Shown here piece after piece: positions 1 through 64,000 of a stretch of 64,000 bases of DNA. Within the stretch, counting starts at the first letter, position 1, and every line of letters starts with the position of its first letter. Made by a program: the position numbers and the translations under genes. Origin of the DNA: Caenimonas aquaedulcis. Its GTDB lineage: Bacteria > Pseudomonadota > Gammaproteobacteria > Burkholderiales > Burkholderiaceae_C. The stretch lies in assembly GCF_015831345.1 (NCBI RefSeq), contig NZ_JADWYS010000001.1, forward strand, positions 3,004,618-3,068,617, given 5' to 3'. Below the pieces are notes generated by a model. That model saw only the letters and a list, made by a program, of their open reading frames with translations. It had not been told where the DNA came from and searched no databases.

Positions 1-111
1 GACTTCGATCTCGCGCTTGAGCGCGAGGACATCGGACGAGGTGTCGGCGAGCGCCGCCACCGGGAAAACGATCGCGGCGAGCCAGAGGCTCGCAGGGGCC
101 AGCTTGTGCAT
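1..111 (-). CDS. Putative TonB-dependent outer-membrane receptor, N-terminus only (cut by window edge)
   Basis: Only the first 37 codons are present; the gene continues beyond base 1. The ATG at 109-111 opens a classic signal peptide (Lys3, hydrophobic core, small residues ending ALA before Asp), so the product is exported. The mature start is polar and looks like a short coiled coil (VLALKREIE). That kind of start is seen in some Burkholderiales TonB receptors encoded beside DUF2946 genes, which is the context here. The family call is inference from context and could equally be another porin or exported protein. Confidence 0.45.
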   Translation of the reverse strand, partial: MHKLAPASLWLAAIVFPVAALADTSSDVLALKREIEV

Positions 112-179
112 GGGATGCTCCGCGGAAGGATCGAAACCCGCTCGCGCGATGGATGCGCGGGCGGGAGCTCTGTCGACGA

Positions 180-524
180 TCAGTGCGCAGCGGCGGGCGG
201 GGCGCGGCTGCGATAGCCGGCGAAGGGATCGGCCGACAGGACGGGCGCGACGGCCCAGGACAGGAGCGCGAAGTGCGCGGGCGCCAGCGTTGCAATGGCC
301 GCCGCTGTGACGACTCCGCCAGCAGCGATCGACGCCACGGCGACGCACTGCCCGCAGGCATCCGCCGGCGTGGCCTTGTGCTCCAGCGAGCTGGCGGCGT
401 CCTTCGACCAGTGCGACTGCACGTGCACGGCAGCGGCCAGCTGGGCCATCGGCACGAGCAGGGCGAGCCACAGCACCCACGCATAGCGGCGCGGGTTTCT
501 GGACAGGGCGTTCGTGGCAGTCAC
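180..524 (-). CDS. DUF2946-like small exported/membrane protein
   Basis: A 114-residue protein. It has an N-terminal hydrophobic segment (about residues 15-33), then a His/Cys-bearing stretch with HVQSHW and a CGQC pair (about residues 57-60), then a second hydrophobic segment (about 63-95). This resembles DUF2946 proteins, which are often found beside copper or zinc related TonB receptors; the metal link is inference. It lies upstream of the truncated exported protein on the same strand and downstream of another exported protein, suggesting a three-gene unit. No enzymatic role can be assigned. Confidence 0.6.
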   Translation of the reverse strand: MTATNALSRNPRRYAWVLWLALLVPMAQLAAAVHVQSHWSKDAASSLEHKATPADACGQCVAVASIAAGGVVTAAAIATLAPAHFALLSWAVAPVLSADPFAGYRSRAPPAAAH

Positions 525-555
525 GGTGCGACTGGATTGTAGGGTCGCGCGGCGT

Positions 556-1236
556 TCAGCGCGTGTCGAAACGGTGCGTCGCGCCGATGGTCCAGTTCGA
601 TGCCCCCGGCCCCGCCAGGCGCCGCGCGTGGCTGACGTCGAGGGTCAGGCGGTCGCTCGCAGACCAGCGCAGGCCCGCGCGAAGGTAATGCGCCTGTTCT
701 TCGATGTAACGCTCGCCCACCACCGACAGGCGCGGCCGCGGGCTCCACTCGAGCGCCACGCCGGAGCGGGCGCGGCCGGCCGCATTCGGCCGGATGTCGC
801 GGCCGAGATTCGCATGCAGGAGCAGCGAGTCGTTCACGTTCCAGGTGGCCAGCGCCGCGATGGTCGTCGCCTGGTAGCGGGGCCGCTCGTGCCCTTGCCA
901 GATGGGGGTGACGGAGACGCCCCAGGCGAATTCACGCGTCACGGGAGCCGCCCATTTCAATTGCGCTGCCCATCCGGGATGCGAGCTCCCAGCATCCCGC
1001 GCCGATTCCGCGGCGGCTGCGAGTTCGACCGGGCCTGCGCGACAGGCAAGTCCCGCGTGCAGAACGTGCGAAGGACCTTGTGAACGGGTGAACCAGCCCT
1101 CCGCTTCGCAGTTTCCGGGCTCCATGAGCGTCGCGTCGTCGACGGCGTGGTGCCCACCGGCCGCGAAAGCAGCCGGCATCGTGCAGGCCGAGGCGAGCGC
1201 CATGGCGATCCGCCCGACGCGGCCGCCGCGCCGCAT
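556..1236 (-). CDS. Putative outer-membrane beta-barrel protein of unknown function
   Basis: About 226 residues from the ATG at 1234-1236. That start lies 2 bases past the corA stop; the frame stays open further upstream, but only into corA. There is a signal peptide ending about FAAG, followed by a His-rich GGHHAVDD motif. The rest alternates polar and hydrophobic residues, with aromatic residues spaced like beta-strands, and ends in a short strand closing on Phe-Asp-Thr-Arg. I infer a small outer-membrane barrel. Similar unnamed proteins accompany TonB receptor/DUF2946 pairs in Burkholderiales, so metal acquisition is possible but unproven. Confidence 0.55.
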   Translation of the reverse strand: MRRGGRVGRIAMALASACTMPAAFAAGGHHAVDDATLMEPGNCEAEGWFTRSQGPSHVLHAGLACRAGPVELAAAAESARDAGSSHPGWAAQLKWAAPVTREFAWGVSVTPIWQGHERPRYQATTIAALATWNVNDSLLLHANLGRDIRPNAAGRARSGVALEWSPRPRLSVVGERYIEEQAHYLRAGLRWSASDRLTLDVSHARRLAGPGASNWTIGATHRFDTR

Positions 1237-1238
1237 GC

Positions 1239-2228
1239 CTACCGCAGCCACCCGCGGCGGCGGAAGTACCACATCGGCACCAGGGCGCTTGCGACCATGA
1301 GCGCGAGCACATAGGGGTAGGCCGCCGCGCCGAAAAATTCGAACTCCGGGAACTTGAGGTTCATGCCGTAGATGCTGGCGATCAGCGTCGGCGGCAGCAG
1401 CGCGACGCTCGCGACGGAGAAGATCTTGATGATCTTATTCTGGTTGATGTTGATGAAGCCGACCGTGGCGTCCATCAGGAAGTTGATCTTGTCGAAAAGG
1501 AAGGCGGTGTGGTTGTCCAGCGACTCGATGTCGCGCAGGATCTGCCGCGCTTCCTCGAACTGGCCGGAGTTGAGCATGCGGCTGCGCATCATGAAGCTCA
1601 CCGCGCGCCGCGTGTCCATCACGTTGCGCCGGATGCGGCCGTTCAGGTCTTCCTGCCGGGCGATCGCACCCAGCACCTCGCCGGCCAGCGTGTCGGTCAC
1701 CTCGCCGGACAGCACCTGCGTGCTGACCTTCTCCAGCTCGTCGTAGATGCCTTCGAGCGTGTCGGCGGAGTATTCGGCGTCGGCGTCGAAGAGCTTCAGC
1801 AGCACCTCCTTCGCGTCCTCGATCAGCCCCGGCGCGCGGCGCGCGCGCAGGCGCAGCAGGCGAAACACGGGGACGTCCTCGTCGTGGATCGAGAACAGCA
1901 CGCCCTTGCTCTTGAGCGCGTCGTTGACCAGGTTGAGGATGAAGGCGACGCGCACGGTGCGCGGCTCGTCGTCGTCGGCGATCAGGAAGTCGCTGCGGAT
2001 ATGCAGGTCGCCGTTGTCTTCCTCGTAGAAGCGCGCGGACTCCTCGATGTCCTCGTCCATCGCGTCCTCGGGGATGGACAGGCCGAAGTACTGCTTGACC
2101 CAGCGCTTTTCCTCGAGCGACGGCGACTCGAGATCGACCCAGATCGGCTGGAATTTGGAGAGCTCTTCCAGCGACTCGATCTCTTCCTGGAAGAGCCGTC
2201 CGTTGGCGAGCGTGAAGATATTGAGCAT
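1239..2228 (-). CDS. corA: CorA family magnesium/cobalt transporter
   Basis: Divalent-cation channel of the inner membrane. I choose the ATG at 2226-2228 (MLNIF, about 329 residues); ten more residues could be added upstream, but CorA proteins usually begin here. A long acidic cytoplasmic domain is followed by two C-terminal transmembrane helices. The signature Tyr-Gly-Met-Asn (GMN at about residues 288-290) lies between them and the C-terminus is basic (FRRRGWLR). The next gene begins 2 bases after its stop, so the two may be co-translated. Confidence 0.93.
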   Translation of the reverse strand: MLNIFTLANGRLFQEEIESLEELSKFQPIWVDLESPSLEEKRWVKQYFGLSIPEDAMDEDIEESARFYEEDNGDLHIRSDFLIADDDEPRTVRVAFILNLVNDALKSKGVLFSIHDEDVPVFRLLRLRARRAPGLIEDAKEVLLKLFDADAEYSADTLEGIYDELEKVSTQVLSGEVTDTLAGEVLGAIARQEDLNGRIRRNVMDTRRAVSFMMRSRMLNSGQFEEARQILRDIESLDNHTAFLFDKINFLMDATVGFININQNKIIKIFSVASVALLPPTLIASIYGMNLKFPEFEFFGAAAYPYVLALMVASALVPMWYFRRRGWLR

Positions 2229-2286
2229 GGGCGATCCCGAAAGCTCCCCCGCGGACAAAGGTCCCGGGGCGCTTCGACGGTCGCGA

Positions 2287-3495
2287 TTATGCCGTCACCG
2301 TCATGAGGAAGGAAAGCAATTCTTCCTTGCGCGCATAGGCGTCCTGCTCGCCGAGCGCGATGAGCGCCTGCACGAAGCCGGGCTCGAAGAGGAGGTAGCT
2401 CGCGAGCGCGCCGCCACCGCCCTTGAGCGCGCCGAGTCCGCCGAGCGCGCGGCGCACCGAGTGGGGCAGTTCGTGCGCGTATTTCTGCGCGAGCGCATCT
2501 AGCGATTGCGTCGGCTGGATGGAGAGCACCTCCACGCTGCGGTACGGCAGCACCGAGGCGATTTCCCGCGGCAGCTGCTGCAGGGTCTTGGTCACGCGCT
2601 GCGCCTGTTCCACATCGGCCTGCAGCGTGTCGTGGAACACGCTCGCCATCGCATGGCCGGCGATGCCGCCCAGGTTCGGCCCGCGCGAGGGCACGGCGTT
2701 CGATCCGTTGACGAGACCGGAGCGCTGCGGCTGGCCGACACCCACAACGAGGATCTTGTGCGCGCCCAGGTGCATCGCGGGCGAGAGCGGCGAGATCTGC
2801 CGCATCGAGCCGTCGCCGAAGAATTCGCGCCGCCCGTCCACCCAGAGCGGCGTGGACGGGAAGAGGAAGGGAATCGCGCTCGACGCCATGAGGTGTTCGA
2901 TGGTGAGCGGCTGGAATTCGGCGCGGCGGCCCGGCCGGTTCCACGGGCTCTGGCGGCCGTCGCGCGCCGTGTGGCAGAACGTCCAGTGCACGCCGCTCGT
3001 GTAGCTGGACGCCGTGACCGCCACCGCCTCGATCGCCCGCGACTTGAGCGACGCCTCGATGCCTTCGAGCGACACGGCGTGGTGCAGCGTGTCGACGAGC
3101 GGCATGTTGTCCAGGATGGCGCCGTCGCGCCGCGAGTTGCGCCACAGGCTCATGGCGGCCAGCACGCGGCTGAACCGCACCCAGCGGGGCACGTCGAGTT
3201 CGTAGACGTCCGATGAACGAAGCCGGCTCCAGAAGTGGGCGAGTTCGCCGAAGGCCCGCACGCCGTTGGTCGCGGCGCCCGCGAGGTAGGCCACGTTCAA
3301 TGCGCCGGCGGACGTGCCGACCAGCACCTGGAAGGGAAAGGGCGGTGGCGTGGCGCCCAGCTCCAGCATCGCGCCCAGCGCCTGCAGCACCCCCACCTGG
3401 TAGGCCGTGCGCGCGCCGCCGCCCATCAGCACGAGCCCGTGCAGCACCCGGCTCGGACGTGTGAGACCCGCATGGATGATGGTGCTCAGGCTCAT
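2287..3495 (-). CDS. Patatin-like phospholipase family protein
   Basis: About 402 residues from the ATG at 3493-3495. Patatin hydrolases use a Ser-Asp dyad to cleave acyl esters. Visible motifs are the oxyanion-hole glycine run GGGAR near residue 27, the nucleophile elbow Gly-Thr-Ser-Ala-Gly (about residues 62-66) and the Asp-Gly of the dyad in FFGDGS (about residue 216). No signal peptide is evident, so the enzyme is probably cytoplasmic or membrane-associated. The substrate cannot be told. The upstream reading frame stays open for about 49 codons but lacks family-like sequence. Confidence 0.88.
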   Translation of the reverse strand: MSLSTIIHAGLTRPSRVLHGLVLMGGGARTAYQVGVLQALGAMLELGATPPPFPFQVLVGTSAGALNVAYLAGAATNGVRAFGELAHFWSRLRSSDVYELDVPRWVRFSRVLAAMSLWRNSRRDGAILDNMPLVDTLHHAVSLEGIEASLKSRAIEAVAVTASSYTSGVHWTFCHTARDGRQSPWNRPGRRAEFQPLTIEHLMASSAIPFLFPSTPLWVDGRREFFGDGSMRQISPLSPAMHLGAHKILVVGVGQPQRSGLVNGSNAVPSRGPNLGGIAGHAMASVFHDTLQADVEQAQRVTKTLQQLPREIASVLPYRSVEVLSIQPTQSLDALAQKYAHELPHSVRRALGGLGALKGGGGALASYLLFEPGFVQALIALGEQDAYARKEELLSFLMTVTA

Positions 3496-3691
3496 GGGCC
3501 GCCCGCGGTCCCCGGGACCGCGCTTGTCTCCTATGCAGCCCATGGTAGAGCAACTCGGCCCTGGGGGGAACCGGCCGGCCCCCCCGCGGCCGGCCGCGTG
3601 CAGGACGGTTCCTACAACTTCGCGACAGGACGTCCGACACATCTGTTGCGGATGGGCACCTAAATTGATTGCTCTGCAAGGAGCCCACTGA

Positions 3692-3889
3692 ATGATCTAC
3701 CTCGCCAACGACCCGGCCGCCAGCCGATCCGGTTTCCGCCCCGAGCAGGGCGGCGACGATGGCAAGGCCCATTCCTTCGACGCCCGGCGCAGCCGCAGCG
3801 GCCACGCGTGGCCGTTCCCGAGCCGCTATGCGGCCCGTCCGGCCCGCCAGGACAGCCAGAAGCCGGCCGCCAGCGACAGCGGCAGCTGA
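3692..3889 (+). CDS. Small hydrophilic hypothetical protein
   Basis: A 65-residue product rich in Ser, Arg, Asp and Gly with no hydrophobic segment, probably disordered. Support is the strong Shine-Dalgarno AAGGAG nine bases before the ATG and a second small gene downstream on the same strand, followed by a good terminator. I do not recognise a family. Confidence 0.5.
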   Translation: MIYLANDPAASRSGFRPEQGGDDGKAHSFDARRSRSGHAWPFPSRYAARPARQDSQKPAASDSGS

Positions 3890-3920
3890 TATGCGCGACA
3901 CCCGAGGACAGGAGCACGCC

Positions 3921-4088
3921 ATGAACCGCGAACCCAAGGCCCCCAACCGCTTCGCAGAAATCCCGCGCGACAAGCCGATGGGCGAGCGCACCGAACATGC
4001 CAACCTCGACCGCCCGGGCGCCCAGGCGCACCCGGTCGCGCGCGGCTGGACGCACCTCAGCAACCCCTCCGCGGGGTGGAAGCGCTGA
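3921..4088 (+). CDS. Small hydrophilic hypothetical protein (55 aa)
   Basis: Starts at the ATG at 3921 after an AGGACAGGAG Shine-Dalgarno. The product has 55 residues, is charged, is rich in Pro and Ala and has no membrane segment. It begins 31 bases after the preceding small gene and ends 22 bases before an intrinsic terminator, so the two probably form one short transcript. Function unknown. The composition (hydrophilic, low complexity) recalls small stress-related proteins, but that is only an impression. Confidence 0.5.
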   Translation: MNREPKAPNRFAEIPRDKPMGERTEHANLDRPGAQAHPVARGWTHLSNPSAGWKR

Positions 4089-4109
4089 TTCGTCGCGCGC
4101 GGTGTGACG

Positions 4110-4137
4110 AAAGCGGCCTGCGGGCCGCTTTTTCTTT
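4110..4137 (+). terminator. Intrinsic terminator after the two small genes
   Basis: Perfect 8-bp stem AAGCGGCC (4111-4118) and GGCCGCTT (4123-4130) with a TGCG loop, followed by TTTCTTT. It closes the 3692-4088 pair and separates it from hpf. Confidence 0.85.
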
Positions 4138-4308
4138 GGGCGCCCGGTCGCTGCCATCGCGAGCGATATCAATGACTTGCGCGCGCCGGTTTCACCCACC
4201 GACAAAGCGTTTCATCCGAAGCATGCCCAGCCGTGGAAATCCGTTGCTTTTCGCTGGAGGAGTGGGCATAGTGGATCGACCTTCAACCGAGAGTCACAGG
4301 AGCCCTTC

Positions 4309-4635
4309 ATGAACTTGACGATCAGCGGTCACCATCTCGAAGTTACCCCCGCCCTGCGCAATTACGTGACCACCAAGCTCGATCGAATCACCCGCCACTT
4401 CGACCAGGTCGTCGACATCCGCGTACTGCTCACGGTTGAAAAGCAGAAGGAAAAGGAACGACGACAGCGTGCCGAGTGCATGATCCACGTGAAAGGCAAC
4501 GACATGTTCGCCGAAAGCGCCCACGAGGATCTGTACGCGGCCCTGGATGAACTGGTCGACAAGCTGGACCGCCAGGTCGGCCGCCACAAGACGCGCATCC
4601 AGGACCACCACTGCGACGCGAAACGAGTGATGTAA
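4309..4635 (+). CDS. hpf: Ribosome hibernation-promoting factor, HPF/YfiA family
   Basis: 108 residues; the ATG at 4309 is preceded by CAGGAG. It has the beta-alpha-beta-beta-beta-alpha HPF fold: an N-terminal [13 protein letters not shown] strand, helix [13 protein letters not shown], then a basic stretch ([13 protein letters not shown]) and a C-terminal Asp/His-rich end. The protein binds the decoding site of idle 70S ribosomes in stationary phase. Its length matches the short proteobacterial form. It sits upstream of ptsN and hprK, as in other betaproteobacteria, but here rpoN is about 43 kb away instead of directly upstream. Confidence 0.95.
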
Positions 4636-4655
4636 GCAGTCGCTGCCGCACGAAA

Positions 4656-4688
4656 CAAGGCGCCCTTTACGGGCGCCTTGTACTTTTG
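4656..4688 (+). terminator. Intrinsic terminator after hpf
   Basis: Perfect 10-bp stem CAAGGCGCCC (4656-4665) and GGGCGCCTTG (4671-4680) with a TTTAC loop, then TACTTTT. It uncouples hpf from ptsN. Confidence 0.9.
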
Positions 4689-4743
4689 GGTGTCGTCCGG
4701 CCGGGCCGGCGGGGCGTTTTGGTGCGGCGCACCCTCCCCGGTG

Positions 4744-4749
4744 CATAAT
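4744..4749 (+). promoter_or_regulatory. Putative -10 hexamer of ptsN
   Basis: CATAAT (five of six matches to TATAAT) ends 13 bases before the ptsN ATG. A TTGGTG at 4719-4724 could be the -35, though the 19-base spacer is long. The preceding hpf terminator implies that ptsN needs its own promoter. Confidence 0.45.
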
Positions 4750-4762
4750 CGTTTACCCGACC

Positions 4763-5230
4763 ATGAATCGCCTCGCGTCCATCCTGCCCGCCGCTCAAGT
4801 CCTCGTGAGCGTCGATGCCACCAGCAAAAAGCGGGCGTTCGAAGAAGCCGGGCTGCTCTTCGAGAACCTCCACGGCCTGTCGCGCGCGCTGATCACCGAC
4901 AGCCTGTTCGCCCGCGAGCGGCTCGGCTCGACCGGCCTGGGGCACGGCGTGGCCATCCCCCACGGGCGGATCAAGGGCCTGAAGGCGCCGATGGCCGCGC
5001 TCTTCCAGCTGGCCAGCCCGATCGGTTTCGACGCGCCGGACGAGCAGGCCGTCAACCTCCTCATCTTCCTGCTGGTGCCCGAGGCGGCCACGCAGAAGCA
5101 CCTGGAAATCCTCTCCGAGATCGCCGAGCTGCTCTCGGACGCGCCGCTGCGCGAAAAGATCAAGGGCACCACGGACGCCACCGAGCTGCACAAGCTGATC
5201 GCCACCTGGCAATCCGCCCAGCCGGCCTGA
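4763..5230 (+). CDS. ptsN: PTS IIA-like nitrogen regulatory protein (EIIA-Ntr)
   Basis: 155 residues. It accepts a phosphoryl group from the NPr/EI-Ntr branch of the phosphotransferase system and regulates potassium and nitrogen-related targets. The phosphorylated His is visible at residue 67 within [10 protein letters not shown], and the usual EIIA motifs ([21 protein letters not shown]) are present. It lies 19 bases upstream of hprK, the standard Burkholderiales pairing that links PTS phosphorylation state to HPr kinase. Confidence 0.95.
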
Positions 5231-5249
5231 AGTTCCTGCGAGGCGCTCC

Positions 5250-6200
5250 GTGAAACCTACCGTCGTCAGCGCCGACGTCCTCTTCGAAGACCACCGCGCC
5301 ACCCTCAAATGGGAATGGGTCGCGGGCCTGGGCGCCTCCGAGCGCCGCTTCGACGAAGTGGCCGTGCGCGCCGCGCGCTCCGGCGCGGACCTGGTCGGCT
5401 ACCTGAACTACATCCACCCGTACCGCGTGCAGATCCTGGGCGAGCGCGAGGTCGCCTACCTCACCAACGCGACGGCCGAGGATTGCGCGCGGCGTATCGC
5501 GCGCATCGTGACGCTCGAGCCGCCGGTGCTCGTGCTGACCGACAACCAGCAGGCGCCGGACGCATTGCTGTCGATGTGCGAGCGCGCGCAGATCCCGATG
5601 TTCTCGACGCACGAGCCGTCGGCCTTCGTGATCGACGTGATGCGCGCCTACCTGTCCAAGCATTTCGCCGAGCGCACCTCGATGCACGGCGTATTCATGG
5701 ACATCCTGGGCCTGGGCGTAATGATCACGGGCGAGTCGGGCCTGGGCAAGAGCGAGCTGGGCCTCGAACTCATCTCGCGCGGCAACGGCCTCGTGGCCGA
5801 CGACGCCGTGGACCTCTACCGCATCAACCAGACCACGATCGAGGGCCGCTGCCCCGAGCTCCTGCAGAACCTGCTCGAGGTGCGCGGCATCGGCCTGCTG
5901 GACATCCGCGCGATCTTCGGCGAGACGGCGGTGCGCCGGAAGATGCGCCTGAAGCTCATCGTGCACCTCGTGCGCCGCGAGACGCTGGAGCGCGAGTACG
6001 AACGCCTGCCCTACGAGCCGCTCACGCAGGACGTGCTGGGCGTGCCGGTGCGCAAGGCGGTGATCCAGGTGGTCGCAGGCCGCAACATCGCCGTGCTGGT
6101 CGAAGCCGCCGTGCGCAACACGATCCTGCAGTTGCGCGGCGTGGACACCTACCAGGAATTCGTCGAGCGCCACCGGCGCGCGATGGAGCAGGACAAATAG
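5250..6200 (+). CDS. hprK: HPr kinase/phosphorylase
   Basis: 316 residues, GTG start at 5250 with GAGG upstream. The enzyme phosphorylates, or phosphorolyses, a serine of HPr. Walker A GESGLGKS is at residues 161-168, and the C-terminal signature around [19 protein letters not shown] with MRLKLIVHL identifies HprK rather than other P-loop kinases. A full-length N-terminal domain is present. Its stop lies 6 bases from the convergent fur stop. Confidence 0.96.
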
Positions 6201-6206
6201 GCCCCG

Positions 6207-6659
6207 CTAGCCCTGCCGGTAGCCGCCATGCGAGGGCGGGCGGTTGGGGCAGTCTTCCTTGGTGCAGTGCGCGTAGAGGCTGAGCGCATGCTCGGCGATC
6301 GCGAAGCCCTTGATCTTCGCCACGGCATGCTGGCGCTCCTCGATCTCGGCGTCGTAGAACTCCTCCACCCGGCCGCAGTCGAGGCACACGAGGTGGTCGT
6401 GATGCGTCCCCTCGTTGAGCTCGTAGACCGCCTTGCCGCTTTCGAAGTGGCTGCGCGTGAGGATGCCGGCCTGCTCGAACTGCGTGAGCACGCGGTACAC
6501 CGTCGCAAGGCCGATGTCCGAACGCTCCTCGAGCAGCACGCGGAAAACGTCTTCCGCGGTCATGTGGCGCTGCCCGCCCTTCTGGAACACGTCCAGGATC
6601 TTCAGGCGCGGCAGTGTGGCCTTCAGGCCGGTGCTCTTGAGTTCGTCGATGTTGGCCAT
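6207..6659 (-). CDS. fur: Ferric uptake regulator
   Basis: 150 residues. N-terminal winged helix ([16 protein letters not shown], then the recognition helix around [19 protein letters not shown]), then the dimerisation/metal domain with [11 protein letters not shown] (Cys pair, His-rich site) and a second HCTKEDC pair. It represses iron-uptake genes when loaded with Fe(II). It is transcribed divergently from bamE across a 68-base gap, the same arrangement as in many betaproteobacteria. Confidence 0.96.
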
Positions 6660-6727
6660 GGCGTTGGGGGCGGCGGCGCGAGGCCTGCCGCTACAATGAT
6701 TCGATCATATCGCCTGCGTCTGTCCCC

Positions 6728-7276
6728 ATGCCCGTTTCCCACCTGCCCGCAGCCCGCATCGCCCTCGTGTTGACCGCCTGCGCGGCGATCGCGGCATGCG
6801 GGTCCTTCGACAACGCCAGCCAGAGCATCGCGGGCCTCGTCACGCCCTACAAGCCCGAGGTCGTGCAGGGCAACTTCGTCTCCAAGGAACAGGCCGCGGC
6901 GCTCAAGCCCGGCCTGACGCGCCAGCAGGTCAGGGAGATCCTGGGCACGCCGCTCGTGACGAGCGTGTTCCACGCCGACCGCTGGGACTACGTTTTCACG
7001 CTCAAGCGCCAGGGCGTGGCGCCGCAGTCACGCCGTCTCGCCGTGTTCTTCAAGGGCGACCAGCTGGACCGCACCGAGGGCGACGAGATGCCGTCCGAGG
7101 CGGACTTCGTGGCCACGCTCGACAACAAGCGGCGGGGTGCGAAGGTGCCGCCGCTCGAGGCCAGCGAGGAACGGCTGAAGCAGTTCTCCACCGGCCGCAC
7201 GGCGGCGCCTGCCGCGCCCGCGGCCGAGCCGCCGGCCGCGACCAGTTACCCGCCCCTCGAAGCGCCCGCGCGCTGA
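6728..7276 (+). CDS. bamE: Outer membrane protein assembly factor BamE (OmlA/SmpA lipoprotein)
   Basis: 182 residues. The signal peptide ends in lipobox AIAAC, so the Cys at residue 24 is lipidated. The SmpA/OmlA core follows: YKPEVVQGNFVSKEQ, the LKPGLTRQQVREILGTPL helix, then the WDYVF strand. BamE supports the BAM complex that inserts beta-barrels. The protein carries an Ala/Pro-rich C-terminal tail beyond the core. A TACAAT at 6692-6697 is a possible -10. It lies 6 bases before the dapB start. Confidence 0.94.
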   Translation: MPVSHLPAARIALVLTACAAIAACGSFDNASQSIAGLVTPYKPEVVQGNFVSKEQAAALKPGLTRQQVREILGTPLVTSVFHADRWDYVFTLKRQGVAPQSRRLAVFFKGDQLDRTEGDEMPSEADFVATLDNKRRGAKVPPLEASEERLKQFSTGRTAAPAAPAAEPPAATSYPPLEAPAR

Positions 7277-7282
7277 GCCGCG

Positions 7283-8104
7283 ATGGCCGACGCCGCGCAA
7301 GCCATGCACAAGATCGCCGTCGCCGGCGCCAGCGGCCGCATGGGCCACATGCTGATCGAGGCCATCCGCGCCTCGCAGGACTGCCAGCTCGCGGGTGCGC
7401 TGGACATCGCCTCCAGTCCCGCCATCGGCAATGATGCCGCGGCGTTCCTCGGCCACGCGAGCGGCGTACCGGTCACCGCCGACATCCGCGCGGCGCTCAA
7501 GAACGCGCGCGTGCTGATCGACTTCACGCGGCCGGAAGGCACGCTCGCGCACATCCGGCATTGCCGGGAGATGGGTGTGAACGCGGTCATCGGCACCACC
7601 GGCTTCAGCGAAGACCAGAAGGCGCAGATCGCCGACTCGGCGCGCGACATCGCCATCGTCATGGCGCCCAACATGAGCGTGGGCGTCAACGTCACCATGA
7701 AGCTGCTGGAGATGGCCGCGAAGGCGCTCTCCACCGGCTACGACATCGAGATCATCGAAGCGCACCACCGCCACAAGGTCGATGCGCCCTCGGGTACCGC
7801 GCTCAAGATGGGCGAGGTCATCGCGCAGGCCATGGGCCGCGACCTGAAGGAATGCGCCGTGTACGCGCGCGAAGGCGTGACGGGCGAGCGCGACCCGTCC
7901 ACCATCGGCTTCGCGTCGATCCGCGGCGGGGACATCGTCGGCGACCACACGGTGCTGTTCGCCGGCACCGGCGAGCGCATCGAGATCACGCACAAGTCCG
8001 CGAGCCGCGCGACCTATTCGCAAGGCAGCCTGCGCGCCGTGCGCTTCCTCGCGGACAAGCGCAAGGGCCTCTTCGACATGTTCGACGTCCTTAACCTGAG
8101 ATGA
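7283..8104 (+). CDS. dapB: 4-hydroxy-tetrahydrodipicolinate reductase
   Basis: 273 residues from the ATG at 7283; the second Met at 7304 (MHKIAVAG) is an equally plausible start, since neither has a clear Shine-Dalgarno. It reduces hydroxy-tetrahydrodipicolinate in lysine/diaminopimelate synthesis. The NAD(P)H-binding glycine motif GASGRMG lies near the N-terminus and the substrate motif [16 protein letters not shown] is at about residues 159-174. It is followed by a palindromic repeat and then exbB. Confidence 0.96.
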
Positions 8105-8105
8105 T

Positions 8106-8175
8106 GCCCCCACGCTCACGTGCGTTCGCTGCCCCCCGAGGGGGCGCAGGCTTCCTTGAGGCGGCTCGGCGGAGG
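8106..8175 (+). repeat. Comamonadaceae-type palindromic intergenic repeat
   Basis: Between dapB and exbB lies a hairpin with perfect arms GCCCCC (8131-8136) and GGGGGC (8140-8145) around CGA. It is flanked by CCCCCACGCTCACGTGCG on the left and by CTTGAGGCGGCTCGGCGGAGG on the right. I recognise this layout as a high-copy intergenic element of Comamonadaceae genomes (from memory, not from a search). Its right end carries the GGAGG that serves as the exbB Shine-Dalgarno. Confidence 0.7.
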
Positions 8176-8180
8176 CCTGA

Positions 8181-8828
8181 TTGAACCTTTTCGACCTGCT
8201 GAGCCAGGGCGATGCAGTCACCCGCCTTGTCGCGCTGCTGCTCCTGGCGATGTCGGTCGCGAGCTGGGTGGTGATCCTCTGGAAGGCATGGCTGCTGCGC
8301 CGCGCATCGGGTGACGTGGGCCGCAGCACGGCGGCCTTCTGGCAGTCCGCATCCGTGGACGACGCCCGGCAGAAGGTGGCCGGCTTCGACCGCGAATCGC
8401 TGGTGCTGCCCCTGATCGCCGCGACCCAGGTGAGCGCACCGGGTTCGCTCGCCGCCGCCGGCGACCGTTCGCAGCAGCTCACGCGCCTGCTGCGCGACGC
8501 ACTGCACGGCGTGCTCGACAAGCTGCAATTCGGCCAGGTGCTGCTCGCCACCGTGGGCTCCACTGCGCCTTTCGTGGGCCTGCTGGGCACCGTCTGGGGC
8601 ATCTACCACGCGCTCACGGGCATCGCGGCGGCGGGGCAGATCACGATCGACAAGGTCGCCGGGCCGGTGGGCGAGGCGCTGATCATGACGGCGGCGGGCC
8701 TGGCCGTCGCGATCCCCGCCGTGCTGGGCTACAACATCTACGGGCGCCTGATCGGCCGCATCGAGGCGGACCTCGAAGGCTTCGCGCGCGACCTGCGCGA
8801 GCTGCTCACGCACGGGGAGAAGCCCTGA
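8181..8828 (+). CDS. exbB: MotA/TolQ/ExbB proton channel family protein
   Basis: 215 residues with a TTG start at 8181, chosen because GGAGG sits five bases upstream and the family's N-terminal MNLFDLL begins there. Three membrane segments are visible: about residues 14-34, then 112-135 (VLLATVGSTAPFVGLLGTVWGIY) and 159-182. It is the inner-membrane stator of the proton-driven TonB system. The stop overlaps the exbD start (TGATG). Confidence 0.93.
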   Translation: MNLFDLLSQGDAVTRLVALLLLAMSVASWVVILWKAWLLRRASGDVGRSTAAFWQSASVDDARQKVAGFDRESLVLPLIAATQVSAPGSLAAAGDRSQQLTRLLRDALHGVLDKLQFGQVLLATVGSTAPFVGLLGTVWGIYHALTGIAAAGQITIDKVAGPVGEALIMTAAGLAVAIPAVLGYNIYGRLIGRIEADLEGFARDLRELLTHGEKP

Positions 8829-9253
8829 TGGCATTCGGCCGGCTCGAGCGCACGCAGGGCCCGCAGCCCATGAGCGACATCAACATGACGCCGCTGGTGG
8901 ACGTGATGCTGGTGCTGGTGGTGATCTTCATCATCACCGCGCCGCTGCTCGCGAGCTCCATCCGGCTGGACCTGCCCCGTACCGACGCGGCGCGGCCCAG
9001 CGACGCACCGAAGTTCGTGACGGTCGTCCTGGACAAGTCCGGCCAGGCCTTCATCGACGACAAGCCCCTGGCCGCGGCGCCGCTCGCGGCGCGCTTCGCG
9101 CAGGCGGCGCGCGAGAACCCGGACATGGAAGTGCAGCTTCGCGCGGACCGCTCCGTGCCTTACGGGCGCGTGGTTGAGGTGATGGGCGCGGCGCAAAAGG
9201 CGGGCCTGAACCGCATCGGATTCGTCGCCGACGCCGAATCGGCGGCCCGTTAG
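8828..9253 (+). CDS. exbD: ExbD/TolR biopolymer transport protein
   Basis: 141 residues. One N-terminal membrane helix carries the conserved proton-path Asp25 in [15 protein letters not shown], followed by the periplasmic TolR/ExbD domain. It works with ExbB to energise TonB-dependent outer-membrane import. The start overlaps the exbB stop, indicating translational coupling. No tonB gene is visible in the window. Confidence 0.94.
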
Positions 9254-9318
9254 CGCGAATCGCCGGGCCGACCCGTAAAATCGGCGCAAGGCCGGCACGC
9301 CGCCGGCGACTCCCTACC

Positions 9319-11940
9319 ATGCAAGAAAAGTACACACCCACCGAGGTCGAGCGCTCGGCGCAAGCCCATTGGACGGCGCGCGACGCCTATCGCGTGACCG
9401 AGGATGCGCGCAAGAAGAAGTTCTATGCCTGCTCCATGCTGCCCTACCCGAGCGGCAAGCTGCACATGGGGCACGTGCGCAACTACACGATCAACGACAT
9501 GCTCACGCGCTACCTGCGCATGAAGGGCTACAACGTCCTCATGCCCATGGGCTGGGATGCGTTCGGCCTGCCGGCGGAGAACGCGGCGATGAAGAACAAG
9601 GTGCCGCCCGCGAAGTGGACCTACGACAACATCGCCTACATGAAAAAGCAGATGCAGGCGATGGGTCTCGCGATCGACTGGTCGCGCGAGGTCGCCACCT
9701 GCGACCCGAGCTACTACAAGTGGAACCAGTGGCTGTTCCTCAAGATGCTGGACAAGGGCATCGCCTACCGCAAGACGCAGGTCGTCAACTGGGACCCGGT
9801 GGACCAGACCGTGCTGGCCAACGAGCAGGTGATCGACGGCAAGGGCTGGCGCACCGGCGCGGTGGTCGAGAAGCGCGAGATCCCGGGCTACTACCTGAAG
9901 ATCACCGACTACGCGCAGGAGCTGCTCGAACACGTGCAGGACAAGCTGCCCGGCTGGCCGGAGCGCGTGAAGCTGATGCAGGAAAACTGGATCGGCAAGA
10001 GCGAGGGCGTGCGCTTCGCGTTCACCCATGCGATCCGCGACTTCGCCGGCGAGCTCATCGGAGACGGGCGCATGTACGTCTTCACGACGCGCGCCGACAC
10101 GATCATGGGTGTCACCTTCTGCGCGGTCGCGCCCGAGCATCCGCTGGCCGCTTACGCCGCGCGCACCAACCAGCGCCTCGCGAACTTCATCGAGGACTGC
10201 AAGAAGGGCGGCACGACCGAGGCCGAGCTCGCGCTGCGCGAGAAGGAAGGCATGCCGACGGGGCTCGTGGTGTTCCACCCGATCACCGAGGAGCCGATCG
10301 ACGTGTGGGTCGGCAACTACGTGCTCATGGGCTATGGCGACGGCGCCGTGATGGGCGTGCCCGGCCACGACGAGCGCGACTTCGCCTTCGCGCTGAAGTA
10401 CAACCTGCCGATCAAGCAGGTGGTGCACGTGGACGGCGAGCACTACGACTACAAGCACTGGCACGACTGGTACGCCGACAAGGAAAACGGCGTCACCATC
10501 AACTCGGACATCTTCAGCGGCTTCAACTACCCGGACGCGGTGAAGGCGGTTGCGCACGCGCTGGAGCAAAAGGGCCTGGGCGAGATGAAGACCACCTGGC
10601 GCCTGCGCGACTGGGGCGTGAGCCGCCAGCGCTACTGGGGCACGCCGATCCCGATCATCCATTGCGAGGAGCACGGCGCGGTGCCGGTGCCCGAGAAGGA
10701 CCTGCCCGTCGTGCTGCCGCAGGACTGCGTGCCGGACGGCTCCGGCAACCCGCTGAACAAGCGCGAGGACTTCCTCGCTTGCAGCTGCCCGGTGTGCGGC
10801 AAGCCCGCGCGGCGCGAGACCGACACCATGGACACCTTCGTGGATTCGGCCTGGTACTACATGCGCTACTGCGACCCGAAGAACGACCAGGCGATGGTCG
10901 GCGAGGGCGCGAACTACTGGATGCCGATGGACCAGTACATCGGCGGCATCGAACATGCCATCCTGCACCTGCTCTACGCCCGCTTCTGGACCAAGGTCAT
11001 GCGCGACATGGGCCTGGTGAAGGTCGACGAGCCCTTCGTGAAGCTGCTCACGCAGGGCATGGTGCTGAACGAGGCCTTCGCGCGCACGGGCGAGAAGGCC
11101 GGCAAGGAATACTTCTGGGCGAGCGACCTGGAGATCGAACGCGACGAACACGCGAAGGTCATCTCGGCGCGTTCCAGGGCGGACGGCCAGCCGGTGACTT
11201 ACGAGGGCTGGACCACGATGTCCAAGTCCAAGAACAACGGCGTGGACCCGCAGGACCTGATCGAGAAGTACGGCGCGGACACGGCGCGCCTGTACACGAT
11301 GTTCACCGCCCCGCCCGAGGCGACGCTGGAGTGGAACGACGCCGCGCTGGAAGGCTCGTTCCGCTTCCTGCGCCGCGTGTGGAACTTCGGGCACAAGCTG
11401 GGCGCATCTGCCGCGCCGGCGGCCAAGGCGATGGGCAAGCAGGCCAAGGCGCTGCGCCTGGAGATCCACGGCGTGCTCAAGCAGGTGGACTACGACTACC
11501 AGCGCATGCAGTACAACACCGTCGTCTCCGGTGCGATGAAGCTGCTCAACGCGCTCGAGGATTTCAAGGGCGCCGCGGAAGAAGGCGGGCAGGCGGCGAT
11601 GCGCGAAGGCTTCGGCATCCTGCTGCGCGTGCTTTACCCCGTGACGCCGCACATCGCGCAGGAAGTGTGGACGGCCTGCGGCTATGCGCAGGCGCACGGC
11701 GAATTGCTCGATGCACCGTGGCCGGCCGTCGACGACACCGCGATGCAGCAGGACGAGATCGAACTCGTGCTGCAGGTCAACGGCAAGCACCGGGGGTCGG
11801 TCATCGTGCCTGCGTCCGCGAGCAAACAGGAGATCGAGGCGCTGGCGGTGAAGAGCGAGGCGTTCACCGCGTTCGCGCCGGGCGCCACCCCAAAGAAGGT
11901 CATTGTCGTGCCCGGCCGCCTGGTCAACGTCGTCATATGA
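9319..11940 (+). CDS. leuS: Leucyl-tRNA synthetase
   Basis: 873 residues, full length for the family. Class I signatures are HMGH at residues 49-52 ([12 protein letters not shown]) and TMSKS at 633-637. The editing domain lies between them ([20 protein letters not shown]). It charges tRNA-Leu. A TAAAAT at 9276-9281 may be its -10. Its stop overlaps the lptE start by four bases (ATGA). Confidence 0.98.
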
Positions 11941-12437
11941 AACGCCGCACAGTGCTCCTGTCCGCGGCAGCCTCCGTAGCGCTGGCAGGCTGCGGCTTCC
12001 AGCTGCGCCAGGCGCCGCACTTTGCCTTCGACAGCATCTATGTCGCGGCCGCGCCGAGCTCGTCGCTCGGCACGGAGCTCAAGCGCACCATCGCCTTCAG
12101 CGACGGCCTCAAGGTCATCAACGACGCTTCGGGCCTGACGACGGCGCAGGTCGTGCTGGACGTGCTGACGGACACGCGCGAAAAGGTCGTCGTCGGCCTG
12201 ACCGCTTCCGGCCAGGTGCGGGAGTTCCAGCTGCGCACGCGGCTGAAATTCAAGCTTCGCACGCCGCAGGGCAAGGAGCTGATCCCGGAGACCGAGCTGC
12301 TGCAGCAGCGCGACATCAGCTTCAACGAATCCGCGGTGCTCGCGAAAGAGTCCGAGGAGAACCTGCTGTACCGCGACATGCAGAAGGACATCGTTCAGCA
12401 GCTGATGCGGCGCCTCGCGGCCCTCAAGAGCATCTAG
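11937..12437 (+). CDS. lptE: LPS-assembly lipoprotein LptE
   Basis: 166 residues; ATGA overlap with leuS. The signal peptide has two arginines and lipobox LAGC, with the lipidated Cys at residue 19, then GFQLRQ, the usual LptE mature start. LptE plugs the LptD barrel and completes LPS export to the outer leaflet; lptA and lptB of the same pathway lie near 46 kb. In related genomes holA normally follows directly. Here a regulator and an arginine enzyme intervene. Confidence 0.93.
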
Positions 12438-12446
12438 CTCGCGCCC

Positions 12447-12917
12447 ATGCAGCTCGATCGCGTCGACCTCAAGCTGCTGGAGATGCTGCAGCAGGACGGC
12501 CGCCGCCCGGTGCAGGCGCTGTCCGAGGAAGTCCACCTGTCGGCGCGCGCGACGCTCAATCGTGTGCGCCGTCTCGAGGCGGAAGGCGCGATCGAGGGCT
12601 ACCGCGCCCTCATCAGCCGCTCCGCGATGGGCGAGCTGGTGTCCGTTTTCGCAGAAATCGCGCTGAAGGACCAGCGCCAGTCCGCGATCCAGCGTTTCGA
12701 AAAGCGCATGGCCGCGACGCCCGAGGTGGTGGCCTGCTACGTGATCAGCGGCCGCTACGACTACATCGCGCGCATCGCCTGCCCGCACCTGAACCACTAC
12801 CACCAGTTGATCAATGCCTGGCTGGACGACACCGCGCTCGGGGTCGAGAAGATCGTGACAAACATCGAGCTGCAGACGATCAAGGAATTCACGGGCTTTC
12901 CCGTTCCGCGCGAATAG
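12447..12917 (+). CDS. Lrp/AsnC family transcriptional regulator
   Basis: 156 residues. N-terminal helix-turn-helix of the AsnC type (LDRVDLKLLEMLQQDGR, then LSARATLNRVRRLE) and a C-terminal RAM effector domain (about residues 70-145) that binds amino acids. It lies 131 bases upstream of the arginine/ornithine enzyme on the same strand, so I infer that it senses an amino acid of that pathway and controls that gene. A 21-bp palindrome between them is a candidate site. Confidence 0.9.
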   Translation: MQLDRVDLKLLEMLQQDGRRPVQALSEEVHLSARATLNRVRRLEAEGAIEGYRALISRSAMGELVSVFAEIALKDQRQSAIQRFEKRMAATPEVVACYVISGRYDYIARIACPHLNHYHQLINAWLDDTALGVEKIVTNIELQTIKEFTGFPVPRE

Positions 12918-12927
12918 GCGTTGGGCG

Positions 12928-12948
12928 TCACTTCCGATTCGGAAGTGA
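12928..12948. promoter_or_regulatory. 21-bp palindrome, candidate operator
   Basis: TCACTTCCGA (12928-12937), one T, then TCGGAAGTGA (12939-12948): perfect ten-base arms. It lies 10 bases past the regulator stop and about 100 bases before the next start. No T-run follows, so an operator, perhaps for the adjacent Lrp-type protein, is more likely than a terminator. Confidence 0.5.
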
Positions 12949-13048
12949 ATGCATGAAATTCCTGCGATTGCGGCTGCGCCGCCGCTGCCGAATCACGCCT
13001 GCCGAAGCGGCAGCGCACCTAAACTTGGCGCATCCACAGGAGCATTTC

Positions 13049-15247
13049 ATGGACGCATCGACCGTCAGCACCACGCAGAACTTCATTGGCAAGGAAGCCC
13101 GCTGGGGCGCCCGCAACTACCAGCCGGTGCCCGTGGTCGTCGATCATGCGCGCGACTGCCTGGTCTGGGACGTCGAGGGGCGCACCTACATCGACATGAT
13201 GGGTGCGTATTCCGCCGTCAGCCACGGCCACCTGCACCCGCGCATCGTCGCGGCCGCCGAGCGCCAGCTCGGCCGCGTGGCCGTGACGTCCCGTGCGTAC
13301 CACGGCACCACGCTCGGCCCCTTCCTGGAAAAGCTGTGCGCCATCGCGGGCTTCGAGCGCGCGCTCCCGATGAACACCGGCGCCGAGGCCGTGGAGACGG
13401 CGATCAAGTGCGCGCGCCGCTGGGGCCACTTCGTCAAGGGAATCGCCGACGGCCGGCAGGAGATCCTCGTCGCGCGCGGCAACTTCCACGGCCGCACCAG
13501 CACCATCGTCGGCTTCTCCAGCGAGCCGGAATACCGCGCGGGCTTCGGGCCCTTCGCGCCGGGCTTCGCCCATTTCGATTTCGGGGACATGGACAGCGTG
13601 CGCGCGGCGGCGACGGGCAACACCTGCGCCGTGCTGGTCGAGCCGATCCAGGGCGAGGCCGGGGTGATCGTTCCGCCGGCAGGCTTCTTCGCCGAGCTGC
13701 GCGAGTGGTGCACGAAGAACAACGTGCTGCTGATCATCGACGAGGTGCAATCCGGCCTCGGCCGCACGGGCCGCTGGTTCGCATTCGAACATGAAGGCAT
13801 CCGGCCCGACGCGCTGATCCTGGGCAAGGCGCTCGGTGGCGGCCTGCTGCCGGTGAGCGCATTCCTCGCGGACGACGCGGTGATGGGCGTCTTCAATCCG
13901 GGCAGCCACGGCTCGACCTTCGGCGGCAACGCCCTGGCGGCGGCCGTCGCGCTCGAAGGCCTGAAGGTGATCGAGGATGAAAACCTCGTGGCCCGCAGCG
14001 CGGCGCTGGGCGAATACCTGAACAAGCGCCTGCGCGAAGTCGCCGCGGAAGCCGCGCCCCTGGTGCGCGCCGTGCGGGGCCGCGGGCTGTGGGTCGGCGT
14101 GGACATCGACCCGGCGCACGCCACGGCGCGCGAGCTGGTGGAAAAGCTCGCCGCGGGCGGCGTGCTGTCCAAGGAAACGCACGACACGGTGATCCGCTTC
14201 GCGCCGCCGCTCACCATCACCAAGGCGCTCGTCGACCGCGCGGTGCAGGTCTTCAGGCAAGTCCTGCTTGACAAACGCGCGCGGCTAGCTATTAATTCGA
14301 TAGCGGCAGCCAGACCGGCTGCCGCGACGTCACCCAGCGAGGTCACCGCCCGAGTGAAAGCCCAGGACACCGTTCCTCAGCTTCTCATGAGCCCACCCGA
14401 TTACTTCGAGGTGGCCTACGCCATCAATCCCTGGATGAAACCCGAGCAGTGGTCGCTCGACGCGAAGCGCCTGTCGCGCGATGCGCTGGCGGGCTGGAAC
14501 GCGTTGCGCGCGCGCTACGAATCGCTGGGCGCGCATGTCTCGGTCAAGCCGGCGGTCAAGGGCCTGCCGGACCTCGTCTTCACCGCGAACTGCGCGGTGG
14601 TGCTGGACGGCAAGGCGGTGATGGCGCGCTACCTCAACGCGGAGCGTGCCGGCGAGGAAGCGCACGGCCAGCGCATGTTCGAGCAGCTGAAGGCGCGCGG
14701 CGACATCGACGCGATCCTGCACACGCCCGAGGGTGTGTACTTCGAGGGCGCGGGCGACGCGATCTACGACGCGGGCCGCAAGCTGATGTGGATGGGCTAC
14801 GGCCAGCGCTCCAGCCGCTTCGCGCACCACACGATCGAGCAGGCGTTCGGCATCCCGACCTTCTCGCTGGAACTGGTGGACCCGCATTACTACCACCTCG
14901 ACACGGCGTTCTGCCTGCTCTCGGGCGGCGACGTCGTGTACCACCCGGCCGCCTTCACCGAAGAGGGACGTGCGCAGATCCGCGCCATCGTCGGCGACAA
15001 GCTGATCGAGGCGCCGCAGGAGGACGCGGAGAACCTGGGCGTGAATTCGGTGTGCTTCGGCGCGGACGTGGTGCTGTGCCATTGCTCGGATGCGCTGCGC
15101 GCCACGCTGGAAGCGCGGGGCTATCGCGTGCACGTGGTGCCGCTCGGTTCCTTCAATCGCTCGGGCGGCGCGGCCTATTGCCTCACCTTGCGGCTGGACA
15201 ACCTCTACAAGGGACGCACGCGGGGCGGCGAGAAGCTGGCGGCTTAA
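13049..15247 (+). CDS. Fused ornithine aminotransferase - ArgZ-type arginine dihydrolase
   Basis: One uninterrupted 732-residue frame, ATG at 13049 after CAGGAG. Residues 1-405 are a class III aminotransferase of the ornithine-delta type: PLP Lys260 in LGKALGGG, metal/cofactor DEVQSGLGRTG at 231-241. Residues about 436-732 match the amidinotransferase-fold arginine dihydrolase of cyanobacterial ArgZ/AgrE: MSPPDYFEVAYAINPWM with Asn460, FTANCAV with Asn514, FEGAGD Glu566, YHLD His616 and Cys711 in GGAAYCLTL. Predicted chemistry is arginine to ornithine plus ammonia and CO2, then ornithine to glutamate semialdehyde. The linker (about 408-435) encodes two hairpin repeats. A GTG at 14354 with GAGGT upstream and an ATG at 14387 could also start the second domain alone. 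Plain arginine deiminase activity remains an alternative. Confidence 0.85.
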   Translation: MDASTVSTTQNFIGKEARWGARNYQPVPVVVDHARDCLVWDVEGRTYIDMMGAYSAVSHGHLHPRIVAAAERQLGRVAVTSRAYHGTTLGPFLEKLCAIAGFERALPMNTGAEAVETAIKCARRWGHFVKGIADGRQEILVARGNFHGRTSTIVGFSSEPEYRAGFGPFAPGFAHFDFGDMDSVRAAATGNTCAVLVEPIQGEAGVIVPPAGFFAELREWCTKNNVLLIIDEVQSGLGRTGRWFAFEHEGIRPDALILGKALGGGLLPVSAFLADDAVMGVFNPGSHGSTFGGNALAAAVALEGLKVIEDENLVARSAALGEYLNKRLREVAAEAAPLVRAVRGRGLWVGVDIDPAHATARELVEKLAAGGVLSKETHDTVIRFAPPLTITKALVDRAVQVFRQVLLDKRARLAINSIAAARPAAATSPSEVTARVKAQDTVPQLLMSPPDYFEVAYAINPWMKPEQWSLDAKRLSRDALAGWNALRARYESLGAHVSVKPAVKGLPDLVFTANCAVVLDGKAVMARYLNAERAGEEAHGQRMFEQLKARGDIDAILHTPEGVYFEGAGDAIYDAGRKLMWMGYGQRSSRFAHHTIEQAFGIPTFSLELVDPHYYHLDTAFCLLSGGDVVYHPAAFTEEGRAQIRAIVGDKLIEAPQEDAENLGVNSVCFGADVVLCHCSDALRATLEARGYRVHVVPLGSFNRSGGAAYCLTLRLDNLYKGRTRGGEKLAA
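14286..14323 (+). repeat. Double short palindromic repeat inside the fusion linker
   Basis: Two consecutive hairpins: GCTAT (14288-14292) with ATAGC (14300-14304), then GGCAGCC (14305-14311) with GGCTGCC (14317-14323). The first resembles AT-rich GCTATTAATT-type small palindromes that I recall as dispersed intergenic repeats in Comamonadaceae. Here it is translated in frame between two enzyme domains, in a locally AT-rich patch unlike its neighbours. Confidence 0.6.
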
Positions 15248-15256
15248 ACTCACCGG

Positions 15257-16321
15257 ATGCAGCTCGCCGCGCCCCAAGTCACCGCCCACCTGCAAAAGGG
15301 GCTGCGCTCCCTCTATACGCTGCACGGGGACGAGCCGCTGCTGATCCAGGAAGCCGCCGACGCGATCCGCGCGGCGGCGCGCGCGCAGGGCTACACGGAA
15401 CGCACGGTACACACCGTGTCCGGCGCGCACTTCGACTGGAGCGAGGTGCTCGCGGCCGGCGGCTCGCTCAGCCTCTTCGCGGACCGGCAGATCGTCGAGA
15501 TCCGCATCCCTTCGGGCAAGCCCGGCAAGGAAGGCAGCCCGGCGCTGCAGCAGCTTGCCGAAAGCGCGAGCGGCAACGACAGCACGCTCACGCTGGTGCT
15601 CCTGCCCAGGCTCGATCGCGTGACGCGCGGGGGCGCGTGGTTCGGCGCACTCGAAGCCAACGGCGTCACCATCCAGGTGGACCCGGTGGAGCGCGCCGCG
15701 CTCCCGCAATGGATCGCCCAGCGCCTCGCGGCGCAGGGCCAGCGCGTGGTCGCGGGCGACGAAGGCCAGCGCACGCTGCAGTTCTTCGCGGACCGCGTGG
15801 AGGGCAACCTGCTCGCCGCGCACCAGGAAATCCAGAAACTCGCGCTGCTGTATCCGGCGGGCGAGCTCGGCTTCGAGCAGGTGGAGAGCGCCGTGCTCAA
15901 CGTCGCGCGCTACGACGTGTTCAAGCTGTCGGAGGCGGTCCTGGCCGGCCAAACCGGGCGCGTGCAGCGCATGCTGGACGGGCTCAAGGCGGAAGGGGAG
16001 GCGGAGGTGCTGGTGCACTACACGCTGTCGGAAGACATCCGCGCGCTCAAGCGCGTGAAGGACGCGATGGCCGCGGGACGGCCGCTGCCGATGGCCCTGA
16101 AGGAGCAGCGCGTGTGGGGCCTGAAGGAGCGGCTCTACGAGCGCGTGCTGCCGCGGCTCACCGCCACGTCGCTGGACAACCTGCTGCACTCCGCGCACCT
16201 GGTCGACGGGATCGTCAAGGGATTGAAGGCGCCCGACTGGCCGAGCGACGGCTGGCAGGCGCTGCACCGGCTCGCCTTCGCGCTGTGCCGCGAATGCACG
16301 GTCTCCCCCGCCCGGGGATAA
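15257..16321 (+). CDS. holA: DNA polymerase III subunit delta
   Basis: 354 residues. The N-terminal [20 protein letters not shown] is the HolA signature, followed by the AAA+-like body and the C-terminal domain ending in WQALHRLAF. Delta opens the beta clamp in the clamp loader. It starts 9 bases after the preceding gene. A TAAACT hexamer at 15245-15250 lies six bases upstream and no Shine-Dalgarno is seen. Its TAA overlaps the putative -10 of proA. Confidence 0.94.
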
Positions 16322-16322
16322 T
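16317..16322 (+). promoter_or_regulatory. Putative -10 hexamer of proA
   Basis: GATAAT (five of six matches) overlaps the holA stop and ends nine bases before the proA ATG, leaving room only for a very short leader. No clear -35 is seen. Confidence 0.35.
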
Positions 16323-16331
16323 GCGGGCACG

Positions 16332-17612
16332 ATGAATGCGCTGAACGTCGCCGAATACATGCAGACGCTGGGCTTGCAGGCCCGGCAGGCAAGTGCCGCC
16401 ATGGCGCGCGCGGATGCCGCCACCCGCAACAAGGCCCTGCGCACATTGGCCGCATTGCTGCGCGCCAACGCGGCCTCCCTGCAGACCGACAACGAGAAGG
16501 ACCTCGCGCGCGCCGCGACATCCAGCCTGTCCGCGCCGATGGTCGACCGCCTGAAGCTCACGCCGAAGATCATCGAGACCGTCGCGCAAGGCTGCGAGCA
16601 GCTCGCCGCGATGCCCGACATCATCGGGGAGATCAGCGGCCTGCAGCAGCAGCCCAGCGGCATCCGCGTCGGGCGCATGCGCGTGCCCCTGGGCGTGTTC
16701 GGCATGATCTACGAGAGCCGGCCCAACGTCACCATCGAGGCGGCGAGCCTGTCCATCAAGAGCGGCAACGCGTGCATCCTGCGCGGCGGCTCGGAAGCCA
16801 TCGATTCGAACAAGGCGCTCGGCCGCCTGGTGCAGCAGGCGCTCGCGGAATCGGGCCTGCCCGCCGAGGCTGTGCAGCTGGTGCAGACCACCGACCGCGA
16901 AGCCGTCGGCCAGCTGATCGCGATGCCGCAGCACGTGGACGTGATCATTCCGCGCGGCGGCAAGGGCCTGATCGAGCGCATCAGCCGCGACGCGAAAGTC
17001 CCCGTCATCAAGCACCTGGACGGCAACTGCCATGTCTACGTGGACGACCCGTGCGACATCGACATGGCGGTGCGCGTGGCCGACAACGCCAAGACGCAGA
17101 AGTACAGCCCCTGCAACGCCATCGAAGGCCTGCTCGTGGCGCGCGCATCGGCGCAAGCGTTCCTGCCGAAGATCGCCGCGGTCTTCGCCGCGAAGGGCGT
17201 GGAGATGCGCTGCGACGCCGAAGCGAAGGCGCTCATCTCGCCCATCGCCCCCGCGCTCGTCAAGGACGCGACCGAGCAGGACTGGTTCGAGGAATACCTC
17301 GCGCCGGTCATCAGCATCAAGTTGGTCGCGGGCCTGGACGAAGCCATCGCGCACATCAACCACTACTCCAGCCATCACACCGACGCGATCATCACGCGGG
17401 ACCACATGCACGCGCAGCGGTTCCTGCGCGAGGTCGATTCGGCGAGCGTGATGGTCAATGCGAGCCCGCGCTTCGCCGACGGCTTCGAGTTCGGCCTCGG
17501 CGCGGAGATCGGCATCAGCACCGACAAGTTCCACGCACGCGGGCCCGTGGGCCTGGAAGGCCTCACCTCGCTCAAGTGGGTGGTGCTGGGCAACGGCGAA
17601 CTGCGCTCGTGA
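16332..17612 (+). CDS. proA: Gamma-glutamyl phosphate reductase (glutamate-5-semialdehyde dehydrogenase)
   Basis: 426 residues, full length. It makes glutamate-5-semialdehyde for proline from glutamyl phosphate. Family motifs are [19 protein letters not shown] (residues about 117-135), the catalytic-Cys region YSPCNAIEG (about 257-265) and the C-terminal [12 protein letters not shown]. Its product is also the product of the aminotransferase domain encoded 1 kb upstream. The stop overlaps the next start (GTGA). Confidence 0.97.
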
Positions 17613-18625
17613 AAGACTTCTGGCGCGGCAGCGGGTATGCGCTGCTGGGCACCACCCCCGAAGGCCACCTGGTCGTCACGAACGACTTCCTGCGCAGCCT
17701 GCTGATGCGGCCGGAGCTGGCGCCAGTGAACGAATCGGGACCGCAGGAACTCGCGCTGCACGAAGCACTCATGGCGCAGCCGAGGATGGTGGTCGATGCC
17801 GCACTGCTGGATGCCATCGAAGACCCCGACGCCCGCGACAACTACGCGATCTGGCTGCGCTTTCGCGAGCGGCTGCTCGCGCACCCGACGCTGGAGGCGA
17901 GCTACGCTGCGCTGTTCCGCGGCGAGGGCGTGGATGTGCCTCCCCTCTTCGTCCACCAGCTCACGCAGATCCTGCTGCGCCACATCCTCGGCGCCAGGGC
18001 GACGGCGATGCAGGCGCGTGTGGCGGAAATGCTGTTTCGCACCCAGCGCATCGCCATCCAGGACGACGGGCAGGTGATGGCCGCCGACGAAGAAACGGTG
18101 GAGCGCCACGCTGTCGCGGCCAATTTCGGGACGCTGGGCGAGCTGCTCAAGCATGGCGGCGCGCCGATCCGCGCCGCCGAGCTGGACGTGCTGCACGCCG
18201 ATGCGCAGGAGCGTTACTGGGACCGCGACGAATCGCACGACCTCGTCATCAGCCTGAACCACGGGCAGCCCGCGCTCGACGCCTTGTGCCGCGTGCTGGA
18301 GCGCTGGGTGAAGCATTTCCTTGGGACGCCCGTGCGCATCCAGCCGGAAAAGGAGATCGACGAGGAGCAGTGGGTGTGGCACGTCGGGCTCGATGCGGTC
18401 TCCTCCTCCGTGCTGAACGACCTGTACCAGGGCCACGAGGTGGCGGCTGATCGCATGGCCGGCATGCTGTGCCTGTTCCGGCTCGACTTCGAGGAGCCGG
18501 GCGCCATGCGCGCGGGCATCGCCGGGCGCCCCGTCTACCTGGCGATGGGCATGGACGCGGACAAGCGCCTCAAGCTCAAGCCGCAGAACCTGCTGCTCAA
18601 CCTGCCGCTTGCCCGCTCGGACTGA
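17609..18625 (+). CDS. DUF6352 family protein (unknown function)
   Basis: 338 residues from a GTG that overlaps the proA stop, so translation is coupled. No signal peptide or membrane segments; a mixed alpha/beta soluble protein beginning [11 protein letters not shown] and ending in [13 protein letters not shown] recognise the type as a conserved Burkholderiales protein encoded after proA (DUF6352, from memory). No catalytic motif is evident. Coupling to proA suggests a housekeeping role, nothing more. Confidence 0.7.
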
Positions 18626-18670
18626 AGCGGCTCCCGGGGCTTGCAAGCGGCACGGTCGCCCTCAAATCCC

Positions 18671-18676
18671 TACAAT
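18671..18676 (+). promoter_or_regulatory. Putative -10 hexamer of gshA
   Basis: TACAAT (five of six matches) lies 53 bases before the gshA ATG and directly upstream of three tandem octamers, which would therefore lie in the leader. A TTGCAA at 18641-18646 is too distant (24-base spacer) to be a convincing -35. Confidence 0.4.
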
Positions 18677-18682
18677 TCCTGT

Positions 18683-18706
18683 CAGATATTCAGATATTCA
18701 GATATT
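18683..18706 (+). repeat. Three tandem copies of an 8-bp repeat in the gshA leader
   Basis: CAGATATT is repeated exactly three times (18683-18690, 18691-18698, 18699-18706), 23 bases before the gshA ATG. It is strikingly AT-rich for this genome. It could be a slippage-prone tract or a repeated protein-binding site. Confidence 0.85.
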
Positions 18707-18729
18707 CCCCAAGAAGGCAAGAGGGCCGC

Positions 18730-20025
18730 ATGGTTCCGCATCTCATCACCGCCCTGACCGGCCCCATCAACGAGCTCGAGCAGCGCGTGCTCGATTCCAT
18801 GCCCGCGATCGAGCGGTGGTTCCGGCTGGAGTGGATGGAGCACACGCCGCCCTTCTACAGCTCGGTGGACATCCGCAACGCGGGGTTCAAGCTGGCGCCG
18901 GTGGATACCAACCTCTATCCCGGCGGCTGGAACAACCTCACCCCCGAAATGCTGCCGCTTGCGGTGCAGTCGGCGATGGCGGCGATCGAGAAGATCTGCC
19001 CGGAGGCCAAGAACCTCCTGGTGATCCCCGAGAACCACACGCGCAACACCTTCTACCTGAGCAACCTGGCCCAGCTCAAGCGCATCTTCCACATGGCGGG
19101 CCTGAACGTGCGCATCGGCTCGATCAGCCCGGAGATCAAGGAGCCGACCACCATCGACCTGCCCGGAGGCGGCACGGTGCTGCTCGAGCCGGTCGTGCGG
19201 ACCAAGCGCCGCCTGGGCCTGAAGGACTTCGATCCCTGCACGATCCTGCTCAACAATGACCTGTCGTCGGGCATCCCGGGCATCCTCGAAGACATCCACG
19301 AGCAGTACCTGCTGCCGCCGCTGCATGCGGGCTGGTCCGTGCGCAGGAAGAGCAACCACTTCAAGAGCTACGAGGAAGTCTCCAAGCGCTTCGGCAAGCT
19401 GCTGGGGATCGACCCCTGGCTGATCAACCCGATGTTCAACATGTGCGGCGAAGTGAACTTCGCCGAGGGCACGGGCATGGAGTGCCTCACGACCAACGTC
19501 GACGCGCTGCTCACGAAGATCCGCAAGAAGTACAAGGAATACGGCATCAACGAAAAGCCCTTCGTGGTGGTGAAGGCCGACAACGGCACCTACGGCATGG
19601 GCATCATGACCGTGCGGGACGTGAAGGACCTGGACGAGCTCAACCGCAAGACGAAGAACAAGATGTCCGTCATCAAGGATGGGCAGCAGGTGCACCAGGT
19701 CATCATCCAGGAAGGCGTGCTCACCAACGAGCGCATCAACGATGCCGTGGCCGAGCCCGTGGTCTACATGATGGATCGCTACGTCGTGGGCGGCTTCTAC
19801 CGCGTGCACGCGGACCGCGGCGTCGACGAAAACCTCAATGCGCCCGGCGCGCACTTCGTGCCGCTGGCTTTTGCGGAGAGTACGCGCTTACCTCAGCCGG
19901 GCGAGAAGCCGGGTGCGAGCGCCCCGAACCGCTTCTACATGTACGGCGTCATCGGACGGCTGGCGATGCTGGCCGCGAGCTACGAGCTCGAAGCCACCGA
20001 CCCCGACGCGGAGACCTACGATTAG
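18730..20025 (+). CDS. gshA: Glutamate--cysteine ligase (proteobacterial GshA type)
   Basis: 431 residues. It catalyses the first step of glutathione synthesis. The sequence is the beta/alphaproteobacterial GshA class (FRLEWMEHTPPFYSSVDIRNAGFKLAP; DTNLYPGGWNNL; later KADNGTYGMGIMT), distinct from the E. coli type. ATG at 18730 after GAGGG. Preceded by a tandem repeat leader and a TACAAT hexamer. Followed by kup and gshB on the same strand. Confidence 0.95.
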   Translation: MVPHLITALTGPINELEQRVLDSMPAIERWFRLEWMEHTPPFYSSVDIRNAGFKLAPVDTNLYPGGWNNLTPEMLPLAVQSAMAAIEKICPEAKNLLVIPENHTRNTFYLSNLAQLKRIFHMAGLNVRIGSISPEIKEPTTIDLPGGGTVLLEPVVRTKRRLGLKDFDPCTILLNNDLSSGIPGILEDIHEQYLLPPLHAGWSVRRKSNHFKSYEEVSKRFGKLLGIDPWLINPMFNMCGEVNFAEGTGMECLTTNVDALLTKIRKKYKEYGINEKPFVVVKADNGTYGMGIMTVRDVKDLDELNRKTKNKMSVIKDGQQVHQVIIQEGVLTNERINDAVAEPVVYMMDRYVVGGFYRVHADRGVDENLNAPGAHFVPLAFAESTRLPQPGEKPGASAPNRFYMYGVIGRLAMLAASYELEATDPDAETYD

Positions 20026-20153
20026 GGGCGCGCCCCCGTTGCTGCGCTGCAACATCGCCCAATTCGGGGGCGGGGCGGGCGCACAATGGCGATCCCAAAG
20101 GTAAAGGAACCCCGCCGGCCGTGCGTCCAGGCCGACAAGAGCGGGGGCTCTGA

Positions 20154-22022
20154 GTGCAAAAGTCGAAATCTTCCCTTGCGGCGCTGACGTTGGGCGCCAT
20201 TGGCGTCGTCTATGGCGACATCGGGACCAGCGTCCTGTATGCGATGAAGGAAGTGTTCAGCTCCGGACACGTGCCCTTCACTCCCGCCAACATCTACGGC
20301 ATCCTGTCCATCTTCTTCTGGACGCTCACCGTCATCGTCTCGATCAAGTACGTGGTGCTCGTCCTGCGCGCGGACAACCACGGCGAGGGCGGGCTGATCG
20401 CCATGCTGGCGCTGGCGTCCACCTCGGTGAAGGACAAGCCCGAACTGCGCAAGATCCTGCTGGTCGTCGGCATCTTCGGCACCTGCCTCTTCTACGGCGA
20501 CGGCGTCATCACGCCGGCGATCTCGGTGCTCTCGGCGGTCGAAGGGCTGGAAGTCGTCTCGCCCGCGCTGATGCACTACGTCATCCCCGTGACGCTGGCC
20601 GTCCTGTTCTGCCTCTTCGCCGTGCAAAAGCGCGGCACCGCGGGCATCGGCCGCTTCTTCGGGCCGATCACGCTCGTGTGGTTCATCGTCATCGCGAGCC
20701 TCGGCGTCTCGCACATCGTGACGAACCCGGTGGTGCTCAAGGCCCTCAGCCCGCACCACGCCCTGCTCTTCATGTGGCACAACCCCGCCACCACCTTCAT
20801 CATCCTCGGCGCCGTGGTGCTGTGCGTGACCGGCGCCGAGGCGCTGTATGCCGACCTCGGCCACTTCGGCAAGAAGCCGATCCGCCTCGCGTGGTTCACG
20901 GTCGTGATGCCCGCGCTCACGCTCAACTACTTCGGCCAGGGCGCGCTGCTGCTGAAGAACCCGGAAGCGGTGAAGAACCCGTTCTACATGATGGGCCCGG
21001 ACTGGGCCACGCTGCCGCTGGTGTTGCTCGCGACGATGGCCACGGTCATCGCGTCGCAGGCCATGATCACCGGCGCCTTCAGCGTCACCAAGCAGGCGAT
21101 CCAGCTCGGCTACCTGCCGCGGCTGCAGATTCGCCACACCAGCGTGCGCGAGACGGGGCAGATCTACATCCCCTTCGTGAACTGGGGGCTGTTCGTCGCG
21201 ATCGTCGTGGCCGTGGTGATGTTCCGCTCTTCGAGCAATCTGGCAGCGGCGTACGGCATCGCGGTCACGAGCGACATGCTGATCACCACCGTCCTCACCT
21301 TCTTCGTCATCCGCTACGGCTGGAAGTACCCGCTCGCGCTGTGCATCGCGTCCACCGGCATCTTCTTCATCGTCGACGTCACCTTCTGGGCGTCCAACCT
21401 GCTCAAGCTCGCTCAGGGCGGCTGGTTCCCCGTCGCGATCGGCGCCGCGGTGTTCACGCTCATGATGACCTGGAAGCAGGGCCGCGCGCTCCTCAACGAA
21501 AAGCTCAAGGCCGACGCGATCGACCTCAAGAGCTTCCTGGAGGCGGTGTTCGTCAACCCGCCCACGCGCGTCGAAGGCTCCGCGGTATTCCTCACCGCCG
21601 AACCCGGCTCCGTGCCCAATGCGATGTTGCACAACCTGAAGCACAACAAGGTGCTGCACGAGCACAACCTGTTCGTCACGGTGCGCAGCCACGAGGTGCC
21701 GTGGATCGGCATGAACAAGCGGGTGGAGATCGAATCGCTTGGCCACGACTGCTGGCAGGTGATCCTGCATTACGGCTTCAAGAACGATCCGGACGTGCCC
21801 CGCGCGCTGGAGCAGATCCGCGGCCGCGGCTGCGAGATCGAGCAGATGAAGACCAGCTACTTCCTTTCGCGCGACACGGTGATCCCCACCATCGGCAGCG
21901 GCATGGCGCCCTGGCGCGAGAAGCTCTTCGCGCAGATGCACCACAACGCGAGCGCGGCGGCGGACTTCCTGAACCTGCCGAACAACTCCGTGGTGGAACT
22001 GGGCTCAAAGATAGAAATCTGA
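20154..22022 (+). CDS. kup: Kup system potassium uptake protein
   Basis: 622 residues, GTG start at 20154. Twelve or so membrane helices fill residues about 10-455, beginning with the KUP signature [23 protein letters not shown]; a cytoplasmic C-terminal domain follows. It is a proton-coupled potassium importer of the inner membrane. It lies between gshA and gshB, which is notable because glutathione and potassium transport are linked through Kef channels in other bacteria. Confidence 0.96.
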
Positions 22023-22088
22023 GTTTCGCGCCTCCAGCGGGGGTTTTCGATTTGTGCAACAGTGGGGCCACCGCGACCCGACCGACCG

Positions 22089-23036
22089 ATGAACATCCTC
22101 TTCGTTGCAGACCCGCTTGAAGTCTTCAAGACTTACAAGGACACCACTTTTTCCATGATGCGCGAGGCGCAGCGCCGCGGCCACCGCGTGTCCGCCTGCG
22201 AGCCGCGGCACATGGCCTGGCGCACGGGCGGCCAGGTGACGGCAATGGTTCGGGACATCGAGCTCACCGGCGCGCTGGACGACTGGTTTCGCGTGAGCAA
22301 GGAGGGACCGCGCGCCCTGCGCGAGTTCGACGCGGTGATCATGCGCAAGGACCCGCCGTTCGACAGCGAGTATTTCTACGCCACGCACCTGCTGGAGCAG
22401 GCGGAGCGCGAAGGCGCCAAGGTGTTCAACAAGCCGGCCGCGCTACGCGACCATCCGGAAAAGCTCGCGATCATGGAGTTCCCGCAGTTCACGGGCCCGA
22501 CGCTCGTGACGCGGCGCGCCGACGATGTGAAGCAGTTCCATGCCGAGCACCAGGAAATCATCCTCAAGCCGCTGGACGGCATGGGCGGCATGGGCATCTT
22601 CCGCGTGGGCGCCGACGGCCTGAACCTCGGCTCCATCATCGAGACGCTGAACCAGGAGGGGACCACGACCATCATGGTGCAGCGCTTCCTGCCGGAGATC
22701 GCCAAGGGCGACAAGCGCGTGCTGGTGATCGGCGGCAAGCCGGTGCCCTTCAGCCTCGCGCGCATCCCGCAGGGCAGCGAAATCCGCGGCAACCTCGCGG
22801 CGGGCGGCAAGGGCGTGGCGCAGCCGTTGTCGGCGCGCGACCTGGAGATCGCCAATGCCATCGGCCCGGTGCTCGCCTCACGCGGCCTGCTGCTGGTGGG
22901 CCTGGACGTGATCGGGGACTGGCTGACGGAAATCAATGTGACCAGCCCGACCTGCTTCCAGGAGATCCACGACCAGGCCGGCTTCGATGTGCCGGCGATG
23001 TTCATCGATGCGCTGGAGGCGGCGCTCGCCGGCTAG
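22089..23036 (+). CDS. gshB: Glutathione synthetase
   Basis: 315 residues from the ATG at 22089 (MNILFVADP). ATP-grasp enzyme joining glycine to gamma-glutamylcysteine. Motifs are IMRKDPPFDSEY, the glycine-rich loop KPLDGMGGMGIF, DKRVLVIGG and the C-terminal EINVTSPTCFQEI. It completes the pathway begun by gshA about 2 kb upstream. It is followed by a long palindromic repeat that separates it from a convergent gene. Confidence 0.97.
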   Translation: MNILFVADPLEVFKTYKDTTFSMMREAQRRGHRVSACEPRHMAWRTGGQVTAMVRDIELTGALDDWFRVSKEGPRALREFDAVIMRKDPPFDSEYFYATHLLEQAEREGAKVFNKPAALRDHPEKLAIMEFPQFTGPTLVTRRADDVKQFHAEHQEIILKPLDGMGGMGIFRVGADGLNLGSIIETLNQEGTTTIMVQRFLPEIAKGDKRVLVIGGKPVPFSLARIPQGSEIRGNLAAGGKGVAQPLSARDLEIANAIGPVLASRGLLLVGLDVIGDWLTEINVTSPTCFQEIHDQAGFDVPAMFIDALEAALAG

Positions 23037-23047
23037 TTCGAAGGCGG

Positions 23048-23161
23048 ACTTGGCCGGACGCAAAATTCGCAGAAGTGACGCAGAAGAAATTCAAGAAAAA
23101 TACTTGAATTGTTCTGGGCTTCATTCTGCGCAACTTCTGCGAATTCTGCGTCCGGCCAAGT
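23048..23161. repeat. Long imperfect palindrome, copy A of a dispersed family
   Basis: About 114 bases. The left arm from 23048 (ACTTGGCCGGACGCA...) and the right arm ending 23161 pair over about 38 bases with one A/G difference and a GA-versus-TG internal mismatch. It fills the gap between gshB and the convergent amidotransferase gene and covers the first base of that gene's TAA. Copies B and C are at 38335 and 57087. It may act as a bidirectional terminator or be a mobile palindrome. Confidence 0.85.
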
Positions 23162-23925
23162 TATGAAGTACTGAAGCCGTCCTGAAACACCCGCAGCTCC
23201 CCCGGCACGAACGCCGTCCACTCCTCGTTCGTCGTGAGCGGCGCGGTCACGACCACTGCCACGCGGTCCTGCGGAGTGGTGTTGCGGGAGAAATCGATGC
23301 TCATGTCGTCGTCCGCGAGTTGCGCATGGGCGAACGGGTGCTTGCGCTCCACGTAGAACAGGTTGGTCGAGCAGTGGGCCCACAGCGCATGCCCGTTCGA
23401 CAGCATGAAGTTGAAGGTGCCGTGCTTCGCGATGCGCGGCGTGAGTTCGCGCAGGGTAAGGGTGAGTTCCTGTACGCTCGGCACGCCGGCATGCGACTTC
23501 GCGAGTTCCTGCATCAGCCAGCAGAACGCGCGCTCGCTGTCCGTGTCGCCTACCGGGCGGAAGCTCGCGTGAATGCGCGGATGGTAGTTCTCGAGGTTGC
23601 CGTTGTGCGCGAACACCCAGTAGCGGCCCCACAACTCGCGCACGAAAGGGTGGCAGTTCTCCAGCGCCACCGCCCCCTGCGTCGCCTTGCGGATGTGCGC
23701 GACGACGTTGCGGCTCTTGATCGGGTAGCGGCGGATGAGTTCGGCCACCGGCGATTCGCAGGCCGGCTGGTGATCCACGAAGTGCCGCAGGCCCGCACCT
23801 TCGAAGAACGCGATGCCCCACCCGTCGGCATGGTGGTCCGTGCGGCCGCCGCGCTGGGCGAACCCGCTGAAGCTGAAGGTCACGTCCGTGGGCGTGTTGC
23901 AGTTCATCCCGAGAAGCTGGCACAT
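23161..23925 (-). CDS. Class II glutamine amidotransferase (YafJ-like)
   Basis: 254 residues from the ATG at 23923-23925. Ntn-hydrolase glutaminase domain with nucleophile Cys2 (MCQLLGMN), RGG near residues 25-27, DGWGIAFFEG, and the HNGNLENY substrate-binding motif. It would hydrolyse glutamine amide; the acceptor reaction is unknown because no synthase domain is attached. The start lies 5 bases after the exporter stop, so it is probably the last gene of a CWC-exporter-amidotransferase unit. Its TAA overlaps the edge of the palindrome. Confidence 0.88.
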   Translation of the reverse strand: MCQLLGMNCNTPTDVTFSFSGFAQRGGRTDHHADGWGIAFFEGAGLRHFVDHQPACESPVAELIRRYPIKSRNVVAHIRKATQGAVALENCHPFVRELWGRYWVFAHNGNLENYHPRIHASFRPVGDTDSERAFCWLMQELAKSHAGVPSVQELTLTLRELTPRIAKHGTFNFMLSNGHALWAHCSTNLFYVERKHPFAHAQLADDDMSIDFSRNTTPQDRVAVVVTAPLTTNEEWTAFVPGELRVFQDGFSTS

Positions 23926-23930
23926 GGGAG

Positions 23931-25397
23931 TTATTTTGCAGCCTGCGCCGGGGCCGTGGTGTCGTTGGCGCGCAATCGCCATGCGGCCGCCATTGCGATG
24001 GCGCAGATGACGGCCAGCATCCAGAACGATTCGTTGAAGGCCGCGAGGCGCGCCGGGCTCGTCGCGCGGTTCGCGAGCGAATCGCCGTGCGCGGCGATGC
24101 GCCACTCCAGCACGATCGCGCACAGGCTCACGCCGGTGGCGCCGCCGAGCATGCGCAGGAAGTTGATCGTGCTCGAGCCCTGCGGGATCAGGCTGCGCTC
24201 CAAACTGCGCATCGACCCGAGGTTGAGCGAGGGCAGGATGAAGCCCAAGCCGATGCGGCCGAGCACGGCCCAGGCCACCAGCAGCCACAGGCCCGTCCCG
24301 ATGCCGATGGTGGGCATCAGTGCGAAGGATGCCGCGAGCAGCGCGAGGCCGGTGGTGACGAGGATGTGCGTCGGGTGCTTGTCGGCGAGGCGCCCGACCA
24401 GCGCAATCGTGGCCGCGAGCACGAGGCCCGCCGGCATGAGGATCGTGCCGACGTACGACGCGGACAGGCCCAGCCCGAGTTGCATGTAGACGGGCAGCAG
24501 GTAGGTCGAGCCGAAGAGCGCGGTGCCGTAGATGAAGGCGACGATGCTGCCCATGGTGAAGGTGCGGTGCTCGAAGAGGGAGAGGTCCATGAGCGGCTCG
24601 GCGCCCACGGCCTTGCGCCGCCGCTGCCACAGCAGGAAGCCGACCAGCGCCGCGGCGGCCGCCGCCAGCAGCACATAGGCGGAGGCCGCGCCGCCGTGCA
24701 GTTCCACCAGCCCGTTCAACAGGCACAGCGTGCCCGCGCCGGCAATCGCGAGCCCGAGCCAGTCGAGCCGGTTGCCGCGCTGCGCCGCGACCCCTCCTGG
24801 AGCGCTGTCGGGTACGAATTTCCACGCGAGCCACAACGACAGCAGGCAGAAGGGCACGACCAAAAAGAAGATCGACCGCCAGCCGAAGAGGTCCACGAGC
24901 AAGCCCCCGATGCTCGGGCCGAGCGCGGGCGCCAGCACCACGCCCATCCCGAAGAGGCCGCTCGCGCGCCCCTGCTCGCGCTGCTCGAACGCACGCAGGA
25001 TGACGATGGCGGGGATCGGCTGCACGACGCCCGCGGCAAGGCCTTCGGCGAATCGCGCGACCAGGACGAGGTCGAAGCGGCTCGAAAACCCCCCGAGCAG
25101 TCCGCCGCCCATGAGCAGCAGCATGGTCCCCGCGTAGGTCTTGCGGTAGCCGAAGCGCCCCAGCAGCCACGGCGTGGTAAGCATGGAGACGGTCATCGCG
25201 ATCATGAAGCCCGAAGTGACCCACTGCACGCGTTCCTGGCCGAGCGTGAAGTAATGGCTGATGTCGGGGATCGCGACGTTCACGATGGTCGAGGACATGC
25301 TCGACGCCATGGTGCCCACCATCAGCGAGAGCAGCAGCAGCCAGCGGTAGCGCGCGCCGTGGCGCTCCTGCAGGGCGGCGAGGCCGGAGGTGCTCAC
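23931..25397 (-). CDS. DHA2-type MFS multidrug exporter
   Basis: 488 residues from a GTG at 25397, which overlaps the upstream stop (GTGA). About 14 hydrophobic segments are visible. Motif A-like GRFGYRKTYA lies after the second helix, and GPSIGGLLVDLFGWRSIF marks the drug:H+ antiporter-2 (EmrB/QacA) class. Proton-driven efflux from the cytoplasm is expected; the substrate is unknown. No membrane-fusion partner (EmrA) is seen nearby. Confidence 0.88.
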   Translation of the reverse strand: MSTSGLAALQERHGARYRWLLLLSLMVGTMASSMSSTIVNVAIPDISHYFTLGQERVQWVTSGFMIAMTVSMLTTPWLLGRFGYRKTYAGTMLLLMGGGLLGGFSSRFDLVLVARFAEGLAAGVVQPIPAIVILRAFEQREQGRASGLFGMGVVLAPALGPSIGGLLVDLFGWRSIFFLVVPFCLLSLWLAWKFVPDSAPGGVAAQRGNRLDWLGLAIAGAGTLCLLNGLVELHGGAASAYVLLAAAAAALVGFLLWQRRRKAVGAEPLMDLSLFEHRTFTMGSIVAFIYGTALFGSTYLLPVYMQLGLGLSASYVGTILMPAGLVLAATIALVGRLADKHPTHILVTTGLALLAASFALMPTIGIGTGLWLLVAWAVLGRIGLGFILPSLNLGSMRSLERSLIPQGSSTINFLRMLGGATGVSLCAIVLEWRIAAHGDSLANRATSPARLAAFNESFWMLAVICAIAMAAAWRLRANDTTAPAQAAK

Positions 25398-25630
25398 GCG
25401 CGTCCCGATGACGCGGCGGCAAGGGACGCCTGGGACGCCGCGCAGGCCGCGCAGATGCACGCCTGGTGGCGCGCGTCCGCCGGCACACGCGCCAGCAGCT
25501 CGGCAGGGAAGTCCACGCCCGCGCACCAGCAGGTGCCCGGCTGCCCGCCGGTGGCCCGCGCGATCTCCATCGCGCACTGGTTCGCGCCGCCGCACAGGGG
25601 GCAGCGCGAGGGATCGATGGGAGTGGTCAT
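25394..25630 (-). CDS. Cysteine-rich CWC family protein
   Basis: 78 residues. The Cys pattern CPLCGG, then CWC, then CIC-x2-C is that of the cysteine-rich CWC family, small proteins likely to bind a metal. No signal peptide. Its stop overlaps the exporter start by four bases, implying coupled expression. Its role is unknown. Confidence 0.8.
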   Translation of the reverse strand: MTTPIDPSRCPLCGGANQCAMEIARATGGQPGTCWCAGVDFPAELLARVPADARHQACICAACAASQASLAAASSGRA

Positions 25631-25660
25631 CAGCAGGCCAGTTTAGCGACCCGCCACGGT

Positions 25661-26560
25661 TCAGGGGAGCGCGATGTGCTCGACCAGGTGCTGGTAGACC
25701 GCGGCGATGCGCCGCAAGTGCCGCGATTCCGGATGCGCGAGCAGCCACAGCTGCGACTCGCAATCCTCCAGCGGGCCCGTCAACGCCACGAGCTGGGGCT
25801 CCTGGGCCAGCAGGAACAGCGGCACCACGCCGACCCCCGCGCCAGCCTTGATCGCATCGAGGACGTTGACGTCGTCATCCACCAGCACGCGCGGCACGGC
25901 TTTCGCGAGGTGCTTGCGCCGCCAGCGCACGGAAGGGTGGTCGGGCAGGGCGTCGTCGGGCGCGATCCATGGATGCGCATCGAGCGCACGCTTGCGATGC
26001 GCCGTGGGCATCGCGCGGGACGCGCACGCGACGAAGCGGATCGCGCCGAGGTGGCGCCCGACGAGATGTCCCGGCGGCTTGCTCGCGGGGATGATGGCGC
26101 GCAGCGCGAGGTCGGCGTCGCGGCGCGAGAGGCTCATCAGCTCGTTCGTCGTGCGCAGTTCAAGCTGGAGCGACGCGTGGCGTGCGGCGAGCGAGGCCAT
26201 GCACGGCAGCACCAGGCCACGCAGCACCGCGTCGACGGTCGTCACGCGCACGCGGCCGATCACCTCCTGGTTCGGCGACAGCGCGGCGGCCCGTGCGAGT
26301 TCGAGTTCGGACTCGATGCGTTCCGCGTGCCCCGCGATCTCCAGCATCGTCTCCGACGGCAGGTAGCCCTGGCGCGTGCGTTCGAAGAGGCGCTGGCCCA
26401 GCTGCCGCTCGATGCGCTGCACGGAGCGAAACACGGTGGACGCATCGGCGTGGATGCGCGACGCCGCGCCGGCGAGCGTGCCGCCACGCACGAGCGCCAG
26501 CAGGACGTCGAGGTCGGACGCGGTCAGCGTGTATTGCGTCGATGCAATGGAAGATTTCAT
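25661..26560 (-). CDS. LysR family transcriptional regulator (divergent from GST genes)
   Basis: 299 residues. N-terminal winged helix (LDVLLALVRGGTLAGAASRIHADASTVFRSVQRIERQLG) and a periplasmic-binding-like effector domain beginning near residue 95. It is divergent from the glutathione S-transferase genes with a 72-base gap containing a 16-bp palindrome of the LysR T-N11-A form, so it very likely controls them. The inducer is unknown. Confidence 0.88.
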   Translation of the reverse strand: MKSSIASTQYTLTASDLDVLLALVRGGTLAGAASRIHADASTVFRSVQRIERQLGQRLFERTRQGYLPSETMLEIAGHAERIESELELARAAALSPNQEVIGRVRVTTVDAVLRGLVLPCMASLAARHASLQLELRTTNELMSLSRRDADLALRAIIPASKPPGHLVGRHLGAIRFVACASRAMPTAHRKRALDAHPWIAPDDALPDHPSVRWRRKHLAKAVPRVLVDDDVNVLDAIKAGAGVGVVPLFLLAQEPQLVALTGPLEDCESQLWLLAHPESRHLRRIAAVYQHLVEHIALP

Positions 26561-26574
26561 AGGTGCCTATTTTC

Positions 26575-26590
26575 ATTGCACGCGCGCAAT
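26575..26590. promoter_or_regulatory. Candidate LysR operator
   Basis: ATTGC (26575-26579), six bases, GCAAT (26586-26590). T26576 and A26588, and T26577 and A26589, each satisfy T-N11-A. It lies 14 bases outside the LysR start and 42 bases before the GST start. Confidence 0.6.
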
Positions 26591-26632
26591 CCTACATTCT
26601 GCTTCCCCTCACTGCAAACCCAAGGATTCGCC

Positions 26633-27247
26633 ATGAAGCTCTACTTCGCCCCTTCCGCCTGCTCGCAGGCCGTCCACATCGCCCTGCGTGAAGCCGGCCT
26701 GACGCCGGAACTCGCGCAGGTCGACCTCACCACGCACCGTCTCGCGGACGGTTCGGACTACCACGCCATCAACCCACGCGGCTACGTGCCGCTGCTCGAG
26801 CTGGACGACGGCAGCCGCCATACCGAGGTCGCGGCCTTGCTGCAATACATCGGCGACCTCGTGCCCGCCAAGGGCCTGATGCCGCCGGTGGGTGCGCGCG
26901 CCCGCCTCGGCGTCAACGAATGGCTGACCTTCGTGTCCAGCGAGCTGCACAAGGTGTTCAGCCCCTGGCTCTGGCACAAGGACACTGCCGAGTCCACGCG
27001 CAAGGCCTGCAAGGACAAGATCGCGCTGCGTTTCGCGGAACTGGACGAGGTGCTGGGCCAGCGCGACTACATCGCGGGCGATCACTTCACCGTGGCGGAC
27101 GCGTATGGGTTCACCATCGTGAGCTGGGCCCCCATGCTCGGGATGAGCCTGCAGCCCTACCCGCGCCTGCAGGCCTGGCTCGCGCGCATCGCCGCCCGGC
27201 CCGCCGTGCGCGCGGCGCTGGACGCCGAGCGCCCGGTGAAGTCATGA
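26633..27247 (+). CDS. Glutathione S-transferase (beta-class-like)
   Basis: 204 residues from the ATG at 26633. Thioredoxin-fold N-domain with MKLYFAPSACSQAVHIALREAG (Ser and Cys near the GSH site, typical of bacterial GstA) and the NPRGYVPLLEL cis-Pro motif. The C-terminal helical domain has the FTVADAY capping box. It conjugates or isomerises electrophiles with glutathione. The next GST starts on its stop (ATGA). Confidence 0.9.
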   Translation: MKLYFAPSACSQAVHIALREAGLTPELAQVDLTTHRLADGSDYHAINPRGYVPLLELDDGSRHTEVAALLQYIGDLVPAKGLMPPVGARARLGVNEWLTFVSSELHKVFSPWLWHKDTAESTRKACKDKIALRFAELDEVLGQRDYIAGDHFTVADAYGFTIVSWAPMLGMSLQPYPRLQAWLARIAARPAVRAALDAERPVKS

Positions 27248-27927
27248 GCGCGGCGCCCGCGCTCACGCTGGTGAGCCATCACCTGTGCCCTTACGTGCAG
27301 CGCGCGGCCATCGTGCTGCAGGAAAAAGGCGTGGCGTTCGCACGGCGCTACGTGGACCTCGCGGACAAGCCAGAGTGGTTCCGCGCGGTGTCGCCGCTGG
27401 GCAAGACCCCGGTGCTGCTGGTGGAGGGCGATGCGCTCTTCGAATCCGCGGTGATCTGCGAGTACCTCGACGACGTGCTCGCGCCGCGGCTGCATCCGCA
27501 AGATGCCCTGGACCGCGCGAGGCATCGCGCCTGGATGGAGTTCGGCTCGAGCCTGCTCAACACGATAGGCGCGTTCTACAACGCGCCGGACGAACCCGCG
27601 CTGCTCGCGAAGCGCGAAGAGCTGCGGGCACGCTTTGCGCAACTGGAAGCGGTGTTGCCGGAGGCCGGGCCGTTTTTCAATGGCGAGCGCTTCTGCATCG
27701 TCGACGCGGTGTTCGGGCCGGTGTTCCGCTACTTCGACGTGTTCGAGCAGCTCGGGGAACCGCCGTTGTTCGAAGGCCTGCCCAAAGTGCGCGCCTGGCG
27801 TGCCGCGCTCGCGGCGCGGCCTTCGGTGCGCGAGGCCGTGGGCCGCGACTACGCGGACCGGCTCACGCGCTTCCTGGTCGAACGCGGATCGGCGCTGTCG
27901 CGGCGCATCGCAGGCCGGCTCGGCTGA
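27244..27927 (+). CDS. Glutathione S-transferase (omega/zeta-like N-domain)
   Basis: 227 residues, four-base overlap with the previous GST. N-terminal motif SHHLCPYVQRAAIVLQEK has a catalytic-type Cys as in omega or maleylacetoacetate isomerase-like GSTs, then SPLGKTPVL (cis-Pro) and ESAVICEYLDD. The C-terminal helical domain is complete. It may be a thiol transferase/dehydroascorbate-type enzyme rather than a conjugating one. It is co-regulated with its partner from the LysR-controlled region. Confidence 0.88.
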   Translation: MSAAPALTLVSHHLCPYVQRAAIVLQEKGVAFARRYVDLADKPEWFRAVSPLGKTPVLLVEGDALFESAVICEYLDDVLAPRLHPQDALDRARHRAWMEFGSSLLNTIGAFYNAPDEPALLAKREELRARFAQLEAVLPEAGPFFNGERFCIVDAVFGPVFRYFDVFEQLGEPPLFEGLPKVRAWRAALAARPSVREAVGRDYADRLTRFLVERGSALSRRIAGRLG

Positions 27928-27952
27928 GCCGCGCTGGGCGATACTCGCGCCC

Positions 27953-28801
27953 ATGGCAGTCCCTCACATCGCGCCGGCGGCGTCGCTGCCGCCGGCCGAC
28001 TTGCACGCCGCCTTCACGGCGGCTTTCGCCGATTACCTGATCGGGCCTTTCAAGCTGGCGTTGCCGGCGTGGCAAAGCTTCCTCGCTTCCCAAGGCGCAG
28101 ACCTCGACGCATGCCGGGTCGCGCTGGTGGACGGGGGCATCGTGGCCTTCTCGCTGGTCGCGCCAAGGCCGGAACTGCGGAGCTGGCGCCTCGCCACCAT
28201 GGGTGCGCTGCCCGCGGCGCGCGGCAGCGGCGCGGCGCGCGCCTTGCTCGACGATTTCCTCGACCGTGCACGGCAAGCCGGCATGCGCACGGCCGAACTC
28301 GAATGCTTCGCGCAGAACGAAAGGGCACTGCGCCTGTACCGCGGCCGCGGGTTCGAGTCCGTCGCCGAGTTGTTCGGCTACGTGCGCGAGCCGCAGGCCT
28401 TGCAGGACGGCATGCCGCTGGTGAGTGCCGCTGAAACCGTCGCACTCGAGGATGCGTACGCATGGCTCGCCGCCGCGAGCCGAGAGCGCGGCGACTTGCC
28501 GCTGCAGGTGACCGACGTGTCCTTGCGCGCGCGGACGACGCCCCTGCAAGCGTTGCGGATCGGCCGCGCGCAGATGGTCTGCACGACGACAGACGCGGGC
28601 GTTTCGATCAGCAGCCTGGTGGACATGGACGCATCGCAGGCCGATGCGCAGAAGCTGGTCGGGTCGCTGCTGCAGCACCATGCCGGACAGAAGATCGTCG
28701 TGCCGCAGCTCCAGCGGCACGACGTGGGCGGCGCGGCGCTGGAGCGTCTCGGCTTCGCGCGGCAGCCCCTGCACCAGGTGCTGATGCGAAGGCCGCTCTA
28801 G
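27953..28801 (+). CDS. GNAT family N-acetyltransferase
   Basis: 282 residues. The acetyl-CoA core lies at residues about 70-145: the MGALPAARGSGAARALLDDFLDRAR loop-helix, then the strand AELECFAQNERALRLYRGRGFE. A second, weaker GNAT-like half follows (about 160-282), so this could be a tandem or pseudo-tandem enzyme. Substrate unknown. A GATACT hexamer ends seven bases before the ATG and no Shine-Dalgarno is visible, hinting at a leaderless message. Confidence 0.8.
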   Translation: MAVPHIAPAASLPPADLHAAFTAAFADYLIGPFKLALPAWQSFLASQGADLDACRVALVDGGIVAFSLVAPRPELRSWRLATMGALPAARGSGAARALLDDFLDRARQAGMRTAELECFAQNERALRLYRGRGFESVAELFGYVREPQALQDGMPLVSAAETVALEDAYAWLAAASRERGDLPLQVTDVSLRARTTPLQALRIGRAQMVCTTTDAGVSISSLVDMDASQADAQKLVGSLLQHHAGQKIVVPQLQRHDVGGAALERLGFARQPLHQVLMRRPL

Positions 28802-28810
28802 GCGGCCCGC

Positions 28811-31150
28811 TCAGGCGGCGAGCGGTTCGGCCCGGGGCTGCGCGAGCGCGTCGAGCGCGTGCTGCACGACGTCATGCGCGTCGACCGGGCGGAGCAGCCG
28901 GTTGACGACGAGGGCCCGCAGGCTGCGCCGCGTCATCGAATGCGGCCGGCCGCCGTGGCTCACGAACATGAAGAGCTGGCGCCTGGTGCTCACCCAGCTC
29001 AGGCGCGCGCGGTGCCAGCGCTGCTTGCTGAAGAGGTCGACCAGCGAGCCTTCCGCGATGGATTCGATGATCGCATCCGCCTGTGCGGGCGCGAGTGCCA
29101 CGCCGGCCGCGCGCGTCACCGCGATCGGCGTGACCGAAGCACTCGCGGGCGCCGCCGTCGGCGAGGATGGTCTGCGCGCCGCGGGTTCGAGCTCGGCGTA
29201 GTCGCTCGGCAGCGTGTCCTCGAATCCGCATGCGCGCAACTCGGCCTCGCGCAGCCACATCTCTTCGCGGGCCTGCGGCTTTTGCGCGGGCGCGGGTCGC
29301 AGATCGTCGTCGACCGGTCCCGCGAGGTCGTCGCGCAGCGACAAGCCGCGTTGCTTGGCCCGCAGCTTCATCACCGGGCGGTGCAGGCGCTCGAGCGCCT
29401 TGAAGAAGGTCTCGGTTTCGGACGGCGGGTGCCCGAGCAGGTCCAGGCCTTCGCGCAGTTTGGAGAGCACGCGCGGCAAGGCCTCGAAGGCCCGGGCCGG
29501 GTCGCGCAACGTGAGCTCGCGCTTGACGCTCCACAGGAGGTCGGTCACGACGCCGGTATAGCCGCCGGGATCGATCTGCGTGCCGCCGCTGGCGATGCGC
29601 GCATGCGCGATCACCAGCGTCCAGGGGCCGAAGATGAAGTCCTGCACCACGGACGGCACGCCGTCCAGGTCGCTGCGCTGGCTCAGGTCCCAGGCGATCT
29701 GGTCGGCGGCCGCCTGGCGCTGTTCGGCGATCTCCACCTCCTGCACGAGCTGCCGGCGCTGGCTCTCCTCGGCTTCGTCCTGCCGCGCCCACTGCTTCGA
29801 CAGGCGCGCGAGCTCGCTCTCGAACGGGTGCGCATCGTCCAGGGCCTCGACCTGGTTGAGCGCGTTGAAGCTGGCGGTGACTTCGGTCAAGAAGGCCTGG
29901 AATTCGCTGGAGAACTCGTCGTTGAACTTGAAGCTGCGCTGCGCCACGGCCTCGAGCAGTTGCCGTGCGGGGTTTTGCTGTTCCGCGAAAAAACGCGGCG
30001 AATGCATCGCCAGCCGCGCGAGCGACGGTTCGAGCGCGACGATGGATTCGCGCACCGGCGCGAGCAGGCGGGGGTCCTGCGCGACCTGCCCGATCAGCTG
30101 GTTGACGACGTCCAGTCCCATCACCTGCCCGAGCTGCTTCGCCTGCTTGCGCAGGCGGGTGCGCACGAGCGAGCGCTGGCGCGGCGCGGCGTACGCGCCC
30201 CAGACCTCGCGGTTCAGGGGGCTGTCGGTGCCGACTTCGCGCGCGGGGCGGTCGACCGCGGGCAGGTGCTGGTAGCGGCGGGCGGCGTCGGGATCTGGCG
30301 GCGCCTCGTCCCAGCGCGCTTCGAGTTCCGCGAGTTCCTGGTCGACCTGCTGGTAGTAGGTGGGCGCCAGCGGCTGCTGCGCATGGGGCGCCGCGCCGAA
30401 GAGAAAGTCGCGCAGGGCCGGCGCACCGATGGCGCGAGCGGCGAGTTCCACCCATCCCGAGATCACGCCCGGGGCGGGGGGCGCGGCTTGCAAGGGCGCG
30501 GGACGCGAAGGGGACAGCGGGGCGGGCCCGGTCACCACGCGATAGCCCGCCGCCCGCACGTTCGATGCCGCCAGCATCCTGCTGCAGGTCTTGTAGATCG
30601 CCTTCAGATCCGCCGCCAGCGGCTCCGCCATGAGGCGCAACCACAGCGCGGCAGGCGCCTCCGGCGTTTCGCCCACCACCTTGCGCAACGCCTGCGCGAC
30701 GAGCGCGGGGCGCAGCGGATTGAGTTCGGGCTGGATGCCATCGAGCTGCAGCGCCGAGCTCATGTACGTGTCGAGTTCCGCGAGCGCCTGCTCGGTCGCG
30801 GAAGCGAGTTGCTGCGCGAGCCGCGACGCCTCGATGGATTGCAGCACCTCGTCCTCGTCGACCAGCGTCAGCGTGAGCGACGAGGGGCTGGCCATCGCAG
30901 TGGTGCGCGCTGTGCGGTTCGACAGGAGGGATTCGCGCAGGGCGGAGGGAAAGGCGCCGCACCAGGCGACCCGCAGGGCCGGCAAGGCGCGCGCCGCGGC
31001 GGCGGCTTCATGCCGGATAGCGGGGCCGCCCTTGCGCAACTCTTCATCGAGCAGCGCGCCGGCGTGGTCGATCGCGCGGGCGATCATCCTCGCCGATTGG
31101 GCGACGGCTTCATCGATACAGGGACGGACGATTGCAGGAAGCTCAGCCAT
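28811..31150 (-). CDS. DUF1631 family protein
   Basis: 779 residues, soluble, predicted mostly helical, with no signal peptide. I recognise the long alpha-helical, Glu/Arg-rich N-terminal region (LPAIVRPCIDEAVAQSARMI) and the C-terminal domain (GSLVDLFSKQRWHRARLSWVS, then a FVSHGGRPHSMTRRSL segment) as DUF1631, a family found in beta- and gammaproteobacteria with no settled role. The C-terminal segment has a PilZ-like flavour (RxxR, basic strand), but that is speculation. It converges tail-to-tail with the GNAT gene, 9 bases apart. Confidence 0.82.
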   Translation of the reverse strand: MAELPAIVRPCIDEAVAQSARMIARAIDHAGALLDEELRKGGPAIRHEAAAAARALPALRVAWCGAFPSALRESLLSNRTARTTAMASPSSLTLTLVDEDEVLQSIEASRLAQQLASATEQALAELDTYMSSALQLDGIQPELNPLRPALVAQALRKVVGETPEAPAALWLRLMAEPLAADLKAIYKTCSRMLAASNVRAAGYRVVTGPAPLSPSRPAPLQAAPPAPGVISGWVELAARAIGAPALRDFLFGAAPHAQQPLAPTYYQQVDQELAELEARWDEAPPDPDAARRYQHLPAVDRPAREVGTDSPLNREVWGAYAAPRQRSLVRTRLRKQAKQLGQVMGLDVVNQLIGQVAQDPRLLAPVRESIVALEPSLARLAMHSPRFFAEQQNPARQLLEAVAQRSFKFNDEFSSEFQAFLTEVTASFNALNQVEALDDAHPFESELARLSKQWARQDEAEESQRRQLVQEVEIAEQRQAAADQIAWDLSQRSDLDGVPSVVQDFIFGPWTLVIAHARIASGGTQIDPGGYTGVVTDLLWSVKRELTLRDPARAFEALPRVLSKLREGLDLLGHPPSETETFFKALERLHRPVMKLRAKQRGLSLRDDLAGPVDDDLRPAPAQKPQAREEMWLREAELRACGFEDTLPSDYAELEPAARRPSSPTAAPASASVTPIAVTRAAGVALAPAQADAIIESIAEGSLVDLFSKQRWHRARLSWVSTRRQLFMFVSHGGRPHSMTRRSLRALVVNRLLRPVDAHDVVQHALDALAQPRAEPLAA

Positions 31151-31265
31151 AGGTATGGCAGGTTACTTCACAAGCATCAATTGCAACAACCTGCGCACGC
31201 GCCGCGAGCGTGGCGAAAGGAGCGAATTGATTCACTCCGTCACAAGATTTACCCCGGGCCGCAGT

Positions 31266-33464
31266 TCAGGCCGTCCCGGCCTTCACCTTCAATCGCCATG
31301 CATGCAGCAGCGGCTCGGTGTAGCCGCTCGGCTGCTCCAGCCCCTTGAAGACCAGGTCGCAAGCCGCCTTGTACGCAGCCGATGTGTCGAAGTGACCCGC
31401 CATGGGCTGGTAGGCCGGATCGCCCGCGTTCTGCCCGTCCACCACCGCGGCCATGCGCTCGAAGGTCGCACGCACCTGCTCGGGCGTGACGACGCGATGC
31501 AGCAGCCAGTTGGCGATGTGCTGGCTGGAGATGCGCAGCGTCGCGCGGTCTTCCATCAGGCCGACGTTGTGGATGTCGGGCACCTTGGAGCAGCCGACGC
31601 CCTGGTCGATCCAGCGCACCACGTAACCCAGGATGCCCTGCGCGTTGTTGTCGATCTCCTGCTGGCGCTCCGACTCCGTCCACTTCGCCTGCGCGACGAC
31701 CGGCACCTGCAGCAGGCCCGCGAGCAGCGAGTCGTGTTCGCCGTCGGCGTCGATCTTCTCCATCTCCTTCTGCACCTCGGCGACGTTGACCTGGTGATAG
31801 TGCAACGCGTGCAGCGTGGCCGCGGTGGGCGAGGGCACCCACGCGGTGTTCGCGCCGGCCTTCGGATGCGCGCCCTTCTGCGCGAGCATCGCGGCCATCA
31901 GGTCGGGCATGGCCCACATGCCCTTGCCGATCTGCGCCTTGCCGCGCAGCCCGCAGGACAGGCCCACCAGCACGTTGTTCTTCTCGTAGGCCTGGATCCA
32001 GGCGCTGGTCTTCATGTCGCCCTTGCGGTACATGGGCCCCGCGAACATCGCGGTGTGCATCTCGTCGCCGGTGCGGTCGAGAAAGCCGGTGTTGATGAAG
32101 GCGACGCGCGCGCTGGCCGCTTCGATGCAGGCCTTGAGGTTCACGCTGGTGCGGCGCTCCTCGTCCATGATGCCGAGCTTCACCGTGTTGGCCGGCAGGC
32201 CGAGCATGGCTTCGACACGGCCGAAGAGCTCGGACGCGAACGCCACTTCCTTCGGACCGTGCATCTTGGGCTTGACGATGTAGACCGAGCCGGTGCGCGA
32301 ATTGCGCACGCCGCCCGCGTCCTTGCGCTTCAGGTCGTGGATTGCGATCGCGGTCGTGACGACCGCATCGAGGATGCCTTCGGGGATTTCCTTGCCGCCG
32401 TCCCACAGCACCGCCGGGTTCGTCATCAGGTGGCCGACGTTGCGGATGAACATGAGCGAACGCCCGTGCAGCACGACTTCCCCGCCGTTCGGGCCCTTGT
32501 ACCTGCGGTCCGGGTTCAGGCCGCGCGTGAAGGTCTTGCCGCCCTTGGTCACCTGCTCCGTCAGCGTGCCCTGGAGGATGCCGAGCCAGTTGCGGTAGGC
32601 GAGCACCTTGTCCTGCGCGTCCACCACGGCCACGGAATCCTCCAGGTCGAGGATGGTGGAGAGGGCGGCCTCGAGCACCACGTCGCTCACGCCCGCGCCA
32701 TCGGTCTTGCCGATGGGCGTCGAGCGGTCGATCTGGATGTCGATGTGGATGCCGTTGTGCATGAGCAGGATCGACGTCGGCGCAGCGGCTTCGCCCTGGT
32801 AGCCGATGAACTGGAACGGGTCCTGCAGGCGCGTCGCGCCGGCGCTCTTCAGGCCGACGACCAGGTTGCCGCCCTGCACGGTGTAGCCCGTCGCGTCGGC
32901 GTGCGAGCCGGTCGCGAGCGGCGCGGACTCGTCGAGGAACTTGCGCGCGAAGGCGATCACTTTCGCGCCGCGCGCGGGGTTGTAGCCCGCGCCTTTTTCG
33001 GCGCCCTCGGTCTCGGGGATCGCGTCGGTGCCATACAGCGCGTCGTAGAGCGAGCCCCAGCGCGCGTTGGCGGCATTGAGCGCATAGCGCGCGTTCAGGA
33101 TCGGCACCACGAGCTGCGGGCCGGCTTGCAGCGCGAGCTCGGCGTCGACGTTGGCCGTGGTCGCTTTCGCGCCCTTCGGTGCGGGCACGAGGTAGCCGAT
33201 CTGCTCGAGGAACGCGCGGTAGGCGCCCATGTCGCGGATCGGGCCGGGGTTGGCCTTGTGCCAGGTGTCGAGCTCCGTCTGCAGGCGGTCGCGCTCGGCG
33301 AGCAGCGCGATGTTTCTGGGCGCGAGGTCACGCACCACGGCGTCGAACCCCTTCCAGAACGCGGCTGCGTTGACGCCGGTGCCGGGCAGCACTTCGTCTT
33401 CGATGAAGCGGTGCAGTTCGGTCGCGACTTGCAGCCCGTGGGCGGTGGTTCTGGCGGTGGTCAT
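31266..33464 (-). CDS. glcB: Malate synthase G
   Basis: 732 residues from the ATG at 33462-33464, chosen because GAGGAG lies ten bases upstream. It condenses glyoxylate with acetyl-CoA to malate. Isoform G length and motifs are present ([21 protein letters not shown] N-region, [32 protein letters not shown], and the C-terminal catalytic region with [12 protein letters not shown]). Its Shine-Dalgarno begins directly at the stop of the upstream haloacid dehalogenase gene, so the two are probably translationally coupled. Confidence 0.96.
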
Positions 33465-33477
33465 GGGTTCTCTCTCC

Positions 33478-34155
33478 TCAAAAAAATGCAAGGACGTCGC
33501 GCAGGCTCGTGCCGGTGCGCGTGGGCTGCGTGCCCAATTCCTCGAAAGGCAGTTGGTAGCGGTTGACCCAGAGCGTGCGAAATCCGAACCAGGTCGCGCC
33601 GAGCGCGTCCCAGCCGTTGCAGCTCACGAAGGCGATCTGCTTCGCGTCGAAGCCGGTGGCCTTCGGCCCGAGCGCGTAGGCGGCCGGGTGCGTCTTGTAT
33701 TTGCGGATGCTGTCCACGCTGAGCACGTGGTCGAGCAGGCCGTCGAGCCCCGCGCTGCGCACGGCCACGCCCAGCATCTGCGGATCGCCGTTGCTCAGGA
33801 TGCCGGTGACGACGCCCTTCGCCTTCAGCGCCGCGAGCACTTCCTTGTTTTCGGGAAAGGCCGAGAGGTGCCGGTACTGGTTCATCAGCCGCTCTTCATG
33901 GTCCTGGGACAGGTCCAGGGCGAGGCGCTTGCACGCGTAGCGAAGGCCGGCTCGCGTCAGGTCCCAGAACGGGCGGTAGTGTTCGCCATGGTTGCTCGTC
34001 GTGACGAGCCGCGTGTATTCGATCTGCTTGTCGCGCCAGAGCGTTGCGAGCGCGGCGCCGTGGCCCGGGAAGAGCTGTTCCGCGAGCAGGCCCACGCTGT
34101 ACACGTCGAACAGCGTGCCGTAAGCGTCGAACAGGACAGCCTTGGGTTTTTCCAC
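33478..34155 (-). CDS. Haloacid dehalogenase, type II (L-2-haloacid dehalogenase-like)
   Basis: 225 residues, GTG start at 34155. HAD fold: nucleophile Asp10 in [10 protein letters not shown], motif [11 protein letters not shown], motif III Lys in [10 protein letters not shown], and motif [12 protein letters not shown], where type II enzymes have S-x-N-x-W-D. It would hydrolyse 2-haloalkanoates; chloroacetate would give glycolate. The TGA merges with the malate synthase Shine-Dalgarno, placing dehalogenation next to glyoxylate assimilation. Other HAD phosphatase roles cannot be excluded. Confidence 0.85.
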
Positions 34156-34164
34156 CCCACGACT

Positions 34165-34193
34165 GTATTAGGAACCTGGGCGAAGATTAAGAA
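34165..34193 (-). promoter_or_regulatory. Weak promoter candidate for the dehalogenase-malate synthase unit
   Basis: Read on the minus strand, TTCTTA (34193-34188), a 17-base spacer, then TAATAC (34170-34165). The hexamer lies nine bases from the GTG start, so the leader would be very short. Match to consensus is modest. The 85-base gap is AT-richer than its surroundings. Confidence 0.3.
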
Positions 34194-34240
34194 GCGGAAA
34201 GGCGATGTATCCGTGACTTATTTGAGGGTAATGGCCGAGT

Positions 34241-36238
34241 TCACTTCATGTACGTGGCCACGAATCGCAGGATGTTCTCATACCAGGCCACCACGTTCTT
34301 GGGCTTGAGGACCCAGTGGTTCTCGTCCGGGAAGACCATGAGTTCGCTGTCCACGCCGTGGTACTGCAGCGCCTCGAAGAGCATCAGGCCCTCGCCGACC
34401 GGGCAGCGGTAGTCCTGCTCGCCGTGGATGACCAGCGCGGGGGTTTTCCACTTGGCGATGTGGCGCATCGGCGCATAGCGGTCGAAGGCGAGCGGGTCCT
34501 CGTACGGGTTCTCGCTGCCCATCGCGAAGTACCAGTAACCCGGGTGGTCGGTGACGCCGGTGAAGTTCGCCATGGTGACGATGCTCGCGTGGGTGACAAG
34601 GCAGCGGAAGCGCTGTGTCTGCGTGCCCAGCCAGTTGGTCATGTAGCCGCCGAAGCTGCCGCCCATCGCCATGATGCGCGAGGCGTCGACGTCCGGCCGC
34701 GCCTCGAGCGCATCCGTGACGGCCATGATGTCCTCGAAGCACTGCCCGCCCCACACATTGCCCCAGATGCCCTGGATGAAGTCCTGCCCGAAGCCCGTGG
34801 AGCCGCGCGGGTTCGGTTGCACCACCGTGTAGCCCTGCGCGACCGCGAGCAGCGGGTTCCAGCGCCAGTGCCACGCATCGCCGCTCATGCCGATCGGGCC
34901 GCCGTGAATCCACAGCAGGACGGGGCTCTTGCCGCCCCGTGCGGACTTGGGCCGCGTGATCCAGCTTTGCACGGCGGTGCCGTCGGTGGAGGTGGTGGTG
35001 ATGCTTTCGATCTCCGCCCAGTCGCTCGCGGGCTTGAATCCCGACAGGCGCGCCAGCGGCGTCGTGGCGCTCCCGGGCTTGCCGTCGTGCACGTAGCACT
35101 CGGGCGCGTCGAGCGTGGTGGAGCGGATGCATGCGAAGCCGCCTTGCGGCAGCGCCACCACGTCGTTGTGGCCGCCGCCGTTCGCGCGCGGCGTGAGCGG
35201 GGTCACTTCACCGCTGGAGGCCCGCACCGAGAACACGGGCACGATGCCCTCGTCGTCCGCCGTCACCAGGAGGTCGCGGCCGTCGGCCGACCAGCCCCAG
35301 ATGTGCGGCCAGCGGTCCCAGGTCTTCGCGACTTCGCGCGCATGGCCGGCGTCGTCGAACAGCGTGAGCGTGGGACGCACCACGTGCTCCCGGGTGCGCT
35401 TCTCGCGCACCGCGGCGATCGCGCGGCCGTCCGGCGCGAAGCGCGCGTTACCCGTGGAGACGGACCCGCCCTGTGGCAGCAGGCGATGCGTGCCCGCCTC
35501 GAGGTCGAACACCATGAGGTGGTGGTCGTCCATCCGGTCTTCACCCGGCACGCGCCACAGCGTGAGCGCGCGAAGCCCGTCCGCGGCGATGTCGAGCTCG
35601 GCTTCGATCGCGAGTTCGGTCGTTGCGTCGGGCGTGAGGTCCTTGCGTTGCCCGCCCTGCGCGTCGCACACGATCAGGTGCGTGTTGGCGCGGTCCGGGT
35701 TCTGGTGCAGCCAGTGGTCCCAGTGCCGCACGGGCTGCGTGCGGAAGTTGCGAGCGCTCGTGCCCTTCTTCGCGCGCTCGGAAGCGGTCTCGCGCTGCTT
35801 CTCGTGCGCGACGCCTGCGAGCACCGGCGCGAACAGCACCATGCGGTCCGCGCGCGCCGCGAAGCGGAAGCCTTCCACACCCAGCGGCTCGTCGGTGAGC
35901 TGGCGCGGCTCGCCGCCTTCGGCCGGCAGCAGCCACACCTGCATGCGCTTCTCGGCGTCTTCGTCCGGCTTTATCTCGTTGGGCTGGCGATTGGAGAGGA
36001 AGCCGAGCGCCCCGTCGTGCCGGAAACACGGCGCGGCGTCCTTCGTCTCGCCGCGCGTGAGCTGCACCGCCGCGGACCCGTCGGTGGGCACCTTCCACAG
36101 ATCGGACAGGTACTTCACGCCATCGCGGTCCAGGCGTTGCACCGCCACGGCGAGCCAGCGCCCGTCGGGTGAAGCCGCGATGCCGCCGACGCGGCGCACC
36201 GCGATGTGGTCTGCGGGCGAGTAGGGGACGGATGTCAT
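34241..36238 (-). CDS. S9 family prolyl oligopeptidase-type peptidase
   Basis: 665 residues from the ATG at 36236-36238 (GAGGAG seven bases upstream). An N-terminal beta-propeller (residues about 1-390, repeated SPDGRW/APDGRA motifs) precedes an alpha/beta hydrolase domain. Catalytic Ser is in GGSFGGYMTN, Asp in HGEQDYRCP and His in DENHWVL. This matches acylaminoacyl-peptidase/dipeptidyl-peptidase-like S9 enzymes. No signal peptide, so cytoplasmic. It lies 40 bases downstream of the amidohydrolase on the same strand. Confidence 0.92.
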   Translation of the reverse strand: MTSVPYSPADHIAVRRVGGIAASPDGRWLAVAVQRLDRDGVKYLSDLWKVPTDGSAAVQLTRGETKDAAPCFRHDGALGFLSNRQPNEIKPDEDAEKRMQVWLLPAEGGEPRQLTDEPLGVEGFRFAARADRMVLFAPVLAGVAHEKQRETASERAKKGTSARNFRTQPVRHWDHWLHQNPDRANTHLIVCDAQGGQRKDLTPDATTELAIEAELDIAADGLRALTLWRVPGEDRMDDHHLMVFDLEAGTHRLLPQGGSVSTGNARFAPDGRAIAAVREKRTREHVVRPTLTLFDDAGHAREVAKTWDRWPHIWGWSADGRDLLVTADDEGIVPVFSVRASSGEVTPLTPRANGGGHNDVVALPQGGFACIRSTTLDAPECYVHDGKPGSATTPLARLSGFKPASDWAEIESITTTSTDGTAVQSWITRPKSARGGKSPVLLWIHGGPIGMSGDAWHWRWNPLLAVAQGYTVVQPNPRGSTGFGQDFIQGIWGNVWGGQCFEDIMAVTDALEARPDVDASRIMAMGGSFGGYMTNWLGTQTQRFRCLVTHASIVTMANFTGVTDHPGYWYFAMGSENPYEDPLAFDRYAPMRHIAKWKTPALVIHGEQDYRCPVGEGLMLFEALQYHGVDSELMVFPDENHWVLKPKNVVAWYENILRFVATYMK

Positions 36239-36278
36239 GGCGGGCTCCTCGATTGGCGCCGGGTTGCAAATGTGCGGA

Positions 36279-37259
36279 CTAGAACTCGAACACGCGCTGC
36301 GCATTGGCGCTGCGGACCTTCTTCATCGATGCGTGCCCCAGCTGCGCCGTATTCGCGAACGCGCCCTTGGTGTCGTGCACCCAGTGCGGCCAATCCGTGC
36401 CGAACATGACGTGGTCGTCGCCGACGATCTCGATGAGGTACTTCAGCGAGCGCACGTCGTAGGTGATGCTGTCGTAGTAGATGTGGCGCAGGTAGTCCGT
36501 GGGCTTGCGTTTCATCTGGCGGCGCGACGCGAGTTCGACCTCGTCGCCCTTTTCGAAGCGGCCCACGAGGTAGGGCAGCGTGCCCCCGCCGTGCGACGCG
36601 ATCACCTTCATGTTTGGGTACTGGTCGAAGAACCCCTCGAAGATCATCCGCGTGATCGCGAGCGTGGTGTCGAACATGAAGCCGACTGACCAGCTCAGGT
36701 CGAACTTGGTCATGTCCATCATGTCCACGCCGGGCGGGTCCGTGGGGTGCACGAGCACCGGCAGCGCGCGCTTGTCGATGGCCGCCCAGACCGGCGCGAA
36801 CATCGGATCCGTCAGGCTCTTGCCCGCGACGTTGGCCAGCACCATCACGCCGACCGCGCCCTTCGCGCAGCTGCGCTCGAGTTCTTCCACCGCGCGCTGC
36901 GGATACTCCCAGGGCAGCGAAGCGAACCAGCGGATGCGGTCCGGGTAGCGGCCTTGCGCCTCCGCCACGTTGTCGTTCGCTTCGCGCGCGGCCTGGCAGC
37001 TCACCTCCTCGCCGCCCCAGTACACGTTGGGGCAGGTGAGCGAGACGACGGAGACGTCGATGCCCGCCTTGTCCATGTGCTCGATGCGCAGCTCCCAGTT
37101 GAAGTGGCCCTTTTGCGGCAGCACCACCGGCGTGTTGCCGCGGAAGATCTCCTGCTGGCCGTCGGGACGGGTCTGGATGTTGTACATGCCGCCTTTCTGC
37201 TTGAGCAGCTCGAGCCACTTCGTGGTGAACATGTGCGTGTGCACGTCGATGACGGTCAT
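36279..37259 (-). CDS. Amidohydrolase family 2 (ACMSD-like)
   Basis: 326 residues, ATG at 37257-37259 after AGGAG. Metal-dependent TIM-barrel: HTHMF (metal-binding His pair), HPTDPPG near the middle, SHGGGTLPYLVGR and GTDWPHWV with the metal Asp near residue 290. This resembles aminocarboxymuconate-semialdehyde decarboxylase and related aromatic-acid decarboxylases or hydrolases. The reaction cannot be fixed from sequence. It is divergent from the Bug-type binding protein. Confidence 0.88.
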   Translation of the reverse strand: MTVIDVHTHMFTTKWLELLKQKGGMYNIQTRPDGQQEIFRGNTPVVLPQKGHFNWELRIEHMDKAGIDVSVVSLTCPNVYWGGEEVSCQAAREANDNVAEAQGRYPDRIRWFASLPWEYPQRAVEELERSCAKGAVGVMVLANVAGKSLTDPMFAPVWAAIDKRALPVLVHPTDPPGVDMMDMTKFDLSWSVGFMFDTTLAITRMIFEGFFDQYPNMKVIASHGGGTLPYLVGRFEKGDEVELASRRQMKRKPTDYLRHIYYDSITYDVRSLKYLIEIVGDDHVMFGTDWPHWVHDTKGAFANTAQLGHASMKKVRSANAQRVFEF

Positions 37260-37362
37260 GGGTCTTGTCTCCTGGTAATGCTTTGGATGTGGCTAGGGGT
37301 GCACCCGGATGGTGCTGCCTGCGCGACCCCGATAAATTTAACCGCTAACCGAAGGACAGACC

Positions 37363-38316
37363 ATGAAACGCCGCCAATTCTCCGCACTCGCCGCCGCCTC
37401 GTTCGCCGCGCCCCTCGCCATGGCGCAGGAGCGCACGATCAAGATCCTCGTGGGCTTTCCGCCCGGCGGTTCCGCCGACGTGATCGCGCGGCTGATGGCC
37501 GAGAAGATGCGCACCTCGCTGAACCAGAACGTGATCATCGACAACAAGCCCGGCGCGGGCGGCCGCGTGGCGCTGCAGGAGGTGAAGCGCTCCGCGCCCG
37601 ACGGCCTGACCCTGATCCTCTCGCCCAGCGGCGCCCTGGTGATCCAGCCGTGGCTCTATTCGAACCTGGGCTACGACACGATCAAGGACTTCACGCCGAT
37701 CGCGCTCGTGAGCACCTTCGATTTCGCGGTGACCGCCGGGCCGGGCGCTCCCGCCGGCGACCTGAAGGCGGTGCTGGCGTGGATGAAGGCCAATCCGGCC
37801 AAGGCGAACTACGCGACATCCGGCGCCGGCACGGTGCCGCACTTCGCGGGCCAGCTGCTCGGGCAGGCGGCCGGGGTGACGCTCACACACGTCGCCTACC
37901 GCGGCGGCGCGCCGGCGGCGCAGGACCTGATCGGCGGGCAGGTGCCGCTGATGGTGGACACCGCGTCGGAGACGATCGAACACCACAAGTCCGGCAAGGT
38001 GCGCATCCTCGCGGTCACGGGCGAGGCGCGCTCGAAAGCCCTGCCGGACGTGCCCACGCTCAAGGAGCAGGGGATCAACATGACGGCGGACGCGTTCTTC
38101 GGCCTGTATGGCCCGGCGGGCATGGGGAACGAGCAGGTGATGCGGATCGACCGTGCGGTGGCCGAGGCGCTCCGTTCGCCTGAGGTGCAGGAGAAGATCT
38201 ATTCCTTCGGCCTCGTGCCCGCGCACGCGGGGCCGGCGGAGCTGGCATCGATCCAGGCGGCGCACCTGAAGCGCTGGGAGGCGCCGATCAAGGCATCGGG
38301 GTTCAAGGCTGAGTAA
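37363..38316 (+). CDS. Bug/TctC-type tripartite tricarboxylate transporter substrate-binding protein
   Basis: 317 residues. The N-terminus MKRRQFSALAAASFAAPLAMAQ is a signal peptide with a twin arginine pair. The mature protein starts near TIKILVGFPPGGSADVIARL, the Bug family signature. Periplasmic binding of a carboxylate is expected; no TctA/TctB membrane genes are adjacent, as is common for the many orphan Bug proteins in Burkholderiales. Upstream GAAGGA Shine-Dalgarno and GATAAA at 37331-37336. It precedes CoA-dependent catabolic genes. Confidence 0.92.
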   Translation: MKRRQFSALAAASFAAPLAMAQERTIKILVGFPPGGSADVIARLMAEKMRTSLNQNVIIDNKPGAGGRVALQEVKRSAPDGLTLILSPSGALVIQPWLYSNLGYDTIKDFTPIALVSTFDFAVTAGPGAPAGDLKAVLAWMKANPAKANYATSGAGTVPHFAGQLLGQAAGVTLTHVAYRGGAPAAQDLIGGQVPLMVDTASETIEHHKSGKVRILAVTGEARSKALPDVPTLKEQGINMTADAFFGLYGPAGMGNEQVMRIDRAVAEALRSPEVQEKIYSFGLVPAHAGPAELASIQAAHLKRWEAPIKASGFKAE

Positions 38317-38334
38317 CGGGGCCGCATCCGGTTC

Positions 38335-38475
38335 TTGAACGCAGAGGACGCAAAGGATTCGCAGAGAACACAGGGGAAAGTCAATCAGAATGCAGGGGGG
38401 AGGGGTCCAGCTTCCCTGTTCCGATCCAGAATTCCTTTGCGCCCTCTGCGAATCCTTTGCGTCCTCTGCGTTCAA
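38335..38475. repeat. Long palindrome, copy B of the dispersed family
   Basis: Left arm 38335-38366 and right arm 38444-38475 are perfect complements over 32 bases (TTGAACGCAGAGGACGCAAAG...), with weaker pairing continuing inward. The core GGACGCAAA..ATTCGCAGA is shared with copies A and C. The right arm ends two bases before the lyase ATG at 38478, leaving no room for a normal ribosome-binding site. Confidence 0.88.
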
Positions 38476-38477
38476 AA

Positions 38478-39419
38478 ATGTCTCCCACACCCCCACCCGA
38501 CGTCCTCATCAGCGAGGTCGGCCCCCGCGACGGCCTGCAATCGGTCGCGCGCACCATGGCCACGGCCGACAAGATCCGCTGGCTCGACGCGTTGCACGCG
38601 GCCAGCCTGCGCGAAATCGAGGTCGGGTCTTTCGTCCCGGCCTCGCTCCTGCCGCAACTCGCCGACACCGCGGCGCTGGTGCGGCATGCGCTCACGCTGC
38701 CCGGCCTGACCGTGATGGCGCTCGTGCCGAACCTGCGCGGCGCGAAGGCCGCGATCGAGGCGGGCGTGCACAAACTCACCATCCCCGTGTCCGCGAGCGC
38801 GGCGCACTCGCTGGCCAACGTACGCAAGACGCGCGAGGACATGGTCGCCGAAGTGCGCAGCATCGTCGCGCTTCGCAACGACATCGCGCCGAACGTGAAG
38901 ATCGAGGCGGGCCTGTCCACGGCGTTCGGCTGCACCATCCAGGGCGAGGTGCCGGAAGACGAAGTCGTGTGGCTCGCGACCCAGGTCGTCGAGGCCGGCG
39001 TGGACGAATCCGGCTTGTCCGACACGACGGGGATGGCGAACCCGGCGCAGGTGCGGCGGCTCTTCAACAAGGTGCGCGCCGCGATCGGCGACAAGACCGG
39101 CGCCGCCCACATGCACAACACGCGCGGGCTGGGCCTCGCGAATTGCCTTGCCGCCTACGACGTGGGCGTGCGCACCTTCGATGCCTCGCTCGGGGGCCTC
39201 GGCGGCTGCCCCTACGCGCCGGGCGCCTCGGGCAATGTCGTGACGGAGGACCTCGTCTTCATGTTCGAAGCGATGGGCGTGCGTACCGGTGTCGACATCG
39301 CCAAGCTGCTCGCCGCGCGCGAGCCGCTCAAGGCCGGCCTGCCCGGCGAGCCCGTGTACGGCATGACGCCCGAAGCCGGACTCCCCAAGGGTTTCGCGCA
39401 GGGAGCGGCGCATGACTGA
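38478..39419 (+). CDS. Hydroxymethylglutaryl-CoA lyase-like enzyme
   Basis: 313 residues from the ATG at 38478. DRE-TIM lyase: VGPRDGLQ at the N-terminus, metal His pair AHMHNTRG, and the signature GLGGCPYAPGASGNVVTEDLV with the catalytic Cys. It cleaves HMG-CoA, or related 3-hydroxy-acyl-CoAs such as citramalyl-CoA, to acetyl-CoA and a keto acid. It overlaps the CoA-transferase gene by eight bases, so substrate activation and cleavage are encoded together. No Shine-Dalgarno: the palindrome abuts the start. Confidence 0.9.
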   Translation: MSPTPPPDVLISEVGPRDGLQSVARTMATADKIRWLDALHAASLREIEVGSFVPASLLPQLADTAALVRHALTLPGLTVMALVPNLRGAKAAIEAGVHKLTIPVSASAAHSLANVRKTREDMVAEVRSIVALRNDIAPNVKIEAGLSTAFGCTIQGEVPEDEVVWLATQVVEAGVDESGLSDTTGMANPAQVRRLFNKVRAAIGDKTGAAHMHNTRGLGLANCLAAYDVGVRTFDASLGGLGGCPYAPGASGNVVTEDLVFMFEAMGVRTGVDIAKLLAAREPLKAGLPGEPVYGMTPEAGLPKGFAQGAAHD

Positions 39420-40614
39420 CCAGAACCGGCCTGAAAAACAACTGCCCTACGAAGGCATCCGCGTCGTCGAGTTCACCCACATGGTGATGGGGCCGACCTG
39501 CGGCATGGTGCTCGCGGACCTCGGCGCGGAAGTGATCAAGATCGAGCCGATCGCCGGCGACAACACCCGCAAGCTGCTCGGCTCGGGCTCGGGCTTCTAT
39601 CCGCTTTTCAACCGCAACAAGAAGAGCATCGCGCTCGACCTGCAGTCGACCGAGGGACGGGAAGCGGCGTTGCGGCTGATCGCCACGGCCGACATCGTGA
39701 GCGAGAACTTCAAGCCCGCGACGATGAAGAAGCTGGGGCTCGACTACGCCAGCCTGTCGAAGCTCAACGAGCGCCTGATCTACGTGAGCCACAAGGGCTT
39801 CCTGCCCGGCCCCTACGACCACCGCACCGCGCTCGACGAGGTGGTGCAGATGATGGGCGGGCTCGCGTACATGACCGGCCGCCCGGGCGATCCGCTGCGC
39901 GCGGGCGCCAGCGTGAACGACATCATGGGCGGCATGTTCGGCGCCATCGGCGCGATGGCTGCGCTGGCGCAGCGCGAAAAGACCGGCCGCGGCCAGGAGG
40001 TGCAAAGCGCGCTCTTCGAGAACAACGTGTTCCTCGTCGCGCAGCACATGATGCAGTTCGCGGTGACCGGCCAGCCCGCGGCGCCGATGCCCGGGCGCAT
40101 CTCGGCATGGGCCATCTACGACGTATTCACCGTGAAGGACGGCGAGCAGGTGTTCCTCGCCGTGGTGAGCGACACGCAGTGGGCGATCTTCTGCGACGCG
40201 TTCGGCTTCGGCGACCTGAAGGCCGACCCGCGCCTGGTCACCAACAACGACCGCGTCCGTGCGCGCGAATGGCTGGTCCCGATGCTGCGCTCCGCACTGG
40301 CCGACCACAACGCTGCGGAACTGAGCGCCGTGTTCGAGAAGCACGGGCTTCCCTTCGCGCCCATCACGCGGCCGCAGGACCTTTTCGACGATCCGCACCT
40401 CAACGCCACCGGCGGACTGGCGCCGCTCACCTTGCCCGACGGGCGCGAAACGCGCGTGCCCTTGCTGCCCCTGACGCTCGGCGGCGAACGGCCCGGCGTG
40501 CGCAGCGGCGCCCCGCGCCTCGGCCAGCACACGCGGGCCCTGCTGCTCGAGGCGGGTTACAGCAATGAGCAGATCGAGGCCCTGCTGGCGCGAAAAGCCG
40601 TCGCCGGGGACTGA
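39412..40614 (+). CDS. CaiB/BaiF (family III) CoA-transferase
   Basis: 400 residues. Interlocked-dimer family III fold with catalytic Asp170 in ASVNDIMGG and N-terminal GIRVVEFTHMVMGPTCGMVLADLGAEVIKIE. It transfers CoA from a donor such as succinyl-CoA to a carboxylic acid. Its overlap with the lyase suggests that the acceptor is the lyase substrate (hydroxymethylglutarate, citramalate or similar). A LysR gene starts immediately after its stop. Confidence 0.92.
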   Translation: MTDQNRPEKQLPYEGIRVVEFTHMVMGPTCGMVLADLGAEVIKIEPIAGDNTRKLLGSGSGFYPLFNRNKKSIALDLQSTEGREAALRLIATADIVSENFKPATMKKLGLDYASLSKLNERLIYVSHKGFLPGPYDHRTALDEVVQMMGGLAYMTGRPGDPLRAGASVNDIMGGMFGAIGAMAALAQREKTGRGQEVQSALFENNVFLVAQHMMQFAVTGQPAAPMPGRISAWAIYDVFTVKDGEQVFLAVVSDTQWAIFCDAFGFGDLKADPRLVTNNDRVRAREWLVPMLRSALADHNAAELSAVFEKHGLPFAPITRPQDLFDDPHLNATGGLAPLTLPDGRETRVPLLPLTLGGERPGVRSGAPRLGQHTRALLLEAGYSNEQIEALLARKAVAGD

Positions 40615-41535
40615 ATGGACAAGCTCAAGCAGCTGGAATCCTTCGTGTCCGTCGCGACCCGCGGCAGCCTGACGGCGGCCGCGAAGGCCGAGGGCGTCGC
40701 GCCCGCCATCATGGGCCGCCGACTGGACGCGCTGGAGGAGCGGCTGGGCGTGAAGCTGCTCGTGCGCACCACGCGGCGCATCACGCTCACGCATGAAGGC
40801 AGCGCCTTCCTGGAAGATTGCCAGCGGCTGCTCGCCGATCTTGCCAATGCGGAGGCGAGTGTCAGCGCCGGCGGGGTGAAGGCGAGCGGCCACCTGCGCA
40901 TCACCGCACCCGCGGGCTTCGGGCGGCGGCATGTGGCGCCGCTCGTGCCGCAATTTCGCGCGCTGCACCAGGACGTCACGATCTCGCTGAACCTCAGCGA
41001 CCGCGTGGTCGATCTCGCGGGCGAGGGCTTCGATTGCGCGGTGCGCGTCGGTGACCTGCCGGACTCCTCGCTCGTGAGCGTGCGCATGGCCGACAACCGG
41101 CGGCTGTGCGTGGCCACGCCGGGGTATCTCGAGGAACACGGCACGCCCAGGCATCCGAACGAGCTGGTGAAGCACGATTGCCTCACGCTCTCGAGCGACG
41201 CGTCGCAGACGCGCGGCTGGGCGTTTCGCGTGCCCACCGCGAGTGGCGACGAAGTGGTGTACCTGAAGCCCGGCGGCCCGCTCGATTGCTCGGACGGGCA
41301 GGTGCTGCACGACTGGTGCCTGGCGGGTTTCGGCATCGCGTGGCGCAGCACGTGGGAGGTGGAGTCGGAGATCGGCGCGGGCCGCCTCATCGAAGTGCTC
41401 GCCGAATTTGCCGCGCCGGCCAACGGCATCTACGCGGTGTTCCCGCAGCGCAAGCACCTGCCGCTGCGCGTGCGTCTGTGGATCGACTTCCTCAAACACC
41501 ATTACAGCCAGGCGGCCTACTGGAACACACCATGA
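40615..41535 (+). CDS. LysR family transcriptional regulator (CoA operon)
   Basis: 306 residues. Winged helix at residues about 3-62 (LESFVSVATRGSLTAAAKAEGVAPAIMGRRLDALEERLG), then the effector domain. It starts directly after the CoA-transferase stop and overlaps the DUF2214 start, so it is co-transcribed with the genes it presumably controls, an atypical position for a LysR gene. Confidence 0.9.
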   Translation: MDKLKQLESFVSVATRGSLTAAAKAEGVAPAIMGRRLDALEERLGVKLLVRTTRRITLTHEGSAFLEDCQRLLADLANAEASVSAGGVKASGHLRITAPAGFGRRHVAPLVPQFRALHQDVTISLNLSDRVVDLAGEGFDCAVRVGDLPDSSLVSVRMADNRRLCVATPGYLEEHGTPRHPNELVKHDCLTLSSDASQTRGWAFRVPTASGDEVVYLKPGGPLDCSDGQVLHDWCLAGFGIAWRSTWEVESEIGAGRLIEVLAEFAAPANGIYAVFPQRKHLPLRVRLWIDFLKHHYSQAAYWNTP

Positions 41536-41987
41536 CACTCGAAGCCCTGCTGGCCTACGCGCACCTGCTCGCGATCCTCACGCTGGTCGTGTTCATCTCC
41601 AGCGAGGCCGCGCTCTGCCGGCCCGAATGGATGAACGCCCAGGTGGTGGAGCGCTTGGGGCGCGTGGACATGATCTATGGCATCGCCGCGGGCGTCGTGC
41701 TGCTCACCGGGATCGCCCGTACGTACTGGGGCATGAAGGGCGTGGGCTGGTACTGGACCAACCCGCTGCTGCACCTGAAGCTCACGCTGTTCGTCGTGGT
41801 GGGGCTGGTGTCGATCAAGCCGACGATGATGTATTCGCGCTGGCGCAAAACGCTTCGCGCCACAGGCGACCTGCCGCCGGAAGCCGAAGTGCGCACCGCC
41901 CGCAAGTGGGTCATGGTGCAGGCGCACCTCATCGCGCTGATTCCGCTCGCGGCGGTGTTCCTCGCGCGCGGCTTCGGCGGCAAGTAG
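41532..41987 (+). CDS. DUF2214 family membrane protein
   Basis: 151 residues with four hydrophobic segments (about residues 5-25, 45-62, 80-98, 128-146). The first contains LLAYAHLLAILTLVVF and a His that could face the membrane. It overlaps the LysR stop by four bases. The family is of unknown function; the His-bearing four-helix layout recalls small haem or electron-carrier membrane proteins, but that is conjecture. Confidence 0.82.
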   Translation: MTLEALLAYAHLLAILTLVVFISSEAALCRPEWMNAQVVERLGRVDMIYGIAAGVVLLTGIARTYWGMKGVGWYWTNPLLHLKLTLFVVVGLVSIKPTMMYSRWRKTLRATGDLPPEAEVRTARKWVMVQAHLIALIPLAAVFLARGFGGK

Positions 41988-41992
41988 CGCGC

Positions 41993-42424
41993 TTACTTCT
42001 TCGCGGAAGCGGCGGGCTTCGCCTCGGCCATGGGCTTGGCGTCGGCCGCCTTGCTGTCTTCCATGCACTTCTTGATGTGGCTGGTCCTGGCGGCGCCGGC
42101 GAGCTTCTTGTCCGCGGCGGACTTCTCGCAGCCGGCTGCGGGGCCGGCGGTGTCGGTGACGCATTTCTTGACGAAGCTGTTCTTCGCCGCGCCCGCGAGC
42201 TTCTTGTCGGCGGCGTTCTTTTCGCAGACCGCGGTGGGGCTGGAATCGGCCTCGCACTTCTTCAGGAAACTGGTCTTGGCCGCGCCGGACAGCTTCTTGT
42301 CGGCGGCTTGCGCATCGCAGCCCGAGCCGCCGGATGCCATGGGCGCGCCGGCGTGGCTGGCCGCATGGGCCGTGCCGAAGGAGAGGGCGACGCCGAGGGC
42401 CAGCAGGGACAGGAGTTTCTTCAT
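41993..42424 (-). CDS. PsiF repeat protein with three repeats
   Basis: 143 residues from the ATG at 42422-42424. Signal peptide MKKLLSLLALGVALSFGTAHA, then three near-identical units of about 30 residues, each built as C-x-x-x-AADKKL-(S/A)-GAA-(K/R)-(T/N)-S-x-x-KKC. The paired Cys in each unit suggests periplasmic disulfides. A low-complexity Ala/Lys tail follows. PsiF was named for phosphate-starvation induction in E. coli; the molecular role is unknown. Confidence 0.85.
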   Translation of the reverse strand: MKKLLSLLALGVALSFGTAHAASHAGAPMASGGSGCDAQAADKKLSGAAKTSFLKKCEADSSPTAVCEKNAADKKLAGAAKNSFVKKCVTDTAGPAAGCEKSAADKKLAGAARTSHIKKCMEDSKAADAKPMAEAKPAASAKK

Positions 42425-42503
42425 GGGGGTACCTCTTGATGGAATGTTGGAACGCAGTAGCCACTGACATTCCAGCACACCCGGACGCCCCGAACAAGCG
42501 GAA

Positions 42504-42523
42504 GAGCCCGCCGAAGCGGGCTC
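42504..42523 (-). terminator. Hairpin between the two PsiF genes
   Basis: GAGCCCGC (42504-42511), CGAA loop, GCGGGCTC (42516-42523): a perfect 8-bp stem downstream of the short PsiF gene. No strong T-run follows on the minus strand, so it may be a weak terminator or an mRNA stabiliser. Confidence 0.5.
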
Positions 42524-42546
42524 CCGCACGCATCGTGGAGGCGGTG

Positions 42547-42762
42547 TCAGGCCTTGGCCTTGAGGCACGAGCTCATGAATTCCTTGCGCTCCGCCTTGTG
42601 CAGTCCCTTGGCCTTCGCCTCCTTGCTGCACGTGCCCATCTTGGTGGTTTGCCTGGCCTTGGGCGCCGCGCCCGAAGCAGTGGTGCCTGCGTCTTTCGCG
42701 GCTAGCGCGCTGCCGGCGAAGAGGGCGAGGGACAGGGCGATCATCGAGTACTGCTTCTTCAT
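42547..42762 (-). CDS. Short PsiF-like exported protein
   Basis: 71 residues, ATG at 42760-42762. Signal peptide ending SALAA, then a single PsiF-type unit near the C-terminus: CSKEAKAKGLHKAERKEFMSSC with paired Cys. It lies upstream of the three-repeat PsiF gene on the same strand, separated by a hairpin. Probably periplasmic; function unknown. Confidence 0.75.
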   Translation of the reverse strand: MKKQYSMIALSLALFAGSALAAKDAGTTASGAAPKARQTTKMGTCSKEAKAKGLHKAERKEFMSSCLKAKA

Positions 42763-42865
42763 GGCATTTTTCCTTGTGTGTTGAGATATCCCGGTGCGGG
42801 ACGCCAGATCAACGCCGCTGCTCATCCATTCGATGACGGCGCCGGGCCTGCAAATGTGCGCCCGG

Positions 42866-42871
42866 TAAAAT
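42866..42871 (+). promoter_or_regulatory. Putative -10 hexamer of argS
   Basis: TAAAAT (five of six matches) ends six bases before the argS ATG, so initiation at the usual distance would fall at or next to the start codon. No Shine-Dalgarno or clear -35 is seen. The same TAAAAT precedes leuS (9276-9281). Confidence 0.45.
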
Positions 42872-42877
42872 CTCACA

Positions 42878-44551
42878 ATGCTCCAGGTCAAACAAGAATT
42901 GCTCGGCGGCCTCGCTGCCGGGCTCGACAAGCTGTTGCCCGGTGCGGGCGACAAGGCGGCTTTCGAATCCCCCAAGGCGGCCGCGCACGGCGACTTCGCG
43001 TGCACGGCGGCGATGCAGCTCGCCAAGCCGCTCAAACAGAACCCGCGCCAGGTCGCCGAGGCGCTGCGCGCGCTGCTGCTCGAGGCGCCCGCATTCCAGC
43101 GCTGGGTCGATGCGGTGGAGATCGCAGGCCCGGGCTTCCTCAACATCCGGCTGAAGCCCGAGGCGAAGCAGCAGGTCGTGGGCGAGGTGCTTTCGGAAGG
43201 CCCGTCCTACGGCACGAAGCCCGCCAACGGCAAGAAAATGATGGTCGAGTTCGTGTCGGCCAACCCCACGGGGCCGCTGCACCTCGGTCACGGCCGCCAG
43301 GCCGCGCTCGGCGATGCGATTTGCCACCTCTACGCGACGCAGGGCTGGGCGGTGTGGCGGGAGTTCTATTACAACGACGCGGGCGTGCAGATCGCCACGC
43401 TGGCCACGTCGACGCAACTGCGCGCGAAGGGCGTCAAGCCCGGCGATCCGCAGTGGCCGGAGAACGCGTACAACGGCGAATACATCGCCGACATCGCGAA
43501 CGACTTCCTCGCGAAGAAGACGGTGCACGCGGACGACCGCGAATTCACCGCGTCGGGTAGCGTGGACGATATCGACAGCATCCGCATGTTCGCCGTCGCC
43601 TACCTGCGCCACGAGCAGGACCTCGACCTGCAGGCCTTCGACGTGAAGTTCGACAACTACTTCCTCGAGTCGAGCCTGTACAGCACGGGCAAGGTCGAGC
43701 AGACCGTGAAGCAGCTGCAGGCCTCCGGCAAGACCTACGAGCAGGACGGCGCACTGTGGCTGAAGTCCACCGACTTCGGGGACGACAAGGACCGCGTGAT
43801 GCGCAAGTCCGACGGCACCTACACCTACTTCGTGCCCGACGTCGCCTATCACGTGGGCAAGTGGGAGCGGGGATTCTCCAAGGTCGTGAACATCCAGGGC
43901 ACCGACCACCACGGCACCATCGCGCGCGTGCGCGCCGGGCTGCAGGCCGCGGGCGTCGGCATTCCGCCCGGCTATCCCGACTACGTGCTGCACACGATGG
44001 TGCGCGTGATGAAGGGAGGCGAGGAGGTGAAGATCTCCAAGCGCTCCGGCGGCTATGTCACCTTGCGCGACCTCATCGAGTGGACGAGCAAGGACGCGGT
44101 GCGCTTCTTCCTCGCGTCGCGCAAGGCCGACACCGAATACACCTTCGACGTGGACCTCGCGGTCTCCAGGAGCAACGACAACCCCGTGTACTACGTGCAG
44201 TACGCGCATGCCCGCATCTGCTCGGTGCTGGCCGCGTGGGGCGGCGACGTCGCATCGCTGAAGAACGCCGACCTGTCGCCGCTGCAAAGCCCCCAGGCGC
44301 AGGCGCTGATGCTGCAGCTCGCGAAGTACCCGGACATGCTCGCCGGGGCCGCGGCCGACTTCGCGCCGCACGACGTCACCTTCTACCTGCGCGAACTTGC
44401 GTCGGCCTACCACAGCTACTACGACGCCGAACGCATCCTCGTGGACGACGAGCCCGTCAAGCGCGCGCGCCTCGCGCTCGTGGCTGCCTGCGCGCAGGTG
44501 TTGCACAATGGTTTGGCGGTGCTCGGCGTGAGCGCTCCGCAAAAAATGTAA
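42878..44551 (+). CDS. argS: Arginyl-tRNA synthetase
   Basis: 557 residues, full length. N-terminal Add-1 domain, HLGH at residues 135-138 ([15 protein letters not shown]), a degenerate KMSKS-type loop [13 protein letters not shown], and the C-terminal anticodon-binding helices ending in [12 protein letters not shown]. It charges tRNA-Arg. The promoter-like TAAAAT lies six bases upstream, suggesting a leaderless transcript. Confidence 0.97.
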
Positions 44552-44568
44552 GCGCCAGGAAACCCACA

Positions 44569-45261
44569 GTGAAGACCCAACAACGCGGCAACGTCATCGT
44601 CGGCATCATCATCGGCGTGGTCCTCGGGCTCGCCGCGGCCCTCGCCGTGGCGGTGTACGTCACCAAGGTGCCCGTGCCCTTCCTGAACAAGGGGCAGAGC
44701 CGCACCGCGGAGCAGGACGCCGCGGAAATGCGCAAGAACCGCGACTGGGACCCGAACGCGCCGTTGTACGGCAAGAACCCCGCCAAGCCGCTCGCGCCCG
44801 CGCCCGGCGTCCCGGCGCCGGCGCCCACCGTCGTCACGCCCGGCGCGGTGGCCCCGGCGGTGCCGGTGGCGACCATTCCCGGCCCGGGCAGCTCGCCTGC
44901 TGCGTCCGCGCCCGCCCGTGCGGCGAGCATCGCGCGCGCCGCAAGCGCCCCGGCGCCGCAGGCGAAGAGTGCCGATCCGCTGGGCGACCTGGCCGCGTCG
45001 CGCACGGCCGTCGCCGGCGGCGACCCGTTCTTCTATTTCGTCCAGGCCGGCGCCTTCCGCACCGCGGAGGACGCGGAGGCGCAGCGCGCCAAGCTGTCGC
45101 TCATGGGCATCGAGGCCAAGGTGACCGAGCGCGAGCAGGCCGGCCGCCAGGTGTTCCGCGTGCGCGTCGGCCCCTACGACAGGAAGGAAGACGCCGACCG
45201 CCAGAAGGAAAAGCTGGAATCCGGCGGTGTCGAGACGGCGCTGGTGCGCGTGCAGCGCTGA
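44569..45261 (+). CDS. SPOR-domain (FtsN-like) cell-envelope protein
   Basis: 230 residues from a GTG at 44569 with CCAGGA upstream. A single N-terminal membrane helix (about residues 8-32), a long Pro/Ala-rich periplasmic linker, then a SPOR domain at about 155-230 (FYFVQAGAFRTAEDAEAQRAKL...VRVGPYDRKEDADRQKEKL) that binds denuded peptidoglycan at septa. Lying between argS and dsbA is the usual betaproteobacterial position of the FtsN-like protein. Confidence 0.9.
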   Translation: MKTQQRGNVIVGIIIGVVLGLAAALAVAVYVTKVPVPFLNKGQSRTAEQDAAEMRKNRDWDPNAPLYGKNPAKPLAPAPGVPAPAPTVVTPGAVAPAVPVATIPGPGSSPAASAPARAASIARAASAPAPQAKSADPLGDLAASRTAVAGGDPFFYFVQAGAFRTAEDAEAQRAKLSLMGIEAKVTEREQAGRQVFRVRVGPYDRKEDADRQKEKLESGGVETALVRVQR

Positions 45262-45279
45262 CAGGAAGGAAAGAGCGAC

Positions 45280-45930
45280 ATGAATCGACGCGAGTTTTCG
45301 CAAGGCGCCGCCTGCATGGCGGCTGCCATGGCGCTGGGCCTGCCCGGCGCCGTGTTCGGCCAGGCCCGCAGGCCGGACGATGGATCGGAATACCTCACGC
45401 TGGCCAAGCGCGTGAACGTGGACGCGCCCCCCGGCAAGATCGAGGTCGTCGACTTCTTCTGGTACAACTGCCCGCACTGCAACGCCTTCGAACCCTCGCT
45501 GGTGGCGTGGATGAAGAAGCTTCCGGACGACGTGGTGGTGAAGCGCGTCCCGGTGGCCTTCCGCGAGGAGATGGTGTTCCAGCAGCGCCTCTACTACACG
45601 CTCGAAGCGATGAACCGCCTCGACCTGCACGGCAAGGTCTTCAATTCCATCCATACCGAGCACGTGCCCGTGCACCAGCCGGCGTTCATCCTCGAATGGG
45701 CGGGCAAGCAGGGGCTGGACAAGGCGCGCTTCCAGGAAATCTACGGCTCCTTCGGCGTCACCGGCAAGGTGCGCCGCGCGATCGAGCTGGCGGATGCCTA
45801 CAAGGTCGCGGCCGTCCCGGCGCTGGGCGTGGCCGGCCGGTACTACACCGATGGCGACCTCGCGCAGAACATGGACCGCGCGCTCCAGGTCGTGGACTAC
45901 CTCATTGCCGAGTCGCGCAAGGCCAGGTAA
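45280..45930 (+). CDS. dsbA: Thiol:disulfide interchange protein DsbA
   Basis: 216 residues. Periplasmic disulfide oxidase with active-site CPHC (Cys64-Cys67) in FFWYNCPHCNAFEPSL, the alpha-helical insert and the cis-Pro region AAVPALGVAGRYY. The leader begins MNRREFSQGAA, an RR-x-F twin-arginine-like motif rather than a plain Sec leader. It is followed by a strong bidirectional terminator. Confidence 0.94.
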   Translation: MNRREFSQGAACMAAAMALGLPGAVFGQARRPDDGSEYLTLAKRVNVDAPPGKIEVVDFFWYNCPHCNAFEPSLVAWMKKLPDDVVVKRVPVAFREEMVFQQRLYYTLEAMNRLDLHGKVFNSIHTEHVPVHQPAFILEWAGKQGLDKARFQEIYGSFGVTGKVRRAIELADAYKVAAVPALGVAGRYYTDGDLAQNMDRALQVVDYLIAESRKAR

Positions 45931-45950
45931 CTCCCTCGTCAGCAAAAGCC

Positions 45951-45985
45951 CAAGCAAAAAGCCCGCCATGCGGGCTTTTTGCTTG
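45951..45985. terminator. Strong bidirectional terminator after dsbA
   Basis: Perfect 16-bp stem CAAGCAAAAAGCCCGC (45951-45966) with GCGGGCTTTTTGCTTG (45970-45985), CAT loop. An A-run on the left and a T-run on the right allow termination in either direction. Confidence 0.92.
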
Positions 45986-46011
45986 GGTCCGCCAACCGGG
46001 CCCGATACAAT
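45983..46011 (+). promoter_or_regulatory. lptA promoter overlapping the dsbA terminator
   Basis: TTGGGT (45983-45988), 17-base spacer, TACAAT (46006-46011), leading to the lptA ATG at 46033. The -35 shares three bases with the terminator stem. Confidence 0.6.
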
Positions 46012-46032
46012 GCCAGCAAGATTCATGCCTCT

Positions 46033-46644
46033 ATGAAACAACCCTACGTCCCCCTCCTGCTCGCCCTGGCCCTGGCTCTTGGCGGTGGCACCGCCCGCGC
46101 CGAGAAGGCGGACAAGGCCAAGCCCATGAACATCGAGGCCGACGCCCTGCGCTACGACGACCTCAAGCAGACCAGCGTCTTTACGGGCCGCGTGGTGGCG
46201 ACCAAGGGCACGCTCGTGATCCGGGGCGCCCGCATCGACGTGCGCCAGGACGCGGAGGGCTACCAGTACGGCGTCGTCACGTCCGAGCCCGGCAAGCTCG
46301 CCTACTACCGCCAGAAGCGCGAGGGCGTGGACGAATTCATCGAGGGCGAGGGTGAAACCATCGAATACGACGGCAAGGCCGACAAGGTGAAGTTCGTCAA
46401 GCGCGCGGAGTTGAGGCGCTATCGGGGCGCCGCGCTGGCCGACGAGATGGTCGGCAGCCTGATCGTCTACGACAACAGCAACGACGTGTTCACCGTCGAC
46501 GGCGGGCCTGCGAGTGCCGCCGTCGGCGGGCGGGTGCGCGCGGTGCTGTCGCCGCGCCCGGGGGCCTCGGCCGCCGCGGCTCCGGCCGCGCAACCGCCGG
46601 CCCAACTGCGGCCCAGCACCACCTTCGACGGGACGCGCAAGTGA
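46033..46644 (+). CDS. lptA: LPS transport periplasmic protein LptA
   Basis: 203 residues from the ATG at 46033. Signal peptide ending TARA, then the OstA/LptA beta-jellyroll ([28 protein letters not shown]; ...[27 protein letters not shown]). It forms the periplasmic bridge carrying LPS from LptB2FGC to LptDE. An Ala/Pro-rich tail follows. It overlaps lptB (GTGA). Its own promoter sits just upstream; lptC is not in the window. Confidence 0.94.
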
Positions 46645-47429
46645 GCGCCGTGATGCCGGACGCGCGGACCGCCGCGCCGCCTACGGGGCCCAGCCGCCTG
46701 CAGGCGCGCCACCTGCAAAAGACCTACGGCAGCCGCAAGGTCGTGAAGGACGTGTCGCTGGATGTCGCCAAGGGCGAGGTCGTCGGGCTGCTCGGCCCCA
46801 ACGGCGCCGGCAAGACGACCTCGTTCTACATGATCGTCGGCCTCGTTCGCGCCGACGCCGGCGAGATCTCGATCGATGGCAAGTCCGTCGAGCACATGCC
46901 GATCCACCGGCGTTCGCGCCTGGGCCTGTCCTACCTGCCGCAGGAAGCTTCGATCTTCCGCAAGCTCAACGTGGCGGAGAACGTGCGCGCCGTGCTGGAG
47001 CTGCAACGCGACGCCGCGGGCCAGCCGCTCACGCGCGCCGAGATCGACAAGCGCCTCACCGCGCTCCTGCAGGACCTGCGCGTGGACCATCTGCGCGATT
47101 CGCCGGCGCTCGCGCTGTCCGGCGGCGAGCGGCGCCGCGTGGAGATCGCGCGCGCCCTCGCGACGCAGCCGCGCTTCATCCTGCTGGACGAGCCCTTCGC
47201 GGGGATCGACCCGATCGCGGTGATCGAGATCCAGCGCATCATCGGCTTCCTCAAGTCGCGCGGCATCGGCGTTCTGATCACCGACCACAACGTGCGCGAA
47301 ACGCTGGGCATCTGCGACCACGCGTACATCATCAGCGACGGCCATGTGCTCGCGCAGGGCACGCCATCCGAGATCGTCAACAACGCCGACGTGCGGCGCG
47401 TCTATCTCGGCGAGCACTTCCGGATGTAG
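46641..47429 (+). CDS. lptB: LPS export ABC transporter ATP-binding protein LptB
   Basis: 262 residues from a GTG overlapping the lptA stop (an ATG at 46653 is an alternative start). ABC ATPase with Walker [10 protein letters not shown] at residues 52-60, signature LSGGERRR, Walker [13 protein letters not shown] and the H-loop TDHNVRET. It powers extraction of LPS from the inner membrane with LptFG. It is followed 21 bases later by rpoN, the conserved order. Confidence 0.96.
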
Positions 47430-47450
47430 CTCTCCGCTTCGGTTACTTCC

Positions 47451-49013
47451 ATGAAGCAAGGGCTTTCCCTCCGCGTCTCGCAGCATCTCGCGCTGACGCC
47501 CCAACTCCAGCAGTCGATCCGCCTGCTGCAGCTCTCCACGCTCGAGCTCTCCCAGGAAGTCGAGCAGATGCTCGACGACAACCCCTTCCTGGAAGTCACG
47601 CAGGAAGAGGCGCCGCGCGAGGAGTTCGGGCTGGCGCAGGCCGATGCGCCCGCCGTCGAGGAGTCCGGCGCGGGCGAAACCGAATTCGCCGATTACACCG
47701 GCACCTCTTCGGAGACCGCCGCGAGCAGCTCCGCCGACAGCGAGACGACCGCCACCGCCGACACGGAAATGAACGACTGGGACGGCGACGGCAGCACCGA
47801 GGTCGTTCCCGACGACGGCGAATGGGGCGGCGACGCGCCGGCGCGCAAGAACAACCTGGGCGGCGAAGACGTCGACGCCACGGACCTCGCGCGCGGCAAC
47901 GAGTCGCTGCAGACGCACCTGCACCGCCAGGCGCTGTCCATGCGCCTGTGCGAGGAGGACCGCTTTGCGCTGCGCTTTCTCATCGAGTCGCTCAACGACG
48001 ACGGCTATCTGGACGAATCGATCGAGTCGCTCGCCGCGAGCCTCGCGCCACAGGACCTGGAGCAGCAGGAAGAGCTCGTCCACCGCTTCACGGTCGCCCT
48101 GAACCTGCTGCACCACCTGGAGCCGGCGGGTGTAGGCGCCCGCTCGCTGGGCGAATGCCTGTCGCTGCAACTGCGCGCGATCCTGGCCGCAGGCGCCGCG
48201 CCGCCCGCCTGCGAGACGGCGCTGCGCATCTGCGGCCATCCGATGGAGCTGCTGGCGCGCCGCGACGTGAAGCGCCTCGTGCAGCTGTGCGGCGACACGG
48301 AGGCGCAGGTGAAGGCCGCGATCGGCCTCATCACGCGCCTGGAGCCCAAGCCCGGCCGCCGCTTCGTGGACGTCGAGCGCAACATCGTGATCCCCGACGT
48401 GCTCGTGACCAAGACGGGCCGCGCGCCGCAGTTCCGCTTCCGCGTGCAGCTCAATCCCGACGTGATGCCGCGGCTGCGCGTGCACGACATCTACGCGGGC
48501 GCGCTCAAGGCCCACAAGGGCGAGGGTCACCAGGCGCTGCAGCAGCGCCTGCAGGAGGCGCGCTGGTTCATCAAGAACATCCAGCAGCGCTTCGACACCA
48601 TCCTTCGCGTGTCCAACGCCATCGTCGAGCGGCAGAAGAACTTCTTCGTGCACGGCGAGCTCGCGATGCGGCCGCTGGTGCTGCGCGAGATCGCGGACGA
48701 ACTCGGGCTGCACGAATCCACGATCAGCCGCGTCACCACGGCCAAGTACATGGCGACGCCCTACGGCACCTTCGAGCTGAAGTATTTCTTCGGCTCGGCG
48801 CTCGGCACCGAGACGGGTGGCAACGCGTCGAGCACCGCGGTGCGCGCGCTCATCAAACAGTTCGTCGCCTCCGAGAGCGTGAAGAAACCGTTGTCGGACA
48901 GCCAGATCTCCGAGATGCTGAAAGAGCAGGGCATCGAGTGCGCGCGCCGCACTGTCGCGAAATACCGCGAGGCGCTGCGCATCGCGCCCGCCAACCTGAG
49001 AAAAGCCCTTTGA
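47451..49013 (+). CDS. rpoN: RNA polymerase sigma-54 factor
   Basis: 520 residues. Region I is Gln/Leu-rich (MKQGLSLRVSQHLALTPQLQQSIRLLQLSTLEL), followed by an acidic linker (about residues 45-145), the core-binding region, a helix-turn-helix and the RpoN box ARRTVAKYRE at residues 498-507. It directs -24/-12 promoters. No Shine-Dalgarno is visible in the 21-base gap after lptB. Its stop overlaps the next start (TTGA). Confidence 0.97.
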   Translation: MKQGLSLRVSQHLALTPQLQQSIRLLQLSTLELSQEVEQMLDDNPFLEVTQEEAPREEFGLAQADAPAVEESGAGETEFADYTGTSSETAASSSADSETTATADTEMNDWDGDGSTEVVPDDGEWGGDAPARKNNLGGEDVDATDLARGNESLQTHLHRQALSMRLCEEDRFALRFLIESLNDDGYLDESIESLAASLAPQDLEQQEELVHRFTVALNLLHHLEPAGVGARSLGECLSLQLRAILAAGAAPPACETALRICGHPMELLARRDVKRLVQLCGDTEAQVKAAIGLITRLEPKPGRRFVDVERNIVIPDVLVTKTGRAPQFRFRVQLNPDVMPRLRVHDIYAGALKAHKGEGHQALQQRLQEARWFIKNIQQRFDTILRVSNAIVERQKNFFVHGELAMRPLVLREIADELGLHESTISRVTTAKYMATPYGTFELKYFFGSALGTETGGNASSTAVRALIKQFVASESVKKPLSDSQISEMLKEQGIECARRTVAKYREALRIAPANLRKAL

Positions 49014-50227
49014 ACGCCCTCCAGCTGTTTTTGCCCTGCGCCGCCGGCGTCGAGGGCTTCCTCGCCGACGAGGTGCACCGCCTCACCGGCCTCGCCGGGG
49101 ACGACCTGCTGACGGGGCGCGGCGGCGTGTCGGTGCGCGCGTCCTGGCGCGAGGCGATGCGGCTGAACCTGCACAGCCGTCTCGCGCAGCGCGTGCTGGT
49201 GCAGCTGTCGCACACGCCCTATCGCAACGAGCAGGACCTCTACGAGGCGGCCTCCGCCGTCGCGTGGGAAATCTGGTTCACGCCGCGCGAGACCTTCAAG
49301 GTGGAGGTGACCGCGCAGCACAGCCCGCTCAAGAGCCTGAACTTCGCGGGCCTCAAGATCAAGGACGCCGTGGCGGACCGCTTCCGCCACAAGAGCGGCG
49401 AGCGGCCGAGCGTCGACGTGCAGTGGCCGCACGTGCGCGTGTATGCGCACCTGACGAGCGACCACGCGACGCTCTACATCGACACCTCCGGCGAGCCGCT
49501 CTTCAAGCGCGGCTGGCGCGAGGACAAGGGCGAGGCGCCGCTGAAGGAGACGCTGGCCGCCGCGATGATCGCCGCGAGCGGCTGGGACGCGAGCGTGCCG
49601 CTGTACGACCCGTGCTGCGGCAGCGGCACCATCGCGATCGAGGCCGCGCAGGTCGCGTGCAACATCGCGCCGGGCTTCCTGCGGCGCTTCGGCTTCGAAC
49701 GCCTGCTGCCTTTCCAGGCGCATGTGTGGAAGGCGCTGTGGGAAGAAGCGCGCGAGATGCAGCGTCCGTCGCCCGTGCCGGTGTTCGGCAGCGACGTCGC
49801 GTTTCGCATGGTCGACTTCGCGCAGCGCAACGCGGAGCGCGGCGGCGTGGCCGACACGGTGCAGCTGCGCGGCGGCGACGCCCTGCAGCGCATGCCGCCG
49901 AGCGAGACGCCCGGCGTGATGCTGGTAAACCCGCCGTATGGCGAGCGGATCGAGACGGCCGGTGTCGCGGGCAAGTCGCAAGGCGGGCGCGAGCGCGCGG
50001 AGACGGAGGACGGCGGCGATTTCTTCGCCCAGCTCGCTTCGCACTGGAAAAAGAACTATTCCGGCTGGACCGCGTGGGTGCTCACGCCCGACCTGAAGCT
50101 GCCCACCCGCATGCGGCTGAAAGAGTCGCGTCGCGTGCCGATGTGGAACGGGCCGATCGAATGCCGCCTGTTCCGTTTCGACATGATCCGCGGCTCCGCG
50201 CGCAAAGATGCGAACCCTGGTTCTTGA
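49010..50227 (+). CDS. THUMP-domain class I SAM-dependent RNA methyltransferase (RlmL N-half type)
   Basis: 405 residues, TTG start overlapping the rpoN stop. N-terminal ferredoxin-like/THUMP region (residues about 1-160), then a Rossmann methyltransferase with DPCCGSGTIAIEAA (SAM motif I) and catalytic NPPYGERI. It is similar to the N-terminal half of E. coli RlmL, which makes m2G2445 in 23S rRNA; here the RlmK half is absent. It overlaps the PIN gene by 20 bases. Confidence 0.9.
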   Translation: MNALQLFLPCAAGVEGFLADEVHRLTGLAGDDLLTGRGGVSVRASWREAMRLNLHSRLAQRVLVQLSHTPYRNEQDLYEAASAVAWEIWFTPRETFKVEVTAQHSPLKSLNFAGLKIKDAVADRFRHKSGERPSVDVQWPHVRVYAHLTSDHATLYIDTSGEPLFKRGWREDKGEAPLKETLAAAMIAASGWDASVPLYDPCCGSGTIAIEAAQVACNIAPGFLRRFGFERLLPFQAHVWKALWEEAREMQRPSPVPVFGSDVAFRMVDFAQRNAERGGVADTVQLRGGDALQRMPPSETPGVMLVNPPYGERIETAGVAGKSQGGRERAETEDGGDFFAQLASHWKKNYSGWTAWVLTPDLKLPTRMRLKESRRVPMWNGPIECRLFRFDMIRGSARKDANPGS

Positions 50228-50633
50228 CACCAACATCGTCCTGGACGTCTTCGTCTTCGACGACGCGGCCGCCAAGCCGCTGGCGGCGGCGCTGGAAGAA
50301 GGGGAGATCGAGTGGGTCGCAACGCAGTCGATGCGCGACGAACTGGAGCGCGTGCTGGCGTATCCCCATCTCGCGACACGCCTGGCTTTCTACGGCCTGG
50401 ACGCAGCAGGCGTGCTCTCGCGTTTCGACAGGCACGCGCGCATCGTCGATGTCGCCGCGAAAGCCGGCGTCACCTGCAGCGACCCCGACGACCAGAAGTT
50501 CATCGACCTCGCGGTGGCGAACCGTTGCGCGCTCCTCAGCAAGGACGCGGCGGTGTTGACGATGAGAAAGCGCATGGCCGCGCTCGGCTGCCACGTGGGG
50601 AAGACCGAAGCCCTCAGCGAACCCGCGCGCTGA
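50208..50633 (+). CDS. PIN-domain protein, putative toxin component (COG1569 type)
   Basis: 141 residues. PIN nuclease acidic residues are visible: Asp7 in VLDTNIVLD, Glu in MRDELERVL, Asp in SDPDDQKFIDLA and Asp in LSKDAAVL. It is annotated elsewhere as a toxin-antitoxin PIN protein, but no antitoxin gene adjoins it here. It overlaps the end of the methyltransferase gene by 20 bases and the convergent gene by 20 bases, so it is tightly packed among core genes and may be a housekeeping RNase. Confidence 0.85.
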   Translation: MRTLVLDTNIVLDVFVFDDAAAKPLAAALEEGEIEWVATQSMRDELERVLAYPHLATRLAFYGLDAAGVLSRFDRHARIVDVAAKAGVTCSDPDDQKFIDLAVANRCALLSKDAAVLTMRKRMAALGCHVGKTEALSEPAR

Positions 50634-52239
50634 ACTGCTCCGCCTGCGCCATCGGCCAGTACATGCGGAACACGTTGTGCTGCGTGCTGAGGTCCTTGTC
50701 CAGCAAGGAGCCCGGTTCCACCTGCGTGAGCAGGTTCGCGAGCAGGCGCACTTCCGTGTCGGTGAGGCGGCGCACGATGTGGTGCGCGGTGATGTCCTTG
50801 GGGTGCTTCAGGCCCGCGGCCTGCACGAGTTCCTTGAGCGCGAGCAGCGTGCTGCGCTGGAAGTTGTAGACGCGTCGGGCTTTGTCCGTCACATCGAGCG
50901 CGCGTTCGCGCAGCGAGTCCTGGGTGGTCACGCCCGTGGGGCAGTTGCCGGTGTGGCAGGTCTGCGCCTGGATGCAGCCGAGCGCCATCATGAAACCGCG
51001 CGCCGAATTGCACCAGTCCGCGCCGAGGGCCATCATCCGTGCGATGTCGAAGGCGGTGACGACCTTGCCTGCGCAGCCGAGCCGGATGCGACCCCGCAGG
51101 TTCACGCCGGTGAGCGTGTTGTGGACGAGCAGCAGCCCCTCCTGCAAGGGCGCGCCCACGTGGTCGCTGAACTCCACCGGCGCGGCGCCCGTGCCGCCTT
51201 CGGCACCGTCCACCACGATGAAGTCGGGGGTGATGCCGGTCTGCATCATGGCCTTGACGATGCCGAACCACTCCCACGGATGGCCGATGCACAGCTTGAA
51301 GCCGGTGGGCTTGCCGCCCGAGAGTTCGCGAAGCCGCACGATGAAGGCCATCATCTCCAGCGGAGTGGTGAAAGCGCTGTGCGAGGACGGCGACACGCAG
51401 TCCACGCCCATCGGCACGCCGCGCGCGGCCGCGATTTCCTTCGTGACTTTCGCCGCGGGCAGGATGCCGCCGTGGCCGGGCTTGGCGCCCTGGCTCAGCT
51501 TGATCTCGATCATCTTCACCTGCGGGTCGCGCGCGTTCGCGGCGAAGCGTTCCTCGCTGAAGCGGCCCTGGTCGTCGCGGCAGCCGAAGTAGCCCGAGCC
51601 GATCTCCCAGATCAGGTCGCCGCCGTGCTGCCGGTGGTAGGAGGAGATGGAGCCCTCGCCCGTGTCGTGCGCGAAGTTGCCGAGCTTGGCGCCCTGGTTC
51701 AGCGCGAGGATCGCGTTGGCCGACAGCGAGCCGAAGCTCATCGCCGAGATGTTGAAGATGCTGCACTCGTAGGGCTGCGCCGTGTGCTCGCCGATGGTGA
51801 TGCGAAAGTCCGACGAGGGCAGCACCGTCGGGAACATCGAGTGGTTGATCCACTCGTAGCCCTGGCGCGTGACGTCGAGTTGCGTGCCGAAGGGCCGGTT
51901 GTCGGGCTCGCCCTTGGCGCGCTGGTACACGATGGAGCGCTGCGCGCGCGAGAACGGCGCGGCCTCGGAATCGCTCTCGATGAAGTACTGCCGCATCTCC
52001 GGGCGCATGTATTCGAAGAGGAAGCGCAGGTGGCCGATGACGGGATAGTTGCGCAGGATGGCGTGGCGCGACTGCTGGATGTCGCGCAGGCCCACGAGCA
52101 CGAGCGCGGCAAAGGTGAGCACCACCGCAAGGCCGCTGTGCGTCCGCCAGAGGTACCAGCCGCTCGCGACGAGGCAGACGATGCAGGCGAGCAGTACGCT
52201 GTAGCGCGTCGGGTAGCGGTTGGCGAAGGTGCGGATCAT
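50614..52239 (-). CDS. Membrane-anchored FMN-binding glutamate synthase family protein
   Basis: 541 residues. Two N-terminal membrane segments (about residues 12-30 and 34-52) precede a GltS FMN/Fe-S barrel: CSIFNISAMSFGSLSANAILALNQGA, SQGAKPGHGGILP, DGAEGGTGAAP, and a Cys cluster CIQAQTCHTGNCPTG for an iron-sulfur site. It lacks glutaminase and NADPH domains, so it is not a complete glutamate synthase; the true electron donor and substrate are unknown. Its start overlaps the dehalogenase-like gene stop. Confidence 0.9.
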   Translation of the reverse strand: MIRTFANRYPTRYSVLLACIVCLVASGWYLWRTHSGLAVVLTFAALVLVGLRDIQQSRHAILRNYPVIGHLRFLFEYMRPEMRQYFIESDSEAAPFSRAQRSIVYQRAKGEPDNRPFGTQLDVTRQGYEWINHSMFPTVLPSSDFRITIGEHTAQPYECSIFNISAMSFGSLSANAILALNQGAKLGNFAHDTGEGSISSYHRQHGGDLIWEIGSGYFGCRDDQGRFSEERFAANARDPQVKMIEIKLSQGAKPGHGGILPAAKVTKEIAAARGVPMGVDCVSPSSHSAFTTPLEMMAFIVRLRELSGGKPTGFKLCIGHPWEWFGIVKAMMQTGITPDFIVVDGAEGGTGAAPVEFSDHVGAPLQEGLLLVHNTLTGVNLRGRIRLGCAGKVVTAFDIARMMALGADWCNSARGFMMALGCIQAQTCHTGNCPTGVTTQDSLRERALDVTDKARRVYNFQRSTLLALKELVQAAGLKHPKDITAHHIVRRLTDTEVRLLANLLTQVEPGSLLDKDLSTQHNVFRMYWPMAQAEQFSARVR

Positions 52240-53159
52240 GGCCGGGTGAAAAAGGCGCGCAGCGCGCGTGCCGTGTCGGAGGGCAATTCCTCGGGGATGA
52301 AGTGGCCCGCCGGCATGCTTTCCCCGACGACCTGCCCGCTGCACTGTGCCTGCCAGAGCTCCAGGGGCTTGAACATCCTGCCCACGAGTCCCTTCTGCCC
52401 CCAGAGCACGAGCATGTCGCAGGCGATCTTCTCGCCGCGCGCGCGGCTGTCGCGGTCGTCGTCGAGGTCGATGCCCGCGCTCGCGCGGTAGTCCTCGCAC
52501 GCCGCGTGGATCGACTCGGCGCGGCAGAAGCACCGTTCGTATTCCTCCAGCGCCTGCGGCTCGAGGTAAGACAGGCCGCCGGCGCCCCAGCCGCCGAGCT
52601 TCGCGTGCAGGTACATCCGCGCGTTGGCGCCGATCATGGTTTCGGGCAGCGGCGCGGGCTGGATCAGGTGGAACCAGTGGTAGTAGCCGCGCGCGAACGC
52701 CATGTCGGTGGCCGCGTACATGTCCAGCGTCGGCGCGATGTCGATCACGCACAGCTTCTGCACGCACGCCGGATGGTCGAGCGCGAGGCGGTGCGCAACG
52801 CGTCCACCTCGGTCGTGCCCGCACAGCATGAAGCGGTCGAAGCCCAGGGCTTCCATCAATGCCACCATGTCGCGCCCCATCTCGCGCTTACTGTAATTGC
52901 TGTGGTCTTCGAGCCCTGGCGCCTTGGCCGAGTCGCCGTAGCCGCGCAGGTCGGGCATGACGAGGAAGAAATCGTCTTCCAGCTCCCGCGCGATGCGGTG
53001 CCAGATCGCGTGCGTCTGCGGGAAGCCGTGCAGCAGGAGCAGCGCCGGCTTGCCGCGCACGCCGCCATAGCGCACGAAGAGCTCGGTGCCGTTCACGCCG
53101 AAGCGGCGCACCTCGAACCCGGGAAACCAGGTGGCCGCGGAGGGCGTATCAGCTTGCAT
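52236..53159 (-). CDS. Alpha/beta hydrolase of the haloacetate (fluoroacetate) dehalogenase type
   Basis: 307 residues from the ATG at 53157-53159. Nucleophile Asp116 in GHDRGGR (with Arg117 and Arg120 for the carboxylate), acid Asp140 in VIDIAPT, His161-Trp162 in GYYHWF, which bind halide in fluoroacetate dehalogenases, and His286 in AGHFIPEE. That full set argues for haloacetate hydrolysis to glycolate rather than epoxide hydrolysis. It overlaps the next gene by four bases. Confidence 0.85.
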   Translation of the reverse strand: MQADTPSAATWFPGFEVRRFGVNGTELFVRYGGVRGKPALLLLHGFPQTHAIWHRIARELEDDFFLVMPDLRGYGDSAKAPGLEDHSNYSKREMGRDMVALMEALGFDRFMLCGHDRGGRVAHRLALDHPACVQKLCVIDIAPTLDMYAATDMAFARGYYHWFHLIQPAPLPETMIGANARMYLHAKLGGWGAGGLSYLEPQALEEYERCFCRAESIHAACEDYRASAGIDLDDDRDSRARGEKIACDMLVLWGQKGLVGRMFKPLELWQAQCSGQVVGESMPAGHFIPEELPSDTARALRAFFTRP

Positions 53160-53214
53160 CGCGCGGAATGCTACACCCCGGCGCGGGCGATAGCCAGCAC
53201 CCTGTGCAAGCGTT

Positions 53215-53697
53215 TCAGGCCGCGAGCGGGGCGGGCAGGCGCGACAGCAGCCCGGCGAGGGCGTGCTGCACGGTGGCGGCGCGCACGCCGGCGCGGTCGC
53301 CGTCGAAGCGGCGCGTCTCGCTCGTGAGGACACCGTCGACCATGAAGCCGAACCAGACGGTGCCCACCGGCTTGTCGTCGGTGCCGCCGGTGGGCCCGGC
53401 GATCCCGGTGACGGCGACGCCCACGCGGGCGCGCGATTGCCGTACCGCGCCGAAGGCCATGGCGCGCGCGACGACTTCGCTCACGGCGCCGTGGGAGGCG
53501 ATCAGCGCGGCATCGACGCCGAGCATTTCCGTCTTGGCTTCGTTCGAATAAGTGATGAAGCCGCGTTCGAACCAGTTGCTCGAACCCGCGAGCTCCGTGC
53601 ACGCGGCGGCGATGAGGCCGCCCGTGCAGCTCTCGGCCGTCGCGAGCATCCAGCCCTTGTCCTGCAGCAATGCCGCCAACCGTGAAATGTCGTTCAC
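53215..53697 (-). CDS. pncC: Nicotinamide-nucleotide amidohydrolase (CinA C-terminal domain family)
   Basis: About 160 residues. I choose the GTG at 53697 rather than the ATG at 53709 because GGAGG lies five bases before the GTG and the GTG overlaps the pgpA stop as GTGA. Motifs are TAESCTGGLIAAACTELAGSS, YSNEAKTEMLGV and GIAGPTGGTDDKPVGTVWFG. It deamidates nicotinamide mononucleotide in the pyridine nucleotide cycle. It is usually encoded with pgpA and thiL. Confidence 0.92.
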   Translation of the reverse strand: MNDISRLAALLQDKGWMLATAESCTGGLIAAACTELAGSSNWFERGFITYSNEAKTEMLGVDAALIASHGAVSEVVARAMAFGAVRQSRARVGVAVTGIAGPTGGTDDKPVGTVWFGFMVDGVLTSETRRFDGDRAGVRAATVQHALAGLLSRLPAPLAA

Positions 53698-54224
53698 CAG
53701 AACCTCCATGCGGCGATGACCAGCAGCGTGCAGAACGCCGCCACCAGGTCGTCGAAGATGATGCCGAAGCCACCCTTCCAGCCGAAGCCGTGGAACAGAT
53801 TGTCCGCCCAGCCGACCGGCCCGGGCTTGAAGGCGTCGAACACGCGAAACAGCACGAAGGCCGCGGCCTGCGCGCCCCAGCTCGCCGGCATCACGAGCCA
53901 CAGCACGATCCAGAAGGCGATGACTTCGTCCCACACGATGTTGCCGGGGTCCAGCACGCGCATGTGCGAGGCGGTGACGGTGCAGGCCCACCAGCCGACG
54001 GCGAAGGACGCCGCAATGACGAACCCGATCTCCAGCGGCGACAGCCAGTACTGCAAGGCCAGGTACGCCGCCCAGGCCCACAGCGTGCCGGCGGTGCCCG
54101 GGGCGACGGGTGAGAGGCCCGAGCCGAAGCCGAGCGCGACGAGGTGCGCCGGGTGCGCGACGAGAAAGCGCCAGCCGGGGCGTGGCGGTTCGGACGGCGC
54201 CGTGTCCACGTGCGAGTCGTTCAT
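53694..54224 (-). CDS. pgpA: Phosphatidylglycerophosphatase A
   Basis: 176 residues. Membrane phosphatase making phosphatidylglycerol. N-terminal GFGSGLSPVAPGTAGTL is the PgpA signature, with DPGNIVWDEVIAFWIVL and the C-terminal FGWKGGFGIIFDDLVAAF; about four hydrophobic segments. It overlaps pncC at its end and the LysR gene at its start (ATGA). thiL, its usual neighbour, lies 1.9 kb upstream beyond a LysR/nuclease insertion. Confidence 0.95.
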   Translation of the reverse strand: MNDSHVDTAPSEPPRPGWRFLVAHPAHLVALGFGSGLSPVAPGTAGTLWAWAAYLALQYWLSPLEIGFVIAASFAVGWWACTVTASHMRVLDPGNIVWDEVIAFWIVLWLVMPASWGAQAAAFVLFRVFDAFKPGPVGWADNLFHGFGWKGGFGIIFDDLVAAFCTLLVIAAWRFW

Positions 54225-55156
54225 GAGCGCTTCGCCCTGGCCGGGACGGCCTCGGCGTGGTCGGCTTGCGCGAACCATTGCGCCCAGTAGTCGACGCATG
54301 CCTTGATCTTGGGGAGGCGGTGGCGGCCCGGCGCGACCACCGCATAGACCGGGACCGGACCGAAATCGACGAAGGATGGCAACACGCGCACGAGCAGCGT
54401 CCGGCGCACGAGCGTCTCGCCGACCAGCGTCGCCAGCCGCCCGATGCCCAGGCCCTCCAGCACCATCGACGCCGCCATGTTGGTGTCGTTCGCGCGCCAG
54501 TGCCCTTGCGCGTCGAACACGGTCGCCTTGCCGTCGACGAGGAAGGGCCACTGGTTGAGCATGGTGACCTGGCTGTTGGTGATGAGGCGGTGGTCGCGCA
54601 ATTCGTCCGGGTGCGAAGGCAGGCCGTGCGCCTTCGCATACGCCGGGGCGGCATACAGCGCGCGGCCCAGGGTGCCGATCTGCCGTGCGATGACAGTGTC
54701 GGGCAGGTGCGTCACGGTGCGGATCGCGATGTCGATGCCCTCGCGTGCCATGTCGGTCAGGCGGTCTCCGACCTCGAGTTCGATGCGCAGGCGCGGATGC
54801 AGCTCGCCGAGCCCCGCGAGGCTCGGCACGAGCTGGTACTGCGCGACCACGGTGCTCGCGGCGACGCGCACCGTGCCGCTCACCTCGCGCGCCTTCCCGG
54901 CGAATTCGCCTTCGAGCTCGTCCAGCGCGGCCGTCATGCGGTCGCAATAGTCGCGGAAGGTCTGGCCTTCGGCCGTGAGCGACAGCCCGTGCGTGGAGCG
55001 GTGGATCAGCCGTGCGCCGCACGCCTTCTCGATGCGCGAGAGGCTGCGCGAGATCTGGCTCACGGGCACGTCGCGTTCGCGCGCCGCCGCGGACAGGGTG
55101 CCCAGGTCGGCCACCCGCGCGAACAGGTGCATGTCGTCGAACTGCAGGTTGCGCAT
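54221..55156 (-). CDS. LysR family transcriptional regulator (upstream of pgpA)
   Basis: 311 residues. Winged helix at residues about 6-63 (MHLFARVADLGTLSAAARERDVPVSQISRSLSRIEKACG), then the effector domain ending in an Ala/Arg-rich tail. Its stop overlaps the pgpA start, yet it is probably a local regulator: it is divergent from a small gene with a palindromic site between them. Confidence 0.9.
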   Translation of the reverse strand: MRNLQFDDMHLFARVADLGTLSAAARERDVPVSQISRSLSRIEKACGARLIHRSTHGLSLTAEGQTFRDYCDRMTAALDELEGEFAGKAREVSGTVRVAASTVVAQYQLVPSLAGLGELHPRLRIELEVGDRLTDMAREGIDIAIRTVTHLPDTVIARQIGTLGRALYAAPAYAKAHGLPSHPDELRDHRLITNSQVTMLNQWPFLVDGKATVFDAQGHWRANDTNMAASMVLEGLGIGRLATLVGETLVRRTLLVRVLPSFVDFGPVPVYAVVAPGRHRLPKIKACVDYWAQWFAQADHAEAVPARAKRS

Positions 55157-55196
55157 GGCCCCGATGGTAGCCCGGCGGCCCCTGGCTTTGCAGGAA

Positions 55197-55215
55197 GCGC
55201 AACACCCCTTTGCGC
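55197..55215. promoter_or_regulatory. 19-bp palindrome in the LysR divergent region
   Basis: GCGCAA (55197-55202), seven bases, TTGCGC (55210-55215): perfect six-base arms, about 41 bases outside the LysR start. A candidate LysR autoregulatory site. Confidence 0.45.
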
Positions 55216-55285
55216 GCGGCCCCGTTTCCCCGCACGGCTGGCGTTCCTACAGTGAAGGCACCTGCAACCCACAAGGACTTCCATC

Positions 55286-55483
55286 ATGAGCAGCTTCCTT
55301 CCTGCGGATTTCGACCGGCTGGTCGACAGCGCGAAACGCGAAGCCGCGCGCCTGCGCCGCGACACGATCAACAGCTGGCTGGACGAGGCCGGTCGGCAGG
55401 TGGCGCACCCTGTGCGCGCTGCGCGCCGGCTTGCGGCCAGCGTGTCGCGCCACACCCGCATCCGCCACCAGCAAGGAGCCTGA
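55286..55483 (+). CDS. Small basic hypothetical protein
   Basis: 65 residues, Arg/Ala-rich and helical-looking, with no membrane segment. AAGGA lies eight bases upstream of the ATG and a TACAGT hexamer upstream could be its -10. It is divergent from the LysR gene and convergent with the nuclease gene. I do not recognise a family. Confidence 0.5.
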   Translation: MSSFLPADFDRLVDSAKREAARLRRDTINSWLDEAGRQVAHPVRAARRLAASVSRHTRIRHQQGA

Positions 55484-55573
55484 ACAGCCCCACGCTGAAC
55501 CTCCAGGTCGCTCCCCTGCAGAACCCGGAGCGCTGCCAGCAGCCGGCGCGAGCGGCGGTGGCCCCCTGAAGGC

Positions 55574-56056
55574 TTAGCGGCAGGAGCCGTGGCGCTTGCG
55601 GAACGCCTTCGGGTCCGTCGCGGGTGACGCCCACAGGCCGCGACGCGCCCCGCGCGCCTGGGCTTCCTGCTGCGCGTAGGGGCCGGCGCGACGCCGGTAG
55701 TGCGACGACCATGCATAGCCGCGCACGACCAGCCACGCGCCGAGGTCGTCGCCCTGCAGGGCCACGCGCCCGACGGTGCGGTGGTAGACATCGCGGGCCT
55801 TGACCGAGACGGACACCCGCTGGTGCAACACGTGCGCGGCCAGTGCGTCGCGCGCCTGCACGCCGAAGGCCTGGCAAATCTCCGGCGCGTCCAGGCCTTG
55901 CAGCCGCACCGCCACGGCCGAATCCGCGCCGACGGGCCGCACCCAGATCGTGTCGCCGTCGGTCACGTGCGTCACGACGCCGGTGAGAGAACGCGCCTGG
56001 GCGCCGGATATCAGGCCGAAAAGGGCGAGGGCGGTGAGGAGTGCGCGGGCGAACAT
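55574..56056 (-). CDS. Exported thermonuclease (SNase-like) family protein
   Basis: 160 residues. Signal peptide ending AQA, then the staphylococcal-nuclease OB fold: VTDGDTIWV, RLQGLDAPE and DVYHRTVGRV (catalytic Asp/Arg cluster), ending in a WASPATDPKAFRKRHGSC tail with a Cys. A calcium-dependent extracellular or periplasmic nuclease is expected. It lies 42 bases downstream of thiL on the same strand. Confidence 0.9.
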   Translation of the reverse strand: MFARALLTALALFGLISGAQARSLTGVVTHVTDGDTIWVRPVGADSAVAVRLQGLDAPEICQAFGVQARDALAAHVLHQRVSVSVKARDVYHRTVGRVALQGDDLGAWLVVRGYAWSSHYRRRAGPYAQQEAQARGARRGLWASPATDPKAFRKRHGSCR

Positions 56057-56098
56057 CCACCTGCCAACGCGCCACGACGCGGGCGCGCGGACACGGAC

Positions 56099-57058
56099 TC
56101 AGGCGAAATGATCGAAGGAGGTGTAGCCGCGATCGAAGGGCTGGCCCTGCGCGTCCAGCAGTTGCAGTCCGGCGCCGGATTCGATGCGGCCGATGCGCGT
56201 GACCGGTGTGCCCGTGTCGCGCGAGGCCCGCATCACCGCGTCGCGGCGCGAGGCGGGCGCGGTGAAGACGAGTTCGTAGTCGTCGCCACCCGCCAGCACG
56301 TAATCGAGCTGGCGCTGCGCATCCAGCGCGGTGCGTGACGCGGCGGACATCAACCCCGCGCAACTCGCGGTCTCGATCGTGGCCCCGACGCCCGACGCAC
56401 GCAGCACATGCCGCAGGTCGCCGAGCAGGCCGTCGCTCACGTCGATGGCGGCGCTTGCGATGCCGCGCAGGGATTGGCCGAGTTCGACGCGCGGCGTCGG
56501 CGTTTCCATCCGGGCCCGGGCCACGTGGAACGCCGCTTCGCCGAGGGACAGCGTGCCGCGAAACACTTCCAGCGCGACGCGCGCATCGCCGACGTTGCCG
56601 CTCACGTAGATGTCGTCGCCCGCCTTCGCGCCCGAGCGCAGGATGGCCTGGCCCTGCGGGACTTCGCCGAAGACGGTGATGCAGATGTTCAAGGGGCCGC
56701 GCGTCGTGTCGCCGCCCACCAGCTCGCAGGCGTGCGCATCGGCGAGCGCGAGCAGGCCGCGCGAGAAGGGCTCGAGCCACTGGGGATCGGCGTGCTGCAT
56801 CGACAGCGCGAGCGTGAAGGCGAGCGGCTTCGCGCCGCAGGCCGCGAGGTCGCTCAGGTTCACCGCGAGCGCCTTGTGCCCGAGCTTTTCCGGATCGACA
56901 GTGGAGAGGAAGTGGCGGCCCTCCACGAGCATGTCGCTGGACACGGCCAACTGCATGCCGGGCGCCGGCGCGAGCAGCGCGCAATCGTCCCCGATGCCCA
57001 GGACGTTGCGCGTCACCGGCCGCTTGAAGAACCGGTCTATGAGGTCGAATTCGCCCAT
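56099..57058 (-). CDS. thiL: Thiamine-monophosphate kinase
   Basis: 319 residues from the ATG at 57056-57058 (MGEFDLIDRFF). It phosphorylates thiamine monophosphate to the diphosphate. PurM-like fold: GIGDDCALL near the N-terminus, SSDMLVEGRHF, VNLSDLAACGAKP, GGDTTRG, and DVSDGLLGDL with GGDDYELVF in the C-terminal half. The last steps of thiamine activation follow. The gap to the next gene upstream is filled by a long palindrome. Confidence 0.95.
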   Translation of the reverse strand: MGEFDLIDRFFKRPVTRNVLGIGDDCALLAPAPGMQLAVSSDMLVEGRHFLSTVDPEKLGHKALAVNLSDLAACGAKPLAFTLALSMQHADPQWLEPFSRGLLALADAHACELVGGDTTRGPLNICITVFGEVPQGQAILRSGAKAGDDIYVSGNVGDARVALEVFRGTLSLGEAAFHVARARMETPTPRVELGQSLRGIASAAIDVSDGLLGDLRHVLRASGVGATIETASCAGLMSAASRTALDAQRQLDYVLAGGDDYELVFTAPASRRDAVMRASRDTGTPVTRIGRIESGAGLQLLDAQGQPFDRGYTSFDHFA

Positions 57059-57086
57059 GGGGAATTGTCGCCTACCCTGAAAACCG

Positions 57087-57208
57087 AACTTGGCCGGACG
57101 CAGAATTCGCAGAGATGACGCAGAAGGAAATCCAGAAAAAACCTCAATGCATTTGGATTTTTCTTGTCTTCTTTCTGCGCAATCTCTGCGAATTCTGCGT
57201 CCGGTCTT
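57087..57208. repeat. Long imperfect palindrome, copy C of the dispersed family
   Basis: About 120 bases, arms of about 37 bases. The left arm (AACTTGGCCGGACGCAGAATTC...) is nearly identical to that of copy A at 23048, and the internal GA-versus-TG mismatch is retained. Where copy A has AGAAGT/ACTTCT, copy C has AGAGAT/ATCTCT, so both arms changed together. It separates thiL from the YbdK gene and overlaps the YbdK TAA. Confidence 0.88.
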
Positions 57209-58385
57209 AAACCGGGCCCCTGAACTTGCCCGCGCCCTGCCGCACCACCTCCGCGAGCAGGCGCTCGCGCTGGTGCTTTTCGCGCAGCCAGCGTGCGTCG
57301 TTGGTGCCGGCCTCGGCGTCTTCCGCCAGAAGTTGCACGCCGTAGCTCGCGCCGAGCTGGCGCGCATGGTCGCCGATCTGCCGCAGGGTCATCATGATGT
57401 GCTCGCGCAGCGGCATGTGCAGGCCGGTGACCGGGTCGACATACACCGCCTCCAGCCCGAAGCGGCAGGCCTGGAAGCGGTTGTAGGTATAGACCATGTA
57501 ATCGTCTTCCTGCGGCATGAAGGGCTGCTCGTTGAGGAACCAGGACGCAAGCGACTGCACGAAGCCTGCGAGCGCCGCGGCGCGCGAGACCGTGAGCGGC
57601 GTGTCGAAGACGCGGATCTCGATCGTGCCGTACTCGGGCTTGGGCCGGATGTCCCAGTAGAAGTCCTTCATGCTGCGCACGACGCCCGTGCGGGTCGTCC
57701 TGGCGAACCAGTGGCCGAACTCCGTCCAGCTCAGGGTGAAGGGCGCGCGGCCGGACATGGGGAATGCGAAAACGGAATTGAGCCGCGCCGAATCGAACTG
57801 CGTGTCCTGCCCCTGCACGAAGGGCGAGGACGCCGACAGCGCGATGAAGTGCGGGATGTAGCGCGACATGCGGTGCAGCATCAGGAGCGCCGCGTCCGGG
57901 TCGGGGCAGCCCACGTGCACGTGCTGGCCGAAGATGGTGAACTGCTTGGAGAGGTAGCCGTAGAGCTCCGACAGCTCCCGAAAGCGGGGCTTGTCGTAGA
58001 TGCGGCGTTCGTGCCACTGCTGGAAGGGGTGCGTGCCGCCGCCGACGATCGCGATGTTCAGCCGGTCCGCCGACTTCACCAGCGCGTCGCGGATCAGCGA
58101 GAGTTCGGCCAGCACCTGGTCCGCCGAGGTGCAGACGCCGGTGGAAATCTCGATCATGCTGGAGGTCATCTCCGGCACGACCGCACCGGGGAGCTCGTAG
58201 CGCGACATCAGGCGCAGCATTTCCTCCGAATACGGTGCGAGGTCGTAGTCGTGCGTGTTGACGAGCTGAAGTTCCAGCTCCACGCCCAGCGACAGCGCGG
58301 CCGATTGCTGGAATGGCTCGAGCGCGACTTCCGCCGGCGGTGCCGCGGCTGCGCGCGGGGCGTCCGATTCCACGTCCCTATCCAC
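57207..58385 (-). CDS. YbdK-type carboxylate-amine ligase (glutamate--cysteine ligase 2 family)
   Basis: 392 residues. GCS2 fold: [54 protein letters not shown] and [14 protein letters not shown]. In E. coli YbdK has weak glutamate-cysteine ligase activity; here a dedicated gshA exists at 18.7 kb, so another carboxylate-amine pair is possible. It overlaps the antiporter gene by eight bases and ends on the palindrome. Confidence 0.9.
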
Positions 58386-59634
58386 GCATGTCTCCCACGG
58401 CCGGCGACCATGCGTCGCCGATGTCGGTGCGCGAGCTTTCGCGCGCGCGATGGATCGCGACCGTGCAGATGATGGCGCCGAGCACTTCCATGAGCAGGAT
58501 GGCCGGCAGCGCGATGGCGGCGATGCGTGGTCCGAGCGTGAGCGAGGACGTCATGAACTGCTGCACCAGGAGCAGCGCGACCGAGGACATGGGCGACATC
58601 GCGCTGCCCGTCCAGACCGCCTGCCGCCAGGTGGTGCCGCTGCCCCAGTTGGCCGCGACCACGCCGGCGATCTTGGCTGCGCCTCGCGCGAGCACGACCG
58701 CCGCCACCAGGCCCGCGACCGCGTGGCTCCAGTCCGCCTTCGCGGCGACGACGGACACCATCACGAAGGTGAGCATGGTGAGCAGGGACGCCGCGGTGCC
58801 GAGCTGGCGGGGCCAGGCCCACGGGCGGGGATTGAGCTGCTTGAGCAGCATGCCGCCCAGCAGCGCGGCCAGCGGCGCGGATCCGCCGAAGTGCGCGGCG
58901 AGCGCGGTGGCGGCCGCGATCAGCGCGATGAGCATCATGGAGGTGTTCTCGCTGGTCGGGCTCATCACGCGCAGCGCCATGCGCAGGGAGAGGGCCAGCA
59001 CCGCGCCGACGACGAACGACAATCCCAGCACGACCGCCACCGGGTACAGCGTTTCCCACAAGGTGGTGACCGGGCGGTGCAGCAGCCCGGCGCGTGCGCT
59101 GACGAGCGTGAGCGCATACAGGCAGCTCAGCGTCGAGAGCGCGAGCGCCCGCTCGGTGACCGGCCCGGAAGCGCGCATGTCCATGATGACGCGGCTGAGC
59201 ACCGCCGGCGACGCGGCGACCGCGATGAGCCCGATGGCCTCGGCGACGCGCGGCGAGACGTCCATCCATCGCAGCGCGCCATACACCGCCAGCGCGGTGA
59301 GCGTGGACTCGAGCAGGCTTTGCAGCAGCACCATCGGGTTGTGGCGGAACCAGCGCAGGGCGATGCGCCCGCCGGCCTCGAACAGCACGACGGAGACGCC
59401 GAGTTCCAGCAGGAAGAGGCCGATGCCCTGAAGCGGCCATGCACCGCCGGTAAACCCGGCGAGGCCCGCCAGAGCGCCGACAGCCGAGTAGCCGACGACC
59501 TTGGGCAACCCCGTGTGCCTTTGCAGCAGGTGCCCCGCCGCCGCCGCGACGGCCATGAGGATGGACCACTGCACCGTCGGCAGGCCGGCGGACGGCTTGA
59601 GCCAGTCCGCCCAGATGGCCATGATCTCGTTCAT
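58378..59634 (-). CDS. CPA2-type cation:proton antiporter
   Basis: 418 residues, about 12-13 hydrophobic segments, Na+/H+ exchanger domain of the Kef/CPA2 class ([56 protein letters not shown]). No RCK/TrkA-N domain is attached. Inner-membrane exchange of K+ or Na+ for protons is expected. It overlaps the YbdK gene, so the two are co-translated, and starts three bases after the apaG stop. Confidence 0.9.
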
Positions 59635-59637
59635 GGA

Positions 59638-60018
59638 TCAGTGCAGCACGCGCGTGCCGCCGTCGTCGAGTGCGAACGCGGGGATTTCCACCTCGAAGCG
59701 CTCGCCGTCCTCGGCGACGCAGAAGTAGCTCCCCTGCATCGATCCCGTCGCGGTGCGCAGGCGGCAGCCGCTCGTGTACTGGAACGCCTCGCCCGGCTTG
59801 AGGAGCGGCTGGCGGCCGACCACGCCCAGGCCCTTCACCTGTTCCTGCTCGCCCATCGCGTTGGAGATGAGCCAGTGGCGCGAGATGACCTGCGCGGGCA
59901 CCTCGCCGGTGTTGGTGATGGTGATCGTGTAGGAGAAGCTGTAGAGCCCCTGCAGCGGAGACGATTGCTCGGGCAGGTATTGCGGCTCGACGTCGACGCG
60001 CATCTGGTACTTGGACAT
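59638..60018 (-). CDS. apaG: ApaG (DUF525) protein
   Basis: 126 residues, fibronectin-III-like fold, with [46 protein letters not shown] and the C-terminal [22 protein letters not shown]. Length and motifs match ApaG. Molecular role unsettled. It is divergent from rpe across 61 bases, as in many betaproteobacteria. Confidence 0.95.
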
Positions 60019-60079
60019 GCGCGCAATGCTAACGCTTCCCCGCGCGCACGCGCGTGCCGCGTTTTGCGAGAATCCAGGG

Positions 60080-60763
60080 ATGAGCAAGACCTTCCGCATC
60101 GCGCCGTCCCTCCTCTCCGCCGACTTCGCCCGCCTGGGCGACGAAGTCAAGGCCGTGATCGCCGGCGGCGCCGACTGGATCCATTTCGACGTGATGGACA
60201 ACCATTACGTGCCCAACCTGACCTTCGGGCCGATGATCTGCTCGGCGCTGAGGCCGCACGCCGTCACCGCCGCCGGCCAGCCGGTGCCGATCGACGTGCA
60301 CCTGATGGTGCAGCCCGTCGATGCGCTGGCGCAGGCGTTCGCGCAGGCCGGCGCCGACTACATCAGCTTCCACCCCGACGCATCGGCGCACGTGCATCGC
60401 AGCGTGCAGGCGATCAAGGCGGCGGGCTGCAAGGCGGGCCTCGTCTTCAACCCGGCCATGCCGATGGACGTGCTGGACTGGATGATCGAGGAGATCGACC
60501 TCATCCTCATCATGAGCGTGAACCCGGGTTTCGGCGGCCAGGGCTTCATCGATTCCGCGCTGCGCAAGATCGAGGACGCGCGCAGGCGCATCGACGCGAG
60601 CGGCAGGGACATCCGCCTCGAAGTGGACGGCGGCATCAAGACGGACAACATCGCGCGCGTCGCGGCCGCGGGCGCGGACACCTTCGTGGCCGGCAGCGCG
60701 ATCTTCGGCAAGCCCGATTACAAGGGCGTGATCGACGCGATGCGTTCCGCCCTCAAGGGCTGA
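60080..60763 (+). CDS. rpe: Ribulose-phosphate 3-epimerase
   Basis: 227 residues. Interconverts ribulose- and xylulose-5-phosphate. TIM barrel with [16 protein letters not shown], metal-site [17 protein letters not shown], the flexible loop [12 protein letters not shown] and DGGIKTDNI near the C-terminus. GAGAAT lies six bases before the ATG (CCAGGG between). Its 3' end overlaps the convergent small gene by 11 bases. Confidence 0.97.
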
Positions 60764-60995
60764 ATTTCTTGTCGGGGTCGGGGGTGCCCTCGCGCACCTT
60801 GTCGTAGGTGCGGTCCAGCACCGGCCCCTTGTCGGTGTCCACCTGGCCGCGCTCGATGTCTTCGTGCGCCGCGCCGCCCACGCGCGCCGCCGAAGGCTCG
60901 TCGCGCGCCTGCGTGCCGTCCTGCGTACCTGCCGACTCGTCGCGCTCGTGGGGCATCTTCGGCGAGCGGCGGCGGCTGGGCATTCTGTTTTGCAT
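60753..60995 (-). CDS. Small hydrophilic hypothetical protein (convergent with rpe)
   Basis: 80 residues from the ATG at 60993-60995 (AAAGG upstream). Arg/Asp/Glu-rich with a basic N-terminus ([17 protein letters not shown]) and an acidic remainder, probably disordered. I recall similar unnamed proteins in Comamonadaceae. It overlaps rpe by 11 bases tail to tail. Function unknown. Confidence 0.6.
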
Positions 60996-61244
60996 GGAGG
61001 AGGCCTTTCTGGTGGAGGCTCGATCGTCGCGCGCCCGGTCGCGCGGGCCGGTAGGACCCGCCATGCGCACGAGGTAGGAAACGGGCTCGCCGGCGCGCCG
61101 CCCGCCGTGGGACATGTCCTACCGCGTAATCCAGCCGCCGACTACAAACTCGCCCGCCCGCCAACTACGGGGTGTTGCACATGAGCTTGCCTAAGCTCTG
61201 GGACTCCCATGCGGGAATCATTTTTTAAGCAGGAGCGTCAAGCC

Positions 61245-61370
61245 ATGGACATGTTCGCCGTATTGCCTGAATGGCTGGTGTGGTGCGCTGCGGGCGCCGC
61301 AGGCGCCTTCGCGCTCGCGTCCGTCGCCCGGCTGCTCGAAGCTGCGCTGGACCTCGACGCCGGCTACTGA
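61245..61370 (+). CDS. Small membrane protein (41 aa) upstream of catalase
   Basis: AGGAG lies nine bases before the ATG at 61245. The product has one hydrophobic helix (LPEWLVWCAAGAAGAFALAS) and ends LEAALDLDAGY. It sits 78 bases before the catalase gene on the same strand and may share its transcript. No recognised family; support is the Shine-Dalgarno and the sensible membrane-protein composition. Confidence 0.45.
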   Translation: MDMFAVLPEWLVWCAAGAAGAFALASVARLLEAALDLDAGY

Positions 61371-61448
61371 AAGCCTGCCCCCGCCCGCGCGCGCCTGTGC
61401 CGCCGGCAACCCATGCCAACAACAACCATATCCCCACGGGAGCATTGA

Positions 61449-63623
61449 ATGCCGCAGTCCAAGCAGGAGGCCCAACGCAAGGCGAAGGCCTCTGAAGGCG
61501 CCGCCGCCAAGCAGAAGCAGCTGGAGTCGTACACCCAGCCCGCCGAGGGCGTCCTCACGACCAACCAGGGCCTCGTGGTCCCGGACAACCACAATTCGCT
61601 GAAGGCCGGCATCCGCGGCCCGTCGCTGCTGGAAGACTTCATCCTGCGCGAGAAGATCACCCACTTCGACCATGAGCGCATCCCGGAGCGCGTGGTGCAT
61701 GCGCGCGGGGCGGGCGCCCACGGGTACTTCGAGCTCACCAAGTCCCTCTCCGAATACACGCGCGCGGACTTCCTGCAGGAGCCGGGCCTGCGCACGCCGG
61801 TCTTCGTGCGCTTTTCCACTGTGGCCGGCTCGCGCGGCTCGGCCGACACGGTGCGCGACGTGCGCGGCTTCGCGGTCAAGTTCTATACGCGCGAGGGCAA
61901 CTACGACCTCGTGGGCAACAACATCCCGGTGTTCTTCATCCAGGACGCGATGAAGTTTCCCGACCTGATCCACGCCGTCAAGCCCGAGCCGCACCACGAG
62001 ATGCCGCAGGCGGCGAGCGCGCACGACACCTTCTGGGACTTCGCCTCGCTCATGCCCGAGACGACGCACATGCTGATGTGGGCGATGTCCGACCGCGCGA
62101 TCCCGCGCAGCTACCGGATGATGGAAGGCTTCGGCGTCCACACCTTCCGCTTCATCAACGCGCGCGGCGCCTCGCACTTCGTCAAGTTCCACTGGAAACC
62201 CAAGCTGGGCAAGCACGGCCTCGCCTGGGACGAGGCGCAGAAGATCGCGGGCAAGGACGCGGACTTCCACCGGCGCGACCTGTGGGAGTCGATCGCGCAG
62301 GGCAACTTCCCGGAGTGGGAGCTCGGCGTGCAGATCATTCCCGAGGACAAGGCGCAAAGCTTCGGCTTCGACCTGCTCGATGCGACCAAGCTCATTCCCG
62401 AGGAGATGGTGCCCGTGACGATCGTGGGCCGCCTCGTGCTCAACCGCAACCCGGAGAATTTCTTCGCGGAGACCGAGCAGGTCGCCTTCCATCCCGGCCA
62501 CGTGGTGCCGGGCATCGATTTCAGCAACGACCCGCTGCTGCAGGGCCGTCTCTTCTCCTATACGGATACGCAGCTCTCGCGCCTGGGCGGCCCGAACTTC
62601 CACGAGCTGCCGATCAACCGGGGCGTGTGCCCCTTCCACAATTTCCAGCGCGACGGCATGCACCGCATGACGATCCCCCGGGGCCAGGTGTCGTACGAGC
62701 CCAACTCGCTCGCGACCGGCTCCGAGTTCCGCGTCGACGGCGGGCAGCAGGGGTTCCAGAGCCATCCGGAGGAGATGGAGTCGCCCAAGATCCGTCGCCG
62801 CAGCCCGAGCTTCGACGACCATTTCAGCCAAGCCACGCTGTTCTGGAACAGCCAGAGCCCGTCGGAGAAGGACCATATCGTCGCCGCGTTCCAGTTCGAA
62901 TTGTCGAAAGTGGAGGTGCCGGCGATTCGCCAGCGTGTCGTCGACAACCTGGCGCATGTCGATGCGAAGCTCGCGCGCAAGGTCGCCGAGCCGCTGGGCA
63001 TCGGCCTGCCCGATGCCAAGGCTGCGGCCGGCCGCTCCGGCTTTCGCGACGTGCGCGTGAAACTGCCGATCGAAGCGTCGGCGCCGCTCAGCATGGAGAC
63101 GCCGGTCAACCCGAACGGCAACGGACCGGTGATCGCGACGCGCAAGGTCGCGGTGCTGGTGGCGGACGGCGTGGAAGTCGGCGCGATGCGCGCGATCATT
63201 TCGGCGCTGAACGACGCCGGCGCCAGCGCGAAGATCATCTCGTCGCGCCTGGGGAACGTCGCCACTTCGTCGGGCCAGCAGCTGGCCGTGGACCACACTT
63301 TCGCGAACATGCCCTCGGTCATGTTCGACGCGGTGCTGGTACCGGGCGGCGCGTCGCACGCGCAGGCGCTGGCGGCCAACGGCGACGCGGTGCATTTCGT
63401 GCTGGAGGCCTACAAGCATTGCAAGGCGATCTGCGTCATCGGCGAAGGCGCCGAGCTGCTTCGCACGCTGGGCGCCGTCGCGGACGGGTCGGCGGCCGTG
63501 CCCGGCGTGGTGATCGGCAGGAACGACCCACCGAGCCGGCCCCAGCTGGTGCAGGACTTCACCGCGGCGATCGCGAAGCACCGCCACTGGACCCGCCCGA
63601 ACGTGGACGCGGTTCCAGCCTGA
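61449..63623 (+). CDS. katE: Large-subunit catalase (KatE/HPII type) with C-terminal DJ-1/PfpI-like domain
   Basis: 724 residues. Clade 2 monofunctional catalase: His84 in [34 protein letters not shown], the haem-ligand Tyr in [14 protein letters not shown], then after about residue 560 a class-I amidotransferase/DJ-1-like domain ([29 protein letters not shown]). It removes hydrogen peroxide in the cytoplasm, usually in stationary phase. Preceded by a 41-residue membrane protein. Confidence 0.95.
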
Positions 63624-63654
63624 ACGCGAGAGCCAGCGGACGCGCAAGGCGCAC

Positions 63655-63671
63655 AATGGGGCTGCCCCATT
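63655..63671 (+). promoter_or_regulatory. Short perfect hairpin in the leader of the Crp/Fnr gene
   Basis: AATGGGG (63655-63661), CTG loop, CCCCATT (63665-63671), ending 12 bases before the ATG. Possible operator or translation-affecting hairpin; no T-run, so not a convincing catalase terminator. Confidence 0.35.
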
Positions 63672-63683
63672 CCCGAGACCGCG

Positions 63684-64000
63684 ATGTCCGTTGTCCATGC
63701 CACGAGGCAAAACCACCTGCTCGCAGCGTTTCCGACCGCTGAATACGAGCGCCTGTCTCCCGGGCTGGAGCTGGTGCCGATGGTGCTCGGTCAAGTGCTG
63801 AGCGAGTCCGGGGGCGTCATGCAGCACGTGTATTTCCCCACGACCTGCATCGTCTCCCTTCTCTATGTGCTGGAGGACGGCTCCTCGGCGGAAATCGGCG
63901 TCGTGGGCAACGAGGGCATCGTGGGCATTTCCCTGTTCATGGGCGGCCAGACCACGCCCAGCCGCGCCGTGGTGCGCAGCGCCGGCCACGCCTACCGCCT
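63684..64000 (+). CDS. Crp/Fnr family transcriptional regulator, N-terminal part (cut by window edge)
   Basis: The first 105 residues of a cyclic-nucleotide-binding-like domain: LLAAFPTAEYERLSPGLELVPMVLGQVL, VYFPTTCIVSLLYVLEDGSSAEIGVVGNEGIVGIS. The helix-turn-helix lies beyond the window. The VVGNEGIVGI motif is typical of Burkholderiales regulators of this class encoded near stress genes. ATG at 63684. Confidence 0.85.
   Translation, partial: MSVVHATRQNHLLAAFPTAEYERLSPGLELVPMVLGQVLSESGGVMQHVYFPTTCIVSLLYVLEDGSSAEIGVVGNEGIVGISLFMGGQTTPSRAVVRSAGHAYR

Follow-up and report, generated by a model that had tools for sequence, protein, structure and literature searches.

In-frame fusion of an ornithine aminotransferase and an ArgZ-type domain in Caenimonas aquaedulcis, a predicted bifunctional enzyme of arginine catabolism

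The window, a stretch of 64,000 nucleotides from Caenimonas aquaedulcis, contains at 13049..15247 (+) a fused coding sequence for an ornithine aminotransferase (OAT), a linker and an ArgZ-type arginine dihydrolase domain, a joint that looks both genuine and old. The product is likely a bifunctional arginine-catabolic enzyme, taking arginine through ornithine to glutamate-5-semialdehyde under the control of an adjacent Lrp/AsnC regulator, and it would serve to obtain nitrogen by degrading arginine. Reading of the window sequence bore out the 2.2-kb open frame described in the earlier note, with 732 codons and a stop uninterrupted, an AGGAG at 13038-13042 preceding the ATG at 13049, and neither a stop nor a frameshift at 14270-14390, where one was looked for. 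Residues 1-406 (13049..14266, +) make up the OAT domain, residues 407-443 (14267..14377, +) the linker, and residues 444-732 (14378..15244, +) an ArgZ/AgrE-type guanidine-modifying domain, with Pfam matches to Aminotran_3 (PF00202) at 21-406 and DDAH_eukar at 470-680.

A search for other genes with the same two-domain order returned them in abundance, as 118 of 120 homologues among the matches listed were full-length with both domains, and the fusion is therefore not accidental. Fused proteins of Variovorax terrae and Caenimonas soli are among these matches. All of the catalytic residues named in the earlier note (K260, N460, N514, E566, H616 and C711) lie at their claimed positions and are invariant in 119/119 sequences, window included, while the linker is barely conserved, varies from 15 to 61 amino acids across 119 homologues and is disordered in the predicted model (pLDDT <50 at 418-439). 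Pairwise dN/dS is 0.07-0.29 for the OAT half and the ArgZ half alike (9 pairs each). Long spurious frames do occur in GC-rich genes, several of them in the ORF list of this window, but the homologues, the low dN/dS in both halves and the recurring neighbourhood refute an assembly artefact or chance open frame, the probability of which we regard as negligible. The earlier note knew of no described example of such a fusion; no description of an OAT-ArgZ fusion was found in the literature searched, but the fusion itself is not unique. Where the sources name the full-length homologues listed, they give the aminotransferase name only, leaving a gap in annotation.

The N-terminal half is supported as an ornithine aminotransferase (EC 2.6.1.13), with its activity predicted from sequence. 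It passes the curated OAT model TIGR01885 (470.4 bits, cut-off 378.4), and scores 503.5 against a second OAT model, PRK04073, under its cut-off of 656. The codon of Lys260, the PLP-binding lysine, lies at 13826..13828 (+) and aligns with human OAT Lys292, in agreement with the complete class III aminotransferase proposed earlier. Window residues Y24, Y54, R149, E203, K260 and R383 correspond to human OAT Y55, Y85, R180, E235, K292 and R413, and all six are on the invariant list of 46 homologues; Y55, Y85, R180, E235 and R413 we take to be the substrate residues of the human enzyme. In the structure comparison the best rows were OATs, a fold that is shared by acetylornithine aminotransferase.

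The C-terminal half is assigned from sequence, the structure comparison list having been filled by the OAT half. Its nearest solved relatives are ArgZ (Sll1336) and AgrE (Alr4995), at E ~1e-50, and it is identical to Sll1336 at 103/263 aligned positions (39%). N460, N514, E566, H616 and C711 align with positions 24, 73, 120, 170 and 266 of the Sll1336 chain, which, on the assumption of a chain offset of two residues, would be N22, N71, E118, H168 and C264, residues to which we presume roles in ArgZ. The codon of the expected nucleophile, Cys711, is at 15179..15181 (+), and that of Asn514 is at 14588..14590 (+); the Asn514 position is an Asp in the arginine deiminases of two congeners. Among solved structures, DDAH 1 chains matched at E 0.04 or worse, and the arginine deiminase model TIGR01078 gave no row for the domain up to E 0.1. 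Against the curated NCBIfam models, the domain reached 208.5 bits for arginine dihydrolase (NF052232 Arg_dihydro, cut-off 450) and 219.2 bits for the Mycobacterium-type dimethylargininase (NF045659 DiMArgaseDdahMtb, cut-off 300), slightly nearer the latter. The ArgZ-type assignment made from the window alone therefore held with respect to nearest relatives and the five kept residues but not to curated membership; since the NF052232 score is under its cut-off, the domain is described here as one that would work like ArgZ rather than as a member of that family. The domain ends the protein, and no C-terminal cyclodeaminase follows as it does in AgrE.

In the proposed mechanism, the C-terminal domain would convert L-arginine by way of an adduct on Cys711 to L-ornithine, two ammonia and CO2, and the N-terminal PLP domain would then move the delta-amino group of this ornithine onto 2-oxoglutarate, with glutamate-5-semialdehyde and glutamate as products. 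The genome also encodes a PutA-type P5C dehydrogenase, which would convert the semialdehyde to a further molecule of glutamate. The analysis shows the fusion with its age and conservation, the intact catalytic residues, the recurring neighbourhood and the operator-like palindrome, and from these we infer the two activities, which way the flux runs and what the regulator binds. The best support for the proposed job comes from the genomic company of ArgZ-like genes. In 58 of 80 named loci, a gene for an ornithine consumer is either joined to the ArgZ-like gene or next to it: five are fused to OAT and nine adjacent to it, 19 are AgrE-length fusions, 12 have a stand-alone gene resembling ornithine cyclodeaminase as neighbour (three of these 12 were checked by NCBIfam, at 518-534 bits for a cut-off of 350), and 13 are adjacent to a gene resembling the AgrE C-terminal part (one of the 13, L049, at 66 bits and partial length). 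An ornithine consumer was not found nearby in the other 22, and ornithine carbamoyltransferase was adjacent in 0/80. A standing partner that consumes ornithine points to ornithine as the product.

This context also bears on what else the second domain might do. A deiminase or dimethylargininase releasing citrulline, so that the fusion would couple two unconnected steps, would fit the naming of the family as DDAH by both Pfam and NCBIfam and its best NCBIfam bit score, but it is hard to square with the Asn in place of the deiminase Asp, with the distance of the DDAH 1 chains, or with neighbours that consume ornithine and never include ornithine carbamoyltransferase, and we consider it unlikely. 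Still less probable, in our judgement, is that the domain acts on another guanidino substrate (e.g. agmatine, canavanine or a modified arginine) and the aminotransferase on the matching product; the domain exceeds no curated cut-off and an arginase in the genome already handles arginine, but none of the ArgZ residues is lost and ornithine enzymes recur as partners. Arginase is above its cut-off in 57/60 genomes of the genus, this one included, and the idea that the ArgZ-type domain replaces arginase was rejected on that count; urease, found in 52/60 genomes and also here, offered no contrast in the replacement test either. With arginase and urease both present, the fusion is not the sole arginine route and its step is redundant in this genome.

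The Lrp/AsnC-family gene (12447..12917, +; PF01037, PF13404) begins 9 bp after an lptE-like gene and adjoins the fusion in 17/17 fused family loci. Between the two lies a palindrome, CACTTCCGATTCGGAAGTG (12929..12947, +), present by locus comparison in 28/28 family loci with an adjacent Lrp gene and in 0/7 without; the Lrp gene is absent from 7/17 OAT-only loci. The palindrome is presumed to be the operator of the adjacent Lrp protein, which would probably control expression of the fusion through it. Its tie to the Lrp gene, along with the linker promoter-like element described below, is new here. On the other side, holA (15257..16321, +; TIGR01128, 216 bits, cut-off 80) begins 9 bp downstream, with a -10-like TAAACT that overlaps the fusion stop codon, and proA for glutamate-5-semialdehyde dehydrogenase (16332..17612, +; TIGR00407, 479 bits, cut-off 317) is a frequent neighbour. 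The upstream locus is fixed in fused family copies. The idea that every fused copy sits in the same fixed locus was rejected, as holA was found downstream in 14/17 fused family loci and none of leuS, lptE, holA or proA was found in the examined flanks of five fused loci outside the family.

Although the frame is unbroken, the single polypeptide expected from it may not be all that the gene yields, as the linker contains signals resembling a promoter and a start. Linker scoring identified a promoter-like element at 14268..14295 (+), with TTGACA at 14268-14273 and TATTAA at 14290-14295 separated by 16 nt, and a possible internal start, weak when taken alone, at 14345..14362 (+), where GAGG (14345-14348) lies 11 nt before GTG (14360-14362, codon 438). 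It is quite possible, at somewhat less than an even chance, that the halves act mainly separately, or in both forms, with adjacent genes having fused through stop loss and the coding linker retaining ArgZ signals, such that a free ArgZ of ~295 aa would be made alongside or in place of the fused 732-aa protein. A sigma-70-like promoter score of at least 9/12 occurs in the linker of 12/18 ArgZ-bearing family loci and 0/17 OAT-only loci and was not reached by control windows within the same genes; four of these 12 loci had suggested the pattern in the first place, and the remaining 8 were scored afterwards. When 22 fused genes were recoded synonymously with amino acids fixed (1000 random versions), the score of each of the 11 reaching at least 9 was matched by its recoded versions at P 0.001-0.005. 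A Shine-Dalgarno-like sequence with an in-frame ATG or GTG occurs in the linker of 12/22 fused genes; such signals accompany 13/40 linker starts vs 59/1020 elsewhere (P 0.0005 vs codon shuffling), but they exceed synonymous recoding in L026 and L027 only and are kept as weak evidence for an internal start. In the relative G003, whose draft genome carries 9% contamination, the frame is broken at the linker position and the genes are separated there with an overlap GTGA, the counterpart of the window GTG being the would-be start of the separate ArgZ gene.

Against separate products, the promoter score is absent from 6/18 family loci and 5/5 fused loci outside the family, the -10 in the window lacks its final T, a stricter stock promoter scan of the window linker found none, and 9 unfused pairs show no promoter of this kind in the interval from OAT to ArgZ. 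A role for the element in downstream genes is conceivable, since in L154 and L164, fused loci without the linker promoter, holA was not found downstream either. We nevertheless do not prefer to read it as the promoter of holA-proA: a -10-like element belonging to holA itself occurs with and without ArgZ (raw counts 17/17 OAT-only and 13/16 ArgZ-bearing loci with holA), so that holA would seemingly not need the one in the linker. A nested dual-output gene, in which an Lrp-controlled fusion is supplemented by free arginine dihydrolase from a promoter written into synonymous linker codons and an internal start, is put forward tentatively, and we would bet against it. If true, the ratio of the two activities would be set independently despite a shared reading frame, and the linker promoter, if live, would give a clear-cut example, in an ordinary gene of metabolism, of selection at the level of codons.

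Cyanobacterial AgrE, whose activities are stated in PMC8262935, resembles the fusion in joining an arginine dihydrolase domain to a domain that consumes ornithine, carrying the pathway beyond ornithine, and in the same named residues. Its partner is a C-terminal ornithine cyclodeaminase and its product proline, whereas the window fusion has an N-terminal PLP aminotransferase and should yield glutamate-5-semialdehyde. PMC4569260 offers a precedent, an arginine-induced rocD-Rv2323c cluster with an adjacent regulator in M. tuberculosis, a requirement for Rv2323c in arginine use, and arginine carbon reaching ornithine and proline with no arginase found, although rocD itself is broken there. Such actinobacterial pairs likewise cluster OAT with an ArgZ/DDAH-like gene near a regulator; in Nonomuraea (L015) the pair is adjacent as two genes in reversed order, and its ArgZ-like copy belongs to the Mtb-type dimethylargininase subfamily (410 bits against the cut-off of 300; window 219). 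Closer in layout are operons of Oxalobacteraceae (Herbaspirillum, Herminiimonas, Noviherbaspirillum), with OAT, then ArgZ, and an Lrp-family gene alongside, but here the genes are separate, the Lrp gene is divergent and ArgZ is nearer the AgrE group. The Lrp-ArgZ-ornithine cyclodeaminase operons of Cupriavidus and Pigmentiphaga share a related ArgZ subfamily and an Lrp gene, and they too include an ornithine consumer, here a stand-alone ornithine cyclodeaminase.

In trees, the ArgZ domain of the fusion falls among proteobacterial genes that lie beyond the AgrE clade, which indicates a parallel, independent fusion and not AgrE with its partner swapped. The earlier view of a counterpart of AgrE with a different ornithine consumer and reversed order stands. 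If the predicted activities are true, this would be a second, independent solution that ties an ammonia-releasing arginine hydrolase to an enzyme removing its product, and the two would form a natural pair for asking what fusion confers, be it channelling, stoichiometry or regulation. A further implication is that certain bacterial genes named "dimethylargininase" and standing beside an ornithine enzyme may be arginine dihydrolases. The trees further indicate one main fusion of a once-separate gene pair followed by repeated loss of the ArgZ half. A tblastn search with the ArgZ half for remnants in the OAT-holA interval of the 17 OAT-only loci gave nothing below E 0.27. OAT-only copies do not form one clade, and the second domain has no match in 54/60 genomes of the genus (42/45 of those at least 90% complete), so this domain is dispensable. 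The host of the window is a soil-type bacterium.

The OAT-ArgZ gene is real, conserved and, by prediction, bifunctional. It is apparently undescribed; no description of such a fusion was found in the full-text literature searched, which mostly does not extend to subscription journals. The open 2.2-kb frame proposed in the earlier note (13049-15247) proved genuine, reading intact and complete in the window sequence, and the six residues named there (Lys260, Asn460, Asn514, Glu566, His616 and Cys711) are at the correct positions. Pfam and PDB sequence matches identify domain 1 as an ornithine aminotransferase (OAT), as does the NCBIfam model TIGR01885 (470 bits; cut-off 378). Domain 2 matched the PDB sequences of the cyanobacterial enzymes AgrE (6lrf) and ArgZ (6jv0 and others) at E values of about 1e-50; DDAH 1 chains in this search matched it only at E 0.04 or worse. 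Alignment with ArgZ places N460, N514, E566, H616 and C711 opposite N22, N71, E118, H168 and C264 of Sll1336, a numbering for which we assume a two-residue chain offset, and residues to which we take the catalytic roles to belong. In the PDB alignments, Ser takes the place of N514 in the deposited variant 6juz and Ala that of C711 in 6lrh, so both positions have been singled out by others. In the arginine deiminases of two congeners, the residue opposite Asn514 is Asp (hhalign probability 83%, E 9e-6). The comparison with AgrE, in which ArgZ is joined to an ornithine cyclodeaminase, held, and OAT-ArgZ represents a new variant of this kind of fusion.

Two observations count against ArgZ chemistry in domain 2: it scores below both cut-offs of the curated models, with a slightly higher score for dimethylargininase than for arginine dihydrolase, and the genome also encodes arginase, urease and a PutA-type P5C dehydrogenase. 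The best argument for ornithine as the product comes from the genes that neighbour ArgZ-type enzymes. A citrulline-forming enzyme would be expected to have an ornithine carbamoyltransferase alongside, and none was adjacent (same strand, <600 bp) in any of 80 named ArgZ-like loci, the best 80 of 584 confirmed; the only hit reached 45 bits at a distance of about 3 kb. Among these best 80, OAT is fused in five loci and adjacent in nine, 19 are AgrE-length fusions, an ornithine cyclodeaminase-like gene is adjacent in 12, a gene resembling the C-terminal part of AgrE is adjacent in 13, and in 22 no partner was found. The AgrE-type C-terminal part is a cyclodeaminase according to the literature. Three neighbouring cyclodeaminases were confirmed by NCBIfam, the remaining cyclodeaminase-like neighbours scored 402-531 bits to one NCBIfam-checked cyclodeaminase, and the AgrE-type neighbours scored 283-709 bits, but just 66 in L049. 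Arginine deiminase had matches in two of the 60 genomes of the window's genus, both just below the cut-off of 489.1 (481 and 489 bits), and that survey yielded no match in the window genome. Both residues and context support the predicted arginine-catabolic chemistry well and, because arginase, urease and the PutA-type dehydrogenase are present, the fusion probably provides a regulated extra route, which would convert both guanidine nitrogens to ammonia without urea.

The census also contained five AgrE-length ArgZ proteins (L052, L054, L060, L069 and L102) whose records carry no cyanobacterial label, four of them being labelled Verrucomicrobia or a class thereof. Loci L034, L040 and L044 (Cupriavidus, Pigmentiphaga and a draft genome) are operons with a divergent Lrp gene, an ArgZ-like gene and an ornithine cyclodeaminase. 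In L015, a Nonomuraea relative of Rv2323c, a function as dihydrolase would fit better than the dimethylargininase label, since Asn occupies the N514 position and an OAT lies alongside.

The same two-domain order recurs in other genes, with fusions in five genomes of the window's genus, its own included, and in 14 of 399 family genomes. Domain 2 occurs in six of 60 genomes of the genus (window genome counted), five fused and one (G003) split. Across the family it matched in 22 of 399 genomes, 16 strongly and six weakly (E > 1e-6); besides the 14 fusions, the strong matches comprise ArgZ alone in G183 and a different stand-alone ArgZ in G205. In the draft genome G183, whose locus is spread over two contigs (L157, L158), the ArgZ half directly follows lptE, and neither OAT nor Lrp was found in that locus. 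In G003 (L002/L166), OAT and ArgZ are two genes that part at the linker and overlap by GTGA. The linker lacks one base compared with fused relatives; the break is either a true split or a draft-genome error. A second family survey detected OAT at E<=1e-125 in 42 of 399 genomes. Nineteen of these carry an OAT sharing 74-100% identity with that of the window; 14 are the fused genomes and the other five have no domain-2 match. The other 23, which lack any strong match to ArgZ, carry a different kind of OAT with 56-62% identity. Database proteins that are near-identical bear the names Ramlibacter, Caenimonas and Variovorax, from which the genus would be Ramlibacter in the broad sense.

Trees of both halves, each built by a quick method, favour one main fusion, after which the ArgZ half would have been lost repeatedly. 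The fused share in these trees does not reflect prevalence, as the fused rows came from a fused-protein search. In the OAT tree, the split G003 nests, together with the 17 OAT-only congeners, in a 73-row clade that is otherwise entirely fused (SH-aLRT 98). The ArgZ tree unites all 56 fused rows with G003 and G183 in a single clade (99), separate from a clade (93) holding AgrE and Oxalobacteraceae genes. This history is suggested by these clades together with the rejection of monophyly for the OAT-only rows (AU p 0.002). The fused locus L030, from a draft genome bearing the name Rhodospirillales, groups with the fused clade by its ArgZ half but not by its OAT half. Adjoining but unfused OAT and ArgZ genes, likely the ancestral state, occur in Herbaspirillum, Herminiimonas, Noviherbaspirillum and several draft genomes.

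In the window, the fusion is neighboured by leuS, an lptE-like gene (41 bits, under the cut-off of 235), holA and proA. An Lrp gene lies 5' of OAT in all 17 fused family loci, at 657-664 bp in L159-L162 and 111-220 bp in the others. The lptE-like gene is present in 16 of the 17, the remaining locus reading just 463 bp upstream, and holA follows directly in 14; it was not found downstream in L154 (3000 bp read), L164 (892 bp) or L017 (433 bp). The 17 OAT-only congeners have the identical order lptE-OAT-holA, with Lrp in ten. Five fused loci beyond the family (L026-L030) also have an Lrp gene alongside, and none of leuS, lptE, holA or proA in their available flanks.

There is good evidence for a putative operator of the adjoining Lrp regulator in a 19-bp palindrome, CACTTCCGATTCGGAAGTG (12929-12947), whose core ends 104 nt 5' of the start codon. 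The core, CTTCCGNNNCGGAAG, was derived from 11 Lrp-bearing loci before all family loci were scored, so that the pattern is independent of the 17 further Lrp-bearing and seven Lrp-less loci, though all are related. The assignment rests on its presence within two mismatches in 28/28 family loci with Lrp (22 exact, four with one mismatch, two with two), 90-139 nt 5' of the first aligned OAT residue, versus 0/7 without Lrp (best 3-5 mismatches). In the window it is the sole match at <=1 mismatch (0.33 expected). In L159-L162, despite the distant Lrp gene, the palindrome still lies 135-139 nt before OAT. Nine loci beyond the family, all of which carry a different Lrp-family gene, lack it; one of these nine, L028, reaches two mismatches at another distance.

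The most surprising feature of the gene is a sigma-70-like promoter element within the linker codons (14268-14295). In aligned linker DNA of four congeners, TTGACA and TATTAA are invariant and the 16-nt spacer is variable. After the pattern was seen in these four, all ArgZ-bearing loci were scored, and 12 of 18 in the family (those four and eight others) reached >=9/12, with no same-gene control window as high. Scores were below 9 in the other six and in 5/5 fused loci beyond the family, and the best score near the OAT end in the 17 OAT-only loci was 8. With amino acids fixed and the codon usage of each gene kept, random synonymous versions rarely equalled the linker score: for every one of the 11 fused genes scoring >=9, P was 0.001-0.005; the other 11 of 22 gave no signal. 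A stock scanner, which requires T at the final -10 position, called no promoter within 12400-15300, and none of that kind lies between the genes of nine unfused OAT-ArgZ pairs. The linker element does not seem to be needed by holA, because holA has its own -10-like element, in the window TAAACT (within 15240-15256), overlapping the fusion stop codon. Such an element, TA(A/C)A(C/A/T)T, lies 13-18 nt 5' of the holA start in 17/17 OAT-only loci and 13/16 ArgZ-bearing loci with a readable holA (30/33 overall). In much of the family, the fused frame thus probably conceals a candidate promoter for ArgZ itself, and the cell may produce free ArgZ in addition to the fusion.

In-frame ATG or GTG codons with a Shine-Dalgarno-like stretch are enriched in linkers (13/40 versus 59/1020 elsewhere) and occur there in 12 of 22 fused genes (codon-shuffle P 0.0005); with amino acids fixed, they are significant only in L026 (P 0.017) and L027 (P 0.011). 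The tail of one OAT-only gene (L141, genome G018) retains GCTATCAAAAAAGGAG, which resembles leftovers of -10 and ribosome-binding signals.
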